NCBI GenBank assembly: GCA_019638395.1
Contig: JAHBTX010000001.1
Span: 186,001-250,000, forward strand
Reading direction: 5' to 3'
Length of the DNA stretch: 64,000 nucleotides
From: Cyclobacteriaceae bacterium
GTDB taxonomy: Bacteria > Bacteroidota > Bacteroidia > Cytophagales > Cyclobacteriaceae
In this document: in pieces, positions 1-64,000 of the stretch
How the letters are laid out: every line of letters begins with the position of its first letter
How positions within the stretch are numbered: position 1 is the stretch's first letter
Position numbers and translations under genes: made by a program
Notes under the pieces: model-generated
Database searches by the model: none
What the model was told of the DNA's origin: nothing
Seen by the model: only the letters and a program-made list of their open reading frames with translations

Positions 1-124
1 TCAAGGAAGGTCTTGGGTTTCCATAGAAGCTGATAGCAACGCCACCTACAAACATGTACTCTACATCATGCTTATTGAGTGCTTTGGCAACGCGTATTAT
101 TCCTTCGGATAAATCTTCTTTCAT
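1..124 (-). CDS. Nucleotidyltransferase-like protein, N-terminal fragment cut by window edge
   Basis: Only the first 41 codons are inside the window, read leftward from an ATG at 122-124. The fragment contains VGGVAISFYGNPRPS, which matches the GG-x(7)-G-x-PR-x-(T/S) start of the nucleotidyltransferase fold used by AbiEii/MNT-type proteins, whose catalytic Asp pair would follow just outside the window. Such proteins are often toxins or antitoxins that transfer nucleotides to RNA or protein, but the fragment is too short to place it in a subfamily. It starts 8 bp after the stop of a small upstream ORF and is probably co-transcribed with it from the promoter at 277-307. Confidence 0.7.
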   Translation of the reverse strand, partial: MKEDLSEGIIRVAKALNKHDVEYMFVGGVAISFYGNPRPSL

Positions 125-132
125 CGTAGCAA

Positions 133-273
133 CTATGCTCGTGCTACTTTCTTGATCTTACTAAGAGATTGAACAGCTTTCTCTTGACGCAACTTTTCCT
201 TTTGAGTCAGAGGTCGCTCTACTCGATCCTGCTTTAATTCGCTGTAAGAACTATATAGTTGCAAAGAAGCCAT
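133..273 (-). CDS. Small basic protein upstream of the nucleotidyltransferase
   Basis: This is a 46-codon ORF, MASLQLYSSYSELKQ onward, rich in Lys, Arg, Glu and Gln in its second half and ending VARA. It has no recognised domain. It ends 8 bp before the nucleotidyltransferase start, so the two could form a two-gene unit, as toxin-antitoxin pairs often do. The frame is open further up to an ATG at 339, but a perfect Bacteroidota promoter lies at 277-307, downstream of that ATG. Initiation at 273 would make the message practically leaderless. The alternative is that the promoter serves only the nucleotidyltransferase and this ORF is leader sequence. Confidence 0.4.
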   Translation of the reverse strand: MASLQLYSSYSELKQDRVERPLTQKEKLRQEKAVQSLSKIKKVARA

Positions 274-276
274 GCA

Positions 277-307
277 CAAATATAATACTGACCACTTGAT
301 AATCAAA
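277..307 (-). promoter_or_regulatory. Bacteroidota-type promoter for the nucleotidyltransferase operon
   Basis: On the minus strand TTTG (307-304) and TATATTTG (284-277) are separated by exactly 19 bp, an exact match to the Bacteroidota -33/-7 consensus TTTG-N19-TANNTTTG. The expected transcription start falls close to 273. Confidence 0.65.
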
Positions 308-339
308 CGCTTACAAGGGTATAAAAGTTTAAAACGCAT

Positions 340-869
340 ATAAGTCCGGCTAGCAGGCTTTTAAAGCGCTGGAAACAAGCATGTGTGCCGCTGGCTTTGG
401 CTGGCGCCTGGCTTGTGCGGCTGGTGCACTCATCGCGTGGGCAAAAAACTTTCTTGCTCAAACTTTATCGCTTACATAGACACTCAAGGACGTGGTTGCA
501 CTGGGCCCGGAGAGCGCGGCTCCCGCTGGAATGCGGGACAGGCTTTGAGCGGCTATTTACACATAACGTCAAATTATATAACTGTGCGATGGCATGTGCG
601 GAACAAACCCGAACTTCAATACGAAGCTTAAAACCCCCAGACCAGCGTAGCAAAGGCATGTGCGCAATGGCACGCTGGGATGGTTAACATAATATAATTA
701 TAGAACTGTGCGTCAGGTCCCGATAGCTATCGGGATTAGCTCGGCAAGAGTTATATAATTTATATTATGTTAAATAACGGTGGTAATATCCTAACCCGCA
801 TGTAATTCAACGGGCGTTCTAGTGGTATCTTAGCTAAACATTCAAGTCAGGTAATAAGTACAAACTGGA
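340..869. other. Gene-free region of 530 bp with GC-rich hairpins
   Basis: No convincing gene is present; the two overlapping frames open on the plus strand between 383 and 687 have low-complexity Trp/Cys/Arg-rich products. The stretch holds recurring words (GGCATGTGCG at 593 and 655; near-identical AATTATAKAACTGTGCG at about 573-590 and 696-712), a small stem CCAGCGT/ACGCTGG (642-648 with 672-678), and the large inverted repeat listed separately. Confidence 0.6.
683..775. repeat. Long hairpin with internal 18-bp palindrome, attC-like
   Basis: The arms at 684-707 and 749-773 are inverted copies starting TTAACATAATATAA, differing by one bulge and one mismatch. The loop contains the perfect palindrome TCCCGATAGCTATCGGGA at 718-735. 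The right arm ends in GTTAAAT (769-775), which fits the GTTRRRY core of integron attC sites. The opposite end reads GGTTAAC, one base off the complementary RYYYAAC box. It could be an attC-like recombination site, a decayed mobile-element end, or simply a strong extragenic hairpin. Confidence 0.5.
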
Positions 870-2090
870 TTAGTTAAAACTCACGCTCAAATAATTCCTA
901 ACCGGTTGCTTTTGGAGCAAATCCTGTTGGCTTAGCAAATCAATATAGGTCAGGTAAATTTCCTGCTTTAGTCGCGCTGTTGTTAGTTTAATCTTTATCA
1001 TACTAAGTTTAACACGCAAGGCCACAGCAGGATTATTTTCTTGAATGGCCATCAGTCGGGCGTTTAAATCATCGGGTTGAAGTTCCTGAAGCATGGCTTT
1101 CATTTCAGTGTGTCGTTCAATCAGGTTTTTGATTTTTTCAAGCGCTACAACCCAATTTATACGTTGTTCCAGTTTACTTTCTTCAAGTTCGCCCTCGGCT
1201 TGTATCATTTGCAATTTACGGAATGCCATATCACCCTTATTGGGATTAAACAAAGGTATGGTAACTCCTACTGAAACATTCCAGGGTCTGCGATTAGCTT
1301 CAATCCGAAACGGTTGATACTCAGTTTGCACATAGCCCAGGTTGATGTTCGATTTTTCCAATAGCATACGGTAGTTGGCCAACTCAACTTGTTTTGCGCG
1401 GTACAAAGTTTCATCGGTTTGATTTAAAGTTTCGGGCAACGCAAGGCGGTTGGTAATTTCAGAGGCATCAATCAGTTCCTCTCCTTTCCAGTTTAATTCG
1501 CGGTGTTTTACTCCTGTTACTTGTTCAATGCTTGTACGTAGTGTATTAATTTCAGCACGCACCTTTTCAAGCTCTAAAGTTTTATTAACCAGCTCAAGCC
1601 GGGCTTCTACATAATCATCAGGTTTGGCGTAAGCTGTACTTAGTTGAGCCTGCAGAACTGAAATCAATTTTTCAGTTAACAGTTTATCTTCCTGCCGCAA
1701 TGTCAACACCTCCTGTAAATAAACCCAATTAATTACAGTGAGGTACCGGTCTTTAATTAAATCGCGCAAAACCCGTTCGCGGTCAAGCCGGATAATATCC
1801 TGATATGTTCTGAAGTATCGGTTTGTGTATTGCATTTGCCACGGGTTAGCGGGCAGCACTCTAAACGAATAATCTTGGCGGGTACGATCTAATTGATTGC
1901 TTTCGGTAGCTAAAGCCACTTTACGTATGGGCGATAATTGATAAGGTTTTGTGCTCAGGTAAACTTCCTGATTGTTGAGGGCTTTAATTTCGGGTGCATT
2001 GAGTGCACTTTGCAAAAAATCGGCAACACTTAGCTGGCACCAGCCGCCCAATGGTATTAAGGTAAGAAAGAGTGCTACAAGTGTTTTCAT
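870..2090 (-). CDS. TolC-family outer membrane efflux protein
   Basis: The 406-residue product begins with a signal peptide (MKTLVALFLTLIPLGGWCQ) and is dominated by long amphipathic helices with heptad-like Leu/Glu/Lys spacing, as in TolC proteins; a VTIPLFNPNKGD segment near residue 280 matches the typical end of the second strand region. It is probably the outer-membrane channel of a tripartite export system. It overlaps the HlyD-type gene by 4 bp (ATGA) and closes an operon with a DUF4956 membrane protein and a lamin-tail lipoprotein. It is slightly shorter than canonical TolC (about 470 residues). The transported substrate is unknown. Confidence 0.8.
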   Translation of the reverse strand: MKTLVALFLTLIPLGGWCQLSVADFLQSALNAPEIKALNNQEVYLSTKPYQLSPIRKVALATESNQLDRTRQDYSFRVLPANPWQMQYTNRYFRTYQDIIRLDRERVLRDLIKDRYLTVINWVYLQEVLTLRQEDKLLTEKLISVLQAQLSTAYAKPDDYVEARLELVNKTLELEKVRAEINTLRTSIEQVTGVKHRELNWKGEELIDASEITNRLALPETLNQTDETLYRAKQVELANYRMLLEKSNINLGYVQTEYQPFRIEANRRPWNVSVGVTIPLFNPNKGDMAFRKLQMIQAEGELEESKLEQRINWVVALEKIKNLIERHTEMKAMLQELQPDDLNARLMAIQENNPAVALRVKLSMIKIKLTTARLKQEIYLTYIDLLSQQDLLQKQPVRNYLSVSFN

Positions 2091-3061
2091 CTTACCAAAA
2101 CTTTTTCGCCACTTGCTAAACCATTTTCATCTGGTATCTCCACAAAAATTTCCTGCCCAAATGCTTTTACTGCAGTTGACTTTTGTAAAATTTCGGGAAG
2201 CTCTATAACCGATCCGTAACCAATAACTTTTCCAGCCACCGATTTGCCCGGCTGGTTATACGCTTTTACAATTACAGCTTTGCCAATTACCGGTAATGGT
2301 TTACGACCAGTAATATATACAACAACTCCCGTTGGCCTTACCGGACTTATCTCCATTAGAGGCGCAAACGCGCTTACCTGCTCTCCTACCCGTGCATAAA
2401 CTGCAGTTACTACTCCATTGGTTGTTGCGATGCGCGTTAATTGCATTAGTTCTTGTTGCGATATAACAATCTCTTGTTCTAACAATAAAATTTGATTGTC
2501 TAATAAGTGTTGAGCTGTTTCTGTAACCTGCTTAATGTCTTTTATGCGGATGTCCAGCGCCTGCAAATGATTTTCGCGTTGCTGCCGCAGTGATTTCCGC
2601 TTAAGTTCCAAAGGAGTTTCGGTTGACGCGTGAGTAGGATTTAAATCGCGGCTTAAGGCTTCGTTAAGTGCTATTTCGGCTGTTATCTTTTGGATCTCGG
2701 CATCAATTGTTTCTATTTCAATTTTTTTCTGTGCTTGTATATAAGCAATTTCAGAGTTGGCAAGTTTACCTTTTTCTAATCGTTCGGCTCGTAGTGCAGC
2801 CAATCGGTTGGTTTGTTTGGCTATTTCAATTTCTAATTCGGGGCTGGTTAATTCAACCAGCAAATCGCCTGTTTTAACTTGCATTCCGGGTACTACAGTA
2901 ATTGATTTTACGAGGGCCGATCGCCCCACGTTAATCTTAAAATCTTTCGAAACGGCAATACCTACTGTGGCTTCGCCATTGCTTTTAAAAAAACGCACAC
3001 TGATGTAAAGCATCAGTATAAAGGAAATCAGAATCAATACATAAAACCAATTTAGCCGCAT
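2087..3061 (-). CDS. HlyD-family membrane fusion protein
   Basis: The 324-residue protein starts MRLNWFYVLILI with one N-terminal membrane segment (about residues 4-25). A biotinyl-lipoyl-like half motif (VKTGDLLVELTSPELE) follows, then a coiled-coil hairpin rich in Glu/Lys/Gln (about 90-200), then a second lipoyl/beta-barrel part (ARVGEQVSAFAPLMEISP). This is the periplasmic adaptor layout. The start is taken at 3061 because it forms a TAATG overlap with the upstream stop; the frame is open another 20 codons into that gene. It presumably links the TolC-like protein to an inner-membrane partner, and no dedicated ABC or RND pump gene lies in this operon. Confidence 0.82.
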   Translation of the reverse strand: MRLNWFYVLILISFILMLYISVRFFKSNGEATVGIAVSKDFKINVGRSALVKSITVVPGMQVKTGDLLVELTSPELEIEIAKQTNRLAALRAERLEKGKLANSEIAYIQAQKKIEIETIDAEIQKITAEIALNEALSRDLNPTHASTETPLELKRKSLRQQRENHLQALDIRIKDIKQVTETAQHLLDNQILLLEQEIVISQQELMQLTRIATTNGVVTAVYARVGEQVSAFAPLMEISPVRPTGVVVYITGRKPLPVIGKAVIVKAYNQPGKSVAGKVIGYGSVIELPEILQKSTAVKAFGQEIFVEIPDENGLASGEKVLVR

Positions 3062-3732
3062 TAGTCTTGAAAGGTTTCGGTAGTTGTAACTTTTACTTGA
3101 CGCACGCCAGGTGCTGCCCAAAGTTTTTCCAGTGCCCTTTGTTTGGTTACACTCTTTTTAAGACAGACAGCATAATGATAGCGAATGGCATTTTCTTTAT
3201 TAACCAATACAGTTACCAGCCGTATGTTAACGCAAAGCTCCTTTAGCAGAGCCTCTATTGCTCCTAGCTCATCGGGATGTGCCAATGTAAAAAATAAATG
3301 AACTGGTTGTGCATAACTTCTAAAAGGCGAAATATGCAGTAAGAAAGCCACCAGACAAAATAGAATAGCCCCCACAAATGAAATGGTAAATCCATATACG
3401 CCAATTGCCAAACCGGTGCTCAATGCTGCAAACAGAAACAATACATCACGGGGGTCGTCAATGCGGGTTCTAAACCGGATAATTGCCATGGCACCAAAAA
3501 CACCCAGGCCGCGTGCAAGGCTATCGCCAATAGCCATCATTACAAGGGTAGTTACAACTGCACCTAAGATTAGCGATTGAAAAAGATTTTTTGGATACTC
3601 ATCTCCCGTAAAGGTTAACTTGTGGGTAATAGCTATAAGTGATGCCAAGACAAAAGCCCACAAAAAAGAATAGGTTATATTAATGAATTCCGGGTATTCG
3701 TAAACAGGCTGATCGGGAAATAACTCAAGCAT
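3061..3732 (-). CDS. DUF4956 domain membrane protein
   Basis: The 223-residue protein has four or so hydrophobic segments and the hallmark GLGVFGAMAIIRFRT near residues 76-90, followed by DPRDVLFLFAALSTGLAIG, characteristic of DUF4956. A soluble C-terminal region of about 80 residues follows. In other Bacteroidota and in Firmicutes this family is found beside VTC-type polyphosphate polymerases and CotH-like kinases; here neither is present, but a lamin-tail lipoprotein lies immediately upstream (11 bp) and an HlyD/TolC pair downstream. Molecular function is unknown. Confidence 0.85.
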   Translation of the reverse strand: MLELFPDQPVYEYPEFINITYSFLWAFVLASLIAITHKLTFTGDEYPKNLFQSLILGAVVTTLVMMAIGDSLARGLGVFGAMAIIRFRTRIDDPRDVLFLFAALSTGLAIGVYGFTISFVGAILFCLVAFLLHISPFRSYAQPVHLFFTLAHPDELGAIEALLKELCVNIRLVTVLVNKENAIRYHYAVCLKKSVTKQRALEKLWAAPGVRQVKVTTTETFQD

Positions 3733-3743
3733 GAATCACATTT

Positions 3744-4994
3744 TTATTGATTGGATAAACCGGGCGAAGGCGAACTAAACGCTTTCCAGGTAGTTGCACC
3801 ATTGGTGGTTCTTCCCCACGAGGTATTTTCGCTTTGGGCACCAAAACTATATTCGCTAATGGTGCGGCCGTCCAGGTAATAGATGCCTACATCCTCACCA
3901 GCACCATTCAACGCAAAGTCGGCATGCAATGCGCCTTGCTCGGGTTGATTATCGGCCCAGATAATCACGAAGCCGCCTGACGGAATAGTTGTTAAAGTTG
4001 CGTCAGTATCCGGAATCTTATATTTGAAAGGATTGGATTTGTTATCCGATACATACATTCCTCCTATGTTAACCGCAGAAGTACCCGCATTGTAAATTTC
4101 AATCCAATCGTCAAATTCATTTTTTCCAGAGCTGTTATCGGGGCAGCACGATGAGTTTAATGCTAAAAATTCATTTACCACCAGTTGCGGAAGCACATCG
4201 GTATTTAAAATATATCGTAAAACTTTTGCCGGTGCTGTTGCAGGCTCGTACGATTTAAGCCCGTTGGTTCCGGTTGCTTCCAGGTAATATTCCATTGTTC
4301 CCGTTACTGCTTGCGCAGGTAAAGTAGCGGTATAAAATCCAGCTTGCAAAATCATGGTTGCACTGGTGTAACTACCACCATTAAAACGGTAGTAAATTGT
4401 GATGCCCTCCAGTCCTTGTGTTGAAACCAAAGTTGCTTTAATAACAACAGCCTGATTAAGTGCTGGAACAATGGGTTCGCGTATGGTACTCAGGATTGCC
4501 GGAGTTTGATTGCCTCCGTTTAATGCACCTTTTGTGGGCGTTCCGGAAATAGCAAAGTTAGAGGTTCCATCCGGATACCGGCCATAACTTTGGCCGGCAC
4601 TCAGTTCCGGAAATTCAACACGATCTATTAAGGTGCCTCTGGCGTTTTCAAGATAAACGGTTTCACCACCCGAAGTAAGTTTAAAATTTGTATTGAGCCC
4701 GGTACCCAAATCATTACAGGTTAAAACTAAAAACCCCTTAGCCGGAATGGTAGTACCCACGGGAAGCTGGTATTTTGCAGCAGCATTATCATAGATGAAA
4801 TAGCCACTTATATCAGCACTGGTTTCCAAAGTGTTATACAACTCTAACCAATCTTCACCCGAAGCATAAACTTCGTTAATAACTATGCCCTCGAAGGTGG
4901 CTGGCTTCTCTTCCAAAGGATCGCACGAGGTAAAGGTTATAATACCAAACAAAATCTGAACAAGTACAAAACATTTCAATTCTTTCAAATTCAT
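3744..4994 (-). CDS. Lipoprotein with two lamin-tail domains
   Basis: The 416-residue product begins MNLKELKCFVLVQILFGIITFTSCD; the lipobox Cys is residue 24, so it should be a lipoprotein. Two lamin-tail (LTD) beta-sandwich domains are visible. The first runs from GIVINEVYASGEDWLELYN to SYGRYPDGT, the second from LVVNEFLALNSSC with DDWIEIYNAGTSAVNIGG. A region of fibronectin-like spacing lies between them. LTD domains are common in secreted Bacteroidota proteins, often attached to CotH kinases or nucleases; no catalytic domain is seen. The frame is open 29 codons upstream, but the ATG at 4994 places the signal peptide correctly. First gene of the operon. Confidence 0.82.
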   Translation of the reverse strand: MNLKELKCFVLVQILFGIITFTSCDPLEEKPATFEGIVINEVYASGEDWLELYNTLETSADISGYFIYDNAAAKYQLPVGTTIPAKGFLVLTCNDLGTGLNTNFKLTSGGETVYLENARGTLIDRVEFPELSAGQSYGRYPDGTSNFAISGTPTKGALNGGNQTPAILSTIREPIVPALNQAVVIKATLVSTQGLEGITIYYRFNGGSYTSATMILQAGFYTATLPAQAVTGTMEYYLEATGTNGLKSYEPATAPAKVLRYILNTDVLPQLVVNEFLALNSSCCPDNSSGKNEFDDWIEIYNAGTSAVNIGGMYVSDNKSNPFKYKIPDTDATLTTIPSGGFVIIWADNQPEQGALHADFALNGAGEDVGIYYLDGRTISEYSFGAQSENTSWGRTTNGATTWKAFSSPSPGLSNQ

Positions 4995-5188
4995 GATGTT
5001 TTCAAAGAAACAATTTCTTAAAGATAAGGTAATAGCTACGTTCGGTCTAATAGCATCTCCAAATAATAGGCTTACAATCAATTAGTGTAGGGCAACTAAA
5101 TTTGTTATTTCAATAAAGTGTTAACATCAATCTTAACGCTGTGGGCAACCAAAATGACTTGAGGATTCTGAAATATGCCTCCCTTTAC

Positions 5189-5226
5189 TTTGGCAGTTCT
5201 ATTTTCCTTCGGTTTGTGTACTTTTG
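5189..5226 (+). promoter_or_regulatory. Probable promoter of the ABC-F gene
   Basis: TACTTTTG at 5219-5226 fits the -7 consensus TANNTTTG, 22 bp before the ATG. A TTTG at 5189-5192 is 26 bp upstream of it, longer than the usual 19 bp, so only the -7 element is well supported. Confidence 0.4.
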
Positions 5227-5239
5227 CGCGTTATTTTAA

Positions 5240-6868
<1,629 letters not shown>

Positions 6869-6870
6869 AA

Positions 6871-6898
6871 AAATCCCAACTGTTCAGTTGGGATTTTT
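6871..6898. terminator. Bidirectional intrinsic terminator
   Basis: The stem TCCCAACTG/CAGTTGGGA (6874-6882 with 6885-6893) is flanked by an A-run on the left and a T-run on the right. It sits between convergent genes and can serve both the ABC-F gene and the TPR gene. Confidence 0.85.
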
Positions 6899-6921
6899 AA
6901 TGGTTTCAGCAGGAAGAATTT

Positions 6922-8142
6922 TTAATCAACTTCTTCGCCTAACGTTTTAAGTCTTTTCTTAACCCGGTTAACGCTGGCCTGTATATCTAAATCGCCATAG
7001 ATGGTTAACAAACTGTAAAGTACGTTAACATCATCGGGTGAAATCTTTTCGCAAGCTTCTACATACGGAAGTGCTGTCTTAAGTTTTTCAACGTAGATTT
7101 TATCAATCTCAATTGCTTTGGCAAGGTCTGCTTTCGAGTTACCCAAAGCACTCATTTTATCTTTTTCAACTTTCGCATCTTTCCAGTATAAATCGGCTAA
7201 CATAGCTGCTGCATCAAAGTTTTTAGGATCAGCGGCTAACACTTTCGCATAAGTTGCCTTGGCCTTCTCTATTTCACCCATCTCTTGTTGCAAGCGACCT
7301 AGCAGGTACAATTGATCGTTATCTTTCGGGTTTTCTTTCAACGAAGCTTCCACCATTTGCTTAGCCACATCGTACTTCTTTTCATTTAAGTAGATAGACA
7401 ATTCTGTTTGTGCAAAATCTTTATTACCTGGGTTGGCCTTTTTTGCTTGCTGTAAAATTTTGATAGCCTCGTCAGTATTTTTCCGTTTGTTATAAAAGAT
7501 ATCAACCAACACAATATAAGAATCTGCCGACTTGCCACCCCTGGCGTGGTACTTTTGAATGTACTCAACCGCTTTATCAAAATCTTCTGCTGCCGGAGCA
7601 AAGAATACACCGGCATTCATCAGAATGGATGTGTCTTCCGGAATGAAGTAGAGGGTTTTTTCGGTATAGGCAAATGCCTTTTTAAAATCTTTATCATCCT
7701 GATAAGCTTTAACAGCTTGCTCAAAATAACTTTGTGCCATTGCACCACTTACCTGAGTGTTCATAATCGGCAAACCCAATGCATCGCTTAAGAAAGCAGG
7801 TGTTTTATCATTATCAAGTTGCTTCGACTTTTCAAAAGCTTCTTTAGCAACCGGAAATCCTTCCGGAACAAGTGATTTGAACTTGGTTACTTTGGTAGTA
7901 TCAATGGCAGCATAAATTACGCCTTTCAGGTACCATGCTTTGGCAGCACTTTTTGATGGGTTACCTTTTTTGTCAACCATAAATTCCTGGCTGGCGGTGG
8001 TAACATCAATAATTGCTTTTGCTTCATCTAACTTACCGGCTTTCAATGCTTTTTCCGCATTACCTACATTGGGTTTTATTTCCTTCTGGCTAAACGCCAC
8101 AAAAGGCAAAACCCCAAACATTAACACTACTATTTTTTTCAT
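6922..8142 (-). CDS. Secreted tetratricopeptide-repeat protein
   Basis: The 406-residue product has a signal peptide (MKKIVVLMFGVLPFVAFSQ) and then a chain of TPR-type helix pairs, for example KAFAYTEKTLYFIPEDTSIL, AIKILQQAKKANPGNKDFAQ and KATYAKVLAADPKNFDAAAM. It is probably a periplasmic or outer-membrane-associated scaffold. No enzyme domain is visible. It lies 24 bp downstream of gyrA on the same strand and may be co-transcribed with it, which is a common arrangement in this phylum. The specific role cannot be inferred. Confidence 0.8.
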   Translation of the reverse strand: MKKIVVLMFGVLPFVAFSQKEIKPNVGNAEKALKAGKLDEAKAIIDVTTASQEFMVDKKGNPSKSAAKAWYLKGVIYAAIDTTKVTKFKSLVPEGFPVAKEAFEKSKQLDNDKTPAFLSDALGLPIMNTQVSGAMAQSYFEQAVKAYQDDKDFKKAFAYTEKTLYFIPEDTSILMNAGVFFAPAAEDFDKAVEYIQKYHARGGKSADSYIVLVDIFYNKRKNTDEAIKILQQAKKANPGNKDFAQTELSIYLNEKKYDVAKQMVEASLKENPKDNDQLYLLGRLQQEMGEIEKAKATYAKVLAADPKNFDAAAMLADLYWKDAKVEKDKMSALGNSKADLAKAIEIDKIYVEKLKTALPYVEACEKISPDDVNVLYSLLTIYGDLDIQASVNRVKKRLKTLGEEVD

Positions 8143-8166
8143 TTCAAATTAAGGTTTAGTTCTATT

Positions 8167-10680
8167 TTATATTTGTTCAGGTTCGGTTTTAGGTTCAGCA
8201 TCGGTTGCATCAGCATCGTCCATCTTCTGGATTTTTTCTACCGATGAAATTTCATCTTCCTCGTTTAATTTAATCAGGCGTACACCTTGCGTGGCACGGC
8301 CCATTACACGCAATTCATTTACACTTATGCGAATGCTGATACCCGATTTATTAATAATCATCAGGTCATCATTATCCACAACCTCCTTAATGGCAACAAG
8401 CTTGCCAGTTTTTTCGGTGATGTTAATCGTTTTAACACCTTTGCCTCCCCTGCGGGTTATCCGGTAGTCATCAATAGACGAGCGCTTGCCGTATCCTTTC
8501 TCTGAAACCACCAGCAGGTTGGCATCGGCCCGACTCATACATACCATCCCAATTACTTTATCCTCATCCGACTCAAGCGTAACGGCACGTACACCAGCAG
8601 CGGTACGCCCCATCGGCCTAACATCGGCCTCGTTAAACCGAACAGCCTTTCCTTCACTTTTGGCAATAATAATGTCGTTGCTTCCATTTGTCAACGCAGC
8701 ATTCAACAAACGGTCGCCAGCGTGGATAGTTATGGCTGCAATACCGTTTGCGCGTGGCCGCGAATAAGCTTCGAGCGATGTTTTCTTAATGGTACCTTTT
8801 TCGGTACAAAGAATTACATAGGTATTGTTAATGTAGGTTTCATCCACCAGGTCTTTCACATTCAAAATTGCTTTTACACGGTCGCCCGGTTGAATGGTAA
8901 GCAGATTTTGAATAGCCCTGCCCTTCGAGGTTTTAGTGCCCTCTGGAATTTCGTAGGCTTTCTTCCAATACACCTGTCCTTGCTCGGTAAAAATGAGCAA
9001 GTAGTTATGTGCTTGTGCAATAAAGAGATGTTCGGTGAAATCGTCCTCTTTTGTACCGGCTGCCTTTGAACCAATACCACCTCTACCTTGTGTTCTATAC
9101 TCTGACAGGGATGTACGTTTAACATAACCCTGGTTGGAAACGGTAATTACCATTTCTTCATTCGGTATCATGTCTTCTAACGTGATATCGTCATCGCTGT
9201 GTATTACTTCAGTTCTGCGTTTATCGCCATAGCGCTCTTTAATCTCATTCAATTCATCTTTAATGATGCCCATACGCAGGCCTTCGTTTGAAAGAATCTC
9301 GTTGAGACGCGCAATCAACGCCTTCACTTCTTCATACTCATTCTGAATTTTCTCGCGCTCGAGCCCGGTTAACCGTTGCAAACGCATTTCCAGAATAGCC
9401 TTAGCCTGAATTTCTGAAAGTTTAAACTGCTCCATCAAACCGGTTTTGGCAATTTCCGGATCGCGTGAACTGCGAATTAAGGCAATCACTTCATCCAGGT
9501 GATCGAGTGCAATCAGGTATCCTTCCAGTATATGGGCGCGTTTCTCAGCTTCAGCAAGTTCGAATTTTGTTCTGCGCACTACCACTTCGTGACGATGTTC
9601 CACAAAGTGTACAATCAGGTCTTTCAGGTTTAACGTTTGTGGTCTTCCCTTTACAAGGGCAACATTGTTTACTCCAAATGACGATTGAAGCTGCGTGTAT
9701 TTGTACAGGTTGTTGAGTACTATGTTTGGAATAGCATCTTTCTTCAGGTCATAAACCACGCGGTAACCCTCGCGATCCGATTCATCGCGTATATCGCTGA
9801 TGCCTTCTAATTTTTTCTCGTTAATCAAGGCAGCGGTTTTTTCGATCATCAAGGCCTTATTCACCATGTAGGGAACTTCGGTAACCACAATCTGATCGCG
9901 GCCATTACTGTTTGAAACAATCTCGGCTTTAGCCCGCACCACAATTCGTCCTCTTCCTGTAAGGAAAGCTTCCTGTACACCCCGATAACCATAGATCAGC
10001 CCTCCGGTAGGAAAATCAGGAGCGGTAATAAATTTCATCAATTCGGGTATGGTAATTTCCCGGTTATCGATATAGGCACAAATGCCGTCCACTACTTCAG
10101 TTAAATTATGTGGAGCCATGTTGGTGGCCATGCCCACGGCAATACCACTTGAACCATTGATAAGCAGGTTAGGAACCTTGCCCGGCAACACGGTTGGTTC
10201 CGTTAAAGAGTCGTCAAAGTTGGGTTGGAAATCAACGGTGTCTTTGTTGATGTCGGCCAATAGTTCTTCGGCTAATCTTTTGAGGCGGGCTTCGGTATAA
10301 CGCATGGCTGCTGGCGAATCGCCATCAATAGAACCAAAGTTTCCCTGGCCATCTACTAGCGTATAGCGCAACGACCAATCCTGGGCCATGCGCACCATGG
10401 TGTCGTAAACGGAAGCATCGCCATGCGGATGATACTTACCCAAAACCTCCCCTACTATACGAGCTGATTTTTTATAGGGCTTATTGTAGTTAACACCTAA
10501 CTCGAGCATACCGTAAAGCACCCTGCGGTGTACGGGCTTTAAACCATCGCGTACATCGGGTAATGCGCGCGATACAATTACCGACATCGAATAATCGATG
10601 TAGGCACCCCGCATTTCATCTTCAATATTTATCGGAATAATGTTTTGCCGTTCGGGCAAATTTGTGCTTTCGTCAGCCAC
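8167..10680 (-). CDS. gyrA: DNA gyrase subunit A
   Basis: The 837-residue protein is a full-length type IIA topoisomerase A subunit. It has the winged-helix and tower domains, the active-site Tyr in [10 protein letters not shown] (about residue 128), and the C-terminal beta-pinwheel. The GyrA box reads QGRGGIG, which marks it as gyrase rather than topoisomerase IV. It ends with an acidic tail. The quinolone-resistance region reads [10 protein letters not shown]: Ala89 stands where E. coli has Ser83, and Asp93 matches Asp87. It introduces negative supercoils with GyrB, which is not in the window. Confidence 0.97.
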
Positions 10681-10826
10681 AGATTTCTGGTTTTAAGTTC
10701 GTTTGTTAACCCATTTTAATGGGTAAAAATCAAGCATGCAAGGTATAGAATTTTGGTTAATTCGCTGCTTTTCAGGTAGGCCTAAAGCTTGATTTTTTAG
10801 CACTTGGAAGCAGTTTTTTCGTGCAG

Positions 10827-11867
10827 CTAATACGGGTTAAGTTTTCGCTTGTTCTTGCCCTTGTATTTGATCAGCGTAGGGTGGTTTTCGCCATAGCCGG
10901 GGTTCTGTTTTTTGTAGATGGGGTGGCGCCTGCTGCGGTATTCTTTATTTCCATGAGCATGGTTGATCTGAATTTTACAATCTTTAAGGTAGCACCGAGG
11001 CAGCTCAGGGATGGAGTAGGTTAATCCAATCTGCAGGTAACCTGCATTCATCTTGTGCTTGATGGAATTACCATTACTCCCCTCAACATTTAACGTGTAT
11101 TTTTTAAAATCGAAAGATGGCCGAATGTAGAGTTTTAAATATTCTGAGAGTTCGTATTCGGTGGTAACCCCCAGGTTAAAATAGATACTGCGCTTGATCG
11201 AAGTGTTATCAAAATTACGCTTGGGTTTATAACTACCCACTTCAATATCGCCTGTAAATAAAAATTTGTCGATCCTATAAAATGATCCGCCTGCGTAGCC
11301 ATAAAACTTACGTATCCAGCCTCTGTGCTGTGCAGGACGAAAGGTACTGATACTTTCCTTAAATGAAATTGGATTGAATTCACCAAGTGTAAAATGCTCG
11401 TAACTATATCCAACGCCAACGCGGTAGCGTTTCAAAAATTCGTAATGCAGCCTTAAATTAATCGGAATGTTTTTACCGCGCCCTTTAAAACCAATTTTAG
11501 CCGTATCACCAGATACCAAAAAGCTTGCAGGAGTAAGGGCCAGTGTATCGGCTGTTACTTTATTAATCCAATTGGTGTAGGTAGTATCAAGCGGATTATT
11601 TTTCTGGAATACACGAGGTGCAAAGCCGGGCCGGTGGAAAATTCCAAAACTATCTAACTGGTGCTTCATGTAGGTATTACCATATCCGGTACTGAAACTA
11701 AAATGAAGCCGGGTAAGGAATCTACGGATAGTGTTGGGTTTGCGCTCGGCATAAATTGTTTCAAGCGGAAAAGTAGGCTTTTCTTCCTGAGCTACAACAA
11801 GATCTGGTATTAGCAGAAACAAGATCAGAACCAGGTGTATGCGAAAGGGGCTTTTCAGAGTGCTCAA
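10827..11867 (-). CDS. Putative outer-membrane beta-barrel protein
   Basis: The 346-residue product starts with a hydrophobic segment ending DLVVAQ, a likely signal peptide. The body alternates aromatic and polar residues in short strands (for example YRVGVGYSYEHFTLGEF, YFNLGVTTEYELSEYLKLYIRPSFDF), as in outer-membrane barrels. The last 40 residues are a very basic tail (RSRRHPIYKK, KGKNKRKLNPY), which would be periplasmic or exposed. No family is recognised. It is separated from gyrA by about 150 bp and faces the same way. Confidence 0.65.
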   Translation of the reverse strand: MSTLKSPFRIHLVLILFLLIPDLVVAQEEKPTFPLETIYAERKPNTIRRFLTRLHFSFSTGYGNTYMKHQLDSFGIFHRPGFAPRVFQKNNPLDTTYTNWINKVTADTLALTPASFLVSGDTAKIGFKGRGKNIPINLRLHYEFLKRYRVGVGYSYEHFTLGEFNPISFKESISTFRPAQHRGWIRKFYGYAGGSFYRIDKFLFTGDIEVGSYKPKRNFDNTSIKRSIYFNLGVTTEYELSEYLKLYIRPSFDFKKYTLNVEGSNGNSIKHKMNAGYLQIGLTYSIPELPRCYLKDCKIQINHAHGNKEYRSRRHPIYKKQNPGYGENHPTLIKYKGKNKRKLNPY

Positions 11868-11915
11868 TTTAAAAAGCTAAAGATAACAGGCTGGAGCAGA
11901 CGGTAAAAATCAATC

Positions 11916-13322
11916 TCAATAACTATCGGCATAAGCCCCATAGCTGGGGTACCGGCTCTCTAACGATGTGAAGGTGTGAAACAGTATTTGTCCTTTGTTC
12001 AAGTGGTAAGTAAAGTTATGGTTGGTAGCGCGATTGCCCTCATTTAGTCTAAGCGTAACTGTACTTTGACCAGCCGGAAGGGCCACGCGGGTATAATAAA
12101 TGCTGTGTGGTAACGTTTGCCAGTTTCGCGTATCGGCCTTTTCGGTAATGGCATTTATAACACCTAATACGGAGCCTAATGTTTTGTCTTCTTTCTTCAC
12201 TTGATGTTCGGTAACTTTCTTTAGAGCCACCCGAATCAAGGCTTTACTCATTTCCAAATGCATGCGTTGCTGTAAACTTTTAAAAGCGATTTTATTTATG
12301 TCTTCCAGCAACATGAGTGGCTGTTCCGTTCCGTTTGCTGAGATGGTAGCACTTTGAAAATATTGCGGGCGTTCCAGGTAGCGGGGAAATGCCACCCGAA
12401 ATACTTCCAGGCTGGCCAACCCATCTTTTTCGTTCTTATCGTAGCCCTCCAGTGAAAACGGAAAGTTGATTCCCAACTCCCGGTTATAAAAATAAACCCA
12501 GTTGTCGCGCCTGTCAACTACAAAGTTTATCCCCCACTCGGCCTTAACCGGTGCCAGTCCGTTATGCCAGAAAAAAATTACTTCTCCTCCTGTTGTCTGA
12601 TGTACTTCAAAATCAGTTAGCCCCCATTTTTCTTTGTAGGATTCAAATTCATTTTTTAAGCCACTTAGCCAGGCGGTGCGGAGTAAATCGGTTTTAATTT
12701 GTGCGGGCATCGTTATACTAAATAACCGCTCGTAATCATCTTCGTAAATGGACACTGCGTTGCGATAGGCAATAAAAGCATTATTGTAATCTTTGTCTGC
12801 TTCGTAGATCAATCCCATCAGGGTATGCACAAAAGCATCGCGTTTAAATTTATTTTCATTCGGGTAACGATCGCTTAGTTGCTGCAGTCGAATGTTTACT
12901 CGCCTGCATTCTACCAGTGCCGCTTCGGTATTACCTAACTTCAGGTAATTGATAGCTTTGTAATACAACACCATCAGATGTTCGTGATCTTCGCCCCGGT
13001 AGGTGGTTACGTTTGGGTTGGTGAGGTAAGAGGCTGCTTCGTATAAAAAGTTTTTCCGGTAATCTTCGCCAAACAAAAATGCTTTCTCCAGGTAGCTGTT
13101 GCTTTCTTCATACCGGCTCATCATAGAAAGTACAAGCCCCTTATTCACATAGTACAAAAACTCGCGTTTGCTGTTGGCTTCTTTGGTGTTGGCTTGTAAA
13201 GTAGCCAATGCTGCTTCAAGGTTACCACGTTCAAAATCCTGATTAAAAGCCTGATTGGTTTGGTAATACGTAGCACATCCTGACGTGATCGCTAGTGCAA
13301 CAATAACCACAAGTTTCATCAT
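11916..13322 (-). CDS. COG3014-like TPR lipoprotein
   Basis: The start chosen at 13322 gives MMKLVVIVALAITSGCATY with a lipobox Cys at residue 16; an ATG at 13340 would add six residues. The N-terminal half has TPR-like helices (NLEAALATLQANTKEAN, YEESNSYLEKAFLFGEDYRK, NAFIAYRNAVSIYEDDYE), and the C-terminal half is a beta-rich domain of unknown function. The architecture and the partner resemble the COG3014 family, which lies next to LpoB-like genes in many Gram-negatives. It follows the LpoB-like gene directly, so a shared role at the cell envelope, perhaps in peptidoglycan synthesis, is an inference. Confidence 0.72.
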   Translation of the reverse strand: MMKLVVIVALAITSGCATYYQTNQAFNQDFERGNLEAALATLQANTKEANSKREFLYYVNKGLVLSMMSRYEESNSYLEKAFLFGEDYRKNFLYEAASYLTNPNVTTYRGEDHEHLMVLYYKAINYLKLGNTEAALVECRRVNIRLQQLSDRYPNENKFKRDAFVHTLMGLIYEADKDYNNAFIAYRNAVSIYEDDYERLFSITMPAQIKTDLLRTAWLSGLKNEFESYKEKWGLTDFEVHQTTGGEVIFFWHNGLAPVKAEWGINFVVDRRDNWVYFYNRELGINFPFSLEGYDKNEKDGLASLEVFRVAFPRYLERPQYFQSATISANGTEQPLMLLEDINKIAFKSLQQRMHLEMSKALIRVALKKVTEHQVKKEDKTLGSVLGVINAITEKADTRNWQTLPHSIYYTRVALPAGQSTVTLRLNEGNRATNHNFTYHLNKGQILFHTFTSLESRYPSYGAYADSY

Positions 13323-13346
13323 GATACTTCGGTGGCCCATTGTACT

Positions 13347-13919
13347 TTATTTTCGGATGTACTTCTTGATTTCGTGTTGTCCGTACCAAACCCGTTTGTT
13401 GGTTTCCATATCGGTAAGAAACAAGGTGGTGATGTAGTTTACAACGCGTTGCTTGTTTAGCACGTCTGTTTCAGAAGTCATCTCACCAAATAACATGAGG
13501 TTGGCGCCTACTTCCTTTCCCCATTGCGCCAGGGTAGCCGGGTCGGCAAAGTCTTGTTGCTGCGCACGTTCCTCACGCAGTTTATCCCGGAAGGAATCGG
13601 ACTCCACCAAATCGGCCACGTTGGAATTAAATATGGCTACTTCAAATTTCTTGATGTAGTTATTGGCATCAATGTGTTCGCTGGTGCGATTGCGAATCAG
13701 GCCTACAATTATTGTGGGCCGTTTACTCAACTCTTTTGCATACTCCTGGTAGCGGGAACTAGTTAGTAATTCTGCAATCATTTTTTCGGCTACCTGTCTT
13801 GAATCACTATCATTCCATCTGCCACTCAAATCAATCTGTTGCCCCGGGTCAACCCGCGAGACGGTTTGGGCGCACGCTGTTACAATTACAACAAGTATGA
13901 AGTATAAAATGATTCGCAT
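13347..13919 (-). CDS. LpoB-like penicillin-binding-protein activator lipoprotein
   Basis: The 190-residue product begins MRIILYFILVVIVTAC with lipobox Cys16. The core reads VDLSGRWNDSDSR-like text near residue 25 (DLSGRWNDSDSRQVAEKMI), then RPTIIVGLIRNRTSEHID, then GANLMLFGEMTSET and a final WYGQHEIKKYIRK, all hallmarks of the LpoB/COG3417 family. In enterobacteria LpoB activates PBP1B from the outer membrane; whether the Bacteroidota members do so is not established. The ATG at 13919 is preferred to an upstream TTG at 13934 that overlaps the rpe stop. It forms an operon with the COG3014-like gene. Confidence 0.82.
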   Translation of the reverse strand: MRIILYFILVVIVTACAQTVSRVDPGQQIDLSGRWNDSDSRQVAEKMIAELLTSSRYQEYAKELSKRPTIIVGLIRNRTSEHIDANNYIKKFEVAIFNSNVADLVESDSFRDKLREERAQQQDFADPATLAQWGKEVGANLMLFGEMTSETDVLNKQRVVNYITTLFLTDMETNKRVWYGQHEIKKYIRK

Positions 13920-13930
13920 ATGAATTACGT

Positions 13931-14581
13931 TCAAGCCAGGGACTTTAATTGTTGAATTACTTCTTTGGGTTTAGGGGCAGTAAACACAAAATTACCAGCA
14001 ACCAATACATCCGCACCAGCGGCAATCAATTTGGGTGCGTTGGCTTGATTTACGCCACCATCAATTTCAATTTTGGCTTTTGAGTTGGTAACTTTCAATA
14101 ATGAAGCCAACTCTGAAGTTTTGGCAAAAGTATTTTCAATAAACTTCTGGCCACCAAACCCTGGATTTACAGACATCAAACAAATTAGATCAATATCAGC
14201 AACTATATCTTTTAACAAAGAGATGGCTGTATGTGGATTAATGGCCACACCGGCTTGCATACCCAATGCTTTTATCTCCTGAATGGTGCGATGCAGGTGC
14301 GTGCTGGCTTCCAGGTGCACTGTAAGAATATCAGCGCCTGCTTCTTTGAATGCTTGCAGGTATCGCTCGGGTTGAACAATCATTAGGTGTACATCTAACG
14401 GTTTCTGCGCGTGCTTCTTAATGGCTTTGATTACGGGCAAACCAAACGATATATTGGGTACGAACACGCCATCCATTACATCTACATGTATCCAATCGGC
14501 AGCACTATCATTTAGCATGGTAACATCGGCCTGAAGATTGGCAAAATCAGCAGCCAGAATAGAGGGTGCAATAATGGGCAT
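13931..14581 (-). CDS. rpe: Ribulose-phosphate 3-epimerase
   Basis: The 216-residue TIM-barrel protein begins PIIAPSILAADFANL and contains HVDVMDGVFVPN, LDVHLMIVQPERY, MSVNPGFGGQKFI and IEIDGGVN, which carry the metal-binding His/Asp residues of this family. It interconverts ribulose 5-phosphate and xylulose 5-phosphate in the pentose phosphate pathway. It is full length. The LpoB-like gene starts 11 bp after its stop on the same strand, so the three genes are probably co-transcribed. Confidence 0.96.
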   Translation of the reverse strand: MPIIAPSILAADFANLQADVTMLNDSAADWIHVDVMDGVFVPNISFGLPVIKAIKKHAQKPLDVHLMIVQPERYLQAFKEAGADILTVHLEASTHLHRTIQEIKALGMQAGVAINPHTAISLLKDIVADIDLICLMSVNPGFGGQKFIENTFAKTSELASLLKVTNSKAKIEIDGGVNQANAPKLIAAGADVLVAGNFVFTAPKPKEVIQQLKSLA

Positions 14582-14631
14582 TAACAGAAAATTTGTTTAT
14601 CGGCAAAGATACACAGTTGCAGCATTTGGCC

Positions 14632-16233
14632 TCACTGTTTCATTACCCGAAATGTTGCTTCGCGGGCACCGGACTGAATCCGTACGTAATATAATCCACT
14701 CAACAACGGTGTAATGTCAAACTCGAATGGATTGTTTTGCCAATTAATTTGAATTGTTGATTCAAGGACTCGTGCACCTTTGCCATCAAAAAGCGTAACC
14801 TGTACGGGCTGGGTTATGTCATCTAATTGAATGCTGATGGTGTTGCCTACAACCGGATTAGGATAAACCAGCCAGAATTTTTCAGGCTCAGGCTCGCGTA
14901 AATAATTTTCAACTGCTTCATAATTTGGAATGCCATAACCCAAAAAATTATCAGGAGCAGTTGCCTGACTGGCCGATTGAGTAAGTACTTCATAAATTTC
15001 CTTTGCTGTAAAATCAGGATAAGCCTGCCACACACCGGCAACAAGACTTGCTACCAACGGACTGGCCAGCGATGTACCTGATGCTGTACCTACATTGCCG
15101 CTTGCCCGAATAACAACGGTACCGGAACCTAATGCCACTACATCGGGTTTAACGCGATCGTCTTCGGTTGGGCCTAATGAACTAAAGGAACTTCGGTTAC
15201 CGCCTGCAGTTATTGAGCCTACCGCCAGCACACCTTCCGCATCGGCCGGAGGTGTTACCAACTGCCAGGCTCTATTACCTTCATTACCGGAACTGCACAC
15301 TACTACTATGCCGCGCTCAATTGCCCACCTTGCTGCACGGGTAATATATGCGGTTTGTCCATCCAACTGATTTTTCTGGTAATCCATGGATGCATCATCA
15401 AACTCATTATAACCCAAGCTTGAGTTAATAATTTGAACACCGGCACTATCTGCTTTTTCGGCTGCAAATGTCCAGTTAAACTCTTCTATCCGGTATTCAG
15501 AGGATACATCTTCCGTCAAATACAGGTAATAGTTTGCCAGGTAGGCACCACCTGTATAATTACCGGCAGTATAGGCAGCCAATACAGAAAGTACTTCGGT
15601 ACCATGATCATCGGCTGTAAATACATGCGGGCTGTTGTTAACAAAATTAAAGGTCTGTTTAATTCTGTTTTCGGAATTCAATAATGAAAAGGGTGCGGTG
15701 GTGTTCACTCCCTGAAAGCCGCTATCAAAAACAGCAATTGAGATTCCCTCGCCCCTATTACCCGCAGCATGCATGGCGGGTATTCCTAATTGTGCCAATT
15801 GCATGGCGTTTGCAAGTGGTTGATCGGTAGTGTCGTGCCTGCGCTTGACTTTTCGTGTGCGGCCGTTTGAAAGTTTCTGCCCCGGTGCTACTAATAAAAT
15901 ATTGTTTACAAATGGAAGTGCAGAAATAGTTGATAGTGTTGTGCTTTCGGTTTCGATTAACACACCGTTCCACCACCGCGATGTAAAGTAGGTTGAAACT
16001 CCTAAATCCTTTAGCTGTTGAACATAGCCTGGCGAAACTGGTAAGTCGGTTTCGGTAATAGCTATTTGTTGACTTTGCCTTCGCGCAATACTTTTTGAAC
16101 TAAGAAAAGCTTCCGGTTGCGAAATGGTAAAAGGTGTTCCGGCTTTATCTTTAAAAAAAACAAAATACCGATTAGTTTGAGCCTGGGCACTGATTGTAAT
16201 TAACACGAGAATTGCACACAGACTACGGAACAT
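14632..16233 (-). CDS. Secreted subtilisin-like serine protease with T9SS sorting domain
   Basis: The 533-residue protein has a signal peptide (MFRSLCAILVLITISAQAQ) and a prodomain up to about residue 135. The S8 catalytic domain carries Asp170 (AVFDSGF), His210 (DDHGTEV), the oxyanion Asn317 (SSGNEG) and Ser388 (SGTSLASP). The last 80 residues (FWLVYPNPVVGN to GLYYVRIQSG) form a type A C-terminal sorting domain. It should therefore be exported by the type IX system to the cell surface or medium. Its start lies inside the end of the upstream lipoprotein gene (11-bp overlap), indicating translational coupling. Confidence 0.93.
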   Translation of the reverse strand: MFRSLCAILVLITISAQAQTNRYFVFFKDKAGTPFTISQPEAFLSSKSIARRQSQQIAITETDLPVSPGYVQQLKDLGVSTYFTSRWWNGVLIETESTTLSTISALPFVNNILLVAPGQKLSNGRTRKVKRRHDTTDQPLANAMQLAQLGIPAMHAAGNRGEGISIAVFDSGFQGVNTTAPFSLLNSENRIKQTFNFVNNSPHVFTADDHGTEVLSVLAAYTAGNYTGGAYLANYYLYLTEDVSSEYRIEEFNWTFAAEKADSAGVQIINSSLGYNEFDDASMDYQKNQLDGQTAYITRAARWAIERGIVVVCSSGNEGNRAWQLVTPPADAEGVLAVGSITAGGNRSSFSSLGPTEDDRVKPDVVALGSGTVVIRASGNVGTASGTSLASPLVASLVAGVWQAYPDFTAKEIYEVLTQSASQATAPDNFLGYGIPNYEAVENYLREPEPEKFWLVYPNPVVGNTISIQLDDITQPVQVTLFDGKGARVLESTIQINWQNNPFEFDITPLLSGLYYVRIQSGAREATFRVMKQ

Positions 16234-16918
16234 AGCTGGTTAGGGTTTGTGTATAACTAACACCCTGCCGCTGGCCGGCACAAGCACCCTGGTTACAAAA
16301 TACCAGTTGGGTAACTTCTTTGAAAACAAGTCCAACCTGGCGGGCATAGGTTTCCTTTTGCACGTCTTGTCCAATAATTGGGTCGAACAGGTTGCTGATT
16401 ACAACGGTTACAGTACTTGCAAAATTGAGTCCGCTGCTTAATTCTTTAGGTTGGTTAAAGTTTTCAATTCTGAATAGTCGTTGTTCGGCTGTGGTTATAT
16501 AATCTTTAAGAAAAGGTGGTTCGTTGTTGTATTGGTTCCCATCCCACTTGGTACTACTACCAACCGGAAAGATCATCTTAACGCGCATAATGTTGCTTTC
16601 GTTTTGTATTACCTCGTTACCACTAATTCGCACCGACCAGGATTGGACTGGTTGCCATTCGTTATTAGCGCTTCGGTTTGAGGCTACTAATAAATAAGTA
16701 ACGATTCCATTTGCAATGGTAGAATCTGTAACGGCAATATTTAATTCGTAAGATTCCTCTATCGGAGTACCCAGATAGCTGTAAGTTGTTTTGCTTATGT
16801 TGTAGGTCCACTCGCGCCCGGTTCGTAATGGAAAAAAATCGGTGCCCCACTCCATGTTGATGGGTTTGTCTTCGCAAGCCAACAGCGCCAGCATTAAAAC
16901 TATCAAACTGTACTTCAT
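16223..16918 (-). CDS. Uncharacterised lipoprotein
   Basis: The 231-residue product starts MKYSLIVLMLALLACED, a clear lipoprotein signal with Cys15. The rest is beta-rich (TDFFPLRTGREWTYNISKTTY near the N terminus), resembling secreted Bacteroidota proteins annotated only as hypothetical. Two Cys (CNQGAC) near the C terminus could form a disulfide. Its 3' end overlaps the subtilase gene by 11 bp, so the two are one operon; it might assist or be a substrate of the protease, but nothing in the sequence proves it. Confidence 0.7.
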   Translation of the reverse strand: MKYSLIVLMLALLACEDKPINMEWGTDFFPLRTGREWTYNISKTTYSYLGTPIEESYELNIAVTDSTIANGIVTYLLVASNRSANNEWQPVQSWSVRISGNEVIQNESNIMRVKMIFPVGSSTKWDGNQYNNEPPFLKDYITTAEQRLFRIENFNQPKELSSGLNFASTVTVVISNLFDPIIGQDVQKETYARQVGLVFKEVTQLVFCNQGACAGQRQGVSYTQTLTSYVP

Positions 16919-16957
16919 TTCATTTCAAAGTTATTTTTTCTTTTTGATATTTGAGCC

Positions 16958-17536
16958 ATGTCGTTAATAACCAAAGTAAAAGCCGGTAGCATTACTAACT
17001 TGAGCGATGCCCGGTATTGTGCGGGAATGGGCGTGGATTGGATTGGATTTCCGGCTGCTGAAGTTTCGCCCACACAGTTTATAGAAATTACAGGTTGGCT
17101 TTCAGGGCCACAATGGGTTATTGAATTGTACGAACAACCTTGGCCACTACCTGAGCAATATCCTGTAACTATTTGGCAATGTGTTGTAAATGATTTTGAA
17201 TTAGCCTTAGACTACCCGGGTTCTTTAATGGTGCTTATCTCCATACAACAATGGCCGGAAGTTAAACAAAGGCTTCTTGCCAACCGAAATAGAATTGATT
17301 GCCTGGTGGTTTTTCTTTTTACCGACACCATGGATGTTGACAAAGCTACCTTGGCAGAAATTCAGCAATACTTTTCTGTTTTAATCGATTTAAAATTTAC
17401 AACATACCCGCTATCCGAAATTATAACCTGGCCCAATGCCGGCATAAATGTTCATGGCAGCAACGAACAGAAACCAGGTTTGAAAGATTATGAACAATTG
17501 GCTGATGTATTAGAGAAATTGGAATCAAACAATTGA
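16958..17536 (+). CDS. Phosphoribosylanthranilate isomerase-like (TrpF-like) protein
   Basis: The 192-residue product starts KVKAGSITNLSDARYCAGMGVDWIGF, similar to the first strand-loop of TrpF (KICG..., with Cys7 replaced by Ala). It ends GINVHGSNEQKPGLKDYEQLADVLEKLE, which matches the phosphate-binding C terminus of TrpF. The central part diverges and the usual catalytic Asp near residue 126 is not obvious. It stands alone rather than in a trp operon. It may be a repurposed TIM barrel rather than an active tryptophan enzyme. Confidence 0.6.
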   Translation: MSLITKVKAGSITNLSDARYCAGMGVDWIGFPAAEVSPTQFIEITGWLSGPQWVIELYEQPWPLPEQYPVTIWQCVVNDFELALDYPGSLMVLISIQQWPEVKQRLLANRNRIDCLVVFLFTDTMDVDKATLAEIQQYFSVLIDLKFTTYPLSEIITWPNAGINVHGSNEQKPGLKDYEQLADVLEKLESNN

Positions 17537-17621
17537 ATTTCAGTTAATTAGTGATAATAAGGCGTTCGGTTAAGAGTAATTTTACCTTGTAAATCGAACA
17601 TTTAATGTTATAATTGCAAGG

Positions 17622-18794
17622 ATGTTCATAAAGCGAGAATCAAAATCAGAGGTTGAAAATCTATTGGATGAATTTCCTGCTGTTGGTCTTTTAGGCCCCC
17701 GGCAAGTGGGCAAAACAACCCTGGCATTAGCCATCTCGTCTTCACCGCATTTAAAACATGTTTACATCGATTTAGAGAATCCTAACGACCGTGCCAAGCT
17801 GGTAAATCCGACAGCGTATTTTGAACAACATGAAGGTAAGTTGTTTGTGTTGGACGAAATACACCGAATGCCTGAGCTCTTTTCGGTTTTACGAGGTGTT
17901 ATTGATAAAAGACGAAGTGAAGGTTTTCGCACTGGTCAATTTTTAATTCTAGGTTCGGCATCACTCGAATTGCTCAGGCAGTCGTCTGAAACTTTAGCCG
18001 GACGGATAGCCTTTAAAAACTTATCGGGAATTAACGCCCGAGAAACAAAACCCACAGATATAAATAAACTTTGGTTAAGAGGAGGATTTCCGGATAGCCT
18101 GTTATCCAAAAGTGATGAAGCCAGTTTTAGGTGGAGACAGAATTTTATTAATACTTACCTTGAAAGGGATGTACCTCAATTTGGACCGAGAATACCTGCG
18201 GTTACTCTTCGAAGACTCTGGACAATGCTTGCACATAATCAAGGCGAGCAATTTAACACAGCTAAAGCAAGTGTAAGTTTAGAAGTTACATCAACTACAA
18301 CGAAGCGGTATCTTGAGTTGTTGGAAGATTTACTATTGGTTCGCACCCTCCATCCATGGTCGGGCAATGTAGGCAAGCGACTGGTTAAATCACCTAAAGT
18401 CTATATCCGGGATAGTGGTGTCACCCATGCCCTACTCAATATTGTTTCGAATGATGATTTGCTTGGCCACCCGATTGTTGGTTCCAGTTGGGAAGGTTTT
18501 GTGGTTGAAAATATTATGTCGGCACTTCCTGTCGGAGCCTCGGCTTGGTTCTACAGAACATCAGCTGGAGCAGAGATTGATCTTGTGATTGAAGCGGGGA
18601 TAAAAAGAAAATATGCGATCGAAATAAAGCGTTCTGTGGCTGCATCTGTTTCTAAAGGCTTTTACTTAGGCTGTGCAGATGTTAAAGCTACACATCGTTA
18701 TGTTGTGTATGCCGGAGATGAACGAATACCAGGCCAAAGTGGGATTACATTCGTTCCACTACGTGACCTGATGGATGAACTATCTGCTAAGTAA
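17622..18794 (+). CDS. AAA ATPase with DUF4143 C-terminal domain
   Basis: The 390-residue protein has Walker A GPRQVGKTT (about residues 26-34), Walker B KLFVLDEIHRMPE, a sensor segment FLILGSASLELL, and a winged-helix linker. The C-terminal DUF4143 part (GSSWEGFVVENIMSAL, RTSAGAEIDLVIEAG, YAIEIKRS) contains the E-x-D...E-x-K pattern of a PD-(D/E)xK nuclease-like fold. This family is widespread and patchily distributed among bacteria and archaea; its role is unknown, though mobility or defence has been suggested. It has its own upstream intergenic region. Confidence 0.88.
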   Translation: MFIKRESKSEVENLLDEFPAVGLLGPRQVGKTTLALAISSSPHLKHVYIDLENPNDRAKLVNPTAYFEQHEGKLFVLDEIHRMPELFSVLRGVIDKRRSEGFRTGQFLILGSASLELLRQSSETLAGRIAFKNLSGINARETKPTDINKLWLRGGFPDSLLSKSDEASFRWRQNFINTYLERDVPQFGPRIPAVTLRRLWTMLAHNQGEQFNTAKASVSLEVTSTTTKRYLELLEDLLLVRTLHPWSGNVGKRLVKSPKVYIRDSGVTHALLNIVSNDDLLGHPIVGSSWEGFVVENIMSALPVGASAWFYRTSAGAEIDLVIEAGIKRKYAIEIKRSVAASVSKGFYLGCADVKATHRYVVYAGDERIPGQSGITFVPLRDLMDELSAK

Positions 18795-18810
18795 ATCACA
18801 TTGCCCAAAA

Positions 18811-19800
18811 TCAACTCGTAACCTTTTCTAAGGCACGCTTTACAGCCTTACCAGCCACATCCTCAAATGCAATGTTCAATGGTTTGGAGCCCTCCAGCCA
18901 CGCCTCAATTTTCTTTATTGATTTCTTTTTGACTTTCTTCAGAACAGGCACACCCAGCTTTTTAAGAGCAGCGGCATTGCAATGCTGCTCGTACTGACTT
19001 TTCATGGGTACAACCAACAATTTTTTATTGAGATGCAATACTTCGGCCGGAGTTTCGAAGCCTGCACCACATAAAACACCGGCAGCAGTAACAACACTCT
19101 CAATAAAATCGTGGCCGCTAACTGGGTAAACCGAAATACGGCCCACGTGATAGGGCTTTTGGGTGTGCTTGGAAAATATATGCCACCGTACATTGGAAAT
19201 TTTAAGCAGCAATTGCACTAACTTCTTATCATCGTAAGCCGGCAGGTAAATGGTGTAGTGGCCCAGGTTTTTGGGTGTTGCTTCCCGAATAGCCGTACGA
19301 ACTACCGGGGTAAAAATGTTTTTATCGTATTCATCGAAATGAAAGCCTACATATTTTTTTACCGGTGCATAATTTTTCAACATCCATTCTCCAAACGGAT
19401 CTACAAATTTGGGCCGGGGTGATTTTTTGGATAATAGTGCTGCTTGGTGCCCCAACCCGATGATGGGTATTTCTTTTTTACGACATGCCCAGGCTGTTAT
19501 AGGTTCAAAATCATTTACAACCAGATCATACTTTTCAACCGGAAAACTTTTAATCTCTTTAATAACATCTTTCGAACTGTTTTTCTGAAATGTTTTCAAA
19601 AAATTAATTCCGCCTTGCTTACCAAAATAAAAACTCAAGCCTTTCGATTTATATTTTACCGGGTAAGGCAAAACAACTTCGGCCTGTGTACCGCTCACAA
19701 ACAAATCGAGCTTACCATATTGTTGAAGCTCTGGAATGATGTCAACGGCCCGGCTTAAATGACCATTGCCCGTGCCTTGAATGGCGTAAAGGATTTTCAT
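18811..19800 (-). CDS. MJ1255/VC2487-family glycosyltransferase
   Basis: The 329-residue protein starts MKILYAIQGTGNGHLSRA, the glycine-rich N terminus of GT-B (family 28-like) glycosyltransferases. The C-terminal half has VLCGAGFETPAEVLHLNKKLLVVPMKSQYEQHCNA, the nucleotide-sugar binding motif. It overlaps by 4 bp (ATGA) with the upstream LpxH-like phosphoesterase gene, so the pair is probably translated together and acts on related envelope lipids or glycans. The acceptor cannot be told from sequence. Confidence 0.82.
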   Translation of the reverse strand: MKILYAIQGTGNGHLSRAVDIIPELQQYGKLDLFVSGTQAEVVLPYPVKYKSKGLSFYFGKQGGINFLKTFQKNSSKDVIKEIKSFPVEKYDLVVNDFEPITAWACRKKEIPIIGLGHQAALLSKKSPRPKFVDPFGEWMLKNYAPVKKYVGFHFDEYDKNIFTPVVRTAIREATPKNLGHYTIYLPAYDDKKLVQLLLKISNVRWHIFSKHTQKPYHVGRISVYPVSGHDFIESVVTAAGVLCGAGFETPAEVLHLNKKLLVVPMKSQYEQHCNAAALKKLGVPVLKKVKKKSIKKIEAWLEGSKPLNIAFEDVAGKAVKRALEKVTS

Positions 19801-20648
19801 TTTTTTACTGTGAGAAATTCGTTTACAAGGTCTTTAAATATCTCGTTATTGTCCAGTTTGCTTTTTACTTCTTTTGGGATTTTTATAGCCTTCGCGTGCG
19901 AGTCATCGTAGTAGCGATAAATCCGCCAGGTATTGTCATGGTATTCAAGTGCGGTAAGATTTTCCACCCAGTCGCCTGAGTTAAGATAAATAACCTCGCC
20001 CTTATCAGTACTGATTTTCCTTATTTCAGGTTGGTGTATGTGGCCGCATATTACGTAATCATAACCATTGCTAATAGCAATATCGGCAGCAGTTTGTTCA
20101 AAGTTATTGATAAACTTCACGGCCTGCTTTACACTGTCCTTCACCCGTTTGGAAAGTGAAATCTTGTTGCGACCCAATGCTTTCAAAATAAAGTTTACAA
20201 ACGAATTAATCAGGATCAACGTATCGTATCCTACTGCTCCCAGCTTTGCCAGCCACTTGGAATGTTGCATTGTAACATCAAATACATCGCCATGAAATAC
20301 CCAGGCAGACTTTCCGTTGAGCGAAAGAACTTTCTTATTAGCAATATGAAACGAACTAAGCCTGAAGCCTGCAAACTTGCGCAGCATTTCATCGTGGTTA
20401 CCGGTAAGGTAAGTTACTTTGGTTCCTTTGGCGATAAGGCCGGTAATGTGTTTTACCACCTGCATGTGGCTTTTGGGCCAATAACTTTTACTGAACTGCC
20501 AAATGTCGATTATATCACCATTTAAGATTAATCGTTTAGGCTTGATGGATTTAAGGTACTTTAACAACTCCTCGGCATGACAACCATAAGTACCCAGGTG
20601 TGTGTCTGAGATGATTACTAATTCTACCTCGCGTTTGCGTTTACCCAT
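19797..20648 (-). CDS. UDP-2,3-diacylglucosamine pyrophosphatase-like metallophosphoesterase
   Basis: The 283-residue protein carries the calcineurin-type metal motifs: DTHLG (about 15-19), LNGDIIDIW (about 41-49), LTGNHDEML (about 80-88), VFHGDVFD and CGHIHQPE. This arrangement matches the LpxH branch, which hydrolyses UDP-diacylglucosamine in lipid A synthesis. Bacteroidota often have several LpxH paralogues, so lipid A synthesis is likely but not certain. It is the first gene of the pair with the glycosyltransferase downstream. Confidence 0.82.
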   Translation of the reverse strand: MGKRKREVELVIISDTHLGTYGCHAEELLKYLKSIKPKRLILNGDIIDIWQFSKSYWPKSHMQVVKHITGLIAKGTKVTYLTGNHDEMLRKFAGFRLSSFHIANKKVLSLNGKSAWVFHGDVFDVTMQHSKWLAKLGAVGYDTLILINSFVNFILKALGRNKISLSKRVKDSVKQAVKFINNFEQTAADIAISNGYDYVICGHIHQPEIRKISTDKGEVIYLNSGDWVENLTALEYHDNTWRIYRYYDDSHAKAIKIPKEVKSKLDNNEIFKDLVNEFLTVKK

Positions 20649-20711
20649 TGGGTTTATTGCAAAATAAGTGGCTTCACATTATCCAACAGTCATGCGGGTA
20701 TTACTAAAATG

Positions 20712-21371
20712 TTAATGACTAAATCGAAACCGGAGATATTTAATTTGTTCACCTTTTGCAGCAAACATTTCCTCGTATCGGGTTTTAATGTCATAACATT
20801 CGGGCCTAAGGTGCGAATGGTACAGGTCGTGTGTAAATTGATAATCCACCAGGTCGTTTCGAAGCGCAAGTTCTTCGAGCGTAAAATTAAACAACTCGGT
20901 ATTGTCTGTTTTAAATCTGAAATAACCGCCCGGTCTCAATAGTTTTTTATACATGTCGATATACCGGCTGCTGGATAGGCGTCTTTTTATATCGCGCTGT
21001 CGCGGACGCGGATCAGGAAATGTGAGCCAGATTTCATCTACCTCGCCATCGGCAATAAAACTTTCAATAAAAAGAATTTCGGTGCGCAAAAACGCTACAT
21101 AATTAAGTTTATCTTCAACAGCCCACGTGCTTCCTTTCCAGATTCTATCGCCTTTCTTATCTACGCCAATAAAATTTCTTTCCGGAAATAATTTAGCCAT
21201 CCCTACTGTATATTCTCCTCTGCCGCATGCCAGTTCAAGTGTAATAGGTCTTTCCCGTTTAAAGTAGTATTCATTCCAGTGGCCTTTTATTTTTAGGAAA
21301 ATTTCTTTGCCCGGTTCCAGCACGTTTTCGCGCTGCGATATTATTTCGAAACGTTTTAATTTACCTTTCAC
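20712..21371 (-). CDS. trmB: tRNA (guanine-N7-)-methyltransferase
   Basis: The 219-residue protein has the SAM-binding ELACGRGEYTVGMA, the NFIGVDKKGDRIW strand, and the family-defining EIWLTFPDPRPRQRDIKRRLSS. TrmB methylates G46 in the variable loop of tRNAs. It overlaps folC by 4 bp (ATGA). Confidence 0.94.
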   Translation of the reverse strand: MKGKLKRFEIISQRENVLEPGKEIFLKIKGHWNEYYFKRERPITLELACGRGEYTVGMAKLFPERNFIGVDKKGDRIWKGSTWAVEDKLNYVAFLRTEILFIESFIADGEVDEIWLTFPDPRPRQRDIKRRLSSSRYIDMYKKLLRPGGYFRFKTDNTELFNFTLEELALRNDLVDYQFTHDLYHSHLRPECYDIKTRYEEMFAAKGEQIKYLRFRFSH

Positions 21372-22639
21372 AAATTTTCAATTTCAGCAACCACAAATGT
21401 ACTTCCGCCAATCATAATTAAATCTTCCTCAGTTGCATTTTGTGTTGCACGCTGAACTGCTTCATTTACATTGGGAACAACATCACCGCTTAACCCAACT
21501 TCTTTTGCGTAGTGCGCCAGCATAGCGGCATCCATTGCACGCGGTATAGTTGCCTGGCAGAAATAGTAGTGTGCTGTAGCTGGAAGTAGATTCAATATTT
21601 TAGAAACATCTTTATCTTTTACCATGCCCAATACCCAATGCAGTTTATGAAACTTCAGATCAGAAAGCTGATTCAGAATTTCCTTAATACCAGCCTCGTT
21701 ATGGCCGGTATCACAAATGGTTAAAGGCTTATCATTTATTTTTTGCCACCTACCTTTTAGTCCGGTAAGGGCAGTTACGTTTTTCAAACCATGCAAAAGT
21801 GCATTTTTCGAGATATTAAAACCTTGCAGGCGTAGTTCGTCAACAGCCGCAAGCAAACCGGTAATATTTTTGGACTGGTAAGCTCCCAGCAAATCACATT
21901 CGATGGTAAAGTTGATATTGGATTGGTGAACTAAAAAAATACCTCCATGCTTACGAACCTGATACATATGATCGGCAAAAACAATTTTACTTTTTGTTTC
22001 TATTGCCTTGCTTGTGAATACAGATTTTACTTCAGACTGTGTTTCACTAATTACAACCGCGACATGATTTTTAATAATACCTGCTTTCTCAGTTGCAATG
22101 GCCGGCAATGTGTTGCCCAGCAAATCCATATGATCCCAACTGATGTTGGTTATAACGGAAAGCACAGGGGTAATTACATTGGTAGAATCCAACCGGCCAC
22201 CTAAACCGGTTTCAATAACGGCTATATCAATTTGTTGGTGGGCGAAATAATCAAACGCCATAGCTACGGTTATTTCAAAGAATGATGGCTTAATCCGTTC
22301 GATGTGTGGTTTAATCCGATTAACAAAATCAACCACAAATTCCTGGTTTATCTCTGTTCCGTTAATCCTAATGCGTTCGGTAAACTCTTTAAGATGTGGT
22401 GATGTGTAAAGCCCGGTTTTATAACCTGCCGATTGTAAAACAGCCGCCAGCATGTGCGAGGTGCTGCCTTTGCCATTAGTACCTGCAACATGAATGCTCT
22501 TAAACTTGCGGTGCGGATTGCCAAGTACTTCGCATAAGGCAAATGTGTTAGTTAAATCTTTTTTGAAAGCACTTGCACCTACCCGTTGAAACATGGGTAA
22601 ATTTTGATAAAGAAATTCAACGGTTTGAACGTAATTCAT
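21368..22639 (-). CDS. folC: Folylpolyglutamate synthase / dihydrofolate synthase
   Basis: The 423-residue Mur-ligase-type protein contains the P-loop HVAGTNGKGSTSHMLA, the GLYTSPHLKEFTERIRING substrate loop, IETGLGGRLDSTNV, NISWDHMDLLGNT and a C-terminal DTGHNEAG. It adds glutamate to folates and, in many bacteria, makes dihydrofolate from dihydropteroate. It is first in a two-gene unit with trmB and is separated from the upstream porin gene by a terminator. Confidence 0.95.
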   Translation of the reverse strand: MNYVQTVEFLYQNLPMFQRVGASAFKKDLTNTFALCEVLGNPHRKFKSIHVAGTNGKGSTSHMLAAVLQSAGYKTGLYTSPHLKEFTERIRINGTEINQEFVVDFVNRIKPHIERIKPSFFEITVAMAFDYFAHQQIDIAVIETGLGGRLDSTNVITPVLSVITNISWDHMDLLGNTLPAIATEKAGIIKNHVAVVISETQSEVKSVFTSKAIETKSKIVFADHMYQVRKHGGIFLVHQSNINFTIECDLLGAYQSKNITGLLAAVDELRLQGFNISKNALLHGLKNVTALTGLKGRWQKINDKPLTICDTGHNEAGIKEILNQLSDLKFHKLHWVLGMVKDKDVSKILNLLPATAHYYFCQATIPRAMDAAMLAHYAKEVGLSGDVVPNVNEAVQRATQNATEEDLIMIGGSTFVVAEIENL

Positions 22640-22670
22640 GAAGCCGCGAAATTATTCGCTTATGCGAAAT

Positions 22671-22698
22671 AAAAAAAGCCGCGTTGTGCGGCCTTTTT
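22671..22698 (-). terminator. Intrinsic terminator of the porin-family gene
   Basis: On the minus strand GCCGC-ACAAC-GCGGC is followed by seven T residues. It lies just past the stop of the 22720-23325 gene; the A-rich left side could also give weak termination in the other direction. Confidence 0.85.
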
Positions 22699-22719
22699 AT
22701 TTCTTACGGCTGAGTGCAG

Positions 22720-23325
22720 TTATTTACCAATCTTGATTAATTTATAACCCAATGAAACTTGTATTACCTGATTTTTGGATTCGTCAGAATTTTGGCCACC
22801 ATTAATTTTCGAAAGTCCAAGGTTATAACGTGCGTCAATGGTTAAGCCAAAAGGTAAATCCCATCCTAACCCTAATGCCGCGCTTAAATCAGATCCTTTG
22901 TAATAATCTTTAGCTTTCTGTACGGTAGTTATTCCATTGATGGTCCTTTTAACTTCTCCGCCTGATAAAAAACCGAATTGTGGCCCAACCTGAAGGTTAA
23001 TTCCGGCAACGGTATAAAGTTTTAGTATAATCGGGATATTGATATAATCAAAATTTGCTTCACCATCGCCTGAATTGAAGGTAACCTTTGAACCTTGTTG
23101 CGAAAACAACAACTCAGGCTGAATTCCGATCTTAGTAAGTTTAATGAGTGCAAACGCACCACCATGAAACCCGGTGCGGTTTTTATAATTCTCTACCGCA
23201 CTTGAGCTTCCATCAATCTTGGCAAAGTTAGGGCCCGCCTTAACACCAATGGCAAACTGGGCTTGCCCATGAGTTAGTGAGTAGGATAAAGACCCAACGA
23301 GGATGACTAACAGGATTTTTTTCAT
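22720..23325 (-). CDS. Porin-family outer-membrane beta-barrel protein
   Basis: The 201-residue protein has a signal peptide (MKKILLVILVGSLSYSLTHGQ) and then the pattern AIGVKAGPNFAKIDG, GFHGGAFALIKLTKIGIQPELLFSQQG and SAALGLGWDLPFGLTIDARYNLGLSKI of the small eight-stranded PF13568-type barrels, very abundant in Bacteroidota. It ends QVSLGYKLIKIGK, with a terminal beta strand as expected. It appears monocistronic. Its function is not known. Confidence 0.85.
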   Translation of the reverse strand: MKKILLVILVGSLSYSLTHGQAQFAIGVKAGPNFAKIDGSSSAVENYKNRTGFHGGAFALIKLTKIGIQPELLFSQQGSKVTFNSGDGEANFDYINIPIILKLYTVAGINLQVGPQFGFLSGGEVKRTINGITTVQKAKDYYKGSDLSAALGLGWDLPFGLTIDARYNLGLSKINGGQNSDESKNQVIQVSLGYKLIKIGK

Positions 23326-23444
23326 AGCTATGAGTTTTAAATTTTTCGTACTTAAGACAAATTACCTGCCAAAGTACCCTATAGGCCAGGCGGTAAAAAG
23401 TTGTTAAAATTACAACTTGTATCCGTAAAACCGATCTTAGTTAT

Positions 23445-23993
23445 CTAATCAATACCTAATTCGGGGTTTTTACCCTTGATATTTCGATAAAATGCAATTA
23501 GTTTTTCAAAATCCGCTTGTTGATTACTACTTGCAAAAAGTGGTTCTGAAATAACAACCCGCTTTTTCAAAAAATCAAATCCCACCGGAATAATTGGAAC
23601 TACTGCTCCTTTCGCTATAAAGTAAAAGCCGGTACGGAGTTTATCTACCTTTTTCCTGGTACCTTCTGGTGCCATGGCCAATATAAATTCATCGTGTTTA
23701 TTAAAGATATCTACCACTTGTTGTACCATATCGTGCTTACGCGAGCGATCAACCGGATAACCGCCCAGCCACCGAAAGAACCAACCGAATGGCGGTTTGA
23801 ATAAAGAATCTTTTCCTAAAAACCGTGCGCGTTGTAAACTTAATATGCTGCGGGCCATTACGCCTATTACAAAATCCCAATTGCTGGTGTGTGGTGCTAT
23901 AGCAATAATATATTTTTTGAACTTGGGATTAAAGGAGCCTTCAATCTTCCATCCAATTAGTTTAAAAATCAATAAGTAAAGCGGACGTAGCAT
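23445..23993 (-). CDS. 1-acyl-sn-glycerol-3-phosphate acyltransferase-like protein
   Basis: The 182-residue protein has the acyltransferase motif HTSNWD (H-x4-D) near residue 35, the GGYPVDRSRKHDMV block, and APEGTRKKVDKLRTGFYFIA, the second conserved block. These identify a PlsC-like acyltransferase with a shortened form. It overlaps the hutU stop by one base (TAATG), so it is the last gene of the MBL-patatin-hutU operon. Acyl acceptor and donor are unknown. Confidence 0.88.
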   Translation of the reverse strand: MLRPLYLLIFKLIGWKIEGSFNPKFKKYIIAIAPHTSNWDFVIGVMARSILSLQRARFLGKDSLFKPPFGWFFRWLGGYPVDRSRKHDMVQQVVDIFNKHDEFILAMAPEGTRKKVDKLRTGFYFIAKGAVVPIIPVGFDFLKKRVVISEPLFASSNQQADFEKLIAFYRNIKGKNPELGID

Positions 23994-25990
23994 TAGAGTA
24001 AACCATCAATTAAGGAATCGTCTGCCAGGTGTGGTATGGTTACTGTAAAATGTTGCCCCTGTTCTTTTTGAATCGCGGAAAGCGCGCCTTCGTTTCTGGC
24101 CCATGCCCTACGTGCAATGCCGTTGTTCACATCAAAGTAAAGCATGCTTTTTAACTTACGTGCGGCATCGGCACTTCCATCCAACAACAAACCAAAGCCA
24201 CCATTAAGCACTTCGCCCCACCCAACACCACCACCGTTGTGAATGGAAACCCACGTTGCACCCCTGAATGAATCGCCAATTACATTGTGAATGGCCATAT
24301 CTGCAGTAAAACGCGAGCCATCGTAAATGTTTGATGTTTCCCGATACGGACTATCTGTGCCCGATACATCGTGATGATCGCGACCTAAAACTATTGGCTC
24401 GATTTTTCCCTGCCGGATAGCTTCGTTAAATGCTTCTGCAATTTTTATCCGGCCTTCGGAATTCGCATATAAAATTCTTGCTTGTGAACCTACAACCAGC
24501 TTGTTTGCTTTCGCAGATTTTATCCAGTTGATGTTATCCGCTAATTGCGATTTTATTTCACTTTCTGCTGTTTGATTAATCTGTTCTAAAACTTCGTGCG
24601 CCAACTTATCGGTGTAATCCAGATCGCTTTCCTTTCCGCTTGTACACACCCACCGAAACGGTCCAAAGCCATAATCAAAACACATGGGCCCCATAATGTC
24701 CTGCACGTAGGATGGATATCGGAATGAAATACCATCGGCAGCCATTACTTCGGCACCTGCGCGCGAGGCTTCCAACAAAAATGCATTTCCGTAATCGAAG
24801 AAGTAGGTTCCCTTTTCAGCATGTTTATTAATGGCTGTTGCGTGCCTGCGCAAGGTAAGTTGAACATGCTTTTTAAATTCATTGGGATTATTGGCCATCA
24901 ACTTGTTGGACTCTCCATAACTCAAGCCAACAGGATAATACCCACCGGCCCAGGGATTGTGCAACGAAGTTTGATCGGAACCGAGATCGATAAAAATATT
25001 TTCTGTTTCAAACTTTTCCCATACATCCACCACGTTACCCTGGTATGCAATCGAAACTACTTCTCTTTTTTCTTTTGCCTGACGTACACGCGCCACCAGT
25101 TTATCGAGGTTATCGAGTACTTCATCCACCCAACCTTGCTGATGTCTCTTACGAGTAGCTTTTTCATTTACTTCGGCTACTACAGTAATGCAGCCTGCAA
25201 TATTGCCTGCCTTGGGTTGGGCACCACTCATGCCTCCCAAACCAGAAGTAACAAATAATTTACCCGAAAGTCCTTCACCATGTTTGGAGATTTTTCTTCC
25301 GGCATTTAAGATAGTAATGTTAGTGCCGTGTACGATTCCTTGCGGCCCAATGTACATGTAACTGCCCGCTGTCATCTGTCCGTATTGTGTTACACCCAGT
25401 GCATTGTACCTTTCCCAATCGTCAGGCTTCGAATAATTGGGAATCATCATGCCATTGGTTACCACCACTCGGGGTGCTTCCGCAGATGATGGAAACAATC
25501 CCATCGGGTGACCTGAGTACATGTGAAGCGTTTGTTCATCTGTCATGGTAGCGAGGTACTTCATCGTGAGCAGATACTGCGCCCAGTTTTGAAACACTGC
25601 ACCATTGCCGCCATAGGTTATTAACTCGTGCGGATGTTGCGCTACTGCCGGATCAAGATTATTCTGAATCATAAGCATGATAGCTGCGGCCTGTTTGCAC
25701 TGGTGTGGATATTCATTTATACTTCGAGCAAACATTTCATAATCGGGACGGAACCGATACATGTAAATGCGGCCGTGTGTTTCCAACTCTTCCAGAAATT
25801 CGGGTGCTAACTCAGCGTGATGCTTCGGATGAAAATACCTGAGTGCATTACGAAGAGCTAATTTTTTTTCTTTTTTGGATAAAATGTCTTTTCGCTTGGG
25901 TGCGTGACTGACGGAACTATCATACGGTTTCTTTTTCGGTAACAGATCCGGAATGCCTTGCAAGACTAACGTTTTGAAATCAATGTTCAT
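23993..25990 (-). CDS. hutU: Urocanate hydratase
   Basis: The 665-residue protein shows the NAD-binding and active-site parts of urocanase: YGGNGAVFQNWAQY, MYSGHPMGLFPS, GLGGMSGAQPKAGNIAG, DLGSDQTSLHNPW, GPFRWVCTSGKESDL and GRDHHDVSGTDSPYRETSN. It converts urocanate to imidazolone propionate in histidine degradation. It is longer than the roughly 560-residue proteobacterial form, as is usual in Bacteroidota. It overlaps the patatin gene (4 bp) and the acyltransferase gene (1 bp). No hutH, hutI or hutG lies nearby, so it is separated from the rest of its pathway. Confidence 0.96.
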   Translation of the reverse strand: MNIDFKTLVLQGIPDLLPKKKPYDSSVSHAPKRKDILSKKEKKLALRNALRYFHPKHHAELAPEFLEELETHGRIYMYRFRPDYEMFARSINEYPHQCKQAAAIMLMIQNNLDPAVAQHPHELITYGGNGAVFQNWAQYLLTMKYLATMTDEQTLHMYSGHPMGLFPSSAEAPRVVVTNGMMIPNYSKPDDWERYNALGVTQYGQMTAGSYMYIGPQGIVHGTNITILNAGRKISKHGEGLSGKLFVTSGLGGMSGAQPKAGNIAGCITVVAEVNEKATRKRHQQGWVDEVLDNLDKLVARVRQAKEKREVVSIAYQGNVVDVWEKFETENIFIDLGSDQTSLHNPWAGGYYPVGLSYGESNKLMANNPNEFKKHVQLTLRRHATAINKHAEKGTYFFDYGNAFLLEASRAGAEVMAADGISFRYPSYVQDIMGPMCFDYGFGPFRWVCTSGKESDLDYTDKLAHEVLEQINQTAESEIKSQLADNINWIKSAKANKLVVGSQARILYANSEGRIKIAEAFNEAIRQGKIEPIVLGRDHHDVSGTDSPYRETSNIYDGSRFTADMAIHNVIGDSFRGATWVSIHNGGGVGWGEVLNGGFGLLLDGSADAARKLKSMLYFDVNNGIARRAWARNEGALSAIQKEQGQHFTVTIPHLADDSLIDGLL

Positions 25991-26754
25991 GCAGCGGACT
26001 TTTTTTGAAATTGCTGTGCAGTAAAATTTTCGAGAGCAAATCGGTAACCATAGTCAAAAATCTCCTGCACCTTACTTAAATCCATGCTGCTATATCGGTC
26101 CATGCTGGGTGGGTCAATCCATACATCGCAAAGTTGTTTGCTTACCTGTACGTTGGCATTAATGGAAATCAACAGACTGCGCTCAATTACCAATTTGATG
26201 TTGGTAACATCAAAGTCTGCACTCATTTTATTACAATGACAACCCACCAGTAAATCGCATTGGTTACGAATGGCCCTGGCCGGAAGATTCTCGAGAATAC
26301 CACCATCCACAAAAAGGTTTTTATCAATTTGCACCGGATTAAATATGGCCGGAATGCTACAGGAGGCTGTTACAGCTGTAATTAACTCACCAGAATTGAA
26401 GTAATGAATTTGCCCACTGCGAATGTTAGTGGCGGCTACCGTTAATGGTATTTTTAATTTAGAGAAATCATTATCCGGAATGTGTTTTAATAGTACCTCT
26501 TTTAGTCCATTCATAGTTAGCAGGCCAGTCCAGGCAAATGCCGGGCGTAATGTTTTGAAAATGCTTAAGTTTTTAACCCACTCAAAAATCTGATCGGGCT
26601 TATGGCCTGCCGCGTAGAGTGCGCCCACAATAGCACCAGCACTGGTACCGGCAATACAATCGAATGTGAGTCCCATTTCGTCTAATGCTTTCAGCACGCC
26701 AATGTGTGCGATACCACGAATGCCACCACCGGAAAGTACAATCCCGCGTTTCAT
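25987..26754 (-). CDS. Patatin-like phospholipase
   Basis: The 255-residue protein starts MKRGIVLSGGGIRGIAHIGVL, which holds the oxyanion glycine loop, then IAGTSAGAIVGALYA with the nucleophile Ser in G-x-S-x-G, and later the Asp of VDGGILENLP (DG[GA] motif). This Ser-Asp dyad marks patatin-type lipid acyl hydrolases. It overlaps its neighbours on both sides by 4 bp (ATGA). It is close in type to the RssA/NTE branch. Substrate unknown. Confidence 0.92.
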   Translation of the reverse strand: MKRGIVLSGGGIRGIAHIGVLKALDEMGLTFDCIAGTSAGAIVGALYAAGHKPDQIFEWVKNLSIFKTLRPAFAWTGLLTMNGLKEVLLKHIPDNDFSKLKIPLTVAATNIRSGQIHYFNSGELITAVTASCSIPAIFNPVQIDKNLFVDGGILENLPARAIRNQCDLLVGCHCNKMSADFDVTNIKLVIERSLLISINANVQVSKQLCDVWIDPPSMDRYSSMDLSKVQEIFDYGYRFALENFTAQQFQKKSAA

Positions 26755-27596
26755 AAAATCGCTTTGAGTGAAAATGTTTTATCTAATCGTACTCCTTTAT
26801 CGGTATGTTTTACGGTACAACACTCGTGTTCGGGGTCGTGTTCTAAAAAGAGAATGTAATTATGATTAGCCGCTTCGTTTAGAAATGCGGCTTTCTCTTC
26901 TAATGTAAGTAATGGCCGCGTATCATACCCCATTACATACGGCAATGGAATGTGTCCAACAGAAGGCAGCAAATCAGCCATGAAGCAAATAGTGTGATTT
27001 TTATACTTGATTTTTGGAATCATCATTTTATCGGTGTGCCCCGATGCATAAAAAATATCCATAAAATCGAACGGACTGTAGCGACCTTCTTTTTCTTTGA
27101 TGAATTTCAGTTGTCCGCTTTCTTGAATGGGCAGGATATTCTCTTTGAGGAAACTTGCTTTTTCGCGTGCATTGGGTTGAGTAGCCCATTGCCAATGGTC
27201 TTCGTTGCTCCAATAGTTTGCTTTTGGAAAAACGGTTACCAGTTTATCCCCCACTCTCTTTACGCCACCACCGCAATGGTCGAAATGAAGATGAGTTAAA
27301 AACATATCGGTAATCTCTTCAGTAGCAAACCCAACTTGTTTAAGGGAACGATCAAGCGAATCATCTCCATTCAAAAAATAATGACTAAAGAATTTTTCAT
27401 CTTGTTTGTTGCCTAAACCGTTGTCGATTAACATCAGCGTGTTGCCCTCTTCAATCAGCAAACAACGCATGGCCCAATTACAAAGGTTTCTTTCGTCTGG
27501 TGGATTGGTTTTTTGCCAGATGGATTTGGGCACCACGCCAAACATAGCACCACCATCCAACTTAAAAAACCCGGTATTAATTACGTGGAGATTCAA
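26751..27596 (-). CDS. MBL-fold metallohydrolase
   Basis: The 281-residue protein has the metal motif THLHFDHCGG (H-x-H-x-D-H), a third ligand region FYASGHTDKMM, and a following CFMADLLPSVGHIP with the Asp and late ligands. It resembles the quorum-quenching/AiiA-like or metal-dependent hydrolase group. First gene of the four-gene unit with the patatin, hutU and acyltransferase genes. Substrate unknown. Confidence 0.9.
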   Translation of the reverse strand: MNLHVINTGFFKLDGGAMFGVVPKSIWQKTNPPDERNLCNWAMRCLLIEEGNTLMLIDNGLGNKQDEKFFSHYFLNGDDSLDRSLKQVGFATEEITDMFLTHLHFDHCGGGVKRVGDKLVTVFPKANYWSNEDHWQWATQPNAREKASFLKENILPIQESGQLKFIKEKEGRYSPFDFMDIFYASGHTDKMMIPKIKYKNHTICFMADLLPSVGHIPLPYVMGYDTRPLLTLEEKAAFLNEAANHNYILFLEHDPEHECCTVKHTDKGVRLDKTFSLKAIL

Positions 27597-27676
27597 AATT
27601 CAAAAGATTTAAAATTTCGAATGTCAAATTACGACATCGAACCTTAAATCCTGAATTTTAAATTTTGAATTTGATA
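27597..27676. repeat. AT-rich inverted repeat between MBL and accA genes
   Basis: Words ATTCAAAATTCAAAAG and TTAAATTTTGAATTT lie in inverse orientation around a TCGAATGTCAAATTACGACA centre. It can fold on either strand and may end the accA message; it resembles AT-rich extragenic repeats often seen in Bacteroidota. Confidence 0.4.
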
Positions 27677-28627
27677 TTATTCTTTCACTACGCCCATCGA
27701 AGTGAACTTATTAATTCTTTGAGTTATGCGATCTTCCGGAGATAGTTTGTTCAGCTCGGAAGTAAGTTGTTGAATAACTTTTTTTACTTCTGCAGCCATC
27801 GCTTTCACATCGGTATGGGCACCCCCCAGCGGTTCTTTAATTACACCATCAATCAGCTTTAGCGCATGCATATCTTTAGATGATAGCTTCAATAGCTCGG
27901 CAGCCTGCTCTTTGAAATCCCAACTGCGCCACAAAATAGCAGAACAATTTTCAGGTGAAATAACGGAATACCACGAGTTCTCCAGCATAAGCACCCGATC
28001 GCCAATGGCAATACCTAATGCTCCGCCCGATGCGCCTTCACCAATAATAATACAGATAACAGGCACTTTTAACATGAACATTTCTTTCAGGTTGCGGGCA
28101 ATGGCTTCACCCTGGCCACGCTCTTCAGCTTCCAGCCCAGGAAATGCTCCAGGTGTATCAATGAAGGTAACAATAGGCTTATTAAACTTTTCGGCAAGTT
28201 TCATTAGTCGTAGTGCCTTACGATAACCCTCGGGATTAGCCATACCGAAGTTGCGAAGTTGGCGTTGCTTGGTGTTGCGGCCTTTCTGCTGGCCAATTAG
28301 CATATAGGTTTGGCCATCAATGGTTCCAAACCCTCCCACCATAGCTTTATCATCACTTACAGTACGGTCGCCATGCAATTCAATAAAGTCGGTGGTAATT
28401 TCGTAAATATAATCTAACGTGTAAGGCCTGTCGGGATGGCGCGACAATTGTACGCGTTGCCAGCCAGTTAGATTCTCGAACGTTTCTTTTTTCAAATCGG
28501 TGATCTTCTTTTCCAACGCCTGAATGGCACTCTTAACCGACTCATCGCTATCATTAGCAAGATGTTTCATGTCGGCAAGCTTTGCTTCCAATTCTGCGAT
28601 GGGCTTTTCAAAATCCAAAAGATTCAT
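27677..28627 (-). CDS. accA: Acetyl-CoA carboxylase carboxyltransferase subunit alpha
   Basis: The 316-residue protein has the helical N-terminal coiled part ([18 protein letters not shown]), [44 protein letters not shown] and the carboxyltransferase core [35 protein letters not shown]. It is the alpha half of the carboxyltransferase that makes malonyl-CoA for fatty acid synthesis. It is full length. No accD is adjacent. Confidence 0.97.
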
Positions 28628-28654
28628 TGCCCTGGGTTAATTTAAACAAGGGTA

Positions 28655-28662
28655 CAAAATTA
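28655..28662 (-). promoter_or_regulatory. Likely -7 element of accA
   Basis: TAATTTTG on the minus strand matches TANNTTTG and lies 27 bp before the accA ATG. No good TTTG was found 19 bp further upstream. Confidence 0.4.
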
Positions 28663-28721
28663 AAAGAATTTTGAAATAGCAGTTTTTGATGTAAGGATAT
28701 GCGGTTTCTTAACTGGTTTAT

Positions 28722-28760
28722 AAAACAAAAAAGTCCTGACGGAGCTAACCGGCAAGACCT
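28722..28760 (-). terminator. Intrinsic terminator of the 27-codon gene
   Basis: On the minus strand an imperfect 10-bp stem (28732-28742 with 28749-28760, loop of six) is followed by TTTTTTGTTTT. It lies 23 bp after the stop codon of the microgene. Confidence 0.75.
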
Positions 28761-28783
28761 TATGTATTAAGAAATATGATTAC

Positions 28784-28867
28784 TTATAGAATGATGAGCG
28801 CCAGAATGATAGCCTCAATCAGCAGTGCATTCAGCAGACCTTTCAGAAAAAGTGGTTTCTTGTTCAT
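28784..28867 (-). CDS. 27-residue hydrophobic microprotein
   Basis: The ORF runs from ATG (28867-28865) to TAA (28786-28784). The product starts MNKKPLFLKGLLNALL and continues with IEAIILALIIL: a short Lys-rich N terminus followed by one predicted membrane helix. It is too short for gene callers, yet it has a perfect -7 box (TACATTTG, 28893-28886) about 19 bp upstream and an intrinsic terminator 23 bp downstream. That makes a self-contained small gene likely. The function is unknown; single-helix peptides of this kind can regulate membrane enzymes or act as type I toxins. Confidence 0.6.
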   Translation of the reverse strand: MNKKPLFLKGLLNALLIEAIILALIIL

Positions 28868-28885
28868 AGCTAAAAAAATTATAAT

Positions 28886-28893
28886 CAAATGTA
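28886..28893 (-). promoter_or_regulatory. -7 element of the microgene
   Basis: TACATTTG on the minus strand fits TANNTTTG exactly. A TTTG lies 26 bp upstream instead of 19. The message would have a leader of only about 10-15 bases. Confidence 0.5.
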
Positions 28894-28899
28894 CTTCCT

Positions 28900-28944
28900 A
28901 GCCCTGTTGAGTTTAGACCCAAAACCGTTGAACAGGGCTTTTTT
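28900..28944 (+). terminator. Plus-strand intrinsic terminator with no clear gene
   Basis: AGCCCTGTT (28900-28908) pairs with AACAGGGCT (28931-28939) and is followed by a T-run. It points rightward, but no confident plus-strand gene precedes it. A small plus-strand RNA or the 36-codon frame at 28791-28901, antisense to the microgene, would be ended by it. Confidence 0.6.
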
Positions 28945-29200
28945 CTTGATAAAGTCGCTTTTTTTTCTTTTAAGAGGTTTCATTTTTTTGAGTGGGATTA
29001 CTGGCCAAGTATGCTCGAGGTGTTTGAATTCACTAACCAACCTCTTATCAACATAATATAGGATTGCTAAAATCCAGTACTATAATATCCAGCAGGTACA
29101 TAAATAACAATATCTCGAATTAAAACCCTTGGTAGTCAATTATCGGGTCAAGGGTTAAAGGAGCCATCGCGTAAAAACTGAGGCGGGACCGTTTATGCAT
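28945..29200. other. Intergenic stretch left of the integrated element
   Basis: No gene is seen. The only structure is CGGGTCAAGG at 29144-29153, the same word as the candidate integrase arm sites at 37941 and 37953, placed 57 bp from the att repeat (59 bp on the other side). It may be the remnant end of an earlier element. Confidence 0.4.
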
Positions 29201-29240
29201 AAAAAAAGAGGGGTATTAACCCTCTTAGCGGTCCGGACGG
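29201..29240. repeat. att direct repeat, left copy (tRNA-Asp 3' end remnant)
   Basis: These 40 bases match 38013-38053 except for one missing C. They comprise the tRNA-Asp terminator hairpin (AAGAGGGG-TATTAA-CCCTCTT) and the last bases of the tRNA (GCGGTCCGGACGG). Beyond 29240 the tRNA similarity stops. This marks the left end of the integrated element. Confidence 0.85.
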
Positions 29241-29300
29241 ACGAATCGAAACCCTCAAATGCGCTTTAAACAAGCAGATTTTCAGCTTTTTGTAACGATA

Positions 29301-29320
29301 AGGTCAAATTGTGAGGTCAA
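29301..29320 (+). promoter_or_regulatory. Candidate integrase/excisionase arm sites, left end
   Basis: AGGTCAA occurs at 29301-29307 and 29314-29320, 13 bp apart, about 60-80 bp inside the left att repeat. The right end has a similar pair, CGGGTCAAG, 12 bp apart. Confidence 0.35.
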
Positions 29321-29379
29321 TGTTTAGTAATGTCTAACCGCACTTAATCAATTCAAAACATTTTAAAAATTTTAAGAGT

Positions 29380-29643
29380 ATGGTAAAGACAAAAGAGAAT
29401 GACCCAGGAGCTGTAACCGTTCAGTTGGATTTCGTTGGTGGTGGTGAGATCGTATCAAAAATTCAAAAGGCATTGCTGTTGGGAATCGAGGTGGTAGGTA
29501 GCCACAAGGATCAATCGGGCGATAAGGATCACCAAGAGGCTGTGTGGATACTTTCAATGCTTCTGAAAGAGTTTATGTTAGATGAATCACAAGTGAATGT
29601 TGCTCTTGGTGGTAAGCCGTATGTACAACCCAGTAGAAAATGA
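29380..29643 (+). CDS. Small element-encoded protein of unknown function
   Basis: The 87-residue acidic-to-neutral protein (VTVQLDFVGGGEIVSKIQKAL near the N terminus, then HQEAVWILSMLLKEFML) is not recognised. It has no membrane segment or signal peptide. AAGAG stands a few bases before the ATG. It overlaps the next gene by 4 bp (ATGA), and the pair is followed by a strong terminator, which supports real expression. First gene inside the left end of the element. Confidence 0.6.
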   Translation: MVKTKENDPGAVTVQLDFVGGGEIVSKIQKALLLGIEVVGSHKDQSGDKDHQEAVWILSMLLKEFMLDESQVNVALGGKPYVQPSRK

Positions 29644-29852
29644 GCACTGTAAAGTTTACAGGCCGGTGCCGCGTGGTTAAGAACCGTAGCGGCTTTGTTG
29701 TAATGCTGGTAGCCAAACCCATTACACGTAGTATGTTTTTAGATAAGCATGGCGAAGTGCATTTGCCTATGTACGCCCAGTGGTTCAAGACCCGTTATGC
29801 AGCCACCAAAAAAGCCCGCGATTATACACTGGCCAATACGGTACAGTTGTAA
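29640..29852 (+). CDS. Small basic element-encoded protein
   Basis: The 70-residue protein (STVKFTGRCRVVKNRSGFVVMLV onward, then AQWFKTRYAATKKARDY) is basic and beta-rich at the N terminus. The pattern could suit a small nucleic-acid-binding fold, but no family is recognised. Coupled to the preceding gene by an ATGA overlap. Confidence 0.6.
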   Translation: MSTVKFTGRCRVVKNRSGFVVMLVAKPITRSMFLDKHGEVHLPMYAQWFKTRYAATKKARDYTLANTVQL

Positions 29853-29873
29853 AGAGAAAGGCCACTGTGAGAT

Positions 29874-29908
29874 AACCCGCGACCCAAATAACAGTCGCGG
29901 GTTTTTGT
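29874..29908 (+). terminator. Intrinsic terminator of the two-gene unit
   Basis: AACCCGCGAC (29874-29883) pairs with GTCGCGGGTT (29894-29903), followed by TTTTGTTTT. It ends the rightward small-gene pair. Confidence 0.9.
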
Positions 29909-29969
29909 TTTACTTGACTGGAGTGTTTGCGTGTTAAGTGTTACCCGAGTGAAGGATTAGACAAAAGGT

Positions 29970-30271
29970 AAAAGCAAAAGGCTTTTGGCGTTGTTACATT
30001 GACCTTTCAAAAAAATCGGTTTAGCTTACCTGCGCGGTGTTATCGGTGTATCGGTGTATCGGTGTATCGGTTAGGGTTTCGGTTTTGGGTAAATGACTTG
30101 TACCTATTCGCAAAAGCCCACAAACGCAAAAGCAAAAGGCTTTTGGCGTTGTTACATTGACCTTTCAAAAATCGGTTTAGCTTACCTGCGCGGTGTTATC
30201 GGTGTATCGGTGTATCGGTTAGGGTTTCGGTTTTGGGTAAATGACTTGTACCTATTCGCAAAAGCCCACAA
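29970..30271. repeat. Tandem duplication of a 144-154-bp non-coding unit
   Basis: Copy 1 (29970-30123) and copy 2 (30128-30271) are nearly identical. Each starts with the palindrome-like AAAAGCAAAAGGCTTTTGGC and holds an 8-bp microrepeat TCGGTGTA (three units in copy 1, two in copy 2). A G-rich run GGTTAGGGTTTCGGTTTTGG follows, and each ends GCAAAAGCCCACAA. The copies otherwise differ only in an A-run (seven against five). With 29909-29969 and 30272-30359 this makes a 507-bp gap with no other gene. It could be an origin of transfer or replication, or a regulatory array. Confidence 0.85.
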
Positions 30272-30359
30272 CCCACTTGGCGCCTGTTTGGGGGTTTCTG
30301 TTGGTTTAACCGTTAGCTAACCCATACACTGAAACTAATTAAATTTACACGAAATTATT

Positions 30360-30554
30360 ATGGCCAAAGAACAGACCCGTACCACCCTCGCTACCCGTTA
30401 CAAGGTATGCCGCCAAACAATATCCAAACTGTTAGCGGATCGGTGTGGCATCACACACAGGAATAAGTTAACCATTCAGGAGGTGGAACTATTTGAACGA
30501 AATGTTGGAACTCCTGAGCAACTTGAACAGGTAATTGATGCAATCAATCGGTAA
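30360..30554 (+). CDS. Small helix-turn-helix protein
   Basis: The 64-residue protein contains TTLATRYKVCRQTISKLLADRCGI, whose spacing fits a helix-turn-helix with recognition helix around RQTISKLL. A short helical C terminus follows. It is likely a DNA-binding regulator of the element; the neighbouring duplicated repeat could be its target. It converges on the DUF5618 gene with a gap of 11 bp. Confidence 0.55.
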   Translation: MAKEQTRTTLATRYKVCRQTISKLLADRCGITHRNKLTIQEVELFERNVGTPEQLEQVIDAINR

Positions 30555-30565
30555 GGGACAATAGG

Positions 30566-30997
30566 TTATTGTTCCAATTGCAACCCTTCTAAACCAGCAG
30601 GCTTGATTTTGTTTACAATCTCAATGGCCGATTCCATACCAGCCCGGATTACACTTGCTTTGGTTTCGCCATCGTAGTAGCCTGCCAGGTGCAAAATGTT
30701 GTATGTGGTGTTAAACTCGCTTAGTAACTTCTTATCCACCAAAGAAAGATTTTTGCGGTAATCGCTAACATCAATGCGCCCGGTCTTTGGAGTTTTAACT
30801 GGCTTTCCCTTCAACTCAAGGTAAGTATCAAGTGCCAGCAAAGTACCATTGTAGGCAGTACCACAGGCCATGCGCACGTATTTATCATCCAGATACCGGT
30901 TGTCCTTCTTACCTGCTTTTTCTTGCAGGATTGTTCCGGCATTTTTTAGGTACCTGACCGCTTCGCGGTATCTTCCTTCTCTTTCTTTGGTGCTCAT
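30566..30997 (-). CDS. DUF5618-family protein
   Basis: The 143-residue helical protein reads YREAVRYLKNAGTILQEKAGKKDNRYLDDKYVRMACGTAYNGTLLALDTYLE and later ILHLAGYYDGETKASVIRAGM, the pattern I associate with DUF5618 proteins of Bacteroidota. These are predicted to be all-helical; their function is unknown. They are often encoded beside DNA-binding or toxin-antitoxin genes. It is the last of the leftward block of the element. Confidence 0.7.
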   Translation of the reverse strand: MSTKEREGRYREAVRYLKNAGTILQEKAGKKDNRYLDDKYVRMACGTAYNGTLLALDTYLELKGKPVKTPKTGRIDVSDYRKNLSLVDKKLLSEFNTTYNILHLAGYYDGETKASVIRAGMESAIEIVNKIKPAGLEGLQLEQ

Positions 30998-31052
30998 AGT
31001 ACAAAGTTATGTTTTTCGGAAAGCCAAAGCAAAAGCCAATTTTGGCTAAATA

Positions 31053-31760
31053 TCACAGTTCGATTTTATTCAATGACTCTAAAACTTCTGGTTTCACTTC
31101 ACCCTTTACCAGTACCCCTTTTGTAAGTTCAATCAATCTGGCTAATGTCAATCGTTTGGTTGTGTTGGATCCTGAATTACTAAGTTGGTTGAGATTATTG
31201 ATAAGGCAATCAATGTGCGCCTGGGCTCTTATGGCGGCACACTTCCGATCTATACTTTCATTCAGCCTGCGAACATCTGCAAGTATAAAATCTTCGGCTG
31301 CAATCGACTGAAGGTACTTTAATGCATTTGGGTAAACTTCCAGAATATCATTTCCAGTATCCAGACATTTATCAATTATTTCCTGAATAGCTGAATGGGT
31401 TATATTGCTTACGTGTTTGCTTCGTGCTTTATCTAATGTACGAATCAATGCATCGCGCATGCTCAACTGAACCAATATTAAAGCGTGCGACCTAAGATTA
31501 TCTGAACTGCAAACCTTCGCCACACAATCGGCCAGATAGTATGCATACCCTCTCGTATTGACCTCGTGAGTAACGGTAATCAAGTCAACCGGTCGCAATG
31601 GATAAAGGCGCTCAATAGCTTCAAAGATCAATTGATGGTCATAGTATTCAGTCCGTGAAAAATTCCTGGCAGAAAGGATACCAGCCACCCGGCTATAACC
31701 ATTCTCCAGTAAGCAGGCTCCAATTATTGTTTGTTCCAGATTTAACCTAAAACTATCCAT
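31053..31760 (-). CDS. DnaB N-terminal-domain-like replication protein
   Basis: The 235-residue protein starts MDSFRLNLEQTIIGACLLENGYSRVAGIL and continues FYDHQLIFEAI-like text (TEYYDHQLIFEAIERLYPLRPVDLITVTHEV), matching the N-terminal helical domain of DnaB helicases. The RecA-type helicase domain is missing; instead there is a helical C terminus of about 120 residues. It may load or recruit host replication proteins. The ATG at 31760 is chosen because the upstream open frame runs into the iteron array, which probably controls this gene as well. Confidence 0.72.
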   Translation of the reverse strand: MDSFRLNLEQTIIGACLLENGYSRVAGILSARNFSRTEYYDHQLIFEAIERLYPLRPVDLITVTHEVNTRGYAYYLADCVAKVCSSDNLRSHALILVQLSMRDALIRTLDKARSKHVSNITHSAIQEIIDKCLDTGNDILEVYPNALKYLQSIAAEDFILADVRRLNESIDRKCAAIRAQAHIDCLINNLNQLSNSGSNTTKRLTLARLIELTKGVLVKGEVKPEVLESLNKIEL

Positions 31761-31775
31761 AGTTGATTTCTTAGA

Positions 31776-32066
31776 AGTGTTCCGGTAAAAAATGATAGCT
31801 TTTAGCTTTATCAATTCTATTAGAGCCAATTATGGCCGGAACAAAATCGGAACAAGTCGGAACAGAAAGGCCATTTTTGATAGTGATTATGCGGTTTTGC
31901 CGGAACACTTTTGTTCCGGTAATCGGAACATTTTCTGTTCCGCTAAAACCTTGAATTTTCTTTGTATTCGCATACTTTGTTCCGGTTTGTTCCGAAAGTG
32001 TTCCGGTGCTATTCATATCTAATTGATTTGATAAGGATATTTATAGCCATTTTTGACCGGAACACT
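31776..32066. repeat. 291-bp palindromic array of CGGAAC iterons, candidate origin
   Basis: Twelve copies of (C/T)CGGAAC or its complement are present. Rightward copies start at 31836, 31847, 31857, 31900, 31923 and 32057; leftward copies (GTTCCGR) start at 31779, 31913, 31937, 31979, 31989 and 32000. Every left copy has a mirror-image right copy about base 31921 with no length change. The outer arms AGTGTTCCGGT (31776-31786) and ACCGGAACACT (32056-32066) are exact inverts. The triplets are spaced 10-11 bp, one helical turn. The intervening DNA is AT-rich. It lies between the DnaB-N-like and DUF3987 genes, so origin function is likely. Confidence 0.85.
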
Positions 32067-32069
32067 TTT

Positions 32070-33524
32070 CTATTTTGCATAAGAGCCAAAAACCCGTGGA
32101 TACTCTTTAATCCACCGTTCCACTTGCCGCCTCGCTTTAACCTTATGAGAATCGGATTTACTGCCATAGAGCATCTCGCCAATTTCTGAATTGGACTTGC
32201 CTCGCTTCAACATGAAGGCTGTAGTCAGTACTTCAGGTGGTGCGCTTAAACTCTTTTGTACCAGGTCGTAAACTTCATTAGCGCTATCATAGAAGTAATC
32301 GGCAAGCTCTAAAGCTCTTATCATAGTAGATACCAGAATTAATTCCTGATGCTTAAAAGCAATATGAAAATCTCCGCCATAGTCCTGGTCAAAAGTCTTA
32401 TCTGACAGATGCAGTATCCCGGCAAACCGATATGCATATTCTGATACCTTGCCTAAAATACCAGCTTTGATATTTTTTTCTGTTGAATCATCAATCTGGT
32501 TAATGACTTTTATTTTTTCACGCCTCCATTGGTCAAGAAGCTTTTTGGCCGGAGCATCGACTTTACAATAACGTCCTTCAGTTACGTCAAAGACCTGAAG
32601 GTCTTTGTAAAGTAGAATAATAGTACGCTCGTGTAATTCAGTCCACTCTGCTGGCATAACAAAATCGCTTTCACGTTGCGATATCTGGTCTTCCTCTGGA
32701 ACTGCGAATAGCATTCGGAATACGAAGCCAGTAGTATCTCTATCTTTTGCGAAAATTTTTGTAAGCAGGGCGTACTGAGATTTGCCGATAACGTTCACAA
32801 AAGGACGTTCGATTACGAATTTATCTTTACCAGAACGAATGCCGCTGTATGGCGTACAGTTCCAAGCGGATATCCAAAATTGTTCGTCCGTTGATTCCTT
32901 TTTGGATATCTGATTCATTCCATTAATCCATTCAAGTAATTCATCAGAATGCTTACACACACCTTTAGGATTATCAGGTAAAATTGTTCTTACTAATGTT
33001 GGGATATGTGAATCGCGATAGATTACTGTTTCCATTCTTTCTTGATTCATTTTTTCTCTTGATAACCCTTTTGTTTTTTCTTTCCAATCAAAGTCAAATT
33101 CAGATTGAATCTTAAAAAGAGGCGCATAGATTTTATTGATTGAAACGGTGCCACCGGATGACGAAATACCACAAAGACAACCCCAGACAGGCAGGTAAAT
33201 AAAATCATCATTACCACTATCTATTTTGAAGGCCGTTCCAATTGCAGTTGAGTAAGCACTCAGTAACGTTGTTCCAATGTATGAAGCTGGCAGATCGTAG
33301 CCTTTGTTAAGTGAATCCAGAAACGGTTTTATTTTTGGATTAAATACATGCAACGGGAACACATTGGTACTTTGTCTGCGTATAACTTCGGATTTCAATT
33401 GTTCATTCGAGAACGTGGATAATCCTTCTGATTTTAAAAACTTTGCAAATGACATACCGCTTTCGTTTTTAGGAATCAGAACGTTAGCTGTCTTTGCTGG
33501 GCTTTGTATGTTCGTATCAACCAC
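32070..33524 (-). CDS. DUF3987-family replication protein
   Basis: The 484-residue protein matches the DUF3987 group of phage and island proteins related to primase-helicases: LPASYIGTTLLSAYSTAIG, then YLPVWGCLCGISSSGG, then FVNVIGKSQYALLTKIFAKDRDTTGFVFRMLFAVPE and a helical C terminus. The place of the P-loop reads GISSSGGTVS and lacks the usual G-K-(S/T), so ATP hydrolysis is doubtful or uses another residue. The C-terminal part (MLKRGKSNSEIGEMLYGSKSDSHKVKARRQVERWIKEY) looks like a winged helix suited to binding the iterons just downstream of the gene. Confidence 0.8.
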   Translation of the reverse strand: MVDTNIQSPAKTANVLIPKNESGMSFAKFLKSEGLSTFSNEQLKSEVIRRQSTNVFPLHVFNPKIKPFLDSLNKGYDLPASYIGTTLLSAYSTAIGTAFKIDSGNDDFIYLPVWGCLCGISSSGGTVSINKIYAPLFKIQSEFDFDWKEKTKGLSREKMNQERMETVIYRDSHIPTLVRTILPDNPKGVCKHSDELLEWINGMNQISKKESTDEQFWISAWNCTPYSGIRSGKDKFVIERPFVNVIGKSQYALLTKIFAKDRDTTGFVFRMLFAVPEEDQISQRESDFVMPAEWTELHERTIILLYKDLQVFDVTEGRYCKVDAPAKKLLDQWRREKIKVINQIDDSTEKNIKAGILGKVSEYAYRFAGILHLSDKTFDQDYGGDFHIAFKHQELILVSTMIRALELADYFYDSANEVYDLVQKSLSAPPEVLTTAFMLKRGKSNSEIGEMLYGSKSDSHKVKARRQVERWIKEYPRVFGSYAK

Positions 33525-33658
33525 CCCAGGCGGGAGCGCTTTCGCCTCGCATGGTCAATTAATTCTTGAAGTGATTCCTTCGTTAACGGTTTAGGTGTTA
33601 ACCTGCGAACCGTTTGGCGTTTGGCGCGAACGGTTCTTTTCTTTAGATTTGCTTTCAT
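33476..33658 (-). CDS. Small very basic protein overlapping the DUF3987 start
   Basis: The 60-residue product is extremely basic (KKRTVRAKRQTVRRLTPK, ARRKRSRLGWLIRTYKAQQ). It overlaps the start of the DUF3987 gene by 49 bp in another frame. It lies between that gene and a terminator, so it fits an operon position. No family is recognised, and the composition could also come from a chance ORF. Confidence 0.4.
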   Translation of the reverse strand: MKANLKKRTVRAKRQTVRRLTPKPLTKESLQELIDHARRKRSRLGWLIRTYKAQQRQLTF

Positions 33659-33683
33659 AGAGTCTGATACTTTTTTCGAGTTT

Positions 33684-33712
33684 AAAAAATTAAAGCCCGC
33701 TGCAACGGGCTT
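33684..33712 (-). terminator. Intrinsic terminator downstream of the 112-residue gene
   Basis: AAGCCCG/CGGGCTT (33693-33699 with 33706-33712) with the A-rich left side giving a T-run on the minus strand, directly after the stop at 33716. Confidence 0.85.
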
Positions 33713-33715
33713 TTT

Positions 33716-34054
33716 CTATTTTGTGGCTTTGCTTCTTTGGCTTGTTAGGTAAAGGGTAACACCAGTTCCAGCAAATACAATTGCTATGCCTCCGATCACT
33801 AACATTTTAGTGGTTCGTGATTTTCTTTCAATTTCGAGTTTCGATAACTGAAAGCTTTGGTTTGATTGTGCAAGTCGTTCCTGTGAATTTGCAATTGCAA
33901 CTTGTGAATTTGCAATCGAAGTTTGCGCTTTCGCTGTTGTCTTGGCAGCTGAGTTTCCAAAGATGGAAGAAATGACGTTACTGGCTCCAGTTATAATTGC
34001 TCCTGCCGGTACCGCGCCAAGTTCGTTTTGTTGTTGATACTGTAGTGTTCTCAT
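33716..34054 (-). CDS. Small single-pass membrane protein
   Basis: The 112-residue product has a Gly/Ala-rich N terminus (GAVPAGAIITGASNVISSIFG), then an Ala/Gln/Ser-rich helix with the internal repeat TSIANSQVAIANSQERLAQS, and a membrane helix near the C terminus (MLVIGGIAIVFAGTGVTLYL) followed by basic residues. Similar small helical membrane proteins occur in non-tailed phages, but no homologue is recognised with confidence. It has its own terminator. Confidence 0.6.
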   Translation of the reverse strand: MRTLQYQQQNELGAVPAGAIITGASNVISSIFGNSAAKTTAKAQTSIANSQVAIANSQERLAQSNQSFQLSKLEIERKSRTTKMLVIGGIAIVFAGTGVTLYLTSQRSKATK

Positions 34055-34083
34055 GTTGATAATTGATTAATTAAGATTTTGGT

Positions 34084-34260
34084 TTAAGCTTCTGCGGGTT
34101 GGGCAATTTTTTCAAACTCAGTAAGGCTCAGGTAAACGGCAGAATTAATTCGATATCGCTTCAAGCGACCTTCTTGCAATAGCTTTTTTAGAAATGAGAT
34201 TGATGCTCCGGTTTTTATTGAAGCAGCTTTCACGGTCATTAATTGTTTGTTGGTTTCCAT
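34084..34260 (-). CDS. Excisionase-like DNA-binding protein
   Basis: The 58-residue product METNKQLMTVKAASIKTGAS then SFLKKLLQEGRLKRYRINSAVYLSLTEFEKIA has the winged-helix pattern of the MerR/excisionase helix-turn-helix group: a helix-turn-helix, a basic wing (GRLKRYRI), and a last helix. It is likely a recombination directionality factor or regulator for the integrase at 36700-37923. The ATG at 34260 is preferred; the frame is open 11 codons further up. Confidence 0.65.
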   Translation of the reverse strand: METNKQLMTVKAASIKTGASISFLKKLLQEGRLKRYRINSAVYLSLTEFEKIAQPAEA

Positions 34261-34339
34261 AGCAAAATGAATTTTTTGTTTTTCAATATGCAATGGTATG
34301 TAAAAGACTATGTGTACCTGTAGCCTTTCGATGGTAGTG

Positions 34340-34375
34340 AGTAGGTTTGGTAGGTTTTGGTAGTAGGTTTGGTAA
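34340..34375. repeat. Tandem repeat upstream of the excisionase-like gene
   Basis: Three consecutive variants of the unit GTAGGTTTGGTA (34341, 34351, 34364; the middle one GGTTTTGGTA) lie about 80-115 bp before the gene at 34260. They may be binding sites of an autoregulator or of the integrase complex. Confidence 0.6.
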
Positions 34376-34413
34376 TTTTCACTTCATCTTGTTGACAGCA
34401 TGAAGTCTTTCAT

Positions 34414-34518
34414 TTAGCTCCCAGTAAATCTTTTTTTCTTAGTTATGTTGTCAGACTTACTACCTAACTTAACATTGAAACACAGAAGTGCATTAGACGA
34501 GAATTCGCTTTTAGGAAT
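34414..34518 (-). pseudogene. Severed C-terminal end of the gene at 35888-36703
   Basis: If the insertion sequence and one target-duplication copy are removed, the frame of the 35888-36703 gene runs on through this segment: after IPK comes SEFSSNALLCFNVKLG and then SKSDNITKKKRFTGS with a TAA at 34414-34416. So 31 C-terminal codons were cut off by the insertion. Confidence 0.75.
34510..34518. repeat. 9-bp target-site duplication, left copy
   Basis: TTTAGGAAT directly precedes the insertion sequence and is repeated at 35915-35923 directly after it. Confidence 0.9.
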
Positions 34519-34540
34519 CACTACTGTCCGAGATAAAAAT

Positions 34541-34579
34541 AAGAAAGAGCCCTCACCAGTGAAGGAAGGGCTCTTCTTT
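34541..34579 (+). terminator. Terminator inside the IS left end
   Basis: AGAGCCCT pairs with AGGGCTCT around a 14-base loop and is followed by TCTTTTT. It lies between the IS end and the transposase start, where it would shield the transposase gene from outside transcription. Confidence 0.75.
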
Positions 34580-34613
34580 TTGTAGATTGGTTTTGCAACA
34601 AATCAAATCTACT

Positions 34614-35825
34614 ATGGCTAAAAGTACTCACTTTTTTGGGCAATCTGTTTTCGGACAGCTCATTGAACTTATTGATCCTACGGTGATATCGCAATCACTG
34701 AGGCAAGTAAAAGCGGACAGATACTACAAGCGATTTCAGACCTGGGATCACTTGGTCAGCATGCTTTTCGGAGTGCTGGCACATTGCACCTCTCTTCGTG
34801 AGATTTGCGGAGCAATGATGGGTTTAAAAGGTAAATTAGAACACTTTGGCCTGCAACGCGTGCCCCATCGCAGCACACTGAGTGATGCCAACAGGAAAAG
34901 GTCGTCCGAAGTTTTCGGATTGATCTACTATGGATTGGTAAGGCGTTACCGTTCATTTTTATCGGACAGCCGGTTTGCTCTTGCAGCAGGAAAAAAACTG
35001 GTTGTCATCGACTCCACAACCATATCTTTATTCAAAGATATTTTGAAATGTCTGGGACGCAGACCTTCATCAGGAAAGAGCAAGGGCGGCATTAAAGTAC
35101 ATGCCGAAATGGTTTTGGAGGAACAGCTTCCGCGCCTGATCTGGTATGGCCCATCGGCCAGCAATGACGTGTCCTTCGTTCAGAAGAGGGATTTTTTCAA
35201 AGAGAACATATATATCTTCGACAGAGGCTACATAGATTATAGTTTCTATGAGCGACTAACCAAGGATCAGGTTGGCTTTGTCACTCGCCTAAAAGATTAC
35301 GCCACTTACAGACCCAAAGAAGAGTTTGATATTGAGGACAACGCTCCTAATGAACTGCTGAAGGATGAACGTATTGAACTTCCTATATATGAAAAGAAAC
35401 AAGAAGTAAGAACAATTTCTTTGAGAATGATTGTTTGGTGGGATGATACAAACCAAAGAAGGTTTACGTTCCTCACTAACCTGTTCTCACTAAAAGCTGA
35501 GCAGATTGCCATGATCTACAAACAACGATGGCAGATAGAATTACTTTTTAAACAACTCAAGCAAAACTTCCCATTGAAATACTTTCTGGGAGACAACGAG
35601 AACGCCATAAGCATTCAGATATGGTGCGCACTAATTGCTAACCTATTGTTGACAGTGGTGAAGAAACAACTATCGCGAAAGACAGCTTTCTCATGTATTG
35701 CAAGCTATGTCAGGGTAAATCTGATTAACTACATTCATCTCATAAGATTCCTGAATAATCCTGAAAAAGATTGGACGTTGGAACTTGTCACAAATAAACA
35801 GCAGTCGTTGTTTTCCACCGGGTAG
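34614..35825 (+). CDS. IS4-type DDE transposase
   Basis: The 403-residue protein starts MAKSTHFFGQSVFGQLIELID (ATG at 34614; a frame ATG at 34587 lies upstream, partly in the terminator). It has an N-terminal DUF4372-like region and RFQTWDHLVSMLFGVLAHCTSLREIC. The DDE core has the first Asp in VVIDSTTISL, the second in IYIFDRGYIDY, and the Y-(2)-R-(3)-E-(6)-K signature YKQRWQIELLFKQLKQ with the catalytic Glu. All three acidic residues are present. Confidence 0.95.
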   Translation: MAKSTHFFGQSVFGQLIELIDPTVISQSLRQVKADRYYKRFQTWDHLVSMLFGVLAHCTSLREICGAMMGLKGKLEHFGLQRVPHRSTLSDANRKRSSEVFGLIYYGLVRRYRSFLSDSRFALAAGKKLVVIDSTTISLFKDILKCLGRRPSSGKSKGGIKVHAEMVLEEQLPRLIWYGPSASNDVSFVQKRDFFKENIYIFDRGYIDYSFYERLTKDQVGFVTRLKDYATYRPKEEFDIEDNAPNELLKDERIELPIYEKKQEVRTISLRMIVWWDDTNQRRFTFLTNLFSLKAEQIAMIYKQRWQIELLFKQLKQNFPLKYFLGDNENAISIQIWCALIANLLLTVVKKQLSRKTAFSCIASYVRVNLINYIHLIRFLNNPEKDWTLELVTNKQQSLFSTG

Positions 35826-35887
35826 CCTTCAATTTGAATCAAGAGTCAGAAACAGCCAAAACGCAAGCTATTGGCCAATGAGTTTGA

Positions 35888-36703
35888 TTATTTTAAATTC
35901 TCCGGACAGTAGTGTTTAGGAATGTCGGTAAAGCCAAGATTATTCAGTAAAAGAAATAACTGACCTGAGGCTTGCGGGCTATCGTTACCCTTACCTTTTC
36001 GGATAAAATTTCCGTCTAAATCAAACCATGGATCCTTTTTTGAAAGTTCCTCAATTACGAGGTTGTAAATTTTTTCATCTTTAAACAGGCTTTTGAATCG
36101 AATTGCACCTTCGCTATTTGGAGTTACATTATTAATAAAATTTTCAATCCATAACTTGATTGAATCCATAAAATCTTTTACCAACTCACCGGAACCGGCT
36201 TGGAGTGATAGAAGAAATGACTTGTAACTTTTGAAGTCATTATTGAAATGTTCCTTCAAATGGAATTCAAGAAAATCTTGCAATCTTTCCTTAGCCCCAA
36301 TCCTATTTTTATGATGCCATACGCGATCATCCTTTGTTACCTGAATTAGTCTGAAGGGAAAAAGTTTTGAAAAGTAGCCAGGATACTCACTTTGAGTTAC
36401 CAGAATGGGCTGGTTAAAATTTGTTCCGAGTGGCTCATTATCTTTATCGTCACTATATTTCCAACCACCAATACCAAAATAGAACCCTTTACGCTGCATA
36501 TCTCTGATTTGAGATTCTACCGCGTAGTGCGGGTTAGTAATAGGTTCAGTTCGAAGTTCACTCAGTTTTTTCCATTCCCCTTTATCGCGTAGCAGATCGC
36601 CCATGATTGGAAATAGTCTAAGTCTCTCCGATTCCATGAGAACGTGGGCATCATGCCAAAGCATATCCAACGTAATAGAAAGATATTCTTCAACTGTCCT
36701 CAT
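35888..36703 (-). CDS. Element protein of unknown function, C terminus altered by IS insertion
   Basis: The 271-residue soluble protein (VEEYLSITLDMLWHDAHVLM to PWFDLDGNFIRKGKGNDSPQ) is not recognised. It overlaps the integrase gene by 4 bp, so both are expressed together. The last eight residues (HYCPENLK) and the stop come from the insertion sequence; the original protein ran about 31 residues further (total about 294). Mobile-element neighbours of Bacteroidota integrases often include such helical proteins of unknown role. Confidence 0.7.
   Translation of the reverse strand: MRTVEEYLSITLDMLWHDAHVLMESERLRLFPIMGDLLRDKGEWKKLSELRTEPITNPHYAVESQIRDMQRKGFYFGIGGWKYSDDKDNEPLGTNFNQPILVTQSEYPGYFSKLFPFRLIQVTKDDRVWHHKNRIGAKERLQDFLEFHLKEHFNNDFKSYKSFLLSLQAGSGELVKDFMDSIKLWIENFINNVTPNSEGAIRFKSLFKDEKIYNLVIEELSKKDPWFDLDGNFIRKGKGNDSPQASGQLFLLLNNLGFTDIPKHYCPENLK
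35915..35923. repeat. 9-bp target-site duplication, right copy
   Basis: Second copy of TTTAGGAAT, adjoining the right inverted repeat of the insertion sequence. Confidence 0.9.
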
Positions 36704-37923
36704 AAGCTAATCTTAGTTTTATCTGATTCCATTTTTACAATCGCTGATTCCAATGGAAGCTTATAGTAGTGGTTTAAAACTGTCTTCAGATCTTTACCAA
36801 CAATTGCCGCAACTTCTGCCGGACTTAAGCCAAACCACTGTGGTGCAAGCGAAATAAACGTTTTACCGGCAGTGTGGGAGGTTGTCAATTTATGTTTGGG
36901 CTGTTCTTTGTCTTCATCGCGGCCGGCCACATTAACGCGGATTGTTAGCTTACTATCAATACCTGCCTTTTCGCATACTGTTTTGATGGCCCGGTTAAGT
37001 ACCTGTTCCGTAATCCTTGGGGACCTATTGCCGTGAGCTTCTATAATCTTCCGGGCTTTGGTCAGTAATGGAATGGTAACTTCTTTATCATTCTTTTGCA
37101 AGGTCATGCGAATTTGGCCATTGATTATACGGGTTTCGTTCACCCGTTTCAAATCACTTATCCGTAAGCCGGTATAAACTCCCAGCAAAAACATATCCTT
37201 TGCCTTTTGCAATTCAGAACTATCGCTTACGTCAACTTCCTCCAGTTGTTCAACTTCTTTATTCGATAGGGCTATGATTTCCTTTTTACTGGTACGAATC
37301 TTAATGGAGTTTACATTGTAGTCCAATGTCTTCAGAAACCAACGTAGATGTTTCATTCGCTTGCCGTGCGTACTATTGGCAAGCTTTCGTTTCTCCTGAA
37401 GGTAACGCTCGTAGGCAGTTATAATTGATTCGTTTAGGTCCCCCTTTTCAATACCTCCGTAACCTGCTTTGGTTAAGAACTCAAGAAATTGTTTCATGGA
37501 TTCCCGCACGGCCTTTTGCGTAGAGGGTTCGTAATGGAAAAGACTATTTTCCATCCAGTCGTTGGCCAGGCTCTTAATTGATTTGTTGTTTGCCTTTTGC
37601 TTTTTGTCACTATCCAGCTTCTTTGTAACCCGTTCAGCTTCAAACGTGTTGAACTCTTGCTTTACAGTAAAAGGCGTTACCATTTCCTCACGGGCTTCTA
37701 ACCGTGTGATTGCTTTGCCTATTTTGGATTTAACATCGTTGATTGCTTTGGCCACATCACCCCGGTGATCTTTAGGAAATTGATCTGAAGGGCTCCAGTC
37801 GCTTTTACGAATCCTTTGGCCTGTTGAGATCAACTCCGCCTGGTCTTTGAAGTAAAGGGCAACATATATCAACCCTTGATTGCCTTGACCTGCTTTCTTT
37901 TTTAGAAGGAATCTGATCTTCAT
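36700..37923 (-). CDS. Tyrosine recombinase (integrase) with altered active site
   Basis: The 407-residue protein has the N-terminal arm-binding part typical of Bacteroidota integrases (about 1-90), a SAM-like core-binding domain (about 112-215) and a catalytic domain. Arg254 (YTGLRISDL) and a terminal Tyr (HYYKL, 386/387) are in place. Two other residues are not: the HxxR block reads HTAGKTF (His350, Gly353 where Arg is expected, Lys354), and the third-motif His is Lys377 (VGKDLKTV). It lies 118 bp from the tRNA-Asp gene it presumably targets. Confidence 0.88.
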   Translation of the reverse strand: MKIRFLLKKKAGQGNQGLIYVALYFKDQAELISTGQRIRKSDWSPSDQFPKDHRGDVAKAINDVKSKIGKAITRLEAREEMVTPFTVKQEFNTFEAERVTKKLDSDKKQKANNKSIKSLANDWMENSLFHYEPSTQKAVRESMKQFLEFLTKAGYGGIEKGDLNESIITAYERYLQEKRKLANSTHGKRMKHLRWFLKTLDYNVNSIKIRTSKKEIIALSNKEVEQLEEVDVSDSSELQKAKDMFLLGVYTGLRISDLKRVNETRIINGQIRMTLQKNDKEVTIPLLTKARKIIEAHGNRSPRITEQVLNRAIKTVCEKAGIDSKLTIRVNVAGRDEDKEQPKHKLTTSHTAGKTFISLAPQWFGLSPAEVAAIVGKDLKTVLNHYYKLPLESAIVKMESDKTKISL

Positions 37924-37924
37924 T

Positions 37925-37961
37925 TTGACCCAATATACAACGGGTCAAGGTACGGGTCAAG
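37925..37961 (+). promoter_or_regulatory. Candidate integrase arm sites, right end
   Basis: CGGGTCAAG at 37941-37949 and 37953-37961, with an inverted TTGACCC at 37925-37931, sit between the integrase start and the right att repeat. They also lie where the integrase promoter must be, so autoregulation is possible. Confidence 0.45.
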
Positions 37962-38011
37962 ATTTTACGGGGTCTAAAAGGTTGTAATTGATGCAGGAAA
38001 GGCCTATATTT

Positions 38012-38039
38012 AAAAAAAAGAGGGGTATTAACCCCTCTT
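38012..38039 (-). terminator. tRNA-Asp terminator (right att copy)
   Basis: On the minus strand AAGAGGGG-TTAATA-CCCCTCTT followed by six further T residues, directly after the tRNA. It forms part of the att direct repeat. Confidence 0.85.
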
Positions 38040-38053
38040 AGCGGTCCGGACGG
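38013..38053. repeat. att direct repeat, right copy
   Basis: 41 bases shared with 29201-29240 (one extra C). It covers the tRNA terminator and the 3' end of the tRNA-Asp gene, which stays intact after integration. Confidence 0.85.
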
Positions 38054-38115
38054 GACTCGAACCCGCGACCTCCTGCGTGACAGGCAGGCATTCTAACCAG
38101 CTGAACTACCGGACC
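38042..38115 (-). tRNA. tRNA-Asp (GTC)
   Basis: The 74-base gene runs from G at 38115 (acceptor GGTCCGG) to the discriminator G at 38042. The anticodon loop CTGTCAC gives anticodon GTC. The T-arm reads GCGGGTTCGAGTCCCGT and the acceptor closes CCGGACC. CCA is not encoded. It is the integration target of the adjacent element. Confidence 0.97.
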
Positions 38116-38154
38116 ATTCCCTTATTTCTTGGCTTGCGCTTTAAAATGAGGTTG

Positions 38155-38185
38155 CAAATATAGCGGTAGCTGGATGGATTGCAAA
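38155..38185 (-). promoter_or_regulatory. Promoter of tRNA-Asp
   Basis: On the minus strand TTTG (38185-38182) and TATATTTG (38162-38155) are 19 bp apart, an exact Bacteroidota consensus promoter, ending 40 bp before the tRNA. Confidence 0.8.
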
Positions 38186-38204
38186 AAACAGCGTGATTAT
38201 TTCT

Positions 38205-38696
38205 TTAAAGTGTTGTTTTATCTGAAGTTGAATTTACCTTCCAAATGTATACGCCAATTACACCGATCATTATTACTGTAAGAAGAGGTAAAAACCACCC
38301 GCCCAGTTGTCTCGCAAGCATTGAAGTTAAATGGGCATAAACAAAAATCATGAGTACTACGATCTTGAGAATTCGCATCATCCTTACAGCCAGTGTGTAT
38401 TGTCGCTCGGCATTTTGAGGTGTAATCTCAATTGGATAATTGAATGAATGAGGAAACCTCGAAACTATGGTTATCAGAACATACAAAGAAGTGCTGATTG
38501 CAACCAATAACCAAAGCGAATTTTTACTACCTGAAGTCGTAGGTGTGCCCGTGTGGTCATAGTGTGTTGGAATTTGGTCAGGCGTGGTTTCAAAGTTTAT
38601 TATAAGAAAGAGTAAGCCACCTGCCCAAATCAGAAAAGCGATTGCTTCCAATGCCCAATCAAACCTGGTGAGTGGAATATTGATTTTGGGTCTCAT
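38205..38696 (-). CDS. DUF1648-domain membrane protein
   Basis: The 163-residue protein has about four membrane helices and the DUF1648 signature DQIPTHYDHTGTPTTSGSKN between the first and second. The family includes parts of SdpI-type immunity proteins and other small membrane proteins, but the function of stand-alone members is unknown. It is the first chromosomal gene to the right of tRNA-Asp. Confidence 0.82.
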   Translation of the reverse strand: MRPKINIPLTRFDWALEAIAFLIWAGGLLFLIINFETTPDQIPTHYDHTGTPTTSGSKNSLWLLVAISTSLYVLITIVSRFPHSFNYPIEITPQNAERQYTLAVRMMRILKIVVLMIFVYAHLTSMLARQLGGWFLPLLTVIMIGVIGVYIWKVNSTSDKTTL

Positions 38697-38729
38697 TTTA
38701 AATTGTAGCGTCTATAATCAAATCGCTAT

Positions 38730-40043
38730 CTAAACCTTAGGCACTTTATAGCCATTGTTGTACTTCGCAGCCATCAACGCATTCGCCTTGTCTTCATTAA
38801 ACTTTCCTTTGGATGCATCCCAACTTACCTTACTTCCGGTTTTGTATGAGATGTTTCCCATCTGGCAAACCAAAGCAACGTTAGCCCCGGCTTCAATCGG
38901 GCAGGTTAATGCTGAGAAGTTACGACTATTTACAGCCTGAATAAAGTTTACGGTATGCAGATCCAAACCAGAACCTTTGTTGGGTTGAACAGGTACTGCC
39001 TCCATTCGTTTTTCATCCGGTATAACTTCCCAGCCACCTCGCCAAAGTACCAGTGTGCCGTTGTTGCCAATAAATGAGATACCATGATCTTTACCATAGT
39101 TACCATTACTGATACTTTGGGCATGTTCCCAAATCATATTGTACCCATCAAACTCGTAAACAGTTGCCAAGGTATCGGGCGTTTCATGCGCGCCATCCGG
39201 GTACGCATACTTACCACCCAGTGCCACAGCCGATTTTGGCATGGACGCATTCATTCCCAGCAAAGCGTAATCAATTAGATGAACACCCCAATCGGTCATT
39301 AAGCCTCCGGCATAATCCCAAAACCACCGGAACTGAAAATGAAACCGGTTAGGATTAAAAGGCCGTTTGGGTGCAGGCCCCAACCATAAATCGTAGTTTA
39401 CACCAGCCGGTACTGGTCCGTCTGGTTTTACTTCGATGTTTCGCATCCAACCTTGATAAGCCCAGGCTTTTACCGTTCTGATTTTACCCAACTTTCCTGA
39501 TTTGATAAAGTTGAGTGCATCCACAAAATGCGGCATGCTGCGTTGCCACTGCCCTACTTGTACAGCACGGTTGTATCGTTTTTGAGCAGCCACCATTACA
39601 TTACACTCTTCAATCGAATTTCCGATTGGCTTTTCAACATACACATCCTTGCCGGCTTCGCATGCTTCAACCATTTGTAAACAATGCCAATGATCGGGCG
39701 TACCGATAATCACCACATCAATATCTTTGTTGTCGAGCAGTTTACGATAGTCGGCATAGGTCTTAGTTTGAATTCCATTTTTTGCCAATTCGTATTTACG
39801 GTAATTCAATACATTATCATCTACATCGCAAAGACCTACCACGTTTACTTCCGAAATTTTCATAAACGAAGTTAAATCCGACCAGCCCATACCATTTACG
39901 CCAATAACACCTACATTGATTTTATCATTGGCTCCAGTTCGGAGAAAGTTAGCTTTGGCAAATGAAGAAACCGAGTACGTGGCAAGGCCCAACGATGCCA
40001 TGGCTGTTTTTTGAATAAAATTTCTACGAGATGAATTTTTCAT
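38730..40043 (-). CDS. Gfo/Idh/MocA-family oxidoreductase with Tat signal
   Basis: The 437-residue protein starts with a twin-arginine signal (SSRRNFIQKTAMASLGLA) and is therefore likely folded in the cytoplasm with its NAD(P) cofactor and exported. The Rossmann fold reads VGVIGVNGMG, then GLCDVDDN, and the family motif YVEKPIGNSIEECNVM holds the catalytic Lys of EKP. It resembles the many Bacteroidota sugar oxidoreductases; substrate unknown. Confidence 0.9.
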   Translation of the reverse strand: MKNSSRRNFIQKTAMASLGLATYSVSSFAKANFLRTGANDKINVGVIGVNGMGWSDLTSFMKISEVNVVGLCDVDDNVLNYRKYELAKNGIQTKTYADYRKLLDNKDIDVVIIGTPDHWHCLQMVEACEAGKDVYVEKPIGNSIEECNVMVAAQKRYNRAVQVGQWQRSMPHFVDALNFIKSGKLGKIRTVKAWAYQGWMRNIEVKPDGPVPAGVNYDLWLGPAPKRPFNPNRFHFQFRWFWDYAGGLMTDWGVHLIDYALLGMNASMPKSAVALGGKYAYPDGAHETPDTLATVYEFDGYNMIWEHAQSISNGNYGKDHGISFIGNNGTLVLWRGGWEVIPDEKRMEAVPVQPNKGSGLDLHTVNFIQAVNSRNFSALTCPIEAGANVALVCQMGNISYKTGSKVSWDASKGKFNEDKANALMAAKYNNGYKVPKV

Positions 40044-40091
40044 AGTTTGATTTTAGTTGAAAGGTGGAAGTGATGTGTGTTGCTTCTGAAG

Positions 40092-40415
40092 TTAACGGGC
40101 TGTTCGGTTATCAATTTTAAGTTGTTGAATCATTTCTGCACTAAGCGAATCGCTATACGCACCGTAAGCATCTACCAATAATCCTTTTATTCCGGTTGAA
40201 GATTGAATAGCCATAAGGATTGAACTATCATCGGGATTAGTCATGCCTTCAAACCGATGCACTTCGTCCACATGAAACTCAGTGGGTTTAAGCTGAAGAT
40301 TGAGTGGTGGGCATTCAATCCACTCCGGGTGTAGATTAAAATCATGTATGTAGCCTCGTTTTTTTAAGTCGGTGATTGCTACACTTAGAGTTTCATAAAA
40401 TTTTCCAGGTTCCAT
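40092..40415 (-). CDS. Small conserved protein, often mislabelled PRPP synthetase
   Basis: The 107-residue protein contains YETLSVAITDLKKRGYIHDF, then FHVDEVHRFEGMTNPDDSSILMAI and GIKGLLVDAYGAYSDSLS. This small Bacteroidota family is frequently annotated phosphoribosylpyrophosphate synthetase, yet it lacks the PRPP-binding loop and is a third of the enzyme's length. Real function unknown. It lies downstream of nothing obvious on the same strand. Confidence 0.75.
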   Translation of the reverse strand: MEPGKFYETLSVAITDLKKRGYIHDFNLHPEWIECPPLNLQLKPTEFHVDEVHRFEGMTNPDDSSILMAIQSSTGIKGLLVDAYGAYSDSLSAEMIQQLKIDNRTAR

Positions 40416-40478
40416 GTTTTGAAATTACCGATCTCGAATTAAAATAAAAAGTTAATTTTAGAGTTCGGTTAACAACTA

Positions 40479-40688
40479 ATGAAGCGCGGATTCTTTATTC
40501 TGCTTATTATAATCCTGGTCTCGTCATGCAGTTTGTTTGACAAGGGTCAGCAATCACAGAAGGTGGTTAAGCCCCGCACGCATAAAGTGTGGGCAAAAGG
40601 CAACCGTTACCGGATTGATATTCCTATCGGCAACCGCCACATCCGGATGTTTGAACGGAAACGTACCAAGATGGTGCGGATGAAATAG
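40479..40688 (+). CDS. Small basic lipoprotein
   Basis: The 69-residue product has a lipoprotein signal (MKRGFFILLIIILVSSCS, Cys17). The mature part is strongly basic (KVVKPRTHKVWAKGNRYRI, ERKRTKMVRMK). It may bind polyanions at the envelope. No family is recognised. Confidence 0.6.
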   Translation: MKRGFFILLIIILVSSCSLFDKGQQSQKVVKPRTHKVWAKGNRYRIDIPIGNRHIRMFERKRTKMVRMK

Positions 40689-40785
40689 TATTAGGTATTA
40701 TGAAATTTGGCATTAGTAGTTGATGCAAATTTCTTTCTTCATTTTCGAACTCAATAACCAATGCCTAATAACTAATGCCAAATGC
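40689..40785. repeat. Inverted repeat between convergent genes
   Basis: TTGGCATTAGT and ACTAATGCCAA, and outside them TATTAGGTATT with AATGCCTAATA, form a long imperfect hairpin around an AT-rich loop. It probably stops transcription from both sides or is an extragenic repeat element. Confidence 0.6.
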
Positions 40786-41415
40786 CTACTGAAGTCCCTT
40801 CAACACCATCTCAATATTTCTACGGAAGAAAAACTTTACCGGGTTTAATTGCTGGATATGGGCAGTAACAACCGATCCGTAAAAAATTGTACTAAGTAAA
40901 TTGGTAAGGTCGCGGGTGGAAGCTGTTTTGGTAATTTCTTTTTTAAAAATTGCTTCTAATGTAAACTTCTCAAACATCTGGTCGAGCGATTGAATTTCAA
41001 CCAGTTGAATATCTTTTATCTCCGGAAAAATTAACTTCTTCTCTTCTGCCTTAACCGGAAATGGTTTGGGCGGGCGTTTTAAATCGGCCAGGTAGGCAAA
41101 TAAGCTTAGAATAATGCCGGGATGTATTTCGCACTCTTCAGCCAGTTTATCAAACAGGTACGTTATTCCTGCCACACCTTCTTTAGGTTTATCGCGAAAA
41201 TCTACGGCCCGCTTCAAACACCAGATACGAAAGTAGTACAGCAGGATGTCTTCCTTTTGCGGGAAATACTTAAACAACGTTACTTTCGAGATTTTCACTT
41301 TTGCACAAATCTCTTCCACGTATAAGTCATCGAATGCTTTCTTCCCGATTAATTTAATTGTGTGATCCAGCACACTTAGTTTTAATCGGGCGGCTTTTTC
41401 TTTTCGCAGGCTCAT
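40786..41415 (-). CDS. TetR/AcrR-family transcriptional regulator
   Basis: The 209-residue protein (ATG at 41415, MSLRKEKAARLKLSVLDHTI) has the TetR helix-turn-helix: LIGKKAFDDLYVEEICAKVKISKVTLFKYFPQKEDIL. The C-terminal ligand domain is not classifiable. It is divergent from the gamma-glutamyltransferase gene with a gap of 57 bp, so it may regulate it. Confidence 0.87.
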   Translation of the reverse strand: MSLRKEKAARLKLSVLDHTIKLIGKKAFDDLYVEEICAKVKISKVTLFKYFPQKEDILLYYFRIWCLKRAVDFRDKPKEGVAGITYLFDKLAEECEIHPGIILSLFAYLADLKRPPKPFPVKAEEKKLIFPEIKDIQLVEIQSLDQMFEKFTLEAIFKKEITKTASTRDLTNLLSTIFYGSVVTAHIQQLNPVKFFFRRNIEMVLKGLQ

Positions 41416-41471
41416 GGTAATCTTCGCGTGGAAGTAATACATTTAACCCCACAAAACCAACCTCCTGCTCT

Positions 41472-43157
41472 ATGAAGCGCTTGTTTGTTCTGCCATTGGC
41501 TGTTTTATTCCTTGCATGCGGATCGCATAAAGAAAAAGTAATTGGCCTTGTAGCCGATTCGGCTATGGTTGTTTCAGCCCATGCCTTAGCCTCGCAGGTA
41601 GGTGTTGATATTATGAAACAAGGTGGCAATGCAATAGATGCAGCCATTGCCACTCACTTTGCGCTGGCTGTGGTGTTTCCGGCTGCTGGCAATATTGGGG
41701 GTGGCGGTTTTATGGTTGTGCGCTTACAGGACGGAACAACCGCTACCCTTGATTTCAGGGAGAAAGCTCCGGCAGCAGCAACAACCAACATGTACCTCGA
41801 TGCTGACGGCAATGTAGTTCCCGATCTCAGCACACAAGGTCATCTTGCTTCTGGGGTTCCCGGTTCGGTAGCGGGCATGGTAGAAGCGCATAAAAAGTAT
41901 GGTACACTTCCGTGGAAAAATTTAATACAGCCAGCAATTGATCTTGCATTTAAAGGGTTTACATTATCAGCGCGCGAAGCCAACTGGTTTAATGAAATGC
42001 AGGCAGACCTGAAGAAGTATAACACCATCATGCCTGAATTTCTACTGCGCGATTCGTGGAAGGCTGGTGATTCCATTAAGTGGATTGAACTGGGGCATAC
42101 GCTCGAATTAATTCGCGATAACGGCCGCGCTGGATTTTATGAGGGTGTTACAGCCGAAAACATTACTGCAGAAATGAAACGTGGCAAGGGCTTGATTACT
42201 ATGGAAGACCTGAAAAATTATGAGGCCGCCTGGCGCGAGCCAATTGTAGCAAGCTATAAGGATTATAAAATTATCTCTATGCCGCCATCCTCAAGCGGTG
42301 GGGTTTGCCTGGTACAGTTATTAAAATCGGTAGAACCCTACCCGATTAAACAATGGGGGCATAATTCCGTTGCGACCATACATTTAATGACGGAGGCCGA
42401 GCGAAGGGTTTATGCCGATCGGGCGATTTACCTGGGCGATCCTGACTTTTATAAAGTTCCATTGAAGCAGATGATGGATGATCAGTATAACGATGAGCGC
42501 ATGAGTACTTACGATCCTGACAAAGCCACGCCCAGTACCGAAATAAAAGAAGGTGTAATTGTTGGCTATGAATCGGAAGAAACAACACATTTCTCAATTG
42601 TAGATCCGTTTGGAAATGCTGTAGCCGTAACTACCACCATTAATGGTTGGTTTGGATCGCACGTGGTGGTTGGTGGTTCGGGTTTCTTCTTGAATAACGA
42701 GATGGACGACTTTAGTGCTAAACCCGGTGTACCCAACATGTTTGGGGTAGTGGGTGCCGAAGCCAACAAGATTGAGCCCAATAAACGAATGCTGAGTGCG
42801 ATGACTCCCACCATTGTAGAGAAAGATGACCGTTTATTTATGGTGGTAGGTACACCCGGTGGTTCAACTATTATTACCTCTGTGTTTCAGGTAATTTTAA
42901 ATGTGGTTGAGCATGATATGCGCATGCAAGAAGCAGTAAACGCCAAACGTATTCACTCGCAATGGTTGCCCGATGTAATCATTCCTGAAACCGGAGCGGT
43001 TTCTAAAGAAGACAGCATATTGTTGGTAAACATGGGGCATAAAATTACACCCCGGAGAGCCATCGGCCGTGTGGACGCCATTTTGGTTTTACCCGATGGC
43101 AAACTGGAAGCCGGTGCGGATAATACCCGGGGCGATGATACCGCGAAAGGGTTTTGA
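41472..43157 (+). CDS. ggt: Gamma-glutamyltransferase
   Basis: The 561-residue precursor starts with a lipoprotein signal (MKRLFVLPLAVLFLACGS). It has GGNAIDAAIATHFALAVV, the GNIGGGGFMV strand, and the autoprocessing site EETTHFSIVDPFGNAVA, where Thr371 would become the N-terminal nucleophile of the small subunit. FLNNEMDDFS and MLSAMTPTIV complete the active site. It cleaves glutathione and transfers glutamyl groups in the periplasm. Confidence 0.95.
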   Translation: MKRLFVLPLAVLFLACGSHKEKVIGLVADSAMVVSAHALASQVGVDIMKQGGNAIDAAIATHFALAVVFPAAGNIGGGGFMVVRLQDGTTATLDFREKAPAAATTNMYLDADGNVVPDLSTQGHLASGVPGSVAGMVEAHKKYGTLPWKNLIQPAIDLAFKGFTLSAREANWFNEMQADLKKYNTIMPEFLLRDSWKAGDSIKWIELGHTLELIRDNGRAGFYEGVTAENITAEMKRGKGLITMEDLKNYEAAWREPIVASYKDYKIISMPPSSSGGVCLVQLLKSVEPYPIKQWGHNSVATIHLMTEAERRVYADRAIYLGDPDFYKVPLKQMMDDQYNDERMSTYDPDKATPSTEIKEGVIVGYESEETTHFSIVDPFGNAVAVTTTINGWFGSHVVVGGSGFFLNNEMDDFSAKPGVPNMFGVVGAEANKIEPNKRMLSAMTPTIVEKDDRLFMVVGTPGGSTIITSVFQVILNVVEHDMRMQEAVNAKRIHSQWLPDVIIPETGAVSKEDSILLVNMGHKITPRRAIGRVDAILVLPDGKLEAGADNTRGDDTAKGF

Positions 43158-43169
43158 TAGTTTTAATGA

Positions 43170-43901
43170 CTAAATCCTTTTTTCATATTTCTTTCCAGCC
43201 AAGTCAAAATCTTCCAGAATCAGTGTAACTTCCTTCTCAAAGGCTATTGCTAACTCGCTTTTCAAACTAGTGAGTTCCTGTACCATTGTAGGATTATCCC
43301 AATAATCTTTTCCTATTTGAAGCGTGACCAGGTATCGCGTATTCCATGTTTCCAAATATACAGCCACTGGAAACTCTTCAGTAAAATATCCTGCGTTAGT
43401 GAGTACTGATCCAAGCTTATTTGCGTCTTCTATCGATGTTTTAGAATCATCAAAGTAAATTTCATGACCTATTTTTCCATAGGTTATTTTTTTACCTTCA
43501 AATGCAGGCTGGCTGCTCGCAAGACCCAAAATAATCAGCAGACTAATCGCAACACCTAATAGAATAAACCCTGCAACTGACCAGTTACTTTCTCTTTTAC
43601 ACCCCTCGGATAAATGTTTATTTACCTCTGAACTCAAAAAACGTTTATATAAAAAATATATTAGAATGCCATAACCACCAGTTATAACCACATTAGGAAT
43701 TTTATCAACTATGGTTGCTGGAAGGGTTAGTAATGTATAGAAAAGGGCAACCGTAAATAGCAGCGTTATACTCAGCGAAATGTAAGCTTCCTTATCCTTA
43801 TTGAGTCGTTTATAATTCAGGAAGAACAACAGGCCTGCTGAAATCGGGCCCCCAATAACCGCAGATACACCAATTTGTCTCTCTGTAAAAAGTCTTTTCA
43901 A
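43170..43901 (-). CDS. Uncharacterised membrane protein
   Basis: The 243-residue protein has about four hydrophobic segments in its first half (ISAGLLFFLNYK, ISLSITLLFTVALFYTLL, VVITGGYGILIYFLY, AGFILLGVAISLLIILGL) followed by a soluble domain of about 110 residues. No family is recognised. It converges with ggt and lies 11 bp downstream of the 44299 gene on its strand. Confidence 0.7.
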   Translation of the reverse strand: MKRLFTERQIGVSAVIGGPISAGLLFFLNYKRLNKDKEAYISLSITLLFTVALFYTLLTLPATIVDKIPNVVITGGYGILIYFLYKRFLSSEVNKHLSEGCKRESNWSVAGFILLGVAISLLIILGLASSQPAFEGKKITYGKIGHEIYFDDSKTSIEDANKLGSVLTNAGYFTEEFPVAVYLETWNTRYLVTLQIGKDYWDNPTMVQELTSLKSELAIAFEKEVTLILEDFDLAGKKYEKRI

Positions 43902-43912
43902 TCATGTAGGTT

Positions 43913-44299
43913 TTATAAATAATCTTGCCCGATCAACCACTTCTCAGCTTCCTCAAAATCTTCAAATGTTTTAATTGTAAACCCACGTTTGGAACTCACC
44001 TCCTGCCAGTAACTTGCAAAGGTTCTATGCCGGCTTTCAAACACAGCGGCAACCACCATGTTACGCAGTGCTGGTAAATTTTGTTCGTAAGTTTTAACAA
44101 TATTAAATGCCTCGGTAATGCGTACCTGTATATCCAGTTGCCGATAATCCACCAGCATTTTATTGCTTCCGGTCGCCTGCGCTTCATTTATAATCAAACT
44201 GGCTGTATGCACCATATCGGCTAACGAATTCCGTACACCATGCCCTATCACCAACAGGTACTGGTCTCTTAATTCGAAGGTAACGAGTGGGAAACTCAT
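43913..44299 (-). CDS. STAS/SpoIIAA-like protein
   Basis: The chosen ATG at 44299 gives MSFPLVTFELRDQYLLVIGHGVRNSLADMV, 128 residues, with a beta-alpha pattern (NKMLVDYRQLDIQVRITEAFNIV, NMVVAAVFESRHRTFASYWQEV) similar to SpoIIAA-like STAS-fold proteins of Bacteroidota. The longer frame upstream runs antiparallel-free into the Rieske gene and is unlikely. Probable small regulatory or lipid-binding protein; weak assignment. Confidence 0.6.
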   Translation of the reverse strand: MSFPLVTFELRDQYLLVIGHGVRNSLADMVHTASLIINEAQATGSNKMLVDYRQLDIQVRITEAFNIVKTYEQNLPALRNMVVAAVFESRHRTFASYWQEVSSKRGFTIKTFEDFEEAEKWLIGQDYL

Positions 44300-44315
44300 G
44301 GTATAATTACATCCA

Positions 44316-45365
44316 TTACGTAACCCAATGTAATGTTTGAGGCTGAATCGGGTTTTCGAAAGGTTGATTGTTTTGTTGAGCCAATGCCCACAAACGCTTA
44401 ATCTCGTAATACCAACGAGCCTGCATATCGGGCTCGCCAATCAGCATTAATGTGGGTTTTGACTTTAAGCCTTCACTTAATTTATTAAACACACCTAAAT
44501 CCTGCCCGATAAATTGTTTACCTAAGCGCTTCAAAGGCCACCATAACCATTTGGTAGCGGGCAGCGAACTGTAAAAGATGTGGGTTAATTCGGTTTGGTT
44601 TTCGTTTACAGGCGTAAGTACAGTAATTGAAACTACCTCGTGTTTTTCACCAACCAGAATATGTTCGGTGCGAATACCCGGAATTTCAAATGTAATTTCG
44701 GTGGATGTGCCACCCTTCAATACGCTATATCCTTTCGAATTGGACGATGGTGCATGGCGAACCATCTTAAAGCCTTTGGCTGTAGGTTCAAACTGCTTTT
44801 CTTTAATTTTTAATTTTTTGGCCGATCGCCAATACCACGATTGATGCACAAACGTGACGTGCGAAGGATCAATCAATCCGATAACGGAATGATCAATGTC
44901 TGCCGGCATAGTTACAGTTTCTACATGCAGAAATTTTTTATCTGCTGGCAACACAAGATTCGGTGGTCCTTCTTTCGGAACCACGTTAGGCAACTTTTTT
45001 TCGGGCATGTAAACCCACACGGTGCCATTTATCTCTTCGCATGGATATTGAAATACTTTGATCTTTTTAATATCGATGGTATTGTCGGGCGGCAATGCAG
45101 GTATTTCCACGCACGTGCCGGTGGTATCAAACTTCCACCCGTGGTAACAACATTGCAGGGTACAATCTTCAAACCAACCTTGCGATAAGGGTACACCCCG
45201 GTGGGCACAGTTATCGCGCAACGCAAAGGGTTTGCCTTGTTTATCGCGCCCGAAGACAATCTTCTCGCCACAGATTTGCTTGCCTGTCAGCCTGCCCGAT
45301 TTCAGGAATGAACTGTGGAAAGCCAGGTACCAGAGATTTTTTAAGTATAATGAAGGATCGGTCAT
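44316..45365 (-). CDS. Rieske non-haem iron oxygenase
   Basis: The 349-residue protein has a Rieske [2Fe-2S] site, DNCAHRGVPLSQGW (Cys53, His55) and CCYHGWKFD (Cys72, His75), followed by the mononuclear iron motif GLIDPSHVTFVHQSW. This is the alpha-subunit layout of ring-hydroxylating or O-demethylating oxygenases (PaO/VanA-like). No reductase or ferredoxin partner is nearby, and the substrate is unknown. Confidence 0.9.
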   Translation of the reverse strand: MTDPSLYLKNLWYLAFHSSFLKSGRLTGKQICGEKIVFGRDKQGKPFALRDNCAHRGVPLSQGWFEDCTLQCCYHGWKFDTTGTCVEIPALPPDNTIDIKKIKVFQYPCEEINGTVWVYMPEKKLPNVVPKEGPPNLVLPADKKFLHVETVTMPADIDHSVIGLIDPSHVTFVHQSWYWRSAKKLKIKEKQFEPTAKGFKMVRHAPSSNSKGYSVLKGGTSTEITFEIPGIRTEHILVGEKHEVVSITVLTPVNENQTELTHIFYSSLPATKWLWWPLKRLGKQFIGQDLGVFNKLSEGLKSKPTLMLIGEPDMQARWYYEIKRLWALAQQNNQPFENPIQPQTLHWVT

Positions 45366-45394
45366 CCGTTAAAATGTTAGGATTAAGAATTGAG

Positions 45395-45778
45395 CTAAGC
45401 TTTTTCTAAAAGTAGTTCTGCGGGAATTTTTAACAAATCGCTAAGAGGCTTAACCATTGAATAAGTAAGCTTTCTCGATCCACTTAAAATTCTGGATACA
45501 ACAGTTTTATCACCTATGGCTTCCGCCAGGTCAGCTTGATTCAAATTTAAATCTGCCATTCTCAATTTAATAACCTTAATAGGATCAACTGGTGCTGGAA
45601 TTTCCCAACCTTGCTTGCGTTCGTAATCTTCAACCAAAATGGCGAGTGTTTCAAGTAGTTTTCCTTCGTTAGAATTAGGCGAAGGATCATTATCCATTAA
45701 ACCATCAATCACTCGTAAGTATTGATCGTACTGCTTTTTACTTTTAATCGCTCTTATCTCAATATTTTTCATAATCAA
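45395..45778 (-). CDS. higA: HigA-like antitoxin
   Basis: The 127-residue protein has a Cro/C1-type helix-turn-helix near its C terminus (LNLNQADLAEAIGDKTVVSRILSGSRKL), in which KTVVSRIL is the recognition helix. HigA-type antitoxins are encoded after the toxin, as here, with an ATGA overlap. It should neutralise HigB and bind the operator at 46087-46105. Confidence 0.85.
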   Translation of the reverse strand: MIMKNIEIRAIKSKKQYDQYLRVIDGLMDNDPSPNSNEGKLLETLAILVEDYERKQGWEIPAPVDPIKVIKLRMADLNLNQADLAEAIGDKTVVSRILSGSRKLTYSMVKPLSDLLKIPAELLLEKA

Positions 45779-46065
45779 ATCGTTTCAACATTTATCTTAT
45801 CATACTCACTATGGGTGCCTATGAATCGTATATAGCAAATCTGAGCTTTATAGGCGAGTTTTACTACTAATCTAAAATTACTTCCCATGTCGAATACTAC
45901 TCTATTGTTACCCACAATACTCGCTTTAGGATAAATCTCCTTAACATCTCTTGGTGTTCTCCATTCAGCGCGAGAAGCAACTGCATGCCATTCTTCCAGT
46001 TCTTTACGGCAATTTGCATGCTTAAGCCAATAATCCTTGAGTGTTTTTTTAGAAAGAATTCGCAT
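45775..46065 (-). CDS. higB: HigB-like mRNA interferase toxin
   Basis: The 96-residue protein starts MRILSKKTLKDYWLKHANCRKELEEW and ends with NFRLVVKLAYKAQICYIRFIGTHSEYDKI, the pattern of HigB/RelE-like ribosome-dependent RNases; the GTHSEYDK end and Tyr/Arg/His residues are the usual catalytic ones. It overlaps higA by 4 bp, toxin first, which is the HigBA order. Confidence 0.88.
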   Translation of the reverse strand: MRILSKKTLKDYWLKHANCRKELEEWHAVASRAEWRTPRDVKEIYPKASIVGNNRVVFDMGSNFRLVVKLAYKAQICYIRFIGTHSEYDKINVETI

Positions 46066-46086
46066 CCATCGGCAAAGGTATATTAA

Positions 46087-46105
46087 AGTTGACTATTTGT
46101 CAACT
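46087..46105. promoter_or_regulatory. Perfect palindromic operator of higBA
   Basis: AGTTGAC-TATTT-GTCAACT, a 7-5-7 palindrome, lies 22 bp before the higB start. It is the expected position for HigA or HigBA autorepression. Confidence 0.7.
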
Positions 46106-46156
46106 CTTGAACTTAGTAACGTTTAACGCCAACATTATTTCTTAATATAAGTATTG

Positions 46157-46202
46157 AGGCGCCTGACGGCATATTGTCAATAAAATTAGCCGTCTGACGC
46201 CT
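46157..46202. repeat. Inverted repeat between ligD and higBA
   Basis: AGGCGCCTGACGGC and GCCGTCTGACGCCT pair with three mismatches around an 18-base AT-rich loop. It starts 6 bp after the ligD stop and probably ends that transcript, though no T-run follows. Confidence 0.6.
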
Positions 46203-46207
46203 AACAC

Positions 46208-48532
46208 TCAACTCATATCCGGTCGCAACCGCACAAACACAGGTTCGCGGAATTGCTGATCTTTCGTAATCATCGAAAAACTTATTTCAGCAATCAGTTT
46301 AGGCTCAACCCAAATACTGATCTTCTCATCCATCACCTTATCTGTAATTGGTTTTTTAATTTCAGGTAATGCTTTCAACTGTTTAAAGATTTCCTTAATG
46401 GTGGCATCATCGAAGCCCGTTCCCACCTTGCCCCGGTAAATAAAATTAATGCCATCGCGCTCTGCAATATGCAAACCCCCAAACGTAACACTGCGGTCGC
46501 CCTTGCCAGGATTGTAACCTAATATCACACACTCGCGCGTGCTGCGTACTTTTACTTTTAGCCAGTAATCGGATCGCTTGCCTGGAAAGTATTTACCGGT
46601 TTTATCCTTTGAGATAATTCCTTCCAGTGCAAACTCCTTCGCAGCTTCAAATAAAGCGGCACCATCTTCTACAGCTTCGCTAATGCGATAAGGCGTTTCG
46701 GGCTTGATGGCATCTTTCAACCACTCGCGTCTTTTTTCCAACGGCTCATTAATCAAACTTCGGCCATCCATGTACAAACAATCAAACACATAGCAATGCA
46801 CCGGACTGGTCTTCATCCCTTTCTGTATGGACGTTTCGCCCGTACTCATTAACCGGTGAATCACTTTTTTGAAATCTGCTTTTCCAGCTTTATCGAGGCA
46901 AACAATTTCTGCATCAAACAATCCACACGTGGCCCGGAAAGCTTTATCAACTACTGTAAGTTCCGGAAACTGTTTGGTTACATCGTTCTGATTGCGCGTG
47001 CGGATTCTGATCTGGCCATCTTCCACGGCAATCAACGCGCGGATGCCATCCCATTTTATCTCGTGTAAGAAATTATTGCCAACTGGTGGTTTATCGGCTG
47101 ATCCGGAAAGCATCGGTTCAATAACATCCTGCAAGTAATTTACTTGTGGTGTATCTACCCGTTCCAACAACCACTCTTTATTTTTGATCTTGTAGATACG
47201 GTACTCGCCATTTACTTCTTTACTGCTTAGCCGAAAATAGAATCCGTCTTTTTTGTCTTTGGTGATCTGGTATTTACCCAGCGCGTAAATCCACATTTCA
47301 CCAGCTCCGTATTGGCCTTTCGGGATTTCACCATCGAAAGTCAAATACTTCATAGGATGATCTTCGGTTTGCACAGCCAAACGCTTCACTCCCGGGTGGG
47401 GTGGTAAACCGCGCGGCACTGCCCACGACTTCAATACACCGTCTTGTTCCAAACGCAAATCATAGTGCAAATGCGAAGCATGGTGTCGATGAACAACAAA
47501 GCTGGTTCCACTACCTTCTATAATGCGGGCTTCGGGTTCGGGAGTCTTTTTAAAATCACGTTTCTTCTCATACGATTCAAGCTGCTCGGGTGTTTTGTGT
47601 TTACGATTGGGTGGTAACTCCTTTTCCTGAATTACTTTGGCTTTGCGGTGCGTATGCAACTCAACAGCAAATGCACCTATCCCCTCCCAGGCATCACCAT
47701 CTTGCACCACTTTATCAACTGCATTGTTGATGTTAAACTCCAAAGGTGATTTTAATTGCGCCATTTCATCCCACGTAAGTGGCATAGATACCGGTGCGCC
47801 CATGCGACCGCGCAAACTATAGGGCGATACTATACTTTGTCCTGAACGGATTCTGAAAATATCAATCAACACGCGTCCCTTGCGTGCCTCCTTCTTGATG
47901 TGCAAGGTTGTCTCCTTTGGAAAACGTTCTGTAAACGGAAGTGCGATGGCTTGGGCAGCTTCAAACACGGTATGGAAATCCCACTTCGGTTCTATCGGAC
48001 AACAAATGTGGATGCCTTTACCACCGGTAGTTTTTACAAAGCAGGTATAACCAAATGATTCGATGAATGTGCGGAGTTCCAACGCGAGTGCAACAATTTT
48101 TGGAAAGTCATAACCTTCGGGCGGATCGAGATCAAACACCATGTAATCAGGGTGTTCAAAGTCGGGTTTGCGACTGTGCAACTGATGCAACTCCAACGAA
48201 GCAAGATTGGCTAACCACACCAGCGATGCCGGTTCGGTTGCTATGATATAATCTTTCTTTTCTTCTTTGCTGAGCTTTACAAACTCTAACCAATCGGGCG
48301 CCCACTCGGGTCGGTTTTTCTGATAGAAGTTTTCGCCATGTATGCCATCCGGAAAACGAATCAGTGTAAGCGCCCGGCCTTTGATATGTTGTAATAAAGT
48401 GGGTGCAATCTTTAAGTAGTATTCTATTATCTCAGCCTTGGTAACACCATCTTCCGGAAACAAAACTTTTTCGAGGTTGGATAATTCCAACTTGCGTTTG
48501 CCTACCAATGTCCATTGCGACTTCTTAGCCAT
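46208..48532 (-). CDS. ligD: Multifunctional DNA ligase D
   Basis: The 774-residue protein has three domains in order. A primase-polymerase domain (LSNLEKVLFPEDGVTKAE to the FDLDPPEGYDF metal motif) comes first. A 3'-phosphoesterase domain (FVVHRHHASHLHYDLRLEQDG) is in the middle, and an ATP-dependent ligase domain last (LHEIKWDGIRALIAVEDGQ, with the adenylated Lys in KWDG). This Pol-PE-Lig order with a polymerase at the N terminus is one of the known arrangements of LigD in non-homologous end joining. No Ku gene lies in the window. It shares a 1-bp overlap with the upstream MFS gene. Confidence 0.95.
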   Translation of the reverse strand: MAKKSQWTLVGKRKLELSNLEKVLFPEDGVTKAEIIEYYLKIAPTLLQHIKGRALTLIRFPDGIHGENFYQKNRPEWAPDWLEFVKLSKEEKKDYIIATEPASLVWLANLASLELHQLHSRKPDFEHPDYMVFDLDPPEGYDFPKIVALALELRTFIESFGYTCFVKTTGGKGIHICCPIEPKWDFHTVFEAAQAIALPFTERFPKETTLHIKKEARKGRVLIDIFRIRSGQSIVSPYSLRGRMGAPVSMPLTWDEMAQLKSPLEFNINNAVDKVVQDGDAWEGIGAFAVELHTHRKAKVIQEKELPPNRKHKTPEQLESYEKKRDFKKTPEPEARIIEGSGTSFVVHRHHASHLHYDLRLEQDGVLKSWAVPRGLPPHPGVKRLAVQTEDHPMKYLTFDGEIPKGQYGAGEMWIYALGKYQITKDKKDGFYFRLSSKEVNGEYRIYKIKNKEWLLERVDTPQVNYLQDVIEPMLSGSADKPPVGNNFLHEIKWDGIRALIAVEDGQIRIRTRNQNDVTKQFPELTVVDKAFRATCGLFDAEIVCLDKAGKADFKKVIHRLMSTGETSIQKGMKTSPVHCYVFDCLYMDGRSLINEPLEKRREWLKDAIKPETPYRISEAVEDGAALFEAAKEFALEGIISKDKTGKYFPGKRSDYWLKVKVRSTRECVILGYNPGKGDRSVTFGGLHIAERDGINFIYRGKVGTGFDDATIKEIFKQLKALPEIKKPITDKVMDEKISIWVEPKLIAEISFSMITKDQQFREPVFVRLRPDMS

Positions 48533-50058
48533 TATTCGGTTACATCCGCAGGTTTCTTATTGCTGAGGAAAATCATGCCGATCACACAACAAATGGCCGC
48601 AACCGCAATTGGGTACCACAAACCTGAAACCGGATCGCCAACACCGCTGCTGTCTTTGCTATTTTCAAAAAGCCAGGTTGCGATAAAAGGAGTTAGTCCG
48701 CCAAAAATTCCATTCCCAATGTGATAAGGTAATGACATGGATGTGTAACGAATACGGGTTGGAAACAACTCTACCAGAAATGCCGCTATAGGGCCATACA
48801 CCATCGTAACCAAAATAACCTGTATGAAAACTAATCCCACCATCAACCAAAAGTCGCGGTTAGATAATACCGTTTCAGATTTTGTTTCATTAATGCTGCC
48901 GTCCGTTTTTGTTCTCCGGATTTCGTTCTGAATGGTATTGTCCGAATAAAGTTTACTTGTTTGATGCACAAAAGTAGTATCGCCTGGTGCGTTGATGGTG
49001 CTGTTTCGGGTTAGTAGTCGGGCACCTTCCACTTCAACTTTTGTATTAATATCAGTAATAGCAAACATGGTTTTATAAAGCGGCCGATATAGTACTACTG
49101 CCAGTGCCATGCCACCCAACATGATGTATTTTCGCCCTACCCGATCGCTCCAACCACCAAACACAATAAAGAAGGGTGTGCCCAACAATAATGCCACCGC
49201 AATAATGTCTCGTGTTTGTACAAACTCTACTTTGCAAATCTGCTCAATAAATGTCATGGCATAGAATTGCCCCGTGTACCACACTACGCCCTGCCCGGCT
49301 GCTGCTCCAAACAAAGCAATCAATACCATGCGCAGGTTTTCTTTTTTAGCAAAACTTTCCTTAATCGGATTTTTAGAAATCTTGCCTTCGGCCTTTATCT
49401 TTTTAAACAGCGGACTTTCTTGCATGCGTAGGCGTATGTAAACCGATACACCTACCAACAATGCCGAAAGCAGAAACGGAATGCGCCAACCCCAGGAAGA
49501 AAAATCATCCACCCCTACTGTATGCCGTGTAGCCAGGATCACACCAATGGAAACAAACAAACCCAACGTGGCTGTGGTTTGAATAAAACTGGTATAAAAT
49601 CCTCTGCGGTTGGCCGGTGCATGTTCTGCCACATAGGTTGCGGCACCACCATATTCACCACCCAATGCAAGACCCTGTAATAATCTGAGTATCAAAACAA
49701 GAATGGGAGCTGCAATCCCAATGGTAGCGTAACCTGGAATCAAGCCAATGGCAAATGTAGAACCACCCATCAGCACCAGCGTAACCATAAACGTATATTT
49801 ACGCCCTACTAAATCGCCCAGCCGCCCAAACACAATGGCTCCAAACGGACGCACAATAAAACCGGCAGCAAAAGTTGCCAAGGTAGATAAGAAGGCTACG
49901 GTGGGGTTACCTTGTGGAAAAAATTGTTTTGCAAGAATAGTTGCCAGACTTCCGAAAATGTAGAAGTCGTACCACTCGATTAACGTACCTACCGATGAGG
50001 CTGTGATGACTGACCAAAGTTTGCTTTTATCTTCTTTGGTAATAACCGTTGATGACAT
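48532..50058 (-). CDS. MFS transporter, metabolite:H+ symporter type
   Basis: The 508-residue protein has about twelve membrane helices. The MHS-family motif FGRLGDLVGRKYTFMVTLVLMGGSTFAIGLIP lies between helices 2 and 3, and GLALGGEYGGAATYVAEHAP is the usual signature after helix 4. An 80-residue polar insertion (around residues 340-420) in the central loop is longer than in ProP-type transporters. Likely an organic acid or osmolyte symporter. The ligD gene starts within its stop codon. Confidence 0.9.
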   Translation of the reverse strand: MSSTVITKEDKSKLWSVITASSVGTLIEWYDFYIFGSLATILAKQFFPQGNPTVAFLSTLATFAAGFIVRPFGAIVFGRLGDLVGRKYTFMVTLVLMGGSTFAIGLIPGYATIGIAAPILVLILRLLQGLALGGEYGGAATYVAEHAPANRRGFYTSFIQTTATLGLFVSIGVILATRHTVGVDDFSSWGWRIPFLLSALLVGVSVYIRLRMQESPLFKKIKAEGKISKNPIKESFAKKENLRMVLIALFGAAAGQGVVWYTGQFYAMTFIEQICKVEFVQTRDIIAVALLLGTPFFIVFGGWSDRVGRKYIMLGGMALAVVLYRPLYKTMFAITDINTKVEVEGARLLTRNSTINAPGDTTFVHQTSKLYSDNTIQNEIRRTKTDGSINETKSETVLSNRDFWLMVGLVFIQVILVTMVYGPIAAFLVELFPTRIRYTSMSLPYHIGNGIFGGLTPFIATWLFENSKDSSGVGDPVSGLWYPIAVAAICCVIGMIFLSNKKPADVTE

Positions 50059-50113
50059 GTGAACTGAAAGTTCATGGTAAGTTAATTTAAATTGAACAGG
50101 ATAAAACTACCAT

Positions 50114-51016
50114 TTAAAAGAAAATGTCTTGCGCTACCCGATAGGTATTAGCATGAGCTTCAATAATATCGCGGAAGTCGGGCGAATAGCCACCACCCAT
50201 ACTAACCACAATCGGAATGCGATTTTGTTTGGCCGCCTGCAATACCAAACGGTCGCGTTGTCTGCAACCTTCGCGCGAAATACTTAGGCGCCCCAGTTTA
50301 TCAGTCTCCAGAATATCTACACCTGATTGGTAAAAAATGAATTCAGGTTGCACATTATCGATCAGGTTTTTCAAATTGATATCCAAGGTATTGATATAGA
50401 AGTTATCGGTAGTAAAGTCTTTCAGTCCAATGTCGAGATCGGATTGTTCTTTCATCAACGGATAATTATTGGCACCGTGGATGCTGAATGTAAACACCCG
50501 ATCATCGTTTTGGAAAATCTGCGCGGTGCCGTTGCCCTGGTGTACATCCAGATCAACCACCAGAATTTTTGAAACTAATTTTTGATGCAACAAGTAGTTG
50601 GCCGCAATAGCCATGTCATTCAGCAAACAAAATCCCTCACCTTTGTTGGTAAACGCGTGGTGAGTGCCACCGGCAATATTCATGGCAATACCGTGCTGTA
50701 GTGCATACAGGGAACATTGACGGGTTCCGTTGGCAATCCGGATTTCGCGCTTAACTAATTCGCTTGTAAGCGGAAACCCTGTACGCCTGATCTCCTGCGG
50801 AGAAAGTTGCTGATTGCTAAGTCTATTCCAATAATCTTCTTCGTGGGTAAGCAGAATTAAATCTTTGCCTAATGGTTCGGGAGCAAAAAGATTGCTTTCG
50901 CTGATGGTGCCTTCGTGCAAAAGTTGCTGTGGCAATACCTCGTACTTGCTCATCGGGAAACGATGATTGGGTGGTAAGGGCAACACATAGTCAGGCGACC
51001 AGGCTATCTTCAGCAT
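50114..51016 (-). CDS. Histone-deacetylase-like zinc hydrolase
   Basis: The 300-residue protein has the arginase/deacetylase fold with GGTHHAFTNKGEGFCLLNDMAIAA, VDLDVHQGNGTAQIF (zinc Asp and His), FSIHGANNYP, FYQSGVDILETDKLGRL and SMGGGYS. These residues give a zinc-dependent deacetylase or amidohydrolase such as the acetoin-utilisation or acetylpolyamine group. Substrate unknown. Confidence 0.93.
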   Translation of the reverse strand: MLKIAWSPDYVLPLPPNHRFPMSKYEVLPQQLLHEGTISESNLFAPEPLGKDLILLTHEEDYWNRLSNQQLSPQEIRRTGFPLTSELVKREIRIANGTRQCSLYALQHGIAMNIAGGTHHAFTNKGEGFCLLNDMAIAANYLLHQKLVSKILVVDLDVHQGNGTAQIFQNDDRVFTFSIHGANNYPLMKEQSDLDIGLKDFTTDNFYINTLDINLKNLIDNVQPEFIFYQSGVDILETDKLGRLSISREGCRQRDRLVLQAAKQNRIPIVVSMGGGYSPDFRDIIEAHANTYRVAQDIFF

Positions 51017-51034
51017 TTCGATTATTCAATTAAT

Positions 51035-51060
51035 TAAAAAGCCACCCGGTAGAGTGGCTT
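51035..51060 (-). terminator. Intrinsic terminator of the 144-residue lipoprotein gene
   Basis: On the minus strand AAGCCAC-TCTACCGG-GTGGCTT followed by TTT and AT-rich sequence, a few bases after the stop at 51066. Confidence 0.8.
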
Positions 51061-51065
51061 CGTAA

Positions 51066-51500
51066 TTAATGTTTGTGTTCGTGCTTCTCACCTTTGCCTT
51101 TATGCCAGGCTTCCATAATGCCGTGGAAATTGTCATGAAGGGTAGTAAGGTCAGATCCTAACTCTTCGTTGGTAGCTCCTGCTTTTACTTTATCGGCAAG
51201 TGCGCGGGTATCGGATTTAAGTTCTGTCAGTAACGCCCTTACTTCATCCGTATCTACCTTAGCAGGTAATGTGGCCGCAGCCCACTTGTCGGCTTCGGCT
51301 GCCATTTCTTCGGCTAATGCTTTTGCAGGTTCCAGGTTGGCTGAGTCTTTATAAGGATGAAATGCTTCGGCCATAATCATGTGGAACGAGTCTAATTCGT
51401 TCCATTCGTTGTCGTTAACCAGAGCCTGAGATTCTTCTTTTTTTGAACAAGCGGCAAGTATAACCAAGCCAATAAATACCAGTACTAGTTTTGTCTTCAT
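51066..51500 (-). CDS. Helical lipoprotein of unknown function
   Basis: The 144-residue product has a lipoprotein signal (MKTKLVLVFIGLVILAACSKK, Cys18), then four or so amphipathic helices, and ends in a His-rich tail (HKGKGEKHEHKH). The pattern (FHMIMAEAFHPYKD, TTLHDNFHGIMEAWH) suggests a four-helix bundle of cytochrome b562 or ferritin-like shape that may bind metal through its many His residues. That is inference. Confidence 0.65.
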   Translation of the reverse strand: MKTKLVLVFIGLVILAACSKKEESQALVNDNEWNELDSFHMIMAEAFHPYKDSANLEPAKALAEEMAAEADKWAAATLPAKVDTDEVRALLTELKSDTRALADKVKAGATNEELGSDLTTLHDNFHGIMEAWHKGKGEKHEHKH

Positions 51501-51551
51501 GTTTGTTTGATTTACAAGTTATTTTAGTTGCTCAAAATTAGAAAGTAAATC

Positions 51552-54500
51552 TTAATCCCTATCCCGCTTCCGGTATTTTCTATATAGTTCAAAACTGCTG
51601 ATTGCCCGCTGTAACAGCCGGTAATAAAGCGTTACATATAAGAAACCCGTGAAGAGCCAGATTACGGCTATATTAAAATACAACGTATCGAAGGTTGTAC
51701 CCAGCAACGGTTTGGTAGGCACGTAAAAGTTAGCACTAAAATCCAACGCATGCGCAGGTCTGTGTTCGTTAAAATAGATTGGAAAATATTTTTGTACTAA
51801 CCGCCCCCGCCATTCCAGAATGCGATTCATATCAGCAGCATTTTCTACCATTTCAGTAACCTTCTCGTTGGCGTATTGCATCCGCAGTTTATTGTAAGCT
51901 TCTTCCGCATCGGCCCCACTGGTAAGTTTACTTCGTAACGAATCTTTTTTCTCGTTGGCTTTGCGTAGTTTTATACCGTAGTATTGGCGCATGGTTTTCA
52001 AAAACAGATCGGTACGGGCATACGTAGTTGAATCAAACTTGCCTATCAGTAGCCGCTCCAACTCGGGAAACCGATCGTTACCAACTTGTTGTAATTCATA
52101 ACCAATTTCTGTGCGAAGTAAGTCCAGCGCTTTCTTTACAGGATTAATATCAGATTTATCGCGCCACCGGGTGCGGTTGTTACGTATAATAGCTAAACGT
52201 GTTTCAAGGGCTGGTATGTGGTAGATGCGTTTAAATTCAGCCTGCGCTATTTGCTGATCGTATGGATAAAATTGTTTTTCGAATGGATTGTCTTTGAACT
52301 GCGTAACCATCAATGCTTCAAAAGCCCAGCGCGATGTCATCAACTCGCCCAATACCGGAATGCCATTGGGTGTACCAACTTTAGGATTAAACTTATCGAA
52401 ACTGATTACCACACCGCTAAGCAACAATTGCGGGATTATCAGTACGGGTATAAGTATATAAATGGTAACAGCCGAATCGAAAGCCGATGAAATATTAAGA
52501 CCAAGCATATTGGCAAAGCAAGAACATGAAAATAATACTAACCAGTATCGCATTTCTGTTAATGGAATTTCAAGAATAAAGTTACCCAACACAATGAACA
52601 TAATGGTTTGAATAGCTGATAATCCAAAGAGAATAATTACTTTGGATACCAGGTAACTGCTACTACTCAGGTTCAGGTATCGCTCGCGTTTTAAAATTTT
52701 TCGATCTCTGAAAATCTCCTCGGCACTTACAATCAGCCCAACAAACAAGGCCACCACCACGCTCATAAAAAAATACACCGGTATGTTGGTATTATGATAG
52801 AAACTGTAGTGGGGCGTATCGGTGGATACCGCATCGTAATACTTTACAAAATAGGAAATGAAGATGGCTAATACAGGGGCCAGCGATAGATTAACAACCA
52901 AATATTGTTTATTGGCAATTTTGGCCAGTACATCACGGCTTATAAAAACTTTTAGTTGCGCCCACCACCCTGGTATTTTTTGCACCACCGGCAGCGGATC
53001 GTTGATCTCCTGAATTTTCGGAATTTTTATTTTCTGTTTGAAGTATTGATACCATTGGCCGGGAGAAACTTTGCGTGTGTGTGTAAACCTGCCAAACTCA
53101 TTCACCACACGGGTTTCAATAATGTTAAATACTTGTTCGGGATTAATGTTACCACATTCCGGGCAAGCACCGGGAATTTTATTTGCCGCGTTAACAATAT
53201 CCTGAAAGTAGTTTACCGACTCAGTTGGGTTGCCATAATAAATCTGAAATCCGCCCACATCCAGAATAATGAGGGTATCAAACATTTTAAAAATATCGGA
53301 CGAAGGCTGGTGAATAACCACAAAAATCATTTTGCCGCGCAGCGATAATTCTTTCAGCAAATCCATAATGTTTTCTGAATCGCGCGATGAAAGCCCTGAG
53401 GTGGGTTCGTCCACAAATAAAATGGTAGGTTCGCGCAATAGCTCCAGCCCAATGTTGAGTCGTTTACGCTGACCTCCGCTTATTGTTTTATGAAGCGGCG
53501 ACCCCACCTTTAGATCGCGGATTTCCGCGAGGCCCAGGTTAACCAAAACTTTCTCAACACGCTCGGTAATTTCTTTGTCTGAAAAATTTCCAAAGCAAAG
53601 TCTTGCCGAATAATACAAGTTGTCAAAAACGGAAAGGTCTTCGATCAGCAAATCATCTTGCGGAATGAAACCAATTACGCCATCTACTTTATGCGGTTGA
53701 TTATGAATATCAATACCGTTGATAAGTACCCGTCCGCTGGAAGGTCTTTCAGAGCCATTTAACACATTCAATAAAGTAGATTTTCCCGACCCACTTGCTC
53801 CCATCAAACCAATCAGCTTGCCACCTGTTTCGGCTATGTTAATATTTTGCAAACCAGCCTTACCACTTTTAAAATGATAAAAGACATGTTCGCCAATAAA
53901 TGAGATGTCGGTTTCACGTTCTTCAAATAGAAACTTTCCAACAACATCCGAATAATAGATGGGTTCAATCTTGGCTCCGCGAATAGCACTTCCGGTTGCA
54001 AACACATCTATTTTACGACTCTTCAATGGAATGCTATTGAGGTAAAGCGGAGTAATGCCGAGGTACTTGATCAGATATGTTTCAATATCAGCCAGGCGTA
54101 AAATTGCAATCAATCCCGTAAGGTCTTTGGCCGTTATGCGTGGCCCGGGAAAACCATCACCACCCGAACCCTCGTCAATCACCAAAATATTTTTGGAGGA
54201 TAGCTCTTCAATATCCTGGCCTTGCACAAATGTGCGCATAGCCTTAATGTCGCGTTGAGGAATCTTTAGCGCCTCGCCTATGTAGTAAACCAGGTTGCTT
54301 TGACGCTCCGAAAGTTCACCATCGGCATAACAGAGCTCGATAATTTTTACTGCCAGCACGGCTTTTTGTTGCATGGTGAGTGACTGGTTCACCTTTTTGG
54401 CAATTTGCATGATCTGCGACCAGTCATCAACAAACTCCAGTGTTTCCGCGTCCACGTTCAGGCCGGGTTCAAGCGTTCTTTTGTTAGCCTTGCAAAACTC

Positions 54501-54650
54501 ATCAAATAGCGAAAGATAGTAGCGGGTACCTTCCTGGTTGAGGTGTAGCGATAAAAAGTCTTTGATGTTCGCGCGCTCCTCGTCTGTTATCCGCTCTTTC
54601 GCAACAATGGCGAATAGTTGTACAATCGCTTTTAGAAGTTCCTCACTCAT
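51552..54650 (-). CDS. Large ABC transporter with TerB-like and FHA-like N-terminal regions
   Basis: The 1,032-residue protein has an N-terminal helical TerB-like region (about 1-145, LCYADGELSERQSNLVYYIGEAL), then a beta-rich FHA-like part (about 150-280). The ABC domain follows: Walker A MGASGSGKSTLLNVL, signature ISGGQRKRLNIGLEL, Walker B ILFVDEPTSGL. The C-terminal membrane domain has about six or seven helices split by long loops. This half-ABCG-like layout is frequent in Bacteroidota. Role and substrate are unknown. Confidence 0.88.
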   Translation of the reverse strand: MSEELLKAIVQLFAIVAKERITDEERANIKDFLSLHLNQEGTRYYLSLFDEFCKANKRTLEPGLNVDAETLEFVDDWSQIMQIAKKVNQSLTMQQKAVLAVKIIELCYADGELSERQSNLVYYIGEALKIPQRDIKAMRTFVQGQDIEELSSKNILVIDEGSGGDGFPGPRITAKDLTGLIAILRLADIETYLIKYLGITPLYLNSIPLKSRKIDVFATGSAIRGAKIEPIYYSDVVGKFLFEERETDISFIGEHVFYHFKSGKAGLQNINIAETGGKLIGLMGASGSGKSTLLNVLNGSERPSSGRVLINGIDIHNQPHKVDGVIGFIPQDDLLIEDLSVFDNLYYSARLCFGNFSDKEITERVEKVLVNLGLAEIRDLKVGSPLHKTISGGQRKRLNIGLELLREPTILFVDEPTSGLSSRDSENIMDLLKELSLRGKMIFVVIHQPSSDIFKMFDTLIILDVGGFQIYYGNPTESVNYFQDIVNAANKIPGACPECGNINPEQVFNIIETRVVNEFGRFTHTRKVSPGQWYQYFKQKIKIPKIQEINDPLPVVQKIPGWWAQLKVFISRDVLAKIANKQYLVVNLSLAPVLAIFISYFVKYYDAVSTDTPHYSFYHNTNIPVYFFMSVVVALFVGLIVSAEEIFRDRKILKRERYLNLSSSSYLVSKVIILFGLSAIQTIMFIVLGNFILEIPLTEMRYWLVLFSCSCFANMLGLNISSAFDSAVTIYILIPVLIIPQLLLSGVVISFDKFNPKVGTPNGIPVLGELMTSRWAFEALMVTQFKDNPFEKQFYPYDQQIAQAEFKRIYHIPALETRLAIIRNNRTRWRDKSDINPVKKALDLLRTEIGYELQQVGNDRFPELERLLIGKFDSTTYARTDLFLKTMRQYYGIKLRKANEKKDSLRSKLTSGADAEEAYNKLRMQYANEKVTEMVENAADMNRILEWRGRLVQKYFPIYFNEHRPAHALDFSANFYVPTKPLLGTTFDTLYFNIAVIWLFTGFLYVTLYYRLLQRAISSFELYRKYRKRDRD

Positions 54651-54776
54651 GCATAAACCAAAAGTCGTAATTTACAATGAATAGAGGTTTAAACCAGCAC
54701 TTGAAATCTGTTTGTGAAATTTTACAGTTTTCTATTTTGCCACATTTCTGTTTTCTTTGCCAGCAAAATTTCTTGC

Positions 54777-55649
54777 ATGAAAAAACACCTTATCGTCTTG
54801 GGCTTTGTTTTAGTGTCAACATCTGTTTTATGGGCACAAGAAAACAGTATTCTTTGGGAAATATCGGGCAACGGAATCACAAAATCATCTTATCTGTTTG
54901 GTACTCTAAAGTTTACAGGCGAAAAGGAGTTTTATTTTCCGCAGGAGGCAAAAGACAGAATTAAGCGTGCTGATTTGTTTGCGATAGAAGACCAGGTAGA
55001 TCATCACGCCCAACACGAACTGAATAAAGCATTACATTTTCCCAAAGGTGAAAGCCTGGCTACTCATACAACACCCGAGCAATACAACCAGGTGGTTAAT
55101 CTGTTTGAAAAGGAATTGGGAATCAGCAAGTCAACTTTTCAGGCTAAATATGCGCATCTCAAACCGTTAGCTATTTCCGTTGCGATAACCCGGTTGGCAT
55201 TGGGCGAAGGCGTTAAATTTTACGACATAGAGCTTTTAAAATTTGCAAAAGCCAATAAAGTAAAAACCTACAGCCTCGAAAAAGTTGATCGTGAAGCTGC
55301 AGCCCTAAATTCGTTTCCTATAAGCGAACAGGTACTTGCCCTCTTGCATGGCGTTACCTTTTTTAAGGAACAAAAAGAAGAATTTATAAAACTGATGAAC
55401 GATTACCCGCAAGGGAAACTGGATGAAATTTTTGAATACACATTGCACCCGCTTGACAATAATGAAAAGTTTATTGAAGAGTTTTACTACAAACGCAACG
55501 AAGAGTGGTTACCTAAAATTGAAAAAATGATAAAGAGCAATGTTGCTTTTTTATCCATTGGTATTGGTCACCTGGAGGGTGAACGTGGGATACTTGCCTT
55601 ACTAAAAGACAAGGGTTACACACTCACCCCGGTAAAGGTTTCGCGCTGA
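54777..55649 (+). CDS. TraB/GumN family protein
   Basis: The chosen ATG at 54777 gives a 290-residue protein with a signal peptide (MKKHLIVLGFVLVSTSVLWAQ). It then has NSILWEISGNGITKSSYLFGTLKF, LFAIEDQVDHHAQ, and the C-terminal FLSIGIGHLEGERGILALLKDKGYTLTPV, the conserved blocks of TraB/GumN proteins (the usual GxxH and H-Gxx repeats). In other bacteria these are putative peptidases or polysaccharide-related proteins. Function not certain. Confidence 0.88.
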   Translation: MKKHLIVLGFVLVSTSVLWAQENSILWEISGNGITKSSYLFGTLKFTGEKEFYFPQEAKDRIKRADLFAIEDQVDHHAQHELNKALHFPKGESLATHTTPEQYNQVVNLFEKELGISKSTFQAKYAHLKPLAISVAITRLALGEGVKFYDIELLKFAKANKVKTYSLEKVDREAAALNSFPISEQVLALLHGVTFFKEQKEEFIKLMNDYPQGKLDEIFEYTLHPLDNNEKFIEEFYYKRNEEWLPKIEKMIKSNVAFLSIGIGHLEGERGILALLKDKGYTLTPVKVSR

Positions 55650-55653
55650 TGTT

Positions 55654-57678
55654 TTAGCCAAACCGTTTGGTTACCAGATCACCCAATATAATAAGTCCTT
55701 CGCGCAGGTATTCATCTTTCATATCTTGTAATACCTCGGTTGGTAATCCTTCTTTAGAAGTAAGTTTAGTGTCTAGTTTTTCAGAAGCTTTCTTCTTTTC
55801 GGCTTCCGCAATTTCCTGCTTCCGCTTGGTCTCGCTTAGCGAAATCCGGGTTTCGTTCAGGTTTTTCTTCAATTCTTCGGTCTCAGAAATATAATTTTTC
55901 AGATTGGCATCGTATCGGGTTCTATCCTGATAGGCTTTCGTGAGCCCGGCCAGAATTCGATCGTTTACTTGTGTAACCTTTTGAAAACTAGTTGCCCGTA
56001 TTACATCCCATGGCAAAGCATTAGGGCTTGAACTTTCGCCAAAATGGGCGGCATCAAAAGCCGAAGGTAATTGAATATCAGGCGAAACTCCTTTGTGTTG
56101 GGTACTGCTGCCGGTAACACGGTAAAATTTTTGAAAGGTTAGTTTCAATTCGCCAACCGGTTCTTTATCATTTATAAACCGGCTTAGGTCTAACACGGTT
56201 TGTACGGTACCCTTACCAAAGGTTGATTCACCTACCACTACACCCCGTTGGTAATCCTGAATTGCGCCAGCAAAAATTTCGGATGCAGATGCGCTGAATC
56301 GATTGGTTAGCACAACCAAAGGGCCACCGTAAAATACTTCCTTATCTTCATCGGGTAATACTTCTATTTTGTTGACAGAGTTTTTTACCTGCACCACCGG
56401 GCCATCTTTAATAAATAAGCCCGTTAAATCAACTGCTTCTGGTAATGATCCACCACCGTTGTTACGCAAGTCCATCACAATACCCTCAACGCCTTCAGCT
56501 TTCAGTTCGCCTATTAATCGCTTTACATCACGGGTAGTACTTTTATAATTCGGATCTCCCTTTTGGTAGGCTTCATAATCCATATAAAAGGTAGGTAAGG
56601 TAATTACACCCAACTTAGCCTGTCGGCCATTCAACTGATAATTTATCACTTCTTTTTTGGCAGCCTGATCTTCCAGTTTAATCTTGTCGCGCACTAATAC
56701 AACCTCTTGCGCAGGGCCGTTTACACCTGTTTTGGCTGGAAGAATCATTAAGCGAACAACTGTACCTTTAGGACCTTTAATCAGTTTTACCACATCGTCC
56801 AGGCGCCAGCCAACCACATCAACCATTTCACCATCTTTACCCTGGCCTACGGCAGTAATAAGATCATTCACATTTACCTTACCGGATTTCTGCGCATCGC
56901 CACCGGGAAGTATTTTAACCACTTTCACATAATCGTTTTCAGATTGCAACTGCGCCCCAATACCTTCTAACGATAAACTCATTTGTTGTTTAAACAGATC
57001 GGATTGTTTGGGCGACATGTAATTTGTGTGTGGGTCATAAGCTTCCGTAATGGAGTTCATGTAAATGCTGAACACATCTTCGGCATTAAACTGCGAAAAA
57101 GTTTTGCTAAACCGCTGATAGCGTGTTTTTAACGTCTCGGAAATTTCCTCTGGCTTTTTACCGGCCAATTTTAAGCTCAATGCCTGGCTCTTGATAATCT
57201 TGCGCCAAAGATCATTCAATTCATCTTTGCTTGTAGCCCACGCAGCTTTGTCGCGATCGGTATCGTAATATTCATCAACCGAAAAATCAAAATTCTGATT
57301 CACCAGCGTGTTTAATACATAGTCCATCCGCTCTTTGTATCGCTTATCAAACACTTTATATATTTCAAATGCTGGTGTTACATTTTCGTTACGGGTTAGG
57401 TCGTCAATCGAATATTTGTATCGATCGAACGACTTTATATCAGCGGCCAGAAAATAAGTTTTACTATTGTCAAGTTCTTGAATGTAACGAATCAGGATTG
57501 CGGCCGAAAGCGAGTCATTCAACCTGATTTTACGGTAATGATTATTATCGAGAATGTAAGAGATAACACGGGCTTCTTTACCAAAAACCGGTTTAGGTTT
57601 TAGCTGCAAGGTATCTTGCGCTGCTACTTGACCAACAATCCAAATAATTAAAATTCCTGCAACAAAACTTCTGTTCAT
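55654..57678 (-). CDS. Carboxy-terminal processing peptidase (S41, Tsp/Prc-like)
   Basis: The 674-residue protein has a signal peptide, an N-terminal helical region, a PDZ domain (SLEGIGAQLQSENDYVKVVKILPGGDAQ) and the S41 catalytic domain. The nucleophile Ser is in NRFSASASEIFAGAIQDY and the general base Lys in ESTFGKGTVQTVLD. A DUF3340-like C terminus follows. It degrades or trims periplasmic proteins, as Prc does in E. coli. Confidence 0.93.
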   Translation of the reverse strand: MNRSFVAGILIIWIVGQVAAQDTLQLKPKPVFGKEARVISYILDNNHYRKIRLNDSLSAAILIRYIQELDNSKTYFLAADIKSFDRYKYSIDDLTRNENVTPAFEIYKVFDKRYKERMDYVLNTLVNQNFDFSVDEYYDTDRDKAAWATSKDELNDLWRKIIKSQALSLKLAGKKPEEISETLKTRYQRFSKTFSQFNAEDVFSIYMNSITEAYDPHTNYMSPKQSDLFKQQMSLSLEGIGAQLQSENDYVKVVKILPGGDAQKSGKVNVNDLITAVGQGKDGEMVDVVGWRLDDVVKLIKGPKGTVVRLMILPAKTGVNGPAQEVVLVRDKIKLEDQAAKKEVINYQLNGRQAKLGVITLPTFYMDYEAYQKGDPNYKSTTRDVKRLIGELKAEGVEGIVMDLRNNGGGSLPEAVDLTGLFIKDGPVVQVKNSVNKIEVLPDEDKEVFYGGPLVVLTNRFSASASEIFAGAIQDYQRGVVVGESTFGKGTVQTVLDLSRFINDKEPVGELKLTFQKFYRVTGSSTQHKGVSPDIQLPSAFDAAHFGESSSPNALPWDVIRATSFQKVTQVNDRILAGLTKAYQDRTRYDANLKNYISETEELKKNLNETRISLSETKRKQEIAEAEKKKASEKLDTKLTSKEGLPTEVLQDMKDEYLREGLIILGDLVTKRFG

Positions 57679-57730
57679 ACAATATTATTTCTGATTATAA
57701 ACGGATAGTATATCAAACAAGATGCCGGTT

Positions 57731-58627
57731 TCAGGCAACTTTATCGAAATCAAATTCAGCTAAAAACTTTTGAACCTCTTCAACCGACTGAAATTCGAAT
57801 GTTTTTTTTCCGCCCAGAACAGAATGGATATCAATTCTGATGAGCTCAATATTTTTTGAAGTCTTTTTATGTTTGGGTTTGGCATGTTTGTAATCATCAG
57901 ATTCTTTATGACTAATATTAAACTGAGTAGCACGAACATTCTTGCAATACGAGCACTGATAATGCTTTAATAACTCTTTGGGCGATCCGTCTTCGGCTCG
58001 CTCAATTATTTCTTCGCGCACTACCCGCATGGTGTAAAAACTACAATTATTACACTGTAGTGATATGAGATGCCCTTGGTATTTTTCAATTCTTACTTCC
58101 TCGGTTTTTTCATCAACCCAAACATCATAGTCGATTGAAAAAATGTTTTCCTCTGCTTGCATTCCTTCATTCAGGTGAACATCCTCTTCATCTTCGCTTA
58201 ACAGTTTCATTTTATTACCCGCTTTGGAAATACGGGGTGCATAGCGCAGCCTGCGTAACTTCTTATTTAACCGGGTTGGGTAGTAGTATTGAAGTATTAG
58301 GGTAGAGATATAAATTACCAACGTTGCACCTGCTATGGAGAAAAACAAGCGCACAAAAAAAGAAACCCCGGGACCTCCTATTTCATCCTTACCATACAAA
58401 TTGATGCCGCAGGCGGCTGCAATCCCAATTAGTATAGCCACCCACTTCAACCATTTTATTTCAGCACCATTTATAAAATCATGTTTTTCTTTAAAAGTTC
58501 GGATTAACGAAACTTTAAGCTGGTAAATAAGGAAAATCAGTAACGCCCCAATTAATAAAGCAATGGCGGCTGCCAACATAATATTGTGCCAACCTTCTGC
58601 AAACGCAAGTTCATCTTGAATACTCAT
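57731..58627 (-). CDS. Membrane protein with C-terminal zinc-ribbon-like motif
   Basis: The 298-residue protein has three membrane segments within the first 130 residues (MLAAAIALLIGALLIFLIYQL, WVAILIGIAAACGINLYG, VRLFFSIAGATLVIYISTLIL), an acidic spacer, and a C-terminal domain with two Cys pairs (LQCNNCSF and YQCSYCKNV), which could hold zinc. No family is recognised with confidence. It starts from a poor context 53 bp after the S41 gene promoter region. Confidence 0.7.
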   Translation of the reverse strand: MSIQDELAFAEGWHNIMLAAAIALLIGALLIFLIYQLKVSLIRTFKEKHDFINGAEIKWLKWVAILIGIAAACGINLYGKDEIGGPGVSFFVRLFFSIAGATLVIYISTLILQYYYPTRLNKKLRRLRYAPRISKAGNKMKLLSEDEEDVHLNEGMQAEENIFSIDYDVWVDEKTEEVRIEKYQGHLISLQCNNCSFYTMRVVREEIIERAEDGSPKELLKHYQCSYCKNVRATQFNISHKESDDYKHAKPKHKKTSKNIELIRIDIHSVLGGKKTFEFQSVEEVQKFLAEFDFDKVA

Positions 58628-58816
58628 AAAGGAATTAAAAAGTTAAGTTTCTAAAGGTAATACATTAACGTAAAACACATGCTGGAATTTGATAAATGGG
58701 GCTGTTTATCAAAACAAGCTGCAGGTTGCTTTCCATGGGTTTACCCGTTGCAACCAGGCGATATTGTAATTCAGAAATGCATGATTTTAAGCCGAAAAAA
58801 GGTTTTTCAAGATTTT

Positions 58817-58882
58817 GTGCAATTTTACACTTTATTATTTTATTATTTATGAATTTTAAATTATCATTGTGCAATAATACAC
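58817..58882. promoter_or_regulatory. Two copies of a GTGCAAT-N-ACAC operator-like site
   Basis: GTGCAATTTTACAC at 58817-58830 and GTGCAATAATACAC at 58869-58882, 52 bp apart (five turns), flank the probable promoter of the gene at 58889. Each is a pseudo-palindrome (GTGCA/GTGTA halves). The second ends 6 bp before the ATG. No regulator gene is adjacent. Confidence 0.6.
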
Positions 58883-58888
58883 AATTAT

Positions 58889-59137
58889 ATGAGTGAATTT
58901 GAAAAGAAAAAGCTAGAATCTGACTTCCGGAATTTCACTTCCAGAAACTTTGAGCGCCCGACTGACTGCCGCAACATTGACCAGATCAGGTATTATGTAA
59001 GGGAGTTGTGTAACAAGATTGCTGAGTACGAACAACGCTTTAATTATGTGCCTCATTGGGCTTACACATTGTTAGCACAATACAATTCTGCGCATAACAG
59101 CCTGTTGCACAAGGATTTTATTAAAGCGTATGCATAA
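58889..59137 (+). CDS. Small helical protein of unknown function
   Basis: The 82-residue protein (SEFEKKKLESDFRNFTSRNFE, then CRNIDQIRYYVRELCNKIAEYEQRFNYVP) is helical with two Cys and a run of aromatic residues. No family is recognised. The operator-like repeats in front of it suggest tight control. It starts a two-gene unit with 59149-59376, gap 11 bp. Confidence 0.55.
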   Translation: MSEFEKKKLESDFRNFTSRNFERPTDCRNIDQIRYYVRELCNKIAEYEQRFNYVPHWAYTLLAQYNSAHNSLLHKDFIKAYA

Positions 59138-59148
59138 TTTAGTTAAAG

Positions 59149-59376
59149 ATGAAGTACATCCCCTCTCCTATTCCAATTCGATACGAATATGTGTATTCTG
59201 CTACGGCTAACCGATCGGGCAGAATGCAGTATCATAAGATCCGACCGGGAGTTAGCAAATTGCGAATCAGTAGGCAGGAGTTTATACGCGCCTACAACGA
59301 TTTGACTATTATCGCACTTCATCCGCTGCCCTTGCATGGGCAGGATGCCGTTTTTCAGTTAGAGTTTTATGTGTAA
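59149..59376 (+). CDS. Small protein of unknown function
   Basis: The 75-residue product (PIRYEYVYSATANRSGRMQYH, then ISRQEFIRAYNDLTIIALHPL) is not recognised. It starts 11 bp after the previous gene, so it probably shares its message. The two stop codons of this and of the convergent 59379 gene nearly touch. Confidence 0.5.
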   Translation: MKYIPSPIPIRYEYVYSATANRSGRMQYHKIRPGVSKLRISRQEFIRAYNDLTIIALHPLPLHGQDAVFQLEFYV

Positions 59377-59378
59377 AC

Positions 59379-59849
59379 TCAGCTATTCAGGATACCCTCT
59401 AAATTTGCTGGTGAATATCCGATTGACTTGATTGTCTTGTTATCAGATTTGCGGTAAACAAGCCACTTTTCGCCTTCTTTCAAAAAATAACACTCGGTAC
59501 CATCTTTTTGCTTATAATGTTCAACAGTTGCCACCGCTTCGGCTTCTGTATTACAGGCTTTACTCATGTTGGAGCGTTGAACTTCCTCAAACAAAGCTTT
59601 AAATTTATCTCCCAACCCAAATTCAAGAATTGCCCCGGACAATACGTATTGTAAATCGCACAAGGCATCAGCAACGCCCACAATATCCTGCTCCTGAATT
59701 GCCACCTCCATTTCTTTTAATTCTTCGGCCAACAAAGCAACGCGGAGTTTGCACCGGTCTTCAGTCGGAATTGCCGGGTTGGATACAATAGGATGCTTGA
59801 AGGTTTTGTGAAATTCGGCTACCAGGTTCAATGAGTCGGGTTGTTGCAT
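59379..59849 (-). CDS. Nucleoside triphosphate pyrophosphohydrolase-like protein
   Basis: The 156-residue protein has the all-alpha NTP-PPase pattern: LLAEELKEMEVAI (ExxE near residue 35) and VGVADALCDLQYVLSG (ExxD-type ligands), typical of MazG-like and HisE-like pyrophosphohydrolases. The last 40 residues form a beta-rich appendix. It likely hydrolyses non-canonical or excess NTPs. Confidence 0.8.
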   Translation of the reverse strand: MQQPDSLNLVAEFHKTFKHPIVSNPAIPTEDRCKLRVALLAEELKEMEVAIQEQDIVGVADALCDLQYVLSGAILEFGLGDKFKALFEEVQRSNMSKACNTEAEAVATVEHYKQKDGTECYFLKEGEKWLVYRKSDNKTIKSIGYSPANLEGILNS

Positions 59850-60024
59850 AGAATAATGATGTTTAAACCCTCAATGATACAACTTGGCATTCAAATATTA
59901 ACGGATGTAGTGCCAAGCGGAATTATTTAATTATATATAATAAATTGATTATTAGTATTTTAAATATGTTTATAGAATCTATAACTTCAATTAATTTCAA
60001 TTATTTTCATTGCGGCTGCTCGCT

Positions 60025-60032
60025 TATATTTG
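60025..60032 (+). promoter_or_regulatory. -7 element of tyrS
   Basis: TATATTTG fits TANNTTTG exactly and stands 16 bp before the ATG. A TTTG at the expected distance was not seen. Confidence 0.5.
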
Positions 60033-60048
60033 GGGCCAGATTTAGAAA

Positions 60049-61338
60049 ATGGAAAAGAACTTTGTTGAAGAACTGAAGTGGCGCGGCATGTTGCATGATA
60101 TTATGCCGCGCACAGAAGAGGAATTAAAGAAGGGAATAACCTCAGGTTATATTGGTTTCGATCCCACAGCCGATTCGTTGCATATAGGGCACCTGGTGCA
60201 AATCATGACCTTGCTTCAGTTTCAGCGTTGCGGGCACAAACCAGTTGTTTTAGTTGGCGGGGCTACCGGCATGGTGGGCGATCCATCGGGTAAGTCGGCC
60301 GAGCGGAACCTCCTTTCGGAGGATACACTTAATCACAATGTAGCTTGTGTAAAAAAACAACTCGAAAAGTTTCTGGACTTTTCTTCGGGCTTGGCTAATG
60401 CGGCCGAAATGGTTAATAATTACGATTGGTTTAAGGAGTTTCGTTTCCTCGATTTTATCCGCGATGTAGGTAAGCATATAACCATCAATTACATGATGGC
60501 AAAAGATTCGGTTCAAAAGCGCCTGGATACCGGACTTTCATTTACTGAATTCAGTTATCAGCTTGTGCAGGGTTACGATTTTTACTGGCTCTACAAAAAC
60601 AAAAACTGCAAACTGCAGATGGGCGGTTCCGATCAGTGGGGCAATATTGTTACGGGCACTGAACTTATCCGTAGAAAAGATAATGGAGAAGCGTTCGCTC
60701 TCACTACTCAGCTTATTAAAAAAGCCGATGGTACAAAATTCGGCAAAACCGAAGGTGGTAATGTGTGGCTTGATCCTGCTAAAACATCACCATACAAATT
60801 TTATCAGTATTGGCTTAATATAAGCGATGAAGATGCGACCAACTTTATTCGCATTTTTACATTGAAAGAAAAAATAGAAATTGATGCTTTGATCGAAGCC
60901 CATAGCCAGGCACCTCACCAGCGAATCTTGCAGACGGCATTGGCTGAAGATATTACGGCCCGCGTACACTCGCCAGCTTTGCTGGAACAAGCAATCAAAG
61001 CTACGGCTATTCTTTTTGGAAACTCCGTAACGGATGACCTTATAAGCCTGGATGAAGAAACGTTGCTGGCTGTTTTTGAAGGTGTGCCACAGGTAAGGAT
61101 TTCGAAAGCAGCCTATCAATCTGTAAATACTGTTACTGATTTACTCTCAGAACTTACACAATCAGTTGTATTTCCTTCCAAGGGCGAAGCGCGCAAAATG
61201 ATTCAGGGTGGTGGTGTAAGCATTAACAAAATCAAACTTACTGATGCCAATGCCAAACCCACTTTCGATCTTCTACAGCATAAATACCTGTTGGCACAAA
61301 AGGGCAAAAAGAATTATTATCTCCTAATTGTAGAGTAG
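60049..61338 (+). CDS. tyrS: Tyrosyl-tRNA synthetase
   Basis: The 429-residue class I synthetase has the HIGH-type motif [12 protein letters not shown], the [18 protein letters not shown] loop, [13 protein letters not shown], the KMSKS-like [13 protein letters not shown], and a C-terminal S4 RNA-binding domain ([20 protein letters not shown]). It charges tRNA-Tyr. Confidence 0.97.
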
Positions 61339-61343
61339 CCTGA

Positions 61344-63323
61344 ATGTTGTTTCGAATTACTTTTTTTTTGCTGGGAACAGTATTGTTTACGAAAAACAAT
61401 ATATGCGCTGCTCAAATTGAATTAAGTGATACTACCGGAATCTATCGGATTGATGAACAAATTGAGGTTTTAATTGATTCAACCGGTAGGCTTACTTTTG
61501 ATGATGTAACTGATTTAACGTTTCGTAAAAGCAACCGCTACCTCACCTTTGGATATCTTAAAAAACCCATCTGGTTAAAGATAAATGCTAAAAGTTTGCA
61601 GCCCAACACACGTTGGTACCTCGAAATACCCGCTCCTTTTCTGGAGTACGTTGACTTTTATCAGCGAACCAAAGCCGGCTGGCAGCACAGCCGCAGTGGC
61701 TACTACCGCGCACAAAGCGAACGTGTTTTTCCGCACACCAATCACGCCTTGCCGCTTACCTTCGATTCGGCAGGCACTACCGAGGTTTACATTCAGATTA
61801 CAGGGTTAAGTCCTAAAACTTTTCCAGTATATGTAATGAATAAGGAAGTATTCCACCAGAAAACTCGCACCGATGACTTGTGGTATGGAGTATTCTTTGG
61901 CATACTACTGGTAATGTTTTTTTATAACTTTTTCATTTATCTGAGTTTAAAGCAACTCAATTACGTGCTCTACATGGGCACCATTGTGTGTACCTTCCTG
62001 ATATTCGCTTCGGCCTCTGGCTACGGTGGCCGGTTTTTATGGCCTGAAAATCCACACGTTAATTTTTATACGGGGCGGCTTTCGCTCGGAGTATTAACCT
62101 GTGTATTAGCCATTTTTACTATTCGGTTTCTGGAAGTACGCAAATACACCAAAGGTATGTATTATGCTTTGATCACATTAGTACCACTTGCCGTTTTAGC
62201 AATTGTGTTGGTTGCGATAAAAGAGATGCCCTCTGCAGGAAATAATCTTATTTCGATTAGTACTATTATGTTTATAACAACCGGCATTGTTTGCCGGGTA
62301 AAAGGAAATGCAATTGCATCGTACTACATAGCAGCCTGGACTATTTATCTATTTGGAGGTTTATTGCTTACGCTGCGTAACAGTGGTGTGTTCGACTTTA
62401 ACTTCTGGACTACTCACTTTGTGGAGATTGGAGCCGCTATGGAAACCAGTATAATTGCATTTGCCTTGGGCGATCGCTATCGCAGATACAAGCGTGAAAA
62501 GGAAGAAATTCAACTGCAAGCACTAAAGATTCAACAAAGTGCAAACGAGTTGTTAGAGAAAAGAGTAAAAGAACGTACCGAAGATTTGATTCGTGCCAAT
62601 ACCGAGCTACATGCCAACCTGGCCACTATTAGCAAACAAGCCGAAATCATTGAAGCTAAAAATGCTGAATTGGATGGGTTTTTCTATCGGATTTCACATG
62701 ACTTGAAGGGGCCTATCTCCTCATTATTAGGGCTCTCCCACCTGGCAAAACTTGAGATACATGATGCGAAAGCGTTGGATTACATTAACCGGCAACACGA
62801 GCAAGTGGATCGGTTAAACCAGATCATTCGCGGATTGATTAACCTTACCCGGTTAAACAACACCAGCCTTACCCGCGAAAAAATTGATTTTGTAAACCTG
62901 ATAGATACCTGCATTAACTCGCTGCAAAGCCTGAGTAAATTTCCGAAAATAAGATTTGTAAAAGATGTAGCTGCCGGAATTGAGTATGAAGCCGAATGGG
63001 TGATGCTGAACGCAATCATGCAAAACCTGATTGAAAATTCAATTAAATATTCGCGTGATACCCATCCCTTTGTGCGAATAACAATTCACCAACAAGACGA
63101 TTATATTATACTGGAAGTTGAAGACAACGGCCTTGGTATCGCGCAAGAGCACCAAACAAAAATATTTGAAATGTTTTACCGTGCCACCGATTTGGGAACA
63201 GGTAGTGGTTTAGGCCTCTACATTCTGAAACGCTCGGTGGAACGCTTAAAGGGTAAAATAAAAATGGCAAGTAAAGAAGGTGAAGGCTCAACATTTTCAA
63301 TTCAATTACCCTTGGTTCATTAA
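61344..63323 (+). CDS. 7TM-DISM sensor histidine kinase
   Basis: The 659-residue protein has a signal-like N terminus, an extracellular 7TMR-DISMED2 domain (LTFGYLKKPIWLKINAKSL to PKTFPVYVM, about 25-165), a seven-helix membrane block (about 175-380), a coiled coil (RVKERTEDLIRANTELHANL), and a kinase core. The phospho-accepting His is in RISHDLKGPISSLLGL. The ATP-binding domain has the N box QNLIENSIKYS, EVEDNGLGI and GSGLGLYILKR. No response regulator is next to it. It follows tyrS by 5 bp. Confidence 0.93.
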   Translation: MLFRITFFLLGTVLFTKNNICAAQIELSDTTGIYRIDEQIEVLIDSTGRLTFDDVTDLTFRKSNRYLTFGYLKKPIWLKINAKSLQPNTRWYLEIPAPFLEYVDFYQRTKAGWQHSRSGYYRAQSERVFPHTNHALPLTFDSAGTTEVYIQITGLSPKTFPVYVMNKEVFHQKTRTDDLWYGVFFGILLVMFFYNFFIYLSLKQLNYVLYMGTIVCTFLIFASASGYGGRFLWPENPHVNFYTGRLSLGVLTCVLAIFTIRFLEVRKYTKGMYYALITLVPLAVLAIVLVAIKEMPSAGNNLISISTIMFITTGIVCRVKGNAIASYYIAAWTIYLFGGLLLTLRNSGVFDFNFWTTHFVEIGAAMETSIIAFALGDRYRRYKREKEEIQLQALKIQQSANELLEKRVKERTEDLIRANTELHANLATISKQAEIIEAKNAELDGFFYRISHDLKGPISSLLGLSHLAKLEIHDAKALDYINRQHEQVDRLNQIIRGLINLTRLNNTSLTREKIDFVNLIDTCINSLQSLSKFPKIRFVKDVAAGIEYEAEWVMLNAIMQNLIENSIKYSRDTHPFVRITIHQQDDYIILEVEDNGLGIAQEHQTKIFEMFYRATDLGTGSGLGLYILKRSVERLKGKIKMASKEGEGSTFSIQLPLVH

Positions 63324-63332
63324 GCTGTTGAA

Positions 63333-63737
63333 TTACGGACTTTGCAGAAACCAATAGTTTCCATACCGATCTTGTAATGAACCAAGCCACAAACCCCAGC
63401 TATTCTTTTTTACTGGCTGTACAATTCTACCACCCGTAGCAAAGCGCCTAAAATAAAGATTTAGTTCCTTTTTGGATTGGCATACAACCAATAAAGAGAC
63501 CGTATTTCCTTGAAGCAAGCCATCATCCCCAACAATATCCGTCCCCATCAACTCCATCCTTCCATTGCGCAAGGCCCCTTGTAACACGTAGCGTTGCATT
63601 GAATCGGGAAGACTTTCACCCTGTGGGCTCTCCCCTACCAATTGAAAGCTCAACTTTCCGCCCAGGCATTTTTGATAAAAGTGCATAGCTTCCTGGCAGT
63701 TGCCGTTAAAGGATAAGTAAGAAATAATCCGGTTCAT
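63333..63737 (-). CDS. VOC-family protein (PhnB/glyoxalase-like)
   Basis: The ATG at 63737 gives a 134-residue protein: IISYLSFNGNCQEAMHFYQKCLGGKLSFQLVGESP, then GRMELMGTDIVGDDGL, then SWGLWLGSLQDRYGNYWFL. These are the strands and the DxxGN-type turn of the vicinal oxygen chelate fold in the PhnB/3-demethylubiquinone-like group. Substrate not known. Confidence 0.85.
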   Translation of the reverse strand: MNRIISYLSFNGNCQEAMHFYQKCLGGKLSFQLVGESPQGESLPDSMQRYVLQGALRNGRMELMGTDIVGDDGLLQGNTVSLLVVCQSKKELNLYFRRFATGGRIVQPVKKNSWGLWLGSLQDRYGNYWFLQSP

Positions 63738-63854
63738 ACTACAAAGATCATCGGCAACTGTAAATGAAATGGGTTGCACTTACGCCTTACTATGTGGTTG
63801 ATTGCGCCATTCAATAACCTTACATTTGAAAATCAAATCAAAGTGTTACCTGCT

Positions 63855-64000
63855 ATGAAACACATTTCAATTCTGGTTCCTGAGTCGGCAGTTATGGAAG
63901 CCGTGGCCGATCCGCGGTATGCATTTACCGCTGCCAATCAGTTTTTGGTTGCTGCGGGCAAACGGCCGTTGTTTCAGGTGCAATTGGTAGGCAACACAAC
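63855..64000 (+). CDS. GlxA-type AraC regulator, N-terminal fragment cut by window edge
   Basis: The first 48 codons are present: MKHISILVPESAVMEAVADP then FTAANQFLVAAGKRPLFQVQLVG. This matches the start of the DJ-1/PfpI domain of GlxA-family transcription regulators, whose AraC-type helix-turn-helix would lie beyond the window. It is divergent from the VOC gene, so it may regulate it. Confidence 0.72.
   Translation, partial: MKHISILVPESAVMEAVADPRYAFTAANQFLVAAGKRPLFQVQLVGNT

Follow-up and report, generated by a model that had tools for sequence, protein, structure and literature searches.

The closest described systems are initiators or helicases of mobile elements, most of them acting on short repeats. 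According to the published account, as far as it is cited here, SaPI Rep is the initiator helicase of an integrative element; its C-terminal domain reads a short-repeat origin directly downstream, where binding by two hexamers is presumed (PMC7581432). The SCCmec helicase Cch2 is described there as using its C-terminal domain, too, to bind and unwind repeats that lie immediately 3' of the gene encoding it. The putative Cch2 origin has three iterons (AAGTG) arranged as direct repeats, and inverted repeats are dispensable for binding (PMC7581432). The Vibrio satellite PLE encodes the initiator RepA, which binds repeats needed for replication and is assigned in the cited description to the RepA_N family, without predicted helicase activity (PMC7145576). 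DUF3987 itself is presented as the predicted helicase of mobile-element replication, which replaces MCM, RepA or DnaB in primase-helicases (PMC5862659).

Here we describe a mirror-symmetric repeat array next to a DUF3987 gene in a stretch of 64,000 nucleotides from a Cyclobacteriaceae genome (the window). From comparison of related loci, we consider it very probable that a small integrative element starts its replication at this array, and we propose the C-terminal HTH-like domain of the DUF3987 protein as the part that binds it. The element is an island of about 8.8 kb inserted in tRNA-Asp, with a duplicate of the 3' end of that gene at its other boundary; the ends were matched by eye (Table 1). 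It comprises a tyrosine integrase, small proteins, DUF3987, the array, a protein with a DnaB N-terminal domain (DnaB-N), DUF5618 and an inserted IS, and no structural gene was recognised among the genes scanned with Pfam and PHROG. Related islands with the same chromosomal neighbours are found at L033 and L035, which are MAGs labelled Cyclobacteriaceae (L numbers denote the loci compared). In the L033 island, an ORF matching the DUF4372-type transposase of the window (34587-35825) was not seen. Positions 29980-30270 hold a direct duplication of about 130 bp with short runs of TATCGGTG repeats inside it.

Table 1. Positions of the island features and of the elements of the array, in window coordinates.
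Feature	Position	Strand	Basis or remark
Left end repeat, copy of tRNA-Asp 3' end	29203..29250 (approx.)		By-eye comparison
DnaB N-terminal-domain protein, 235 aa	31053..31760	-	PF00772, E 2.3e-12; phrog_19, E 6.9e-12
Mirror-symmetric array, candidate origin	31775..32067		12 CGGAAC/GTTCCG sites, axis 31921
Left outermost CGGAAC-type site	31779..31784	-	
Direct-site triplet (31837, 31848, 31858)	31837..31863	+	Spacing 11 + 10 bp
Array centre, two inverted pairs (31901+/31913-, 31924+/31937-)	31901..31942		Order + - + -, also in relatives
Mirror triplet (31979, 31989, 32000)	31979..32005	-	Spacing 10 + 11 bp
Right outermost CGGAAC-type site	32058..32063	+	
DUF3987 protein (484 aa), candidate initiator helicase	32070..33524	-	PF13148, E 1.1e-23; phrog_2373 (DNA helicase), E 2.3e-21
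C-terminal HTH-like domain, about aa 428-484, putative iteron reader	32073..32243	-	Alignment; HTH by eye
Second conserved loop GKSQ, aa 247-250, Lys248	32775..32786	-	G, S or T in 62/62 other aligned proteins
Degenerate Walker A GISSSGGT, aa 119-126, Gly125 in place of lysine	33147..33170	-	
112-aa protein, function unassigned, also in L021, L033 and L035	33716..34054	-	
Small protein, excisionase-like	34084..34257	-	By eye; no PHROG match
IS transposase inside the island (DDE_Tnp_1 with DUF4372)	34587..35825	+	
Island tyrosine integrase	36700..37923	-	
tRNA-Asp (38041-38115) and right end repeat	38014..38115	-	

The array lies 3 bp from the end of the DUF3987 gene. An initial annotation of this DNA had reported a palindrome of twelve CGGAAC motifs here, and that observation was essentially right. 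All twelve are exact hexamers, compared with a mean of 0.14 and a maximum of 3 copies in 5000 dinucleotide shuffles of the 291 bp. By count of mirrored exact 6-mers the array scores twelve; elsewhere in the window, 122 of 123 1-kb tiles contain at most two and one contains four. The outer triplets phased by 10-11 bp and the two inverted pairs at the centre are also as first reported. The mirror rule, which pairs a site at x with one at 63842-x, is exact for ten of the twelve sites, or five of the six pairs; the accompanying statement that the array has no insertions or deletions was not quite right, because the pair 31901/31937 is off by one base. The end arms are exact inverts as claimed, with a measured length of 12 bp instead of 11, inside a 20-nt pair (31775-31794 and 32048-32067) that is 95% complementary.

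The DNA between the motifs is less regular. Across the axis 44 of 96 non-motif positions pair (46%), against a mean of 29% (sd 6%, maximum 47.5%) when other axes are taken for comparison. The inverted similarity that had been proposed for these spacers is present in the distal zone (29/50), but between 31864 and 31900 it is near background (11/34), so that spacer symmetry is weak and uneven. Ten exactly mirrored sites out of twelve, together with mostly asymmetric spacers, rule out a perfect palindrome. AT content is 64% in the array and 58% in the locus; this enrichment is small, and the AT-rich melt zone of the initial annotation is weakly indicated, as a moderate rise.

For the comparison with relatives, DUF3987 homologues were taken from the genome's own family (13 of 295 genomes at E <= 1e-10), order (18 of 390) and class (14 of 395, both at E <= 1e-30), with the own genome counted in each, and from nine named genome contigs, 14 viral contigs, eight plasmid records and three phage records. 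The close subfamily has 39-92% identity to the window protein and comprises 23 loci after dropping duplicate contigs; near-identical loci (L051-L053; L037 and L048) are still among them. We scanned the kilobase on either side of the DUF3987 gene for any mirrored 6-mer, with a threshold of at least four copies. In the close subfamily this threshold was reached in 22 of 23 3' flanks (range 4-12), the exception being L036, whose array is by eye degenerate at best, and in none of the 23 5' flanks; among shuffled 3' flanks it was reached in 5 of 2800. The array sits directly 3' of the proposed initiator helicase gene, the position that the origin has relative to SaPI Rep and Cch2. When all loci are counted, with intermediate and distant homologues and two duplicate contigs included, the numbers are 45 of 69 for the 3' and 0 of 71 for the 5' flanks, with the mirrored array absent at this threshold from 24 of the 69. 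Beyond the close subfamily, 21 of 44 loci have it, made up of four of five intermediate loci (L065-L069, with none at L068) and 17 of 39 distant ones. A separate scan by site geometry missed the arrays of L037, L048 and L049 (Pedobacter-type) and of L039, which were found by counting repeated 6-mers. Equivalent arrays 3' of homologous helicase genes occur in islands, a prophage, viral contigs and plasmids, and this lends strong comparative support to the origin reading that had already been put forward. In one of these loci, the Pedobacter gandavensis element, we also observed a reverse transcriptase (L041:12343-13323; phrog_1423, E 8e-127) near a head maturation protease.

Two circular plasmids extend the comparison. 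Plasmid p3 of Priestia megaterium (16.9 kb) carries a DUF3987 gene (E 2.6e-66) followed closely on its 3' side by eight copies of GTAGAC, of which four are mirrored. The 15 listed features of the plasmid include none named a Rep protein; Pfam was run on eight of them. Salinibacter pSR11 (11.5 kb) encodes a Toprim-DUF3987 fusion, and an inverted TTGCA cluster was seen by eye just 3' of its gene. As far as their sequences go, both plasmids fit an origin beside the replication gene.

The array might instead be an operator or autoregulatory site, at which an element protein binds the words and controls the replication operon, with replication starting elsewhere. The position of the array just upstream of the DnaB-N gene in the window clade would suit this, as would small stand-alone copies of the C-terminal domain, which could be repressors. 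But the genes that follow the array vary between loci and are mostly not DnaB-N, arrays are tied to the initiator gene in plasmids too, and 7-12 exact sites over about 300 bp in a fixed mirrored geometry are far beyond what an operator needs. We therefore regard an operator in place of an origin as unlikely, although an operator role may hold alongside the origin role.

One of the more striking properties of these arrays is that their geometry is kept while their words differ. Counted from the first central site, partner sites stand at about +11, +24 and +35, forward sites at about -63 and -53, and reverse sites at about +78 to +90 and +88 to +101. The words are phased on the helix, with 10-11 bp in the triplets and about 11-13 bp between central partners in relatives. 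CGGAACA is used in the window, L033 and L035, CGTAACA in L034, L042 and L051-L053, AGTAACA in L043, CGGGACA in L021 and L054, and ACGGACG in L022. Other loci have TCCGACA (L044), TGTGCCA (L038), TGTTGA (L046), CGTTCCA (L037, L041, L048, L049, L050 and L055) or CGTTTCA (L039). Each array holds 7-12 exact copies, and its first site lies 3-781 bp past the DUF3987 gene. The geometry served to assign the word registers of L022, L038, L044, L046, L065-L067 and L069 manually. GTCAAC or GTCAGG is the word in the intermediate subfamily, where the L069 array has a + - - + + - centre. Inverted clusters of another, simpler kind occur with distant homologues, and many are built of TGCA-like words. In the sequences compared, spacing and the central double inverted pair are thus kept and the word itself is not conserved. 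The initial annotation had named absence of the motif array from related elements with conserved replication genes as an observation that would count against it; a mirrored array is present in 22 of the 23 close loci, but the motif CGGAAC is not conserved, and such changing words at fixed geometry were unforeseen.

The array of L034 is mixed: most of its words are CGTAAC, and two CGGAAC occupy mirrored mid-triplet positions. Perhaps a word change has been caught half-way, or this is a position-specific variant. The mirrored CGGAAC words of L034 and the weak distal spacer symmetry are also what would be expected if the array were a functionless relic of an inverted duplication, kept by exchange between its arms. 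The asymmetric spacers near the centre and a geometry that is conserved across loci with different words speak against such a relic, which we consider the least credible of the explanations and highly improbable.

Repeat arrays also serve in partition, as centromere-like sites, and in packaging, and the array could be a site of this type within the replication module. Against this, a general gene-family comparison of 22 loci finds only DUF3987 (22/22, by selection) and DnaB-N (20/22) conserved with the array, and we judge a partition or packaging site to be very unlikely. The same comparison distinguishes between the two conserved genes. DnaB-N was not found in L051 and L053, it is encoded 5' of DUF3987 in 16 of the 22 loci, and it lies 3' of the array only in the window, L033, L034 and L035. 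The location between the two replication genes, as first described, is therefore correct for the window but not general, and since the position of DnaB-N varies, the array goes with DUF3987; that it belongs to DnaB-N is ruled out.

The tail of the DUF3987 protein is the candidate reader of the words, and its HTH look, judged by eye, is clearest in L065-L069. Stand-alone proteins that resemble only this tail are encoded in L037, L048 and L049 (135-136 aa), between DUF3987 and the array, and by an upstream ORF in L050 (66 aa), with best E-values of 5e-14 to 1e-12. Copies in four loci support a discrete DNA-binding module, and it is possible that these proteins are origin-binding regulators. Co-variation between protein and motif is negative to weak. 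With the core controlled for, the partial Mantel correlation between motif and C-terminal domain was -0.005 (p 0.51) in 21 representatives and 0.043 (p 0.34) in 18, and C-terminal columns were not enriched for co-variation with the word (p 0.59). The best single column is that of Lys461 in the putative recognition helix (alignment column 554), which is K in all 13 representatives with a CG-initial word and differs in four of the five with other words, K being kept only in L038; its raw Fisher p of 0.0016 (rank 1 of 183) is post hoc and becomes about 0.3 after correction.

The assignment of the window protein to DUF3987 rests on a PF13148 match of 84.5 bits, compared with a curated cut-off of 27, and on the overall alignment, and by these it holds despite the loss of the Walker lysine. 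Searches against solved structures gave marginal matches for the DUF3987 profile (best E 0.48) and a weak match of DnaB-N to DnaB 2q6t (E 0.027), and a domain scan found no helicase ATPase domain in the 235-aa DnaB-N protein. The Walker A lysine expected of the aligned DUF3987 proteins is absent from the window protein. It is present in 62 of the 66 proteins aligned, together with G, S or T in the loop N(V/I)xGxxQ, and the remaining four (window, L033, L034 and L035) show the reciprocal exchange: glycine replaces the Walker A lysine, and the loop residue is lysine. These are the same four loci in which the DnaB-N gene has moved. Among 395 genomes across the phylum, no more members of this clade were found beyond the own genome at E <= 1e-60. 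With a dN/dS of 0.092 between the window and L033 (dN 0.036, dS 0.393), the gene is not decaying and is under purifying selection. One possibility is that the proteins of the window clade have stopped hydrolysing ATP and work with another motor. The exchange was unexpected and is the most surprising by-product of this analysis; if the lysine has truly been relocated, this P-loop ATPase would be one of the rare ones in which the key catalytic residue has moved. WNK kinases are a comparison case for a relocated catalytic lysine.

A second palindrome, TGATWATCA, accompanies many of the arrays. If one mismatch is allowed, the 520 bp around the axis hold on average 1.62 copies in 21 representatives, where the remainder of the loci would predict 0.24. 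Most copies stand about +-46, +36 or +-112 from the axis, and flanking TAACT...AGTTA often extends them. It is found in the arrays of L021, L022, L043, L051, L054, L065, L067 and others, and is absent in five of the 21 representatives, including the window, where it is absent or degenerate. Because TGATWATCA varies less than the iteron word does, it may be the site of a conserved protein, perhaps from the host. GC skew was uninformative as evidence for an origin, being higher on the right side in 6 of 10 loci.

Taken as an origin with the adjoining DUF3987 protein as its initiator, the array suggests the following model. The C-terminal HTH-like domain would bind the repeated words as iterons, and the hexameric ATPase core would open and unwind the DNA. 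The mirror layout may represent two opposed half-origins of six words each, either of which would take one hexamer; if helicases were loaded both ways, replication would be bidirectional. The separate DnaB-N protein could provide the link between the DUF3987 helicase and the primase or replisome of the host. What the sequences themselves show is the array, its recurrence 3' of DUF3987 homologues, a fixed geometry with changing words, and a mobile C-terminal domain. Joining all parts, namely a two-part helicase system of an origin-binding DUF3987 motor and DnaB-N, a 6+6-site origin of fixed geometry, a word repeatedly rewritten in all copies together with its reader, and a Walker A lysine relocated under purifying selection in the window clade, gives a picture that we put forward as tentative and, as a whole, rather doubtful.

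DUF3987, which in Pfam is only of 'unknown function', would gain from the origin reading a concrete and testable role as an initiator of replication whose origin lies immediately 3' of its gene. The pairing of DUF3987 and array spans Bacteroidota elements and at least one Bacillota plasmid, and the arrays could provide a simple signature for the origins of uncharacterised phages, islands and plasmids. With its fixed layout and changing word, the family lends itself, as a natural experiment, to the study of how the specificity of an initiator and that of its dozen sites may shift together. We found no description of a mirrored 12-site array with changing words in the literature on DUF3987, iterons, satellites, SaPI, integrative elements and Bacteroidetes, of which few subscription papers were covered, and a search that included the relocated Walker lysine also gave nothing describing this array.

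Compared with the known systems, the element resembles the PLE satellite in pairing a candidate initiator of its own with repeats, but PLE RepA belongs to another family (RepA_N) and its repeats have another layout. It shares with the archaeo-eukaryotic primase fusions the Pfam domain and the predicted helicase; unlike in those fusions, for which the cited passages mention no origin, DUF3987 stands alone here with a C-terminal HTH-like domain. The likeness to Cch2, by layout and described function, lies in repeats just downstream of a helicase gene, although Cch2 has three direct iterons and our array has 12 sites in mirror symmetry. By the same measures of layout and described function the system, with a putative initiator helicase and origin-like repeats directly 3' of its gene, is like SaPI Rep. 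What sets it apart from SaPI Rep as described is the DnaB-N partner, the variable word and the mirrored layout of 12 sites around two central inverted pairs.
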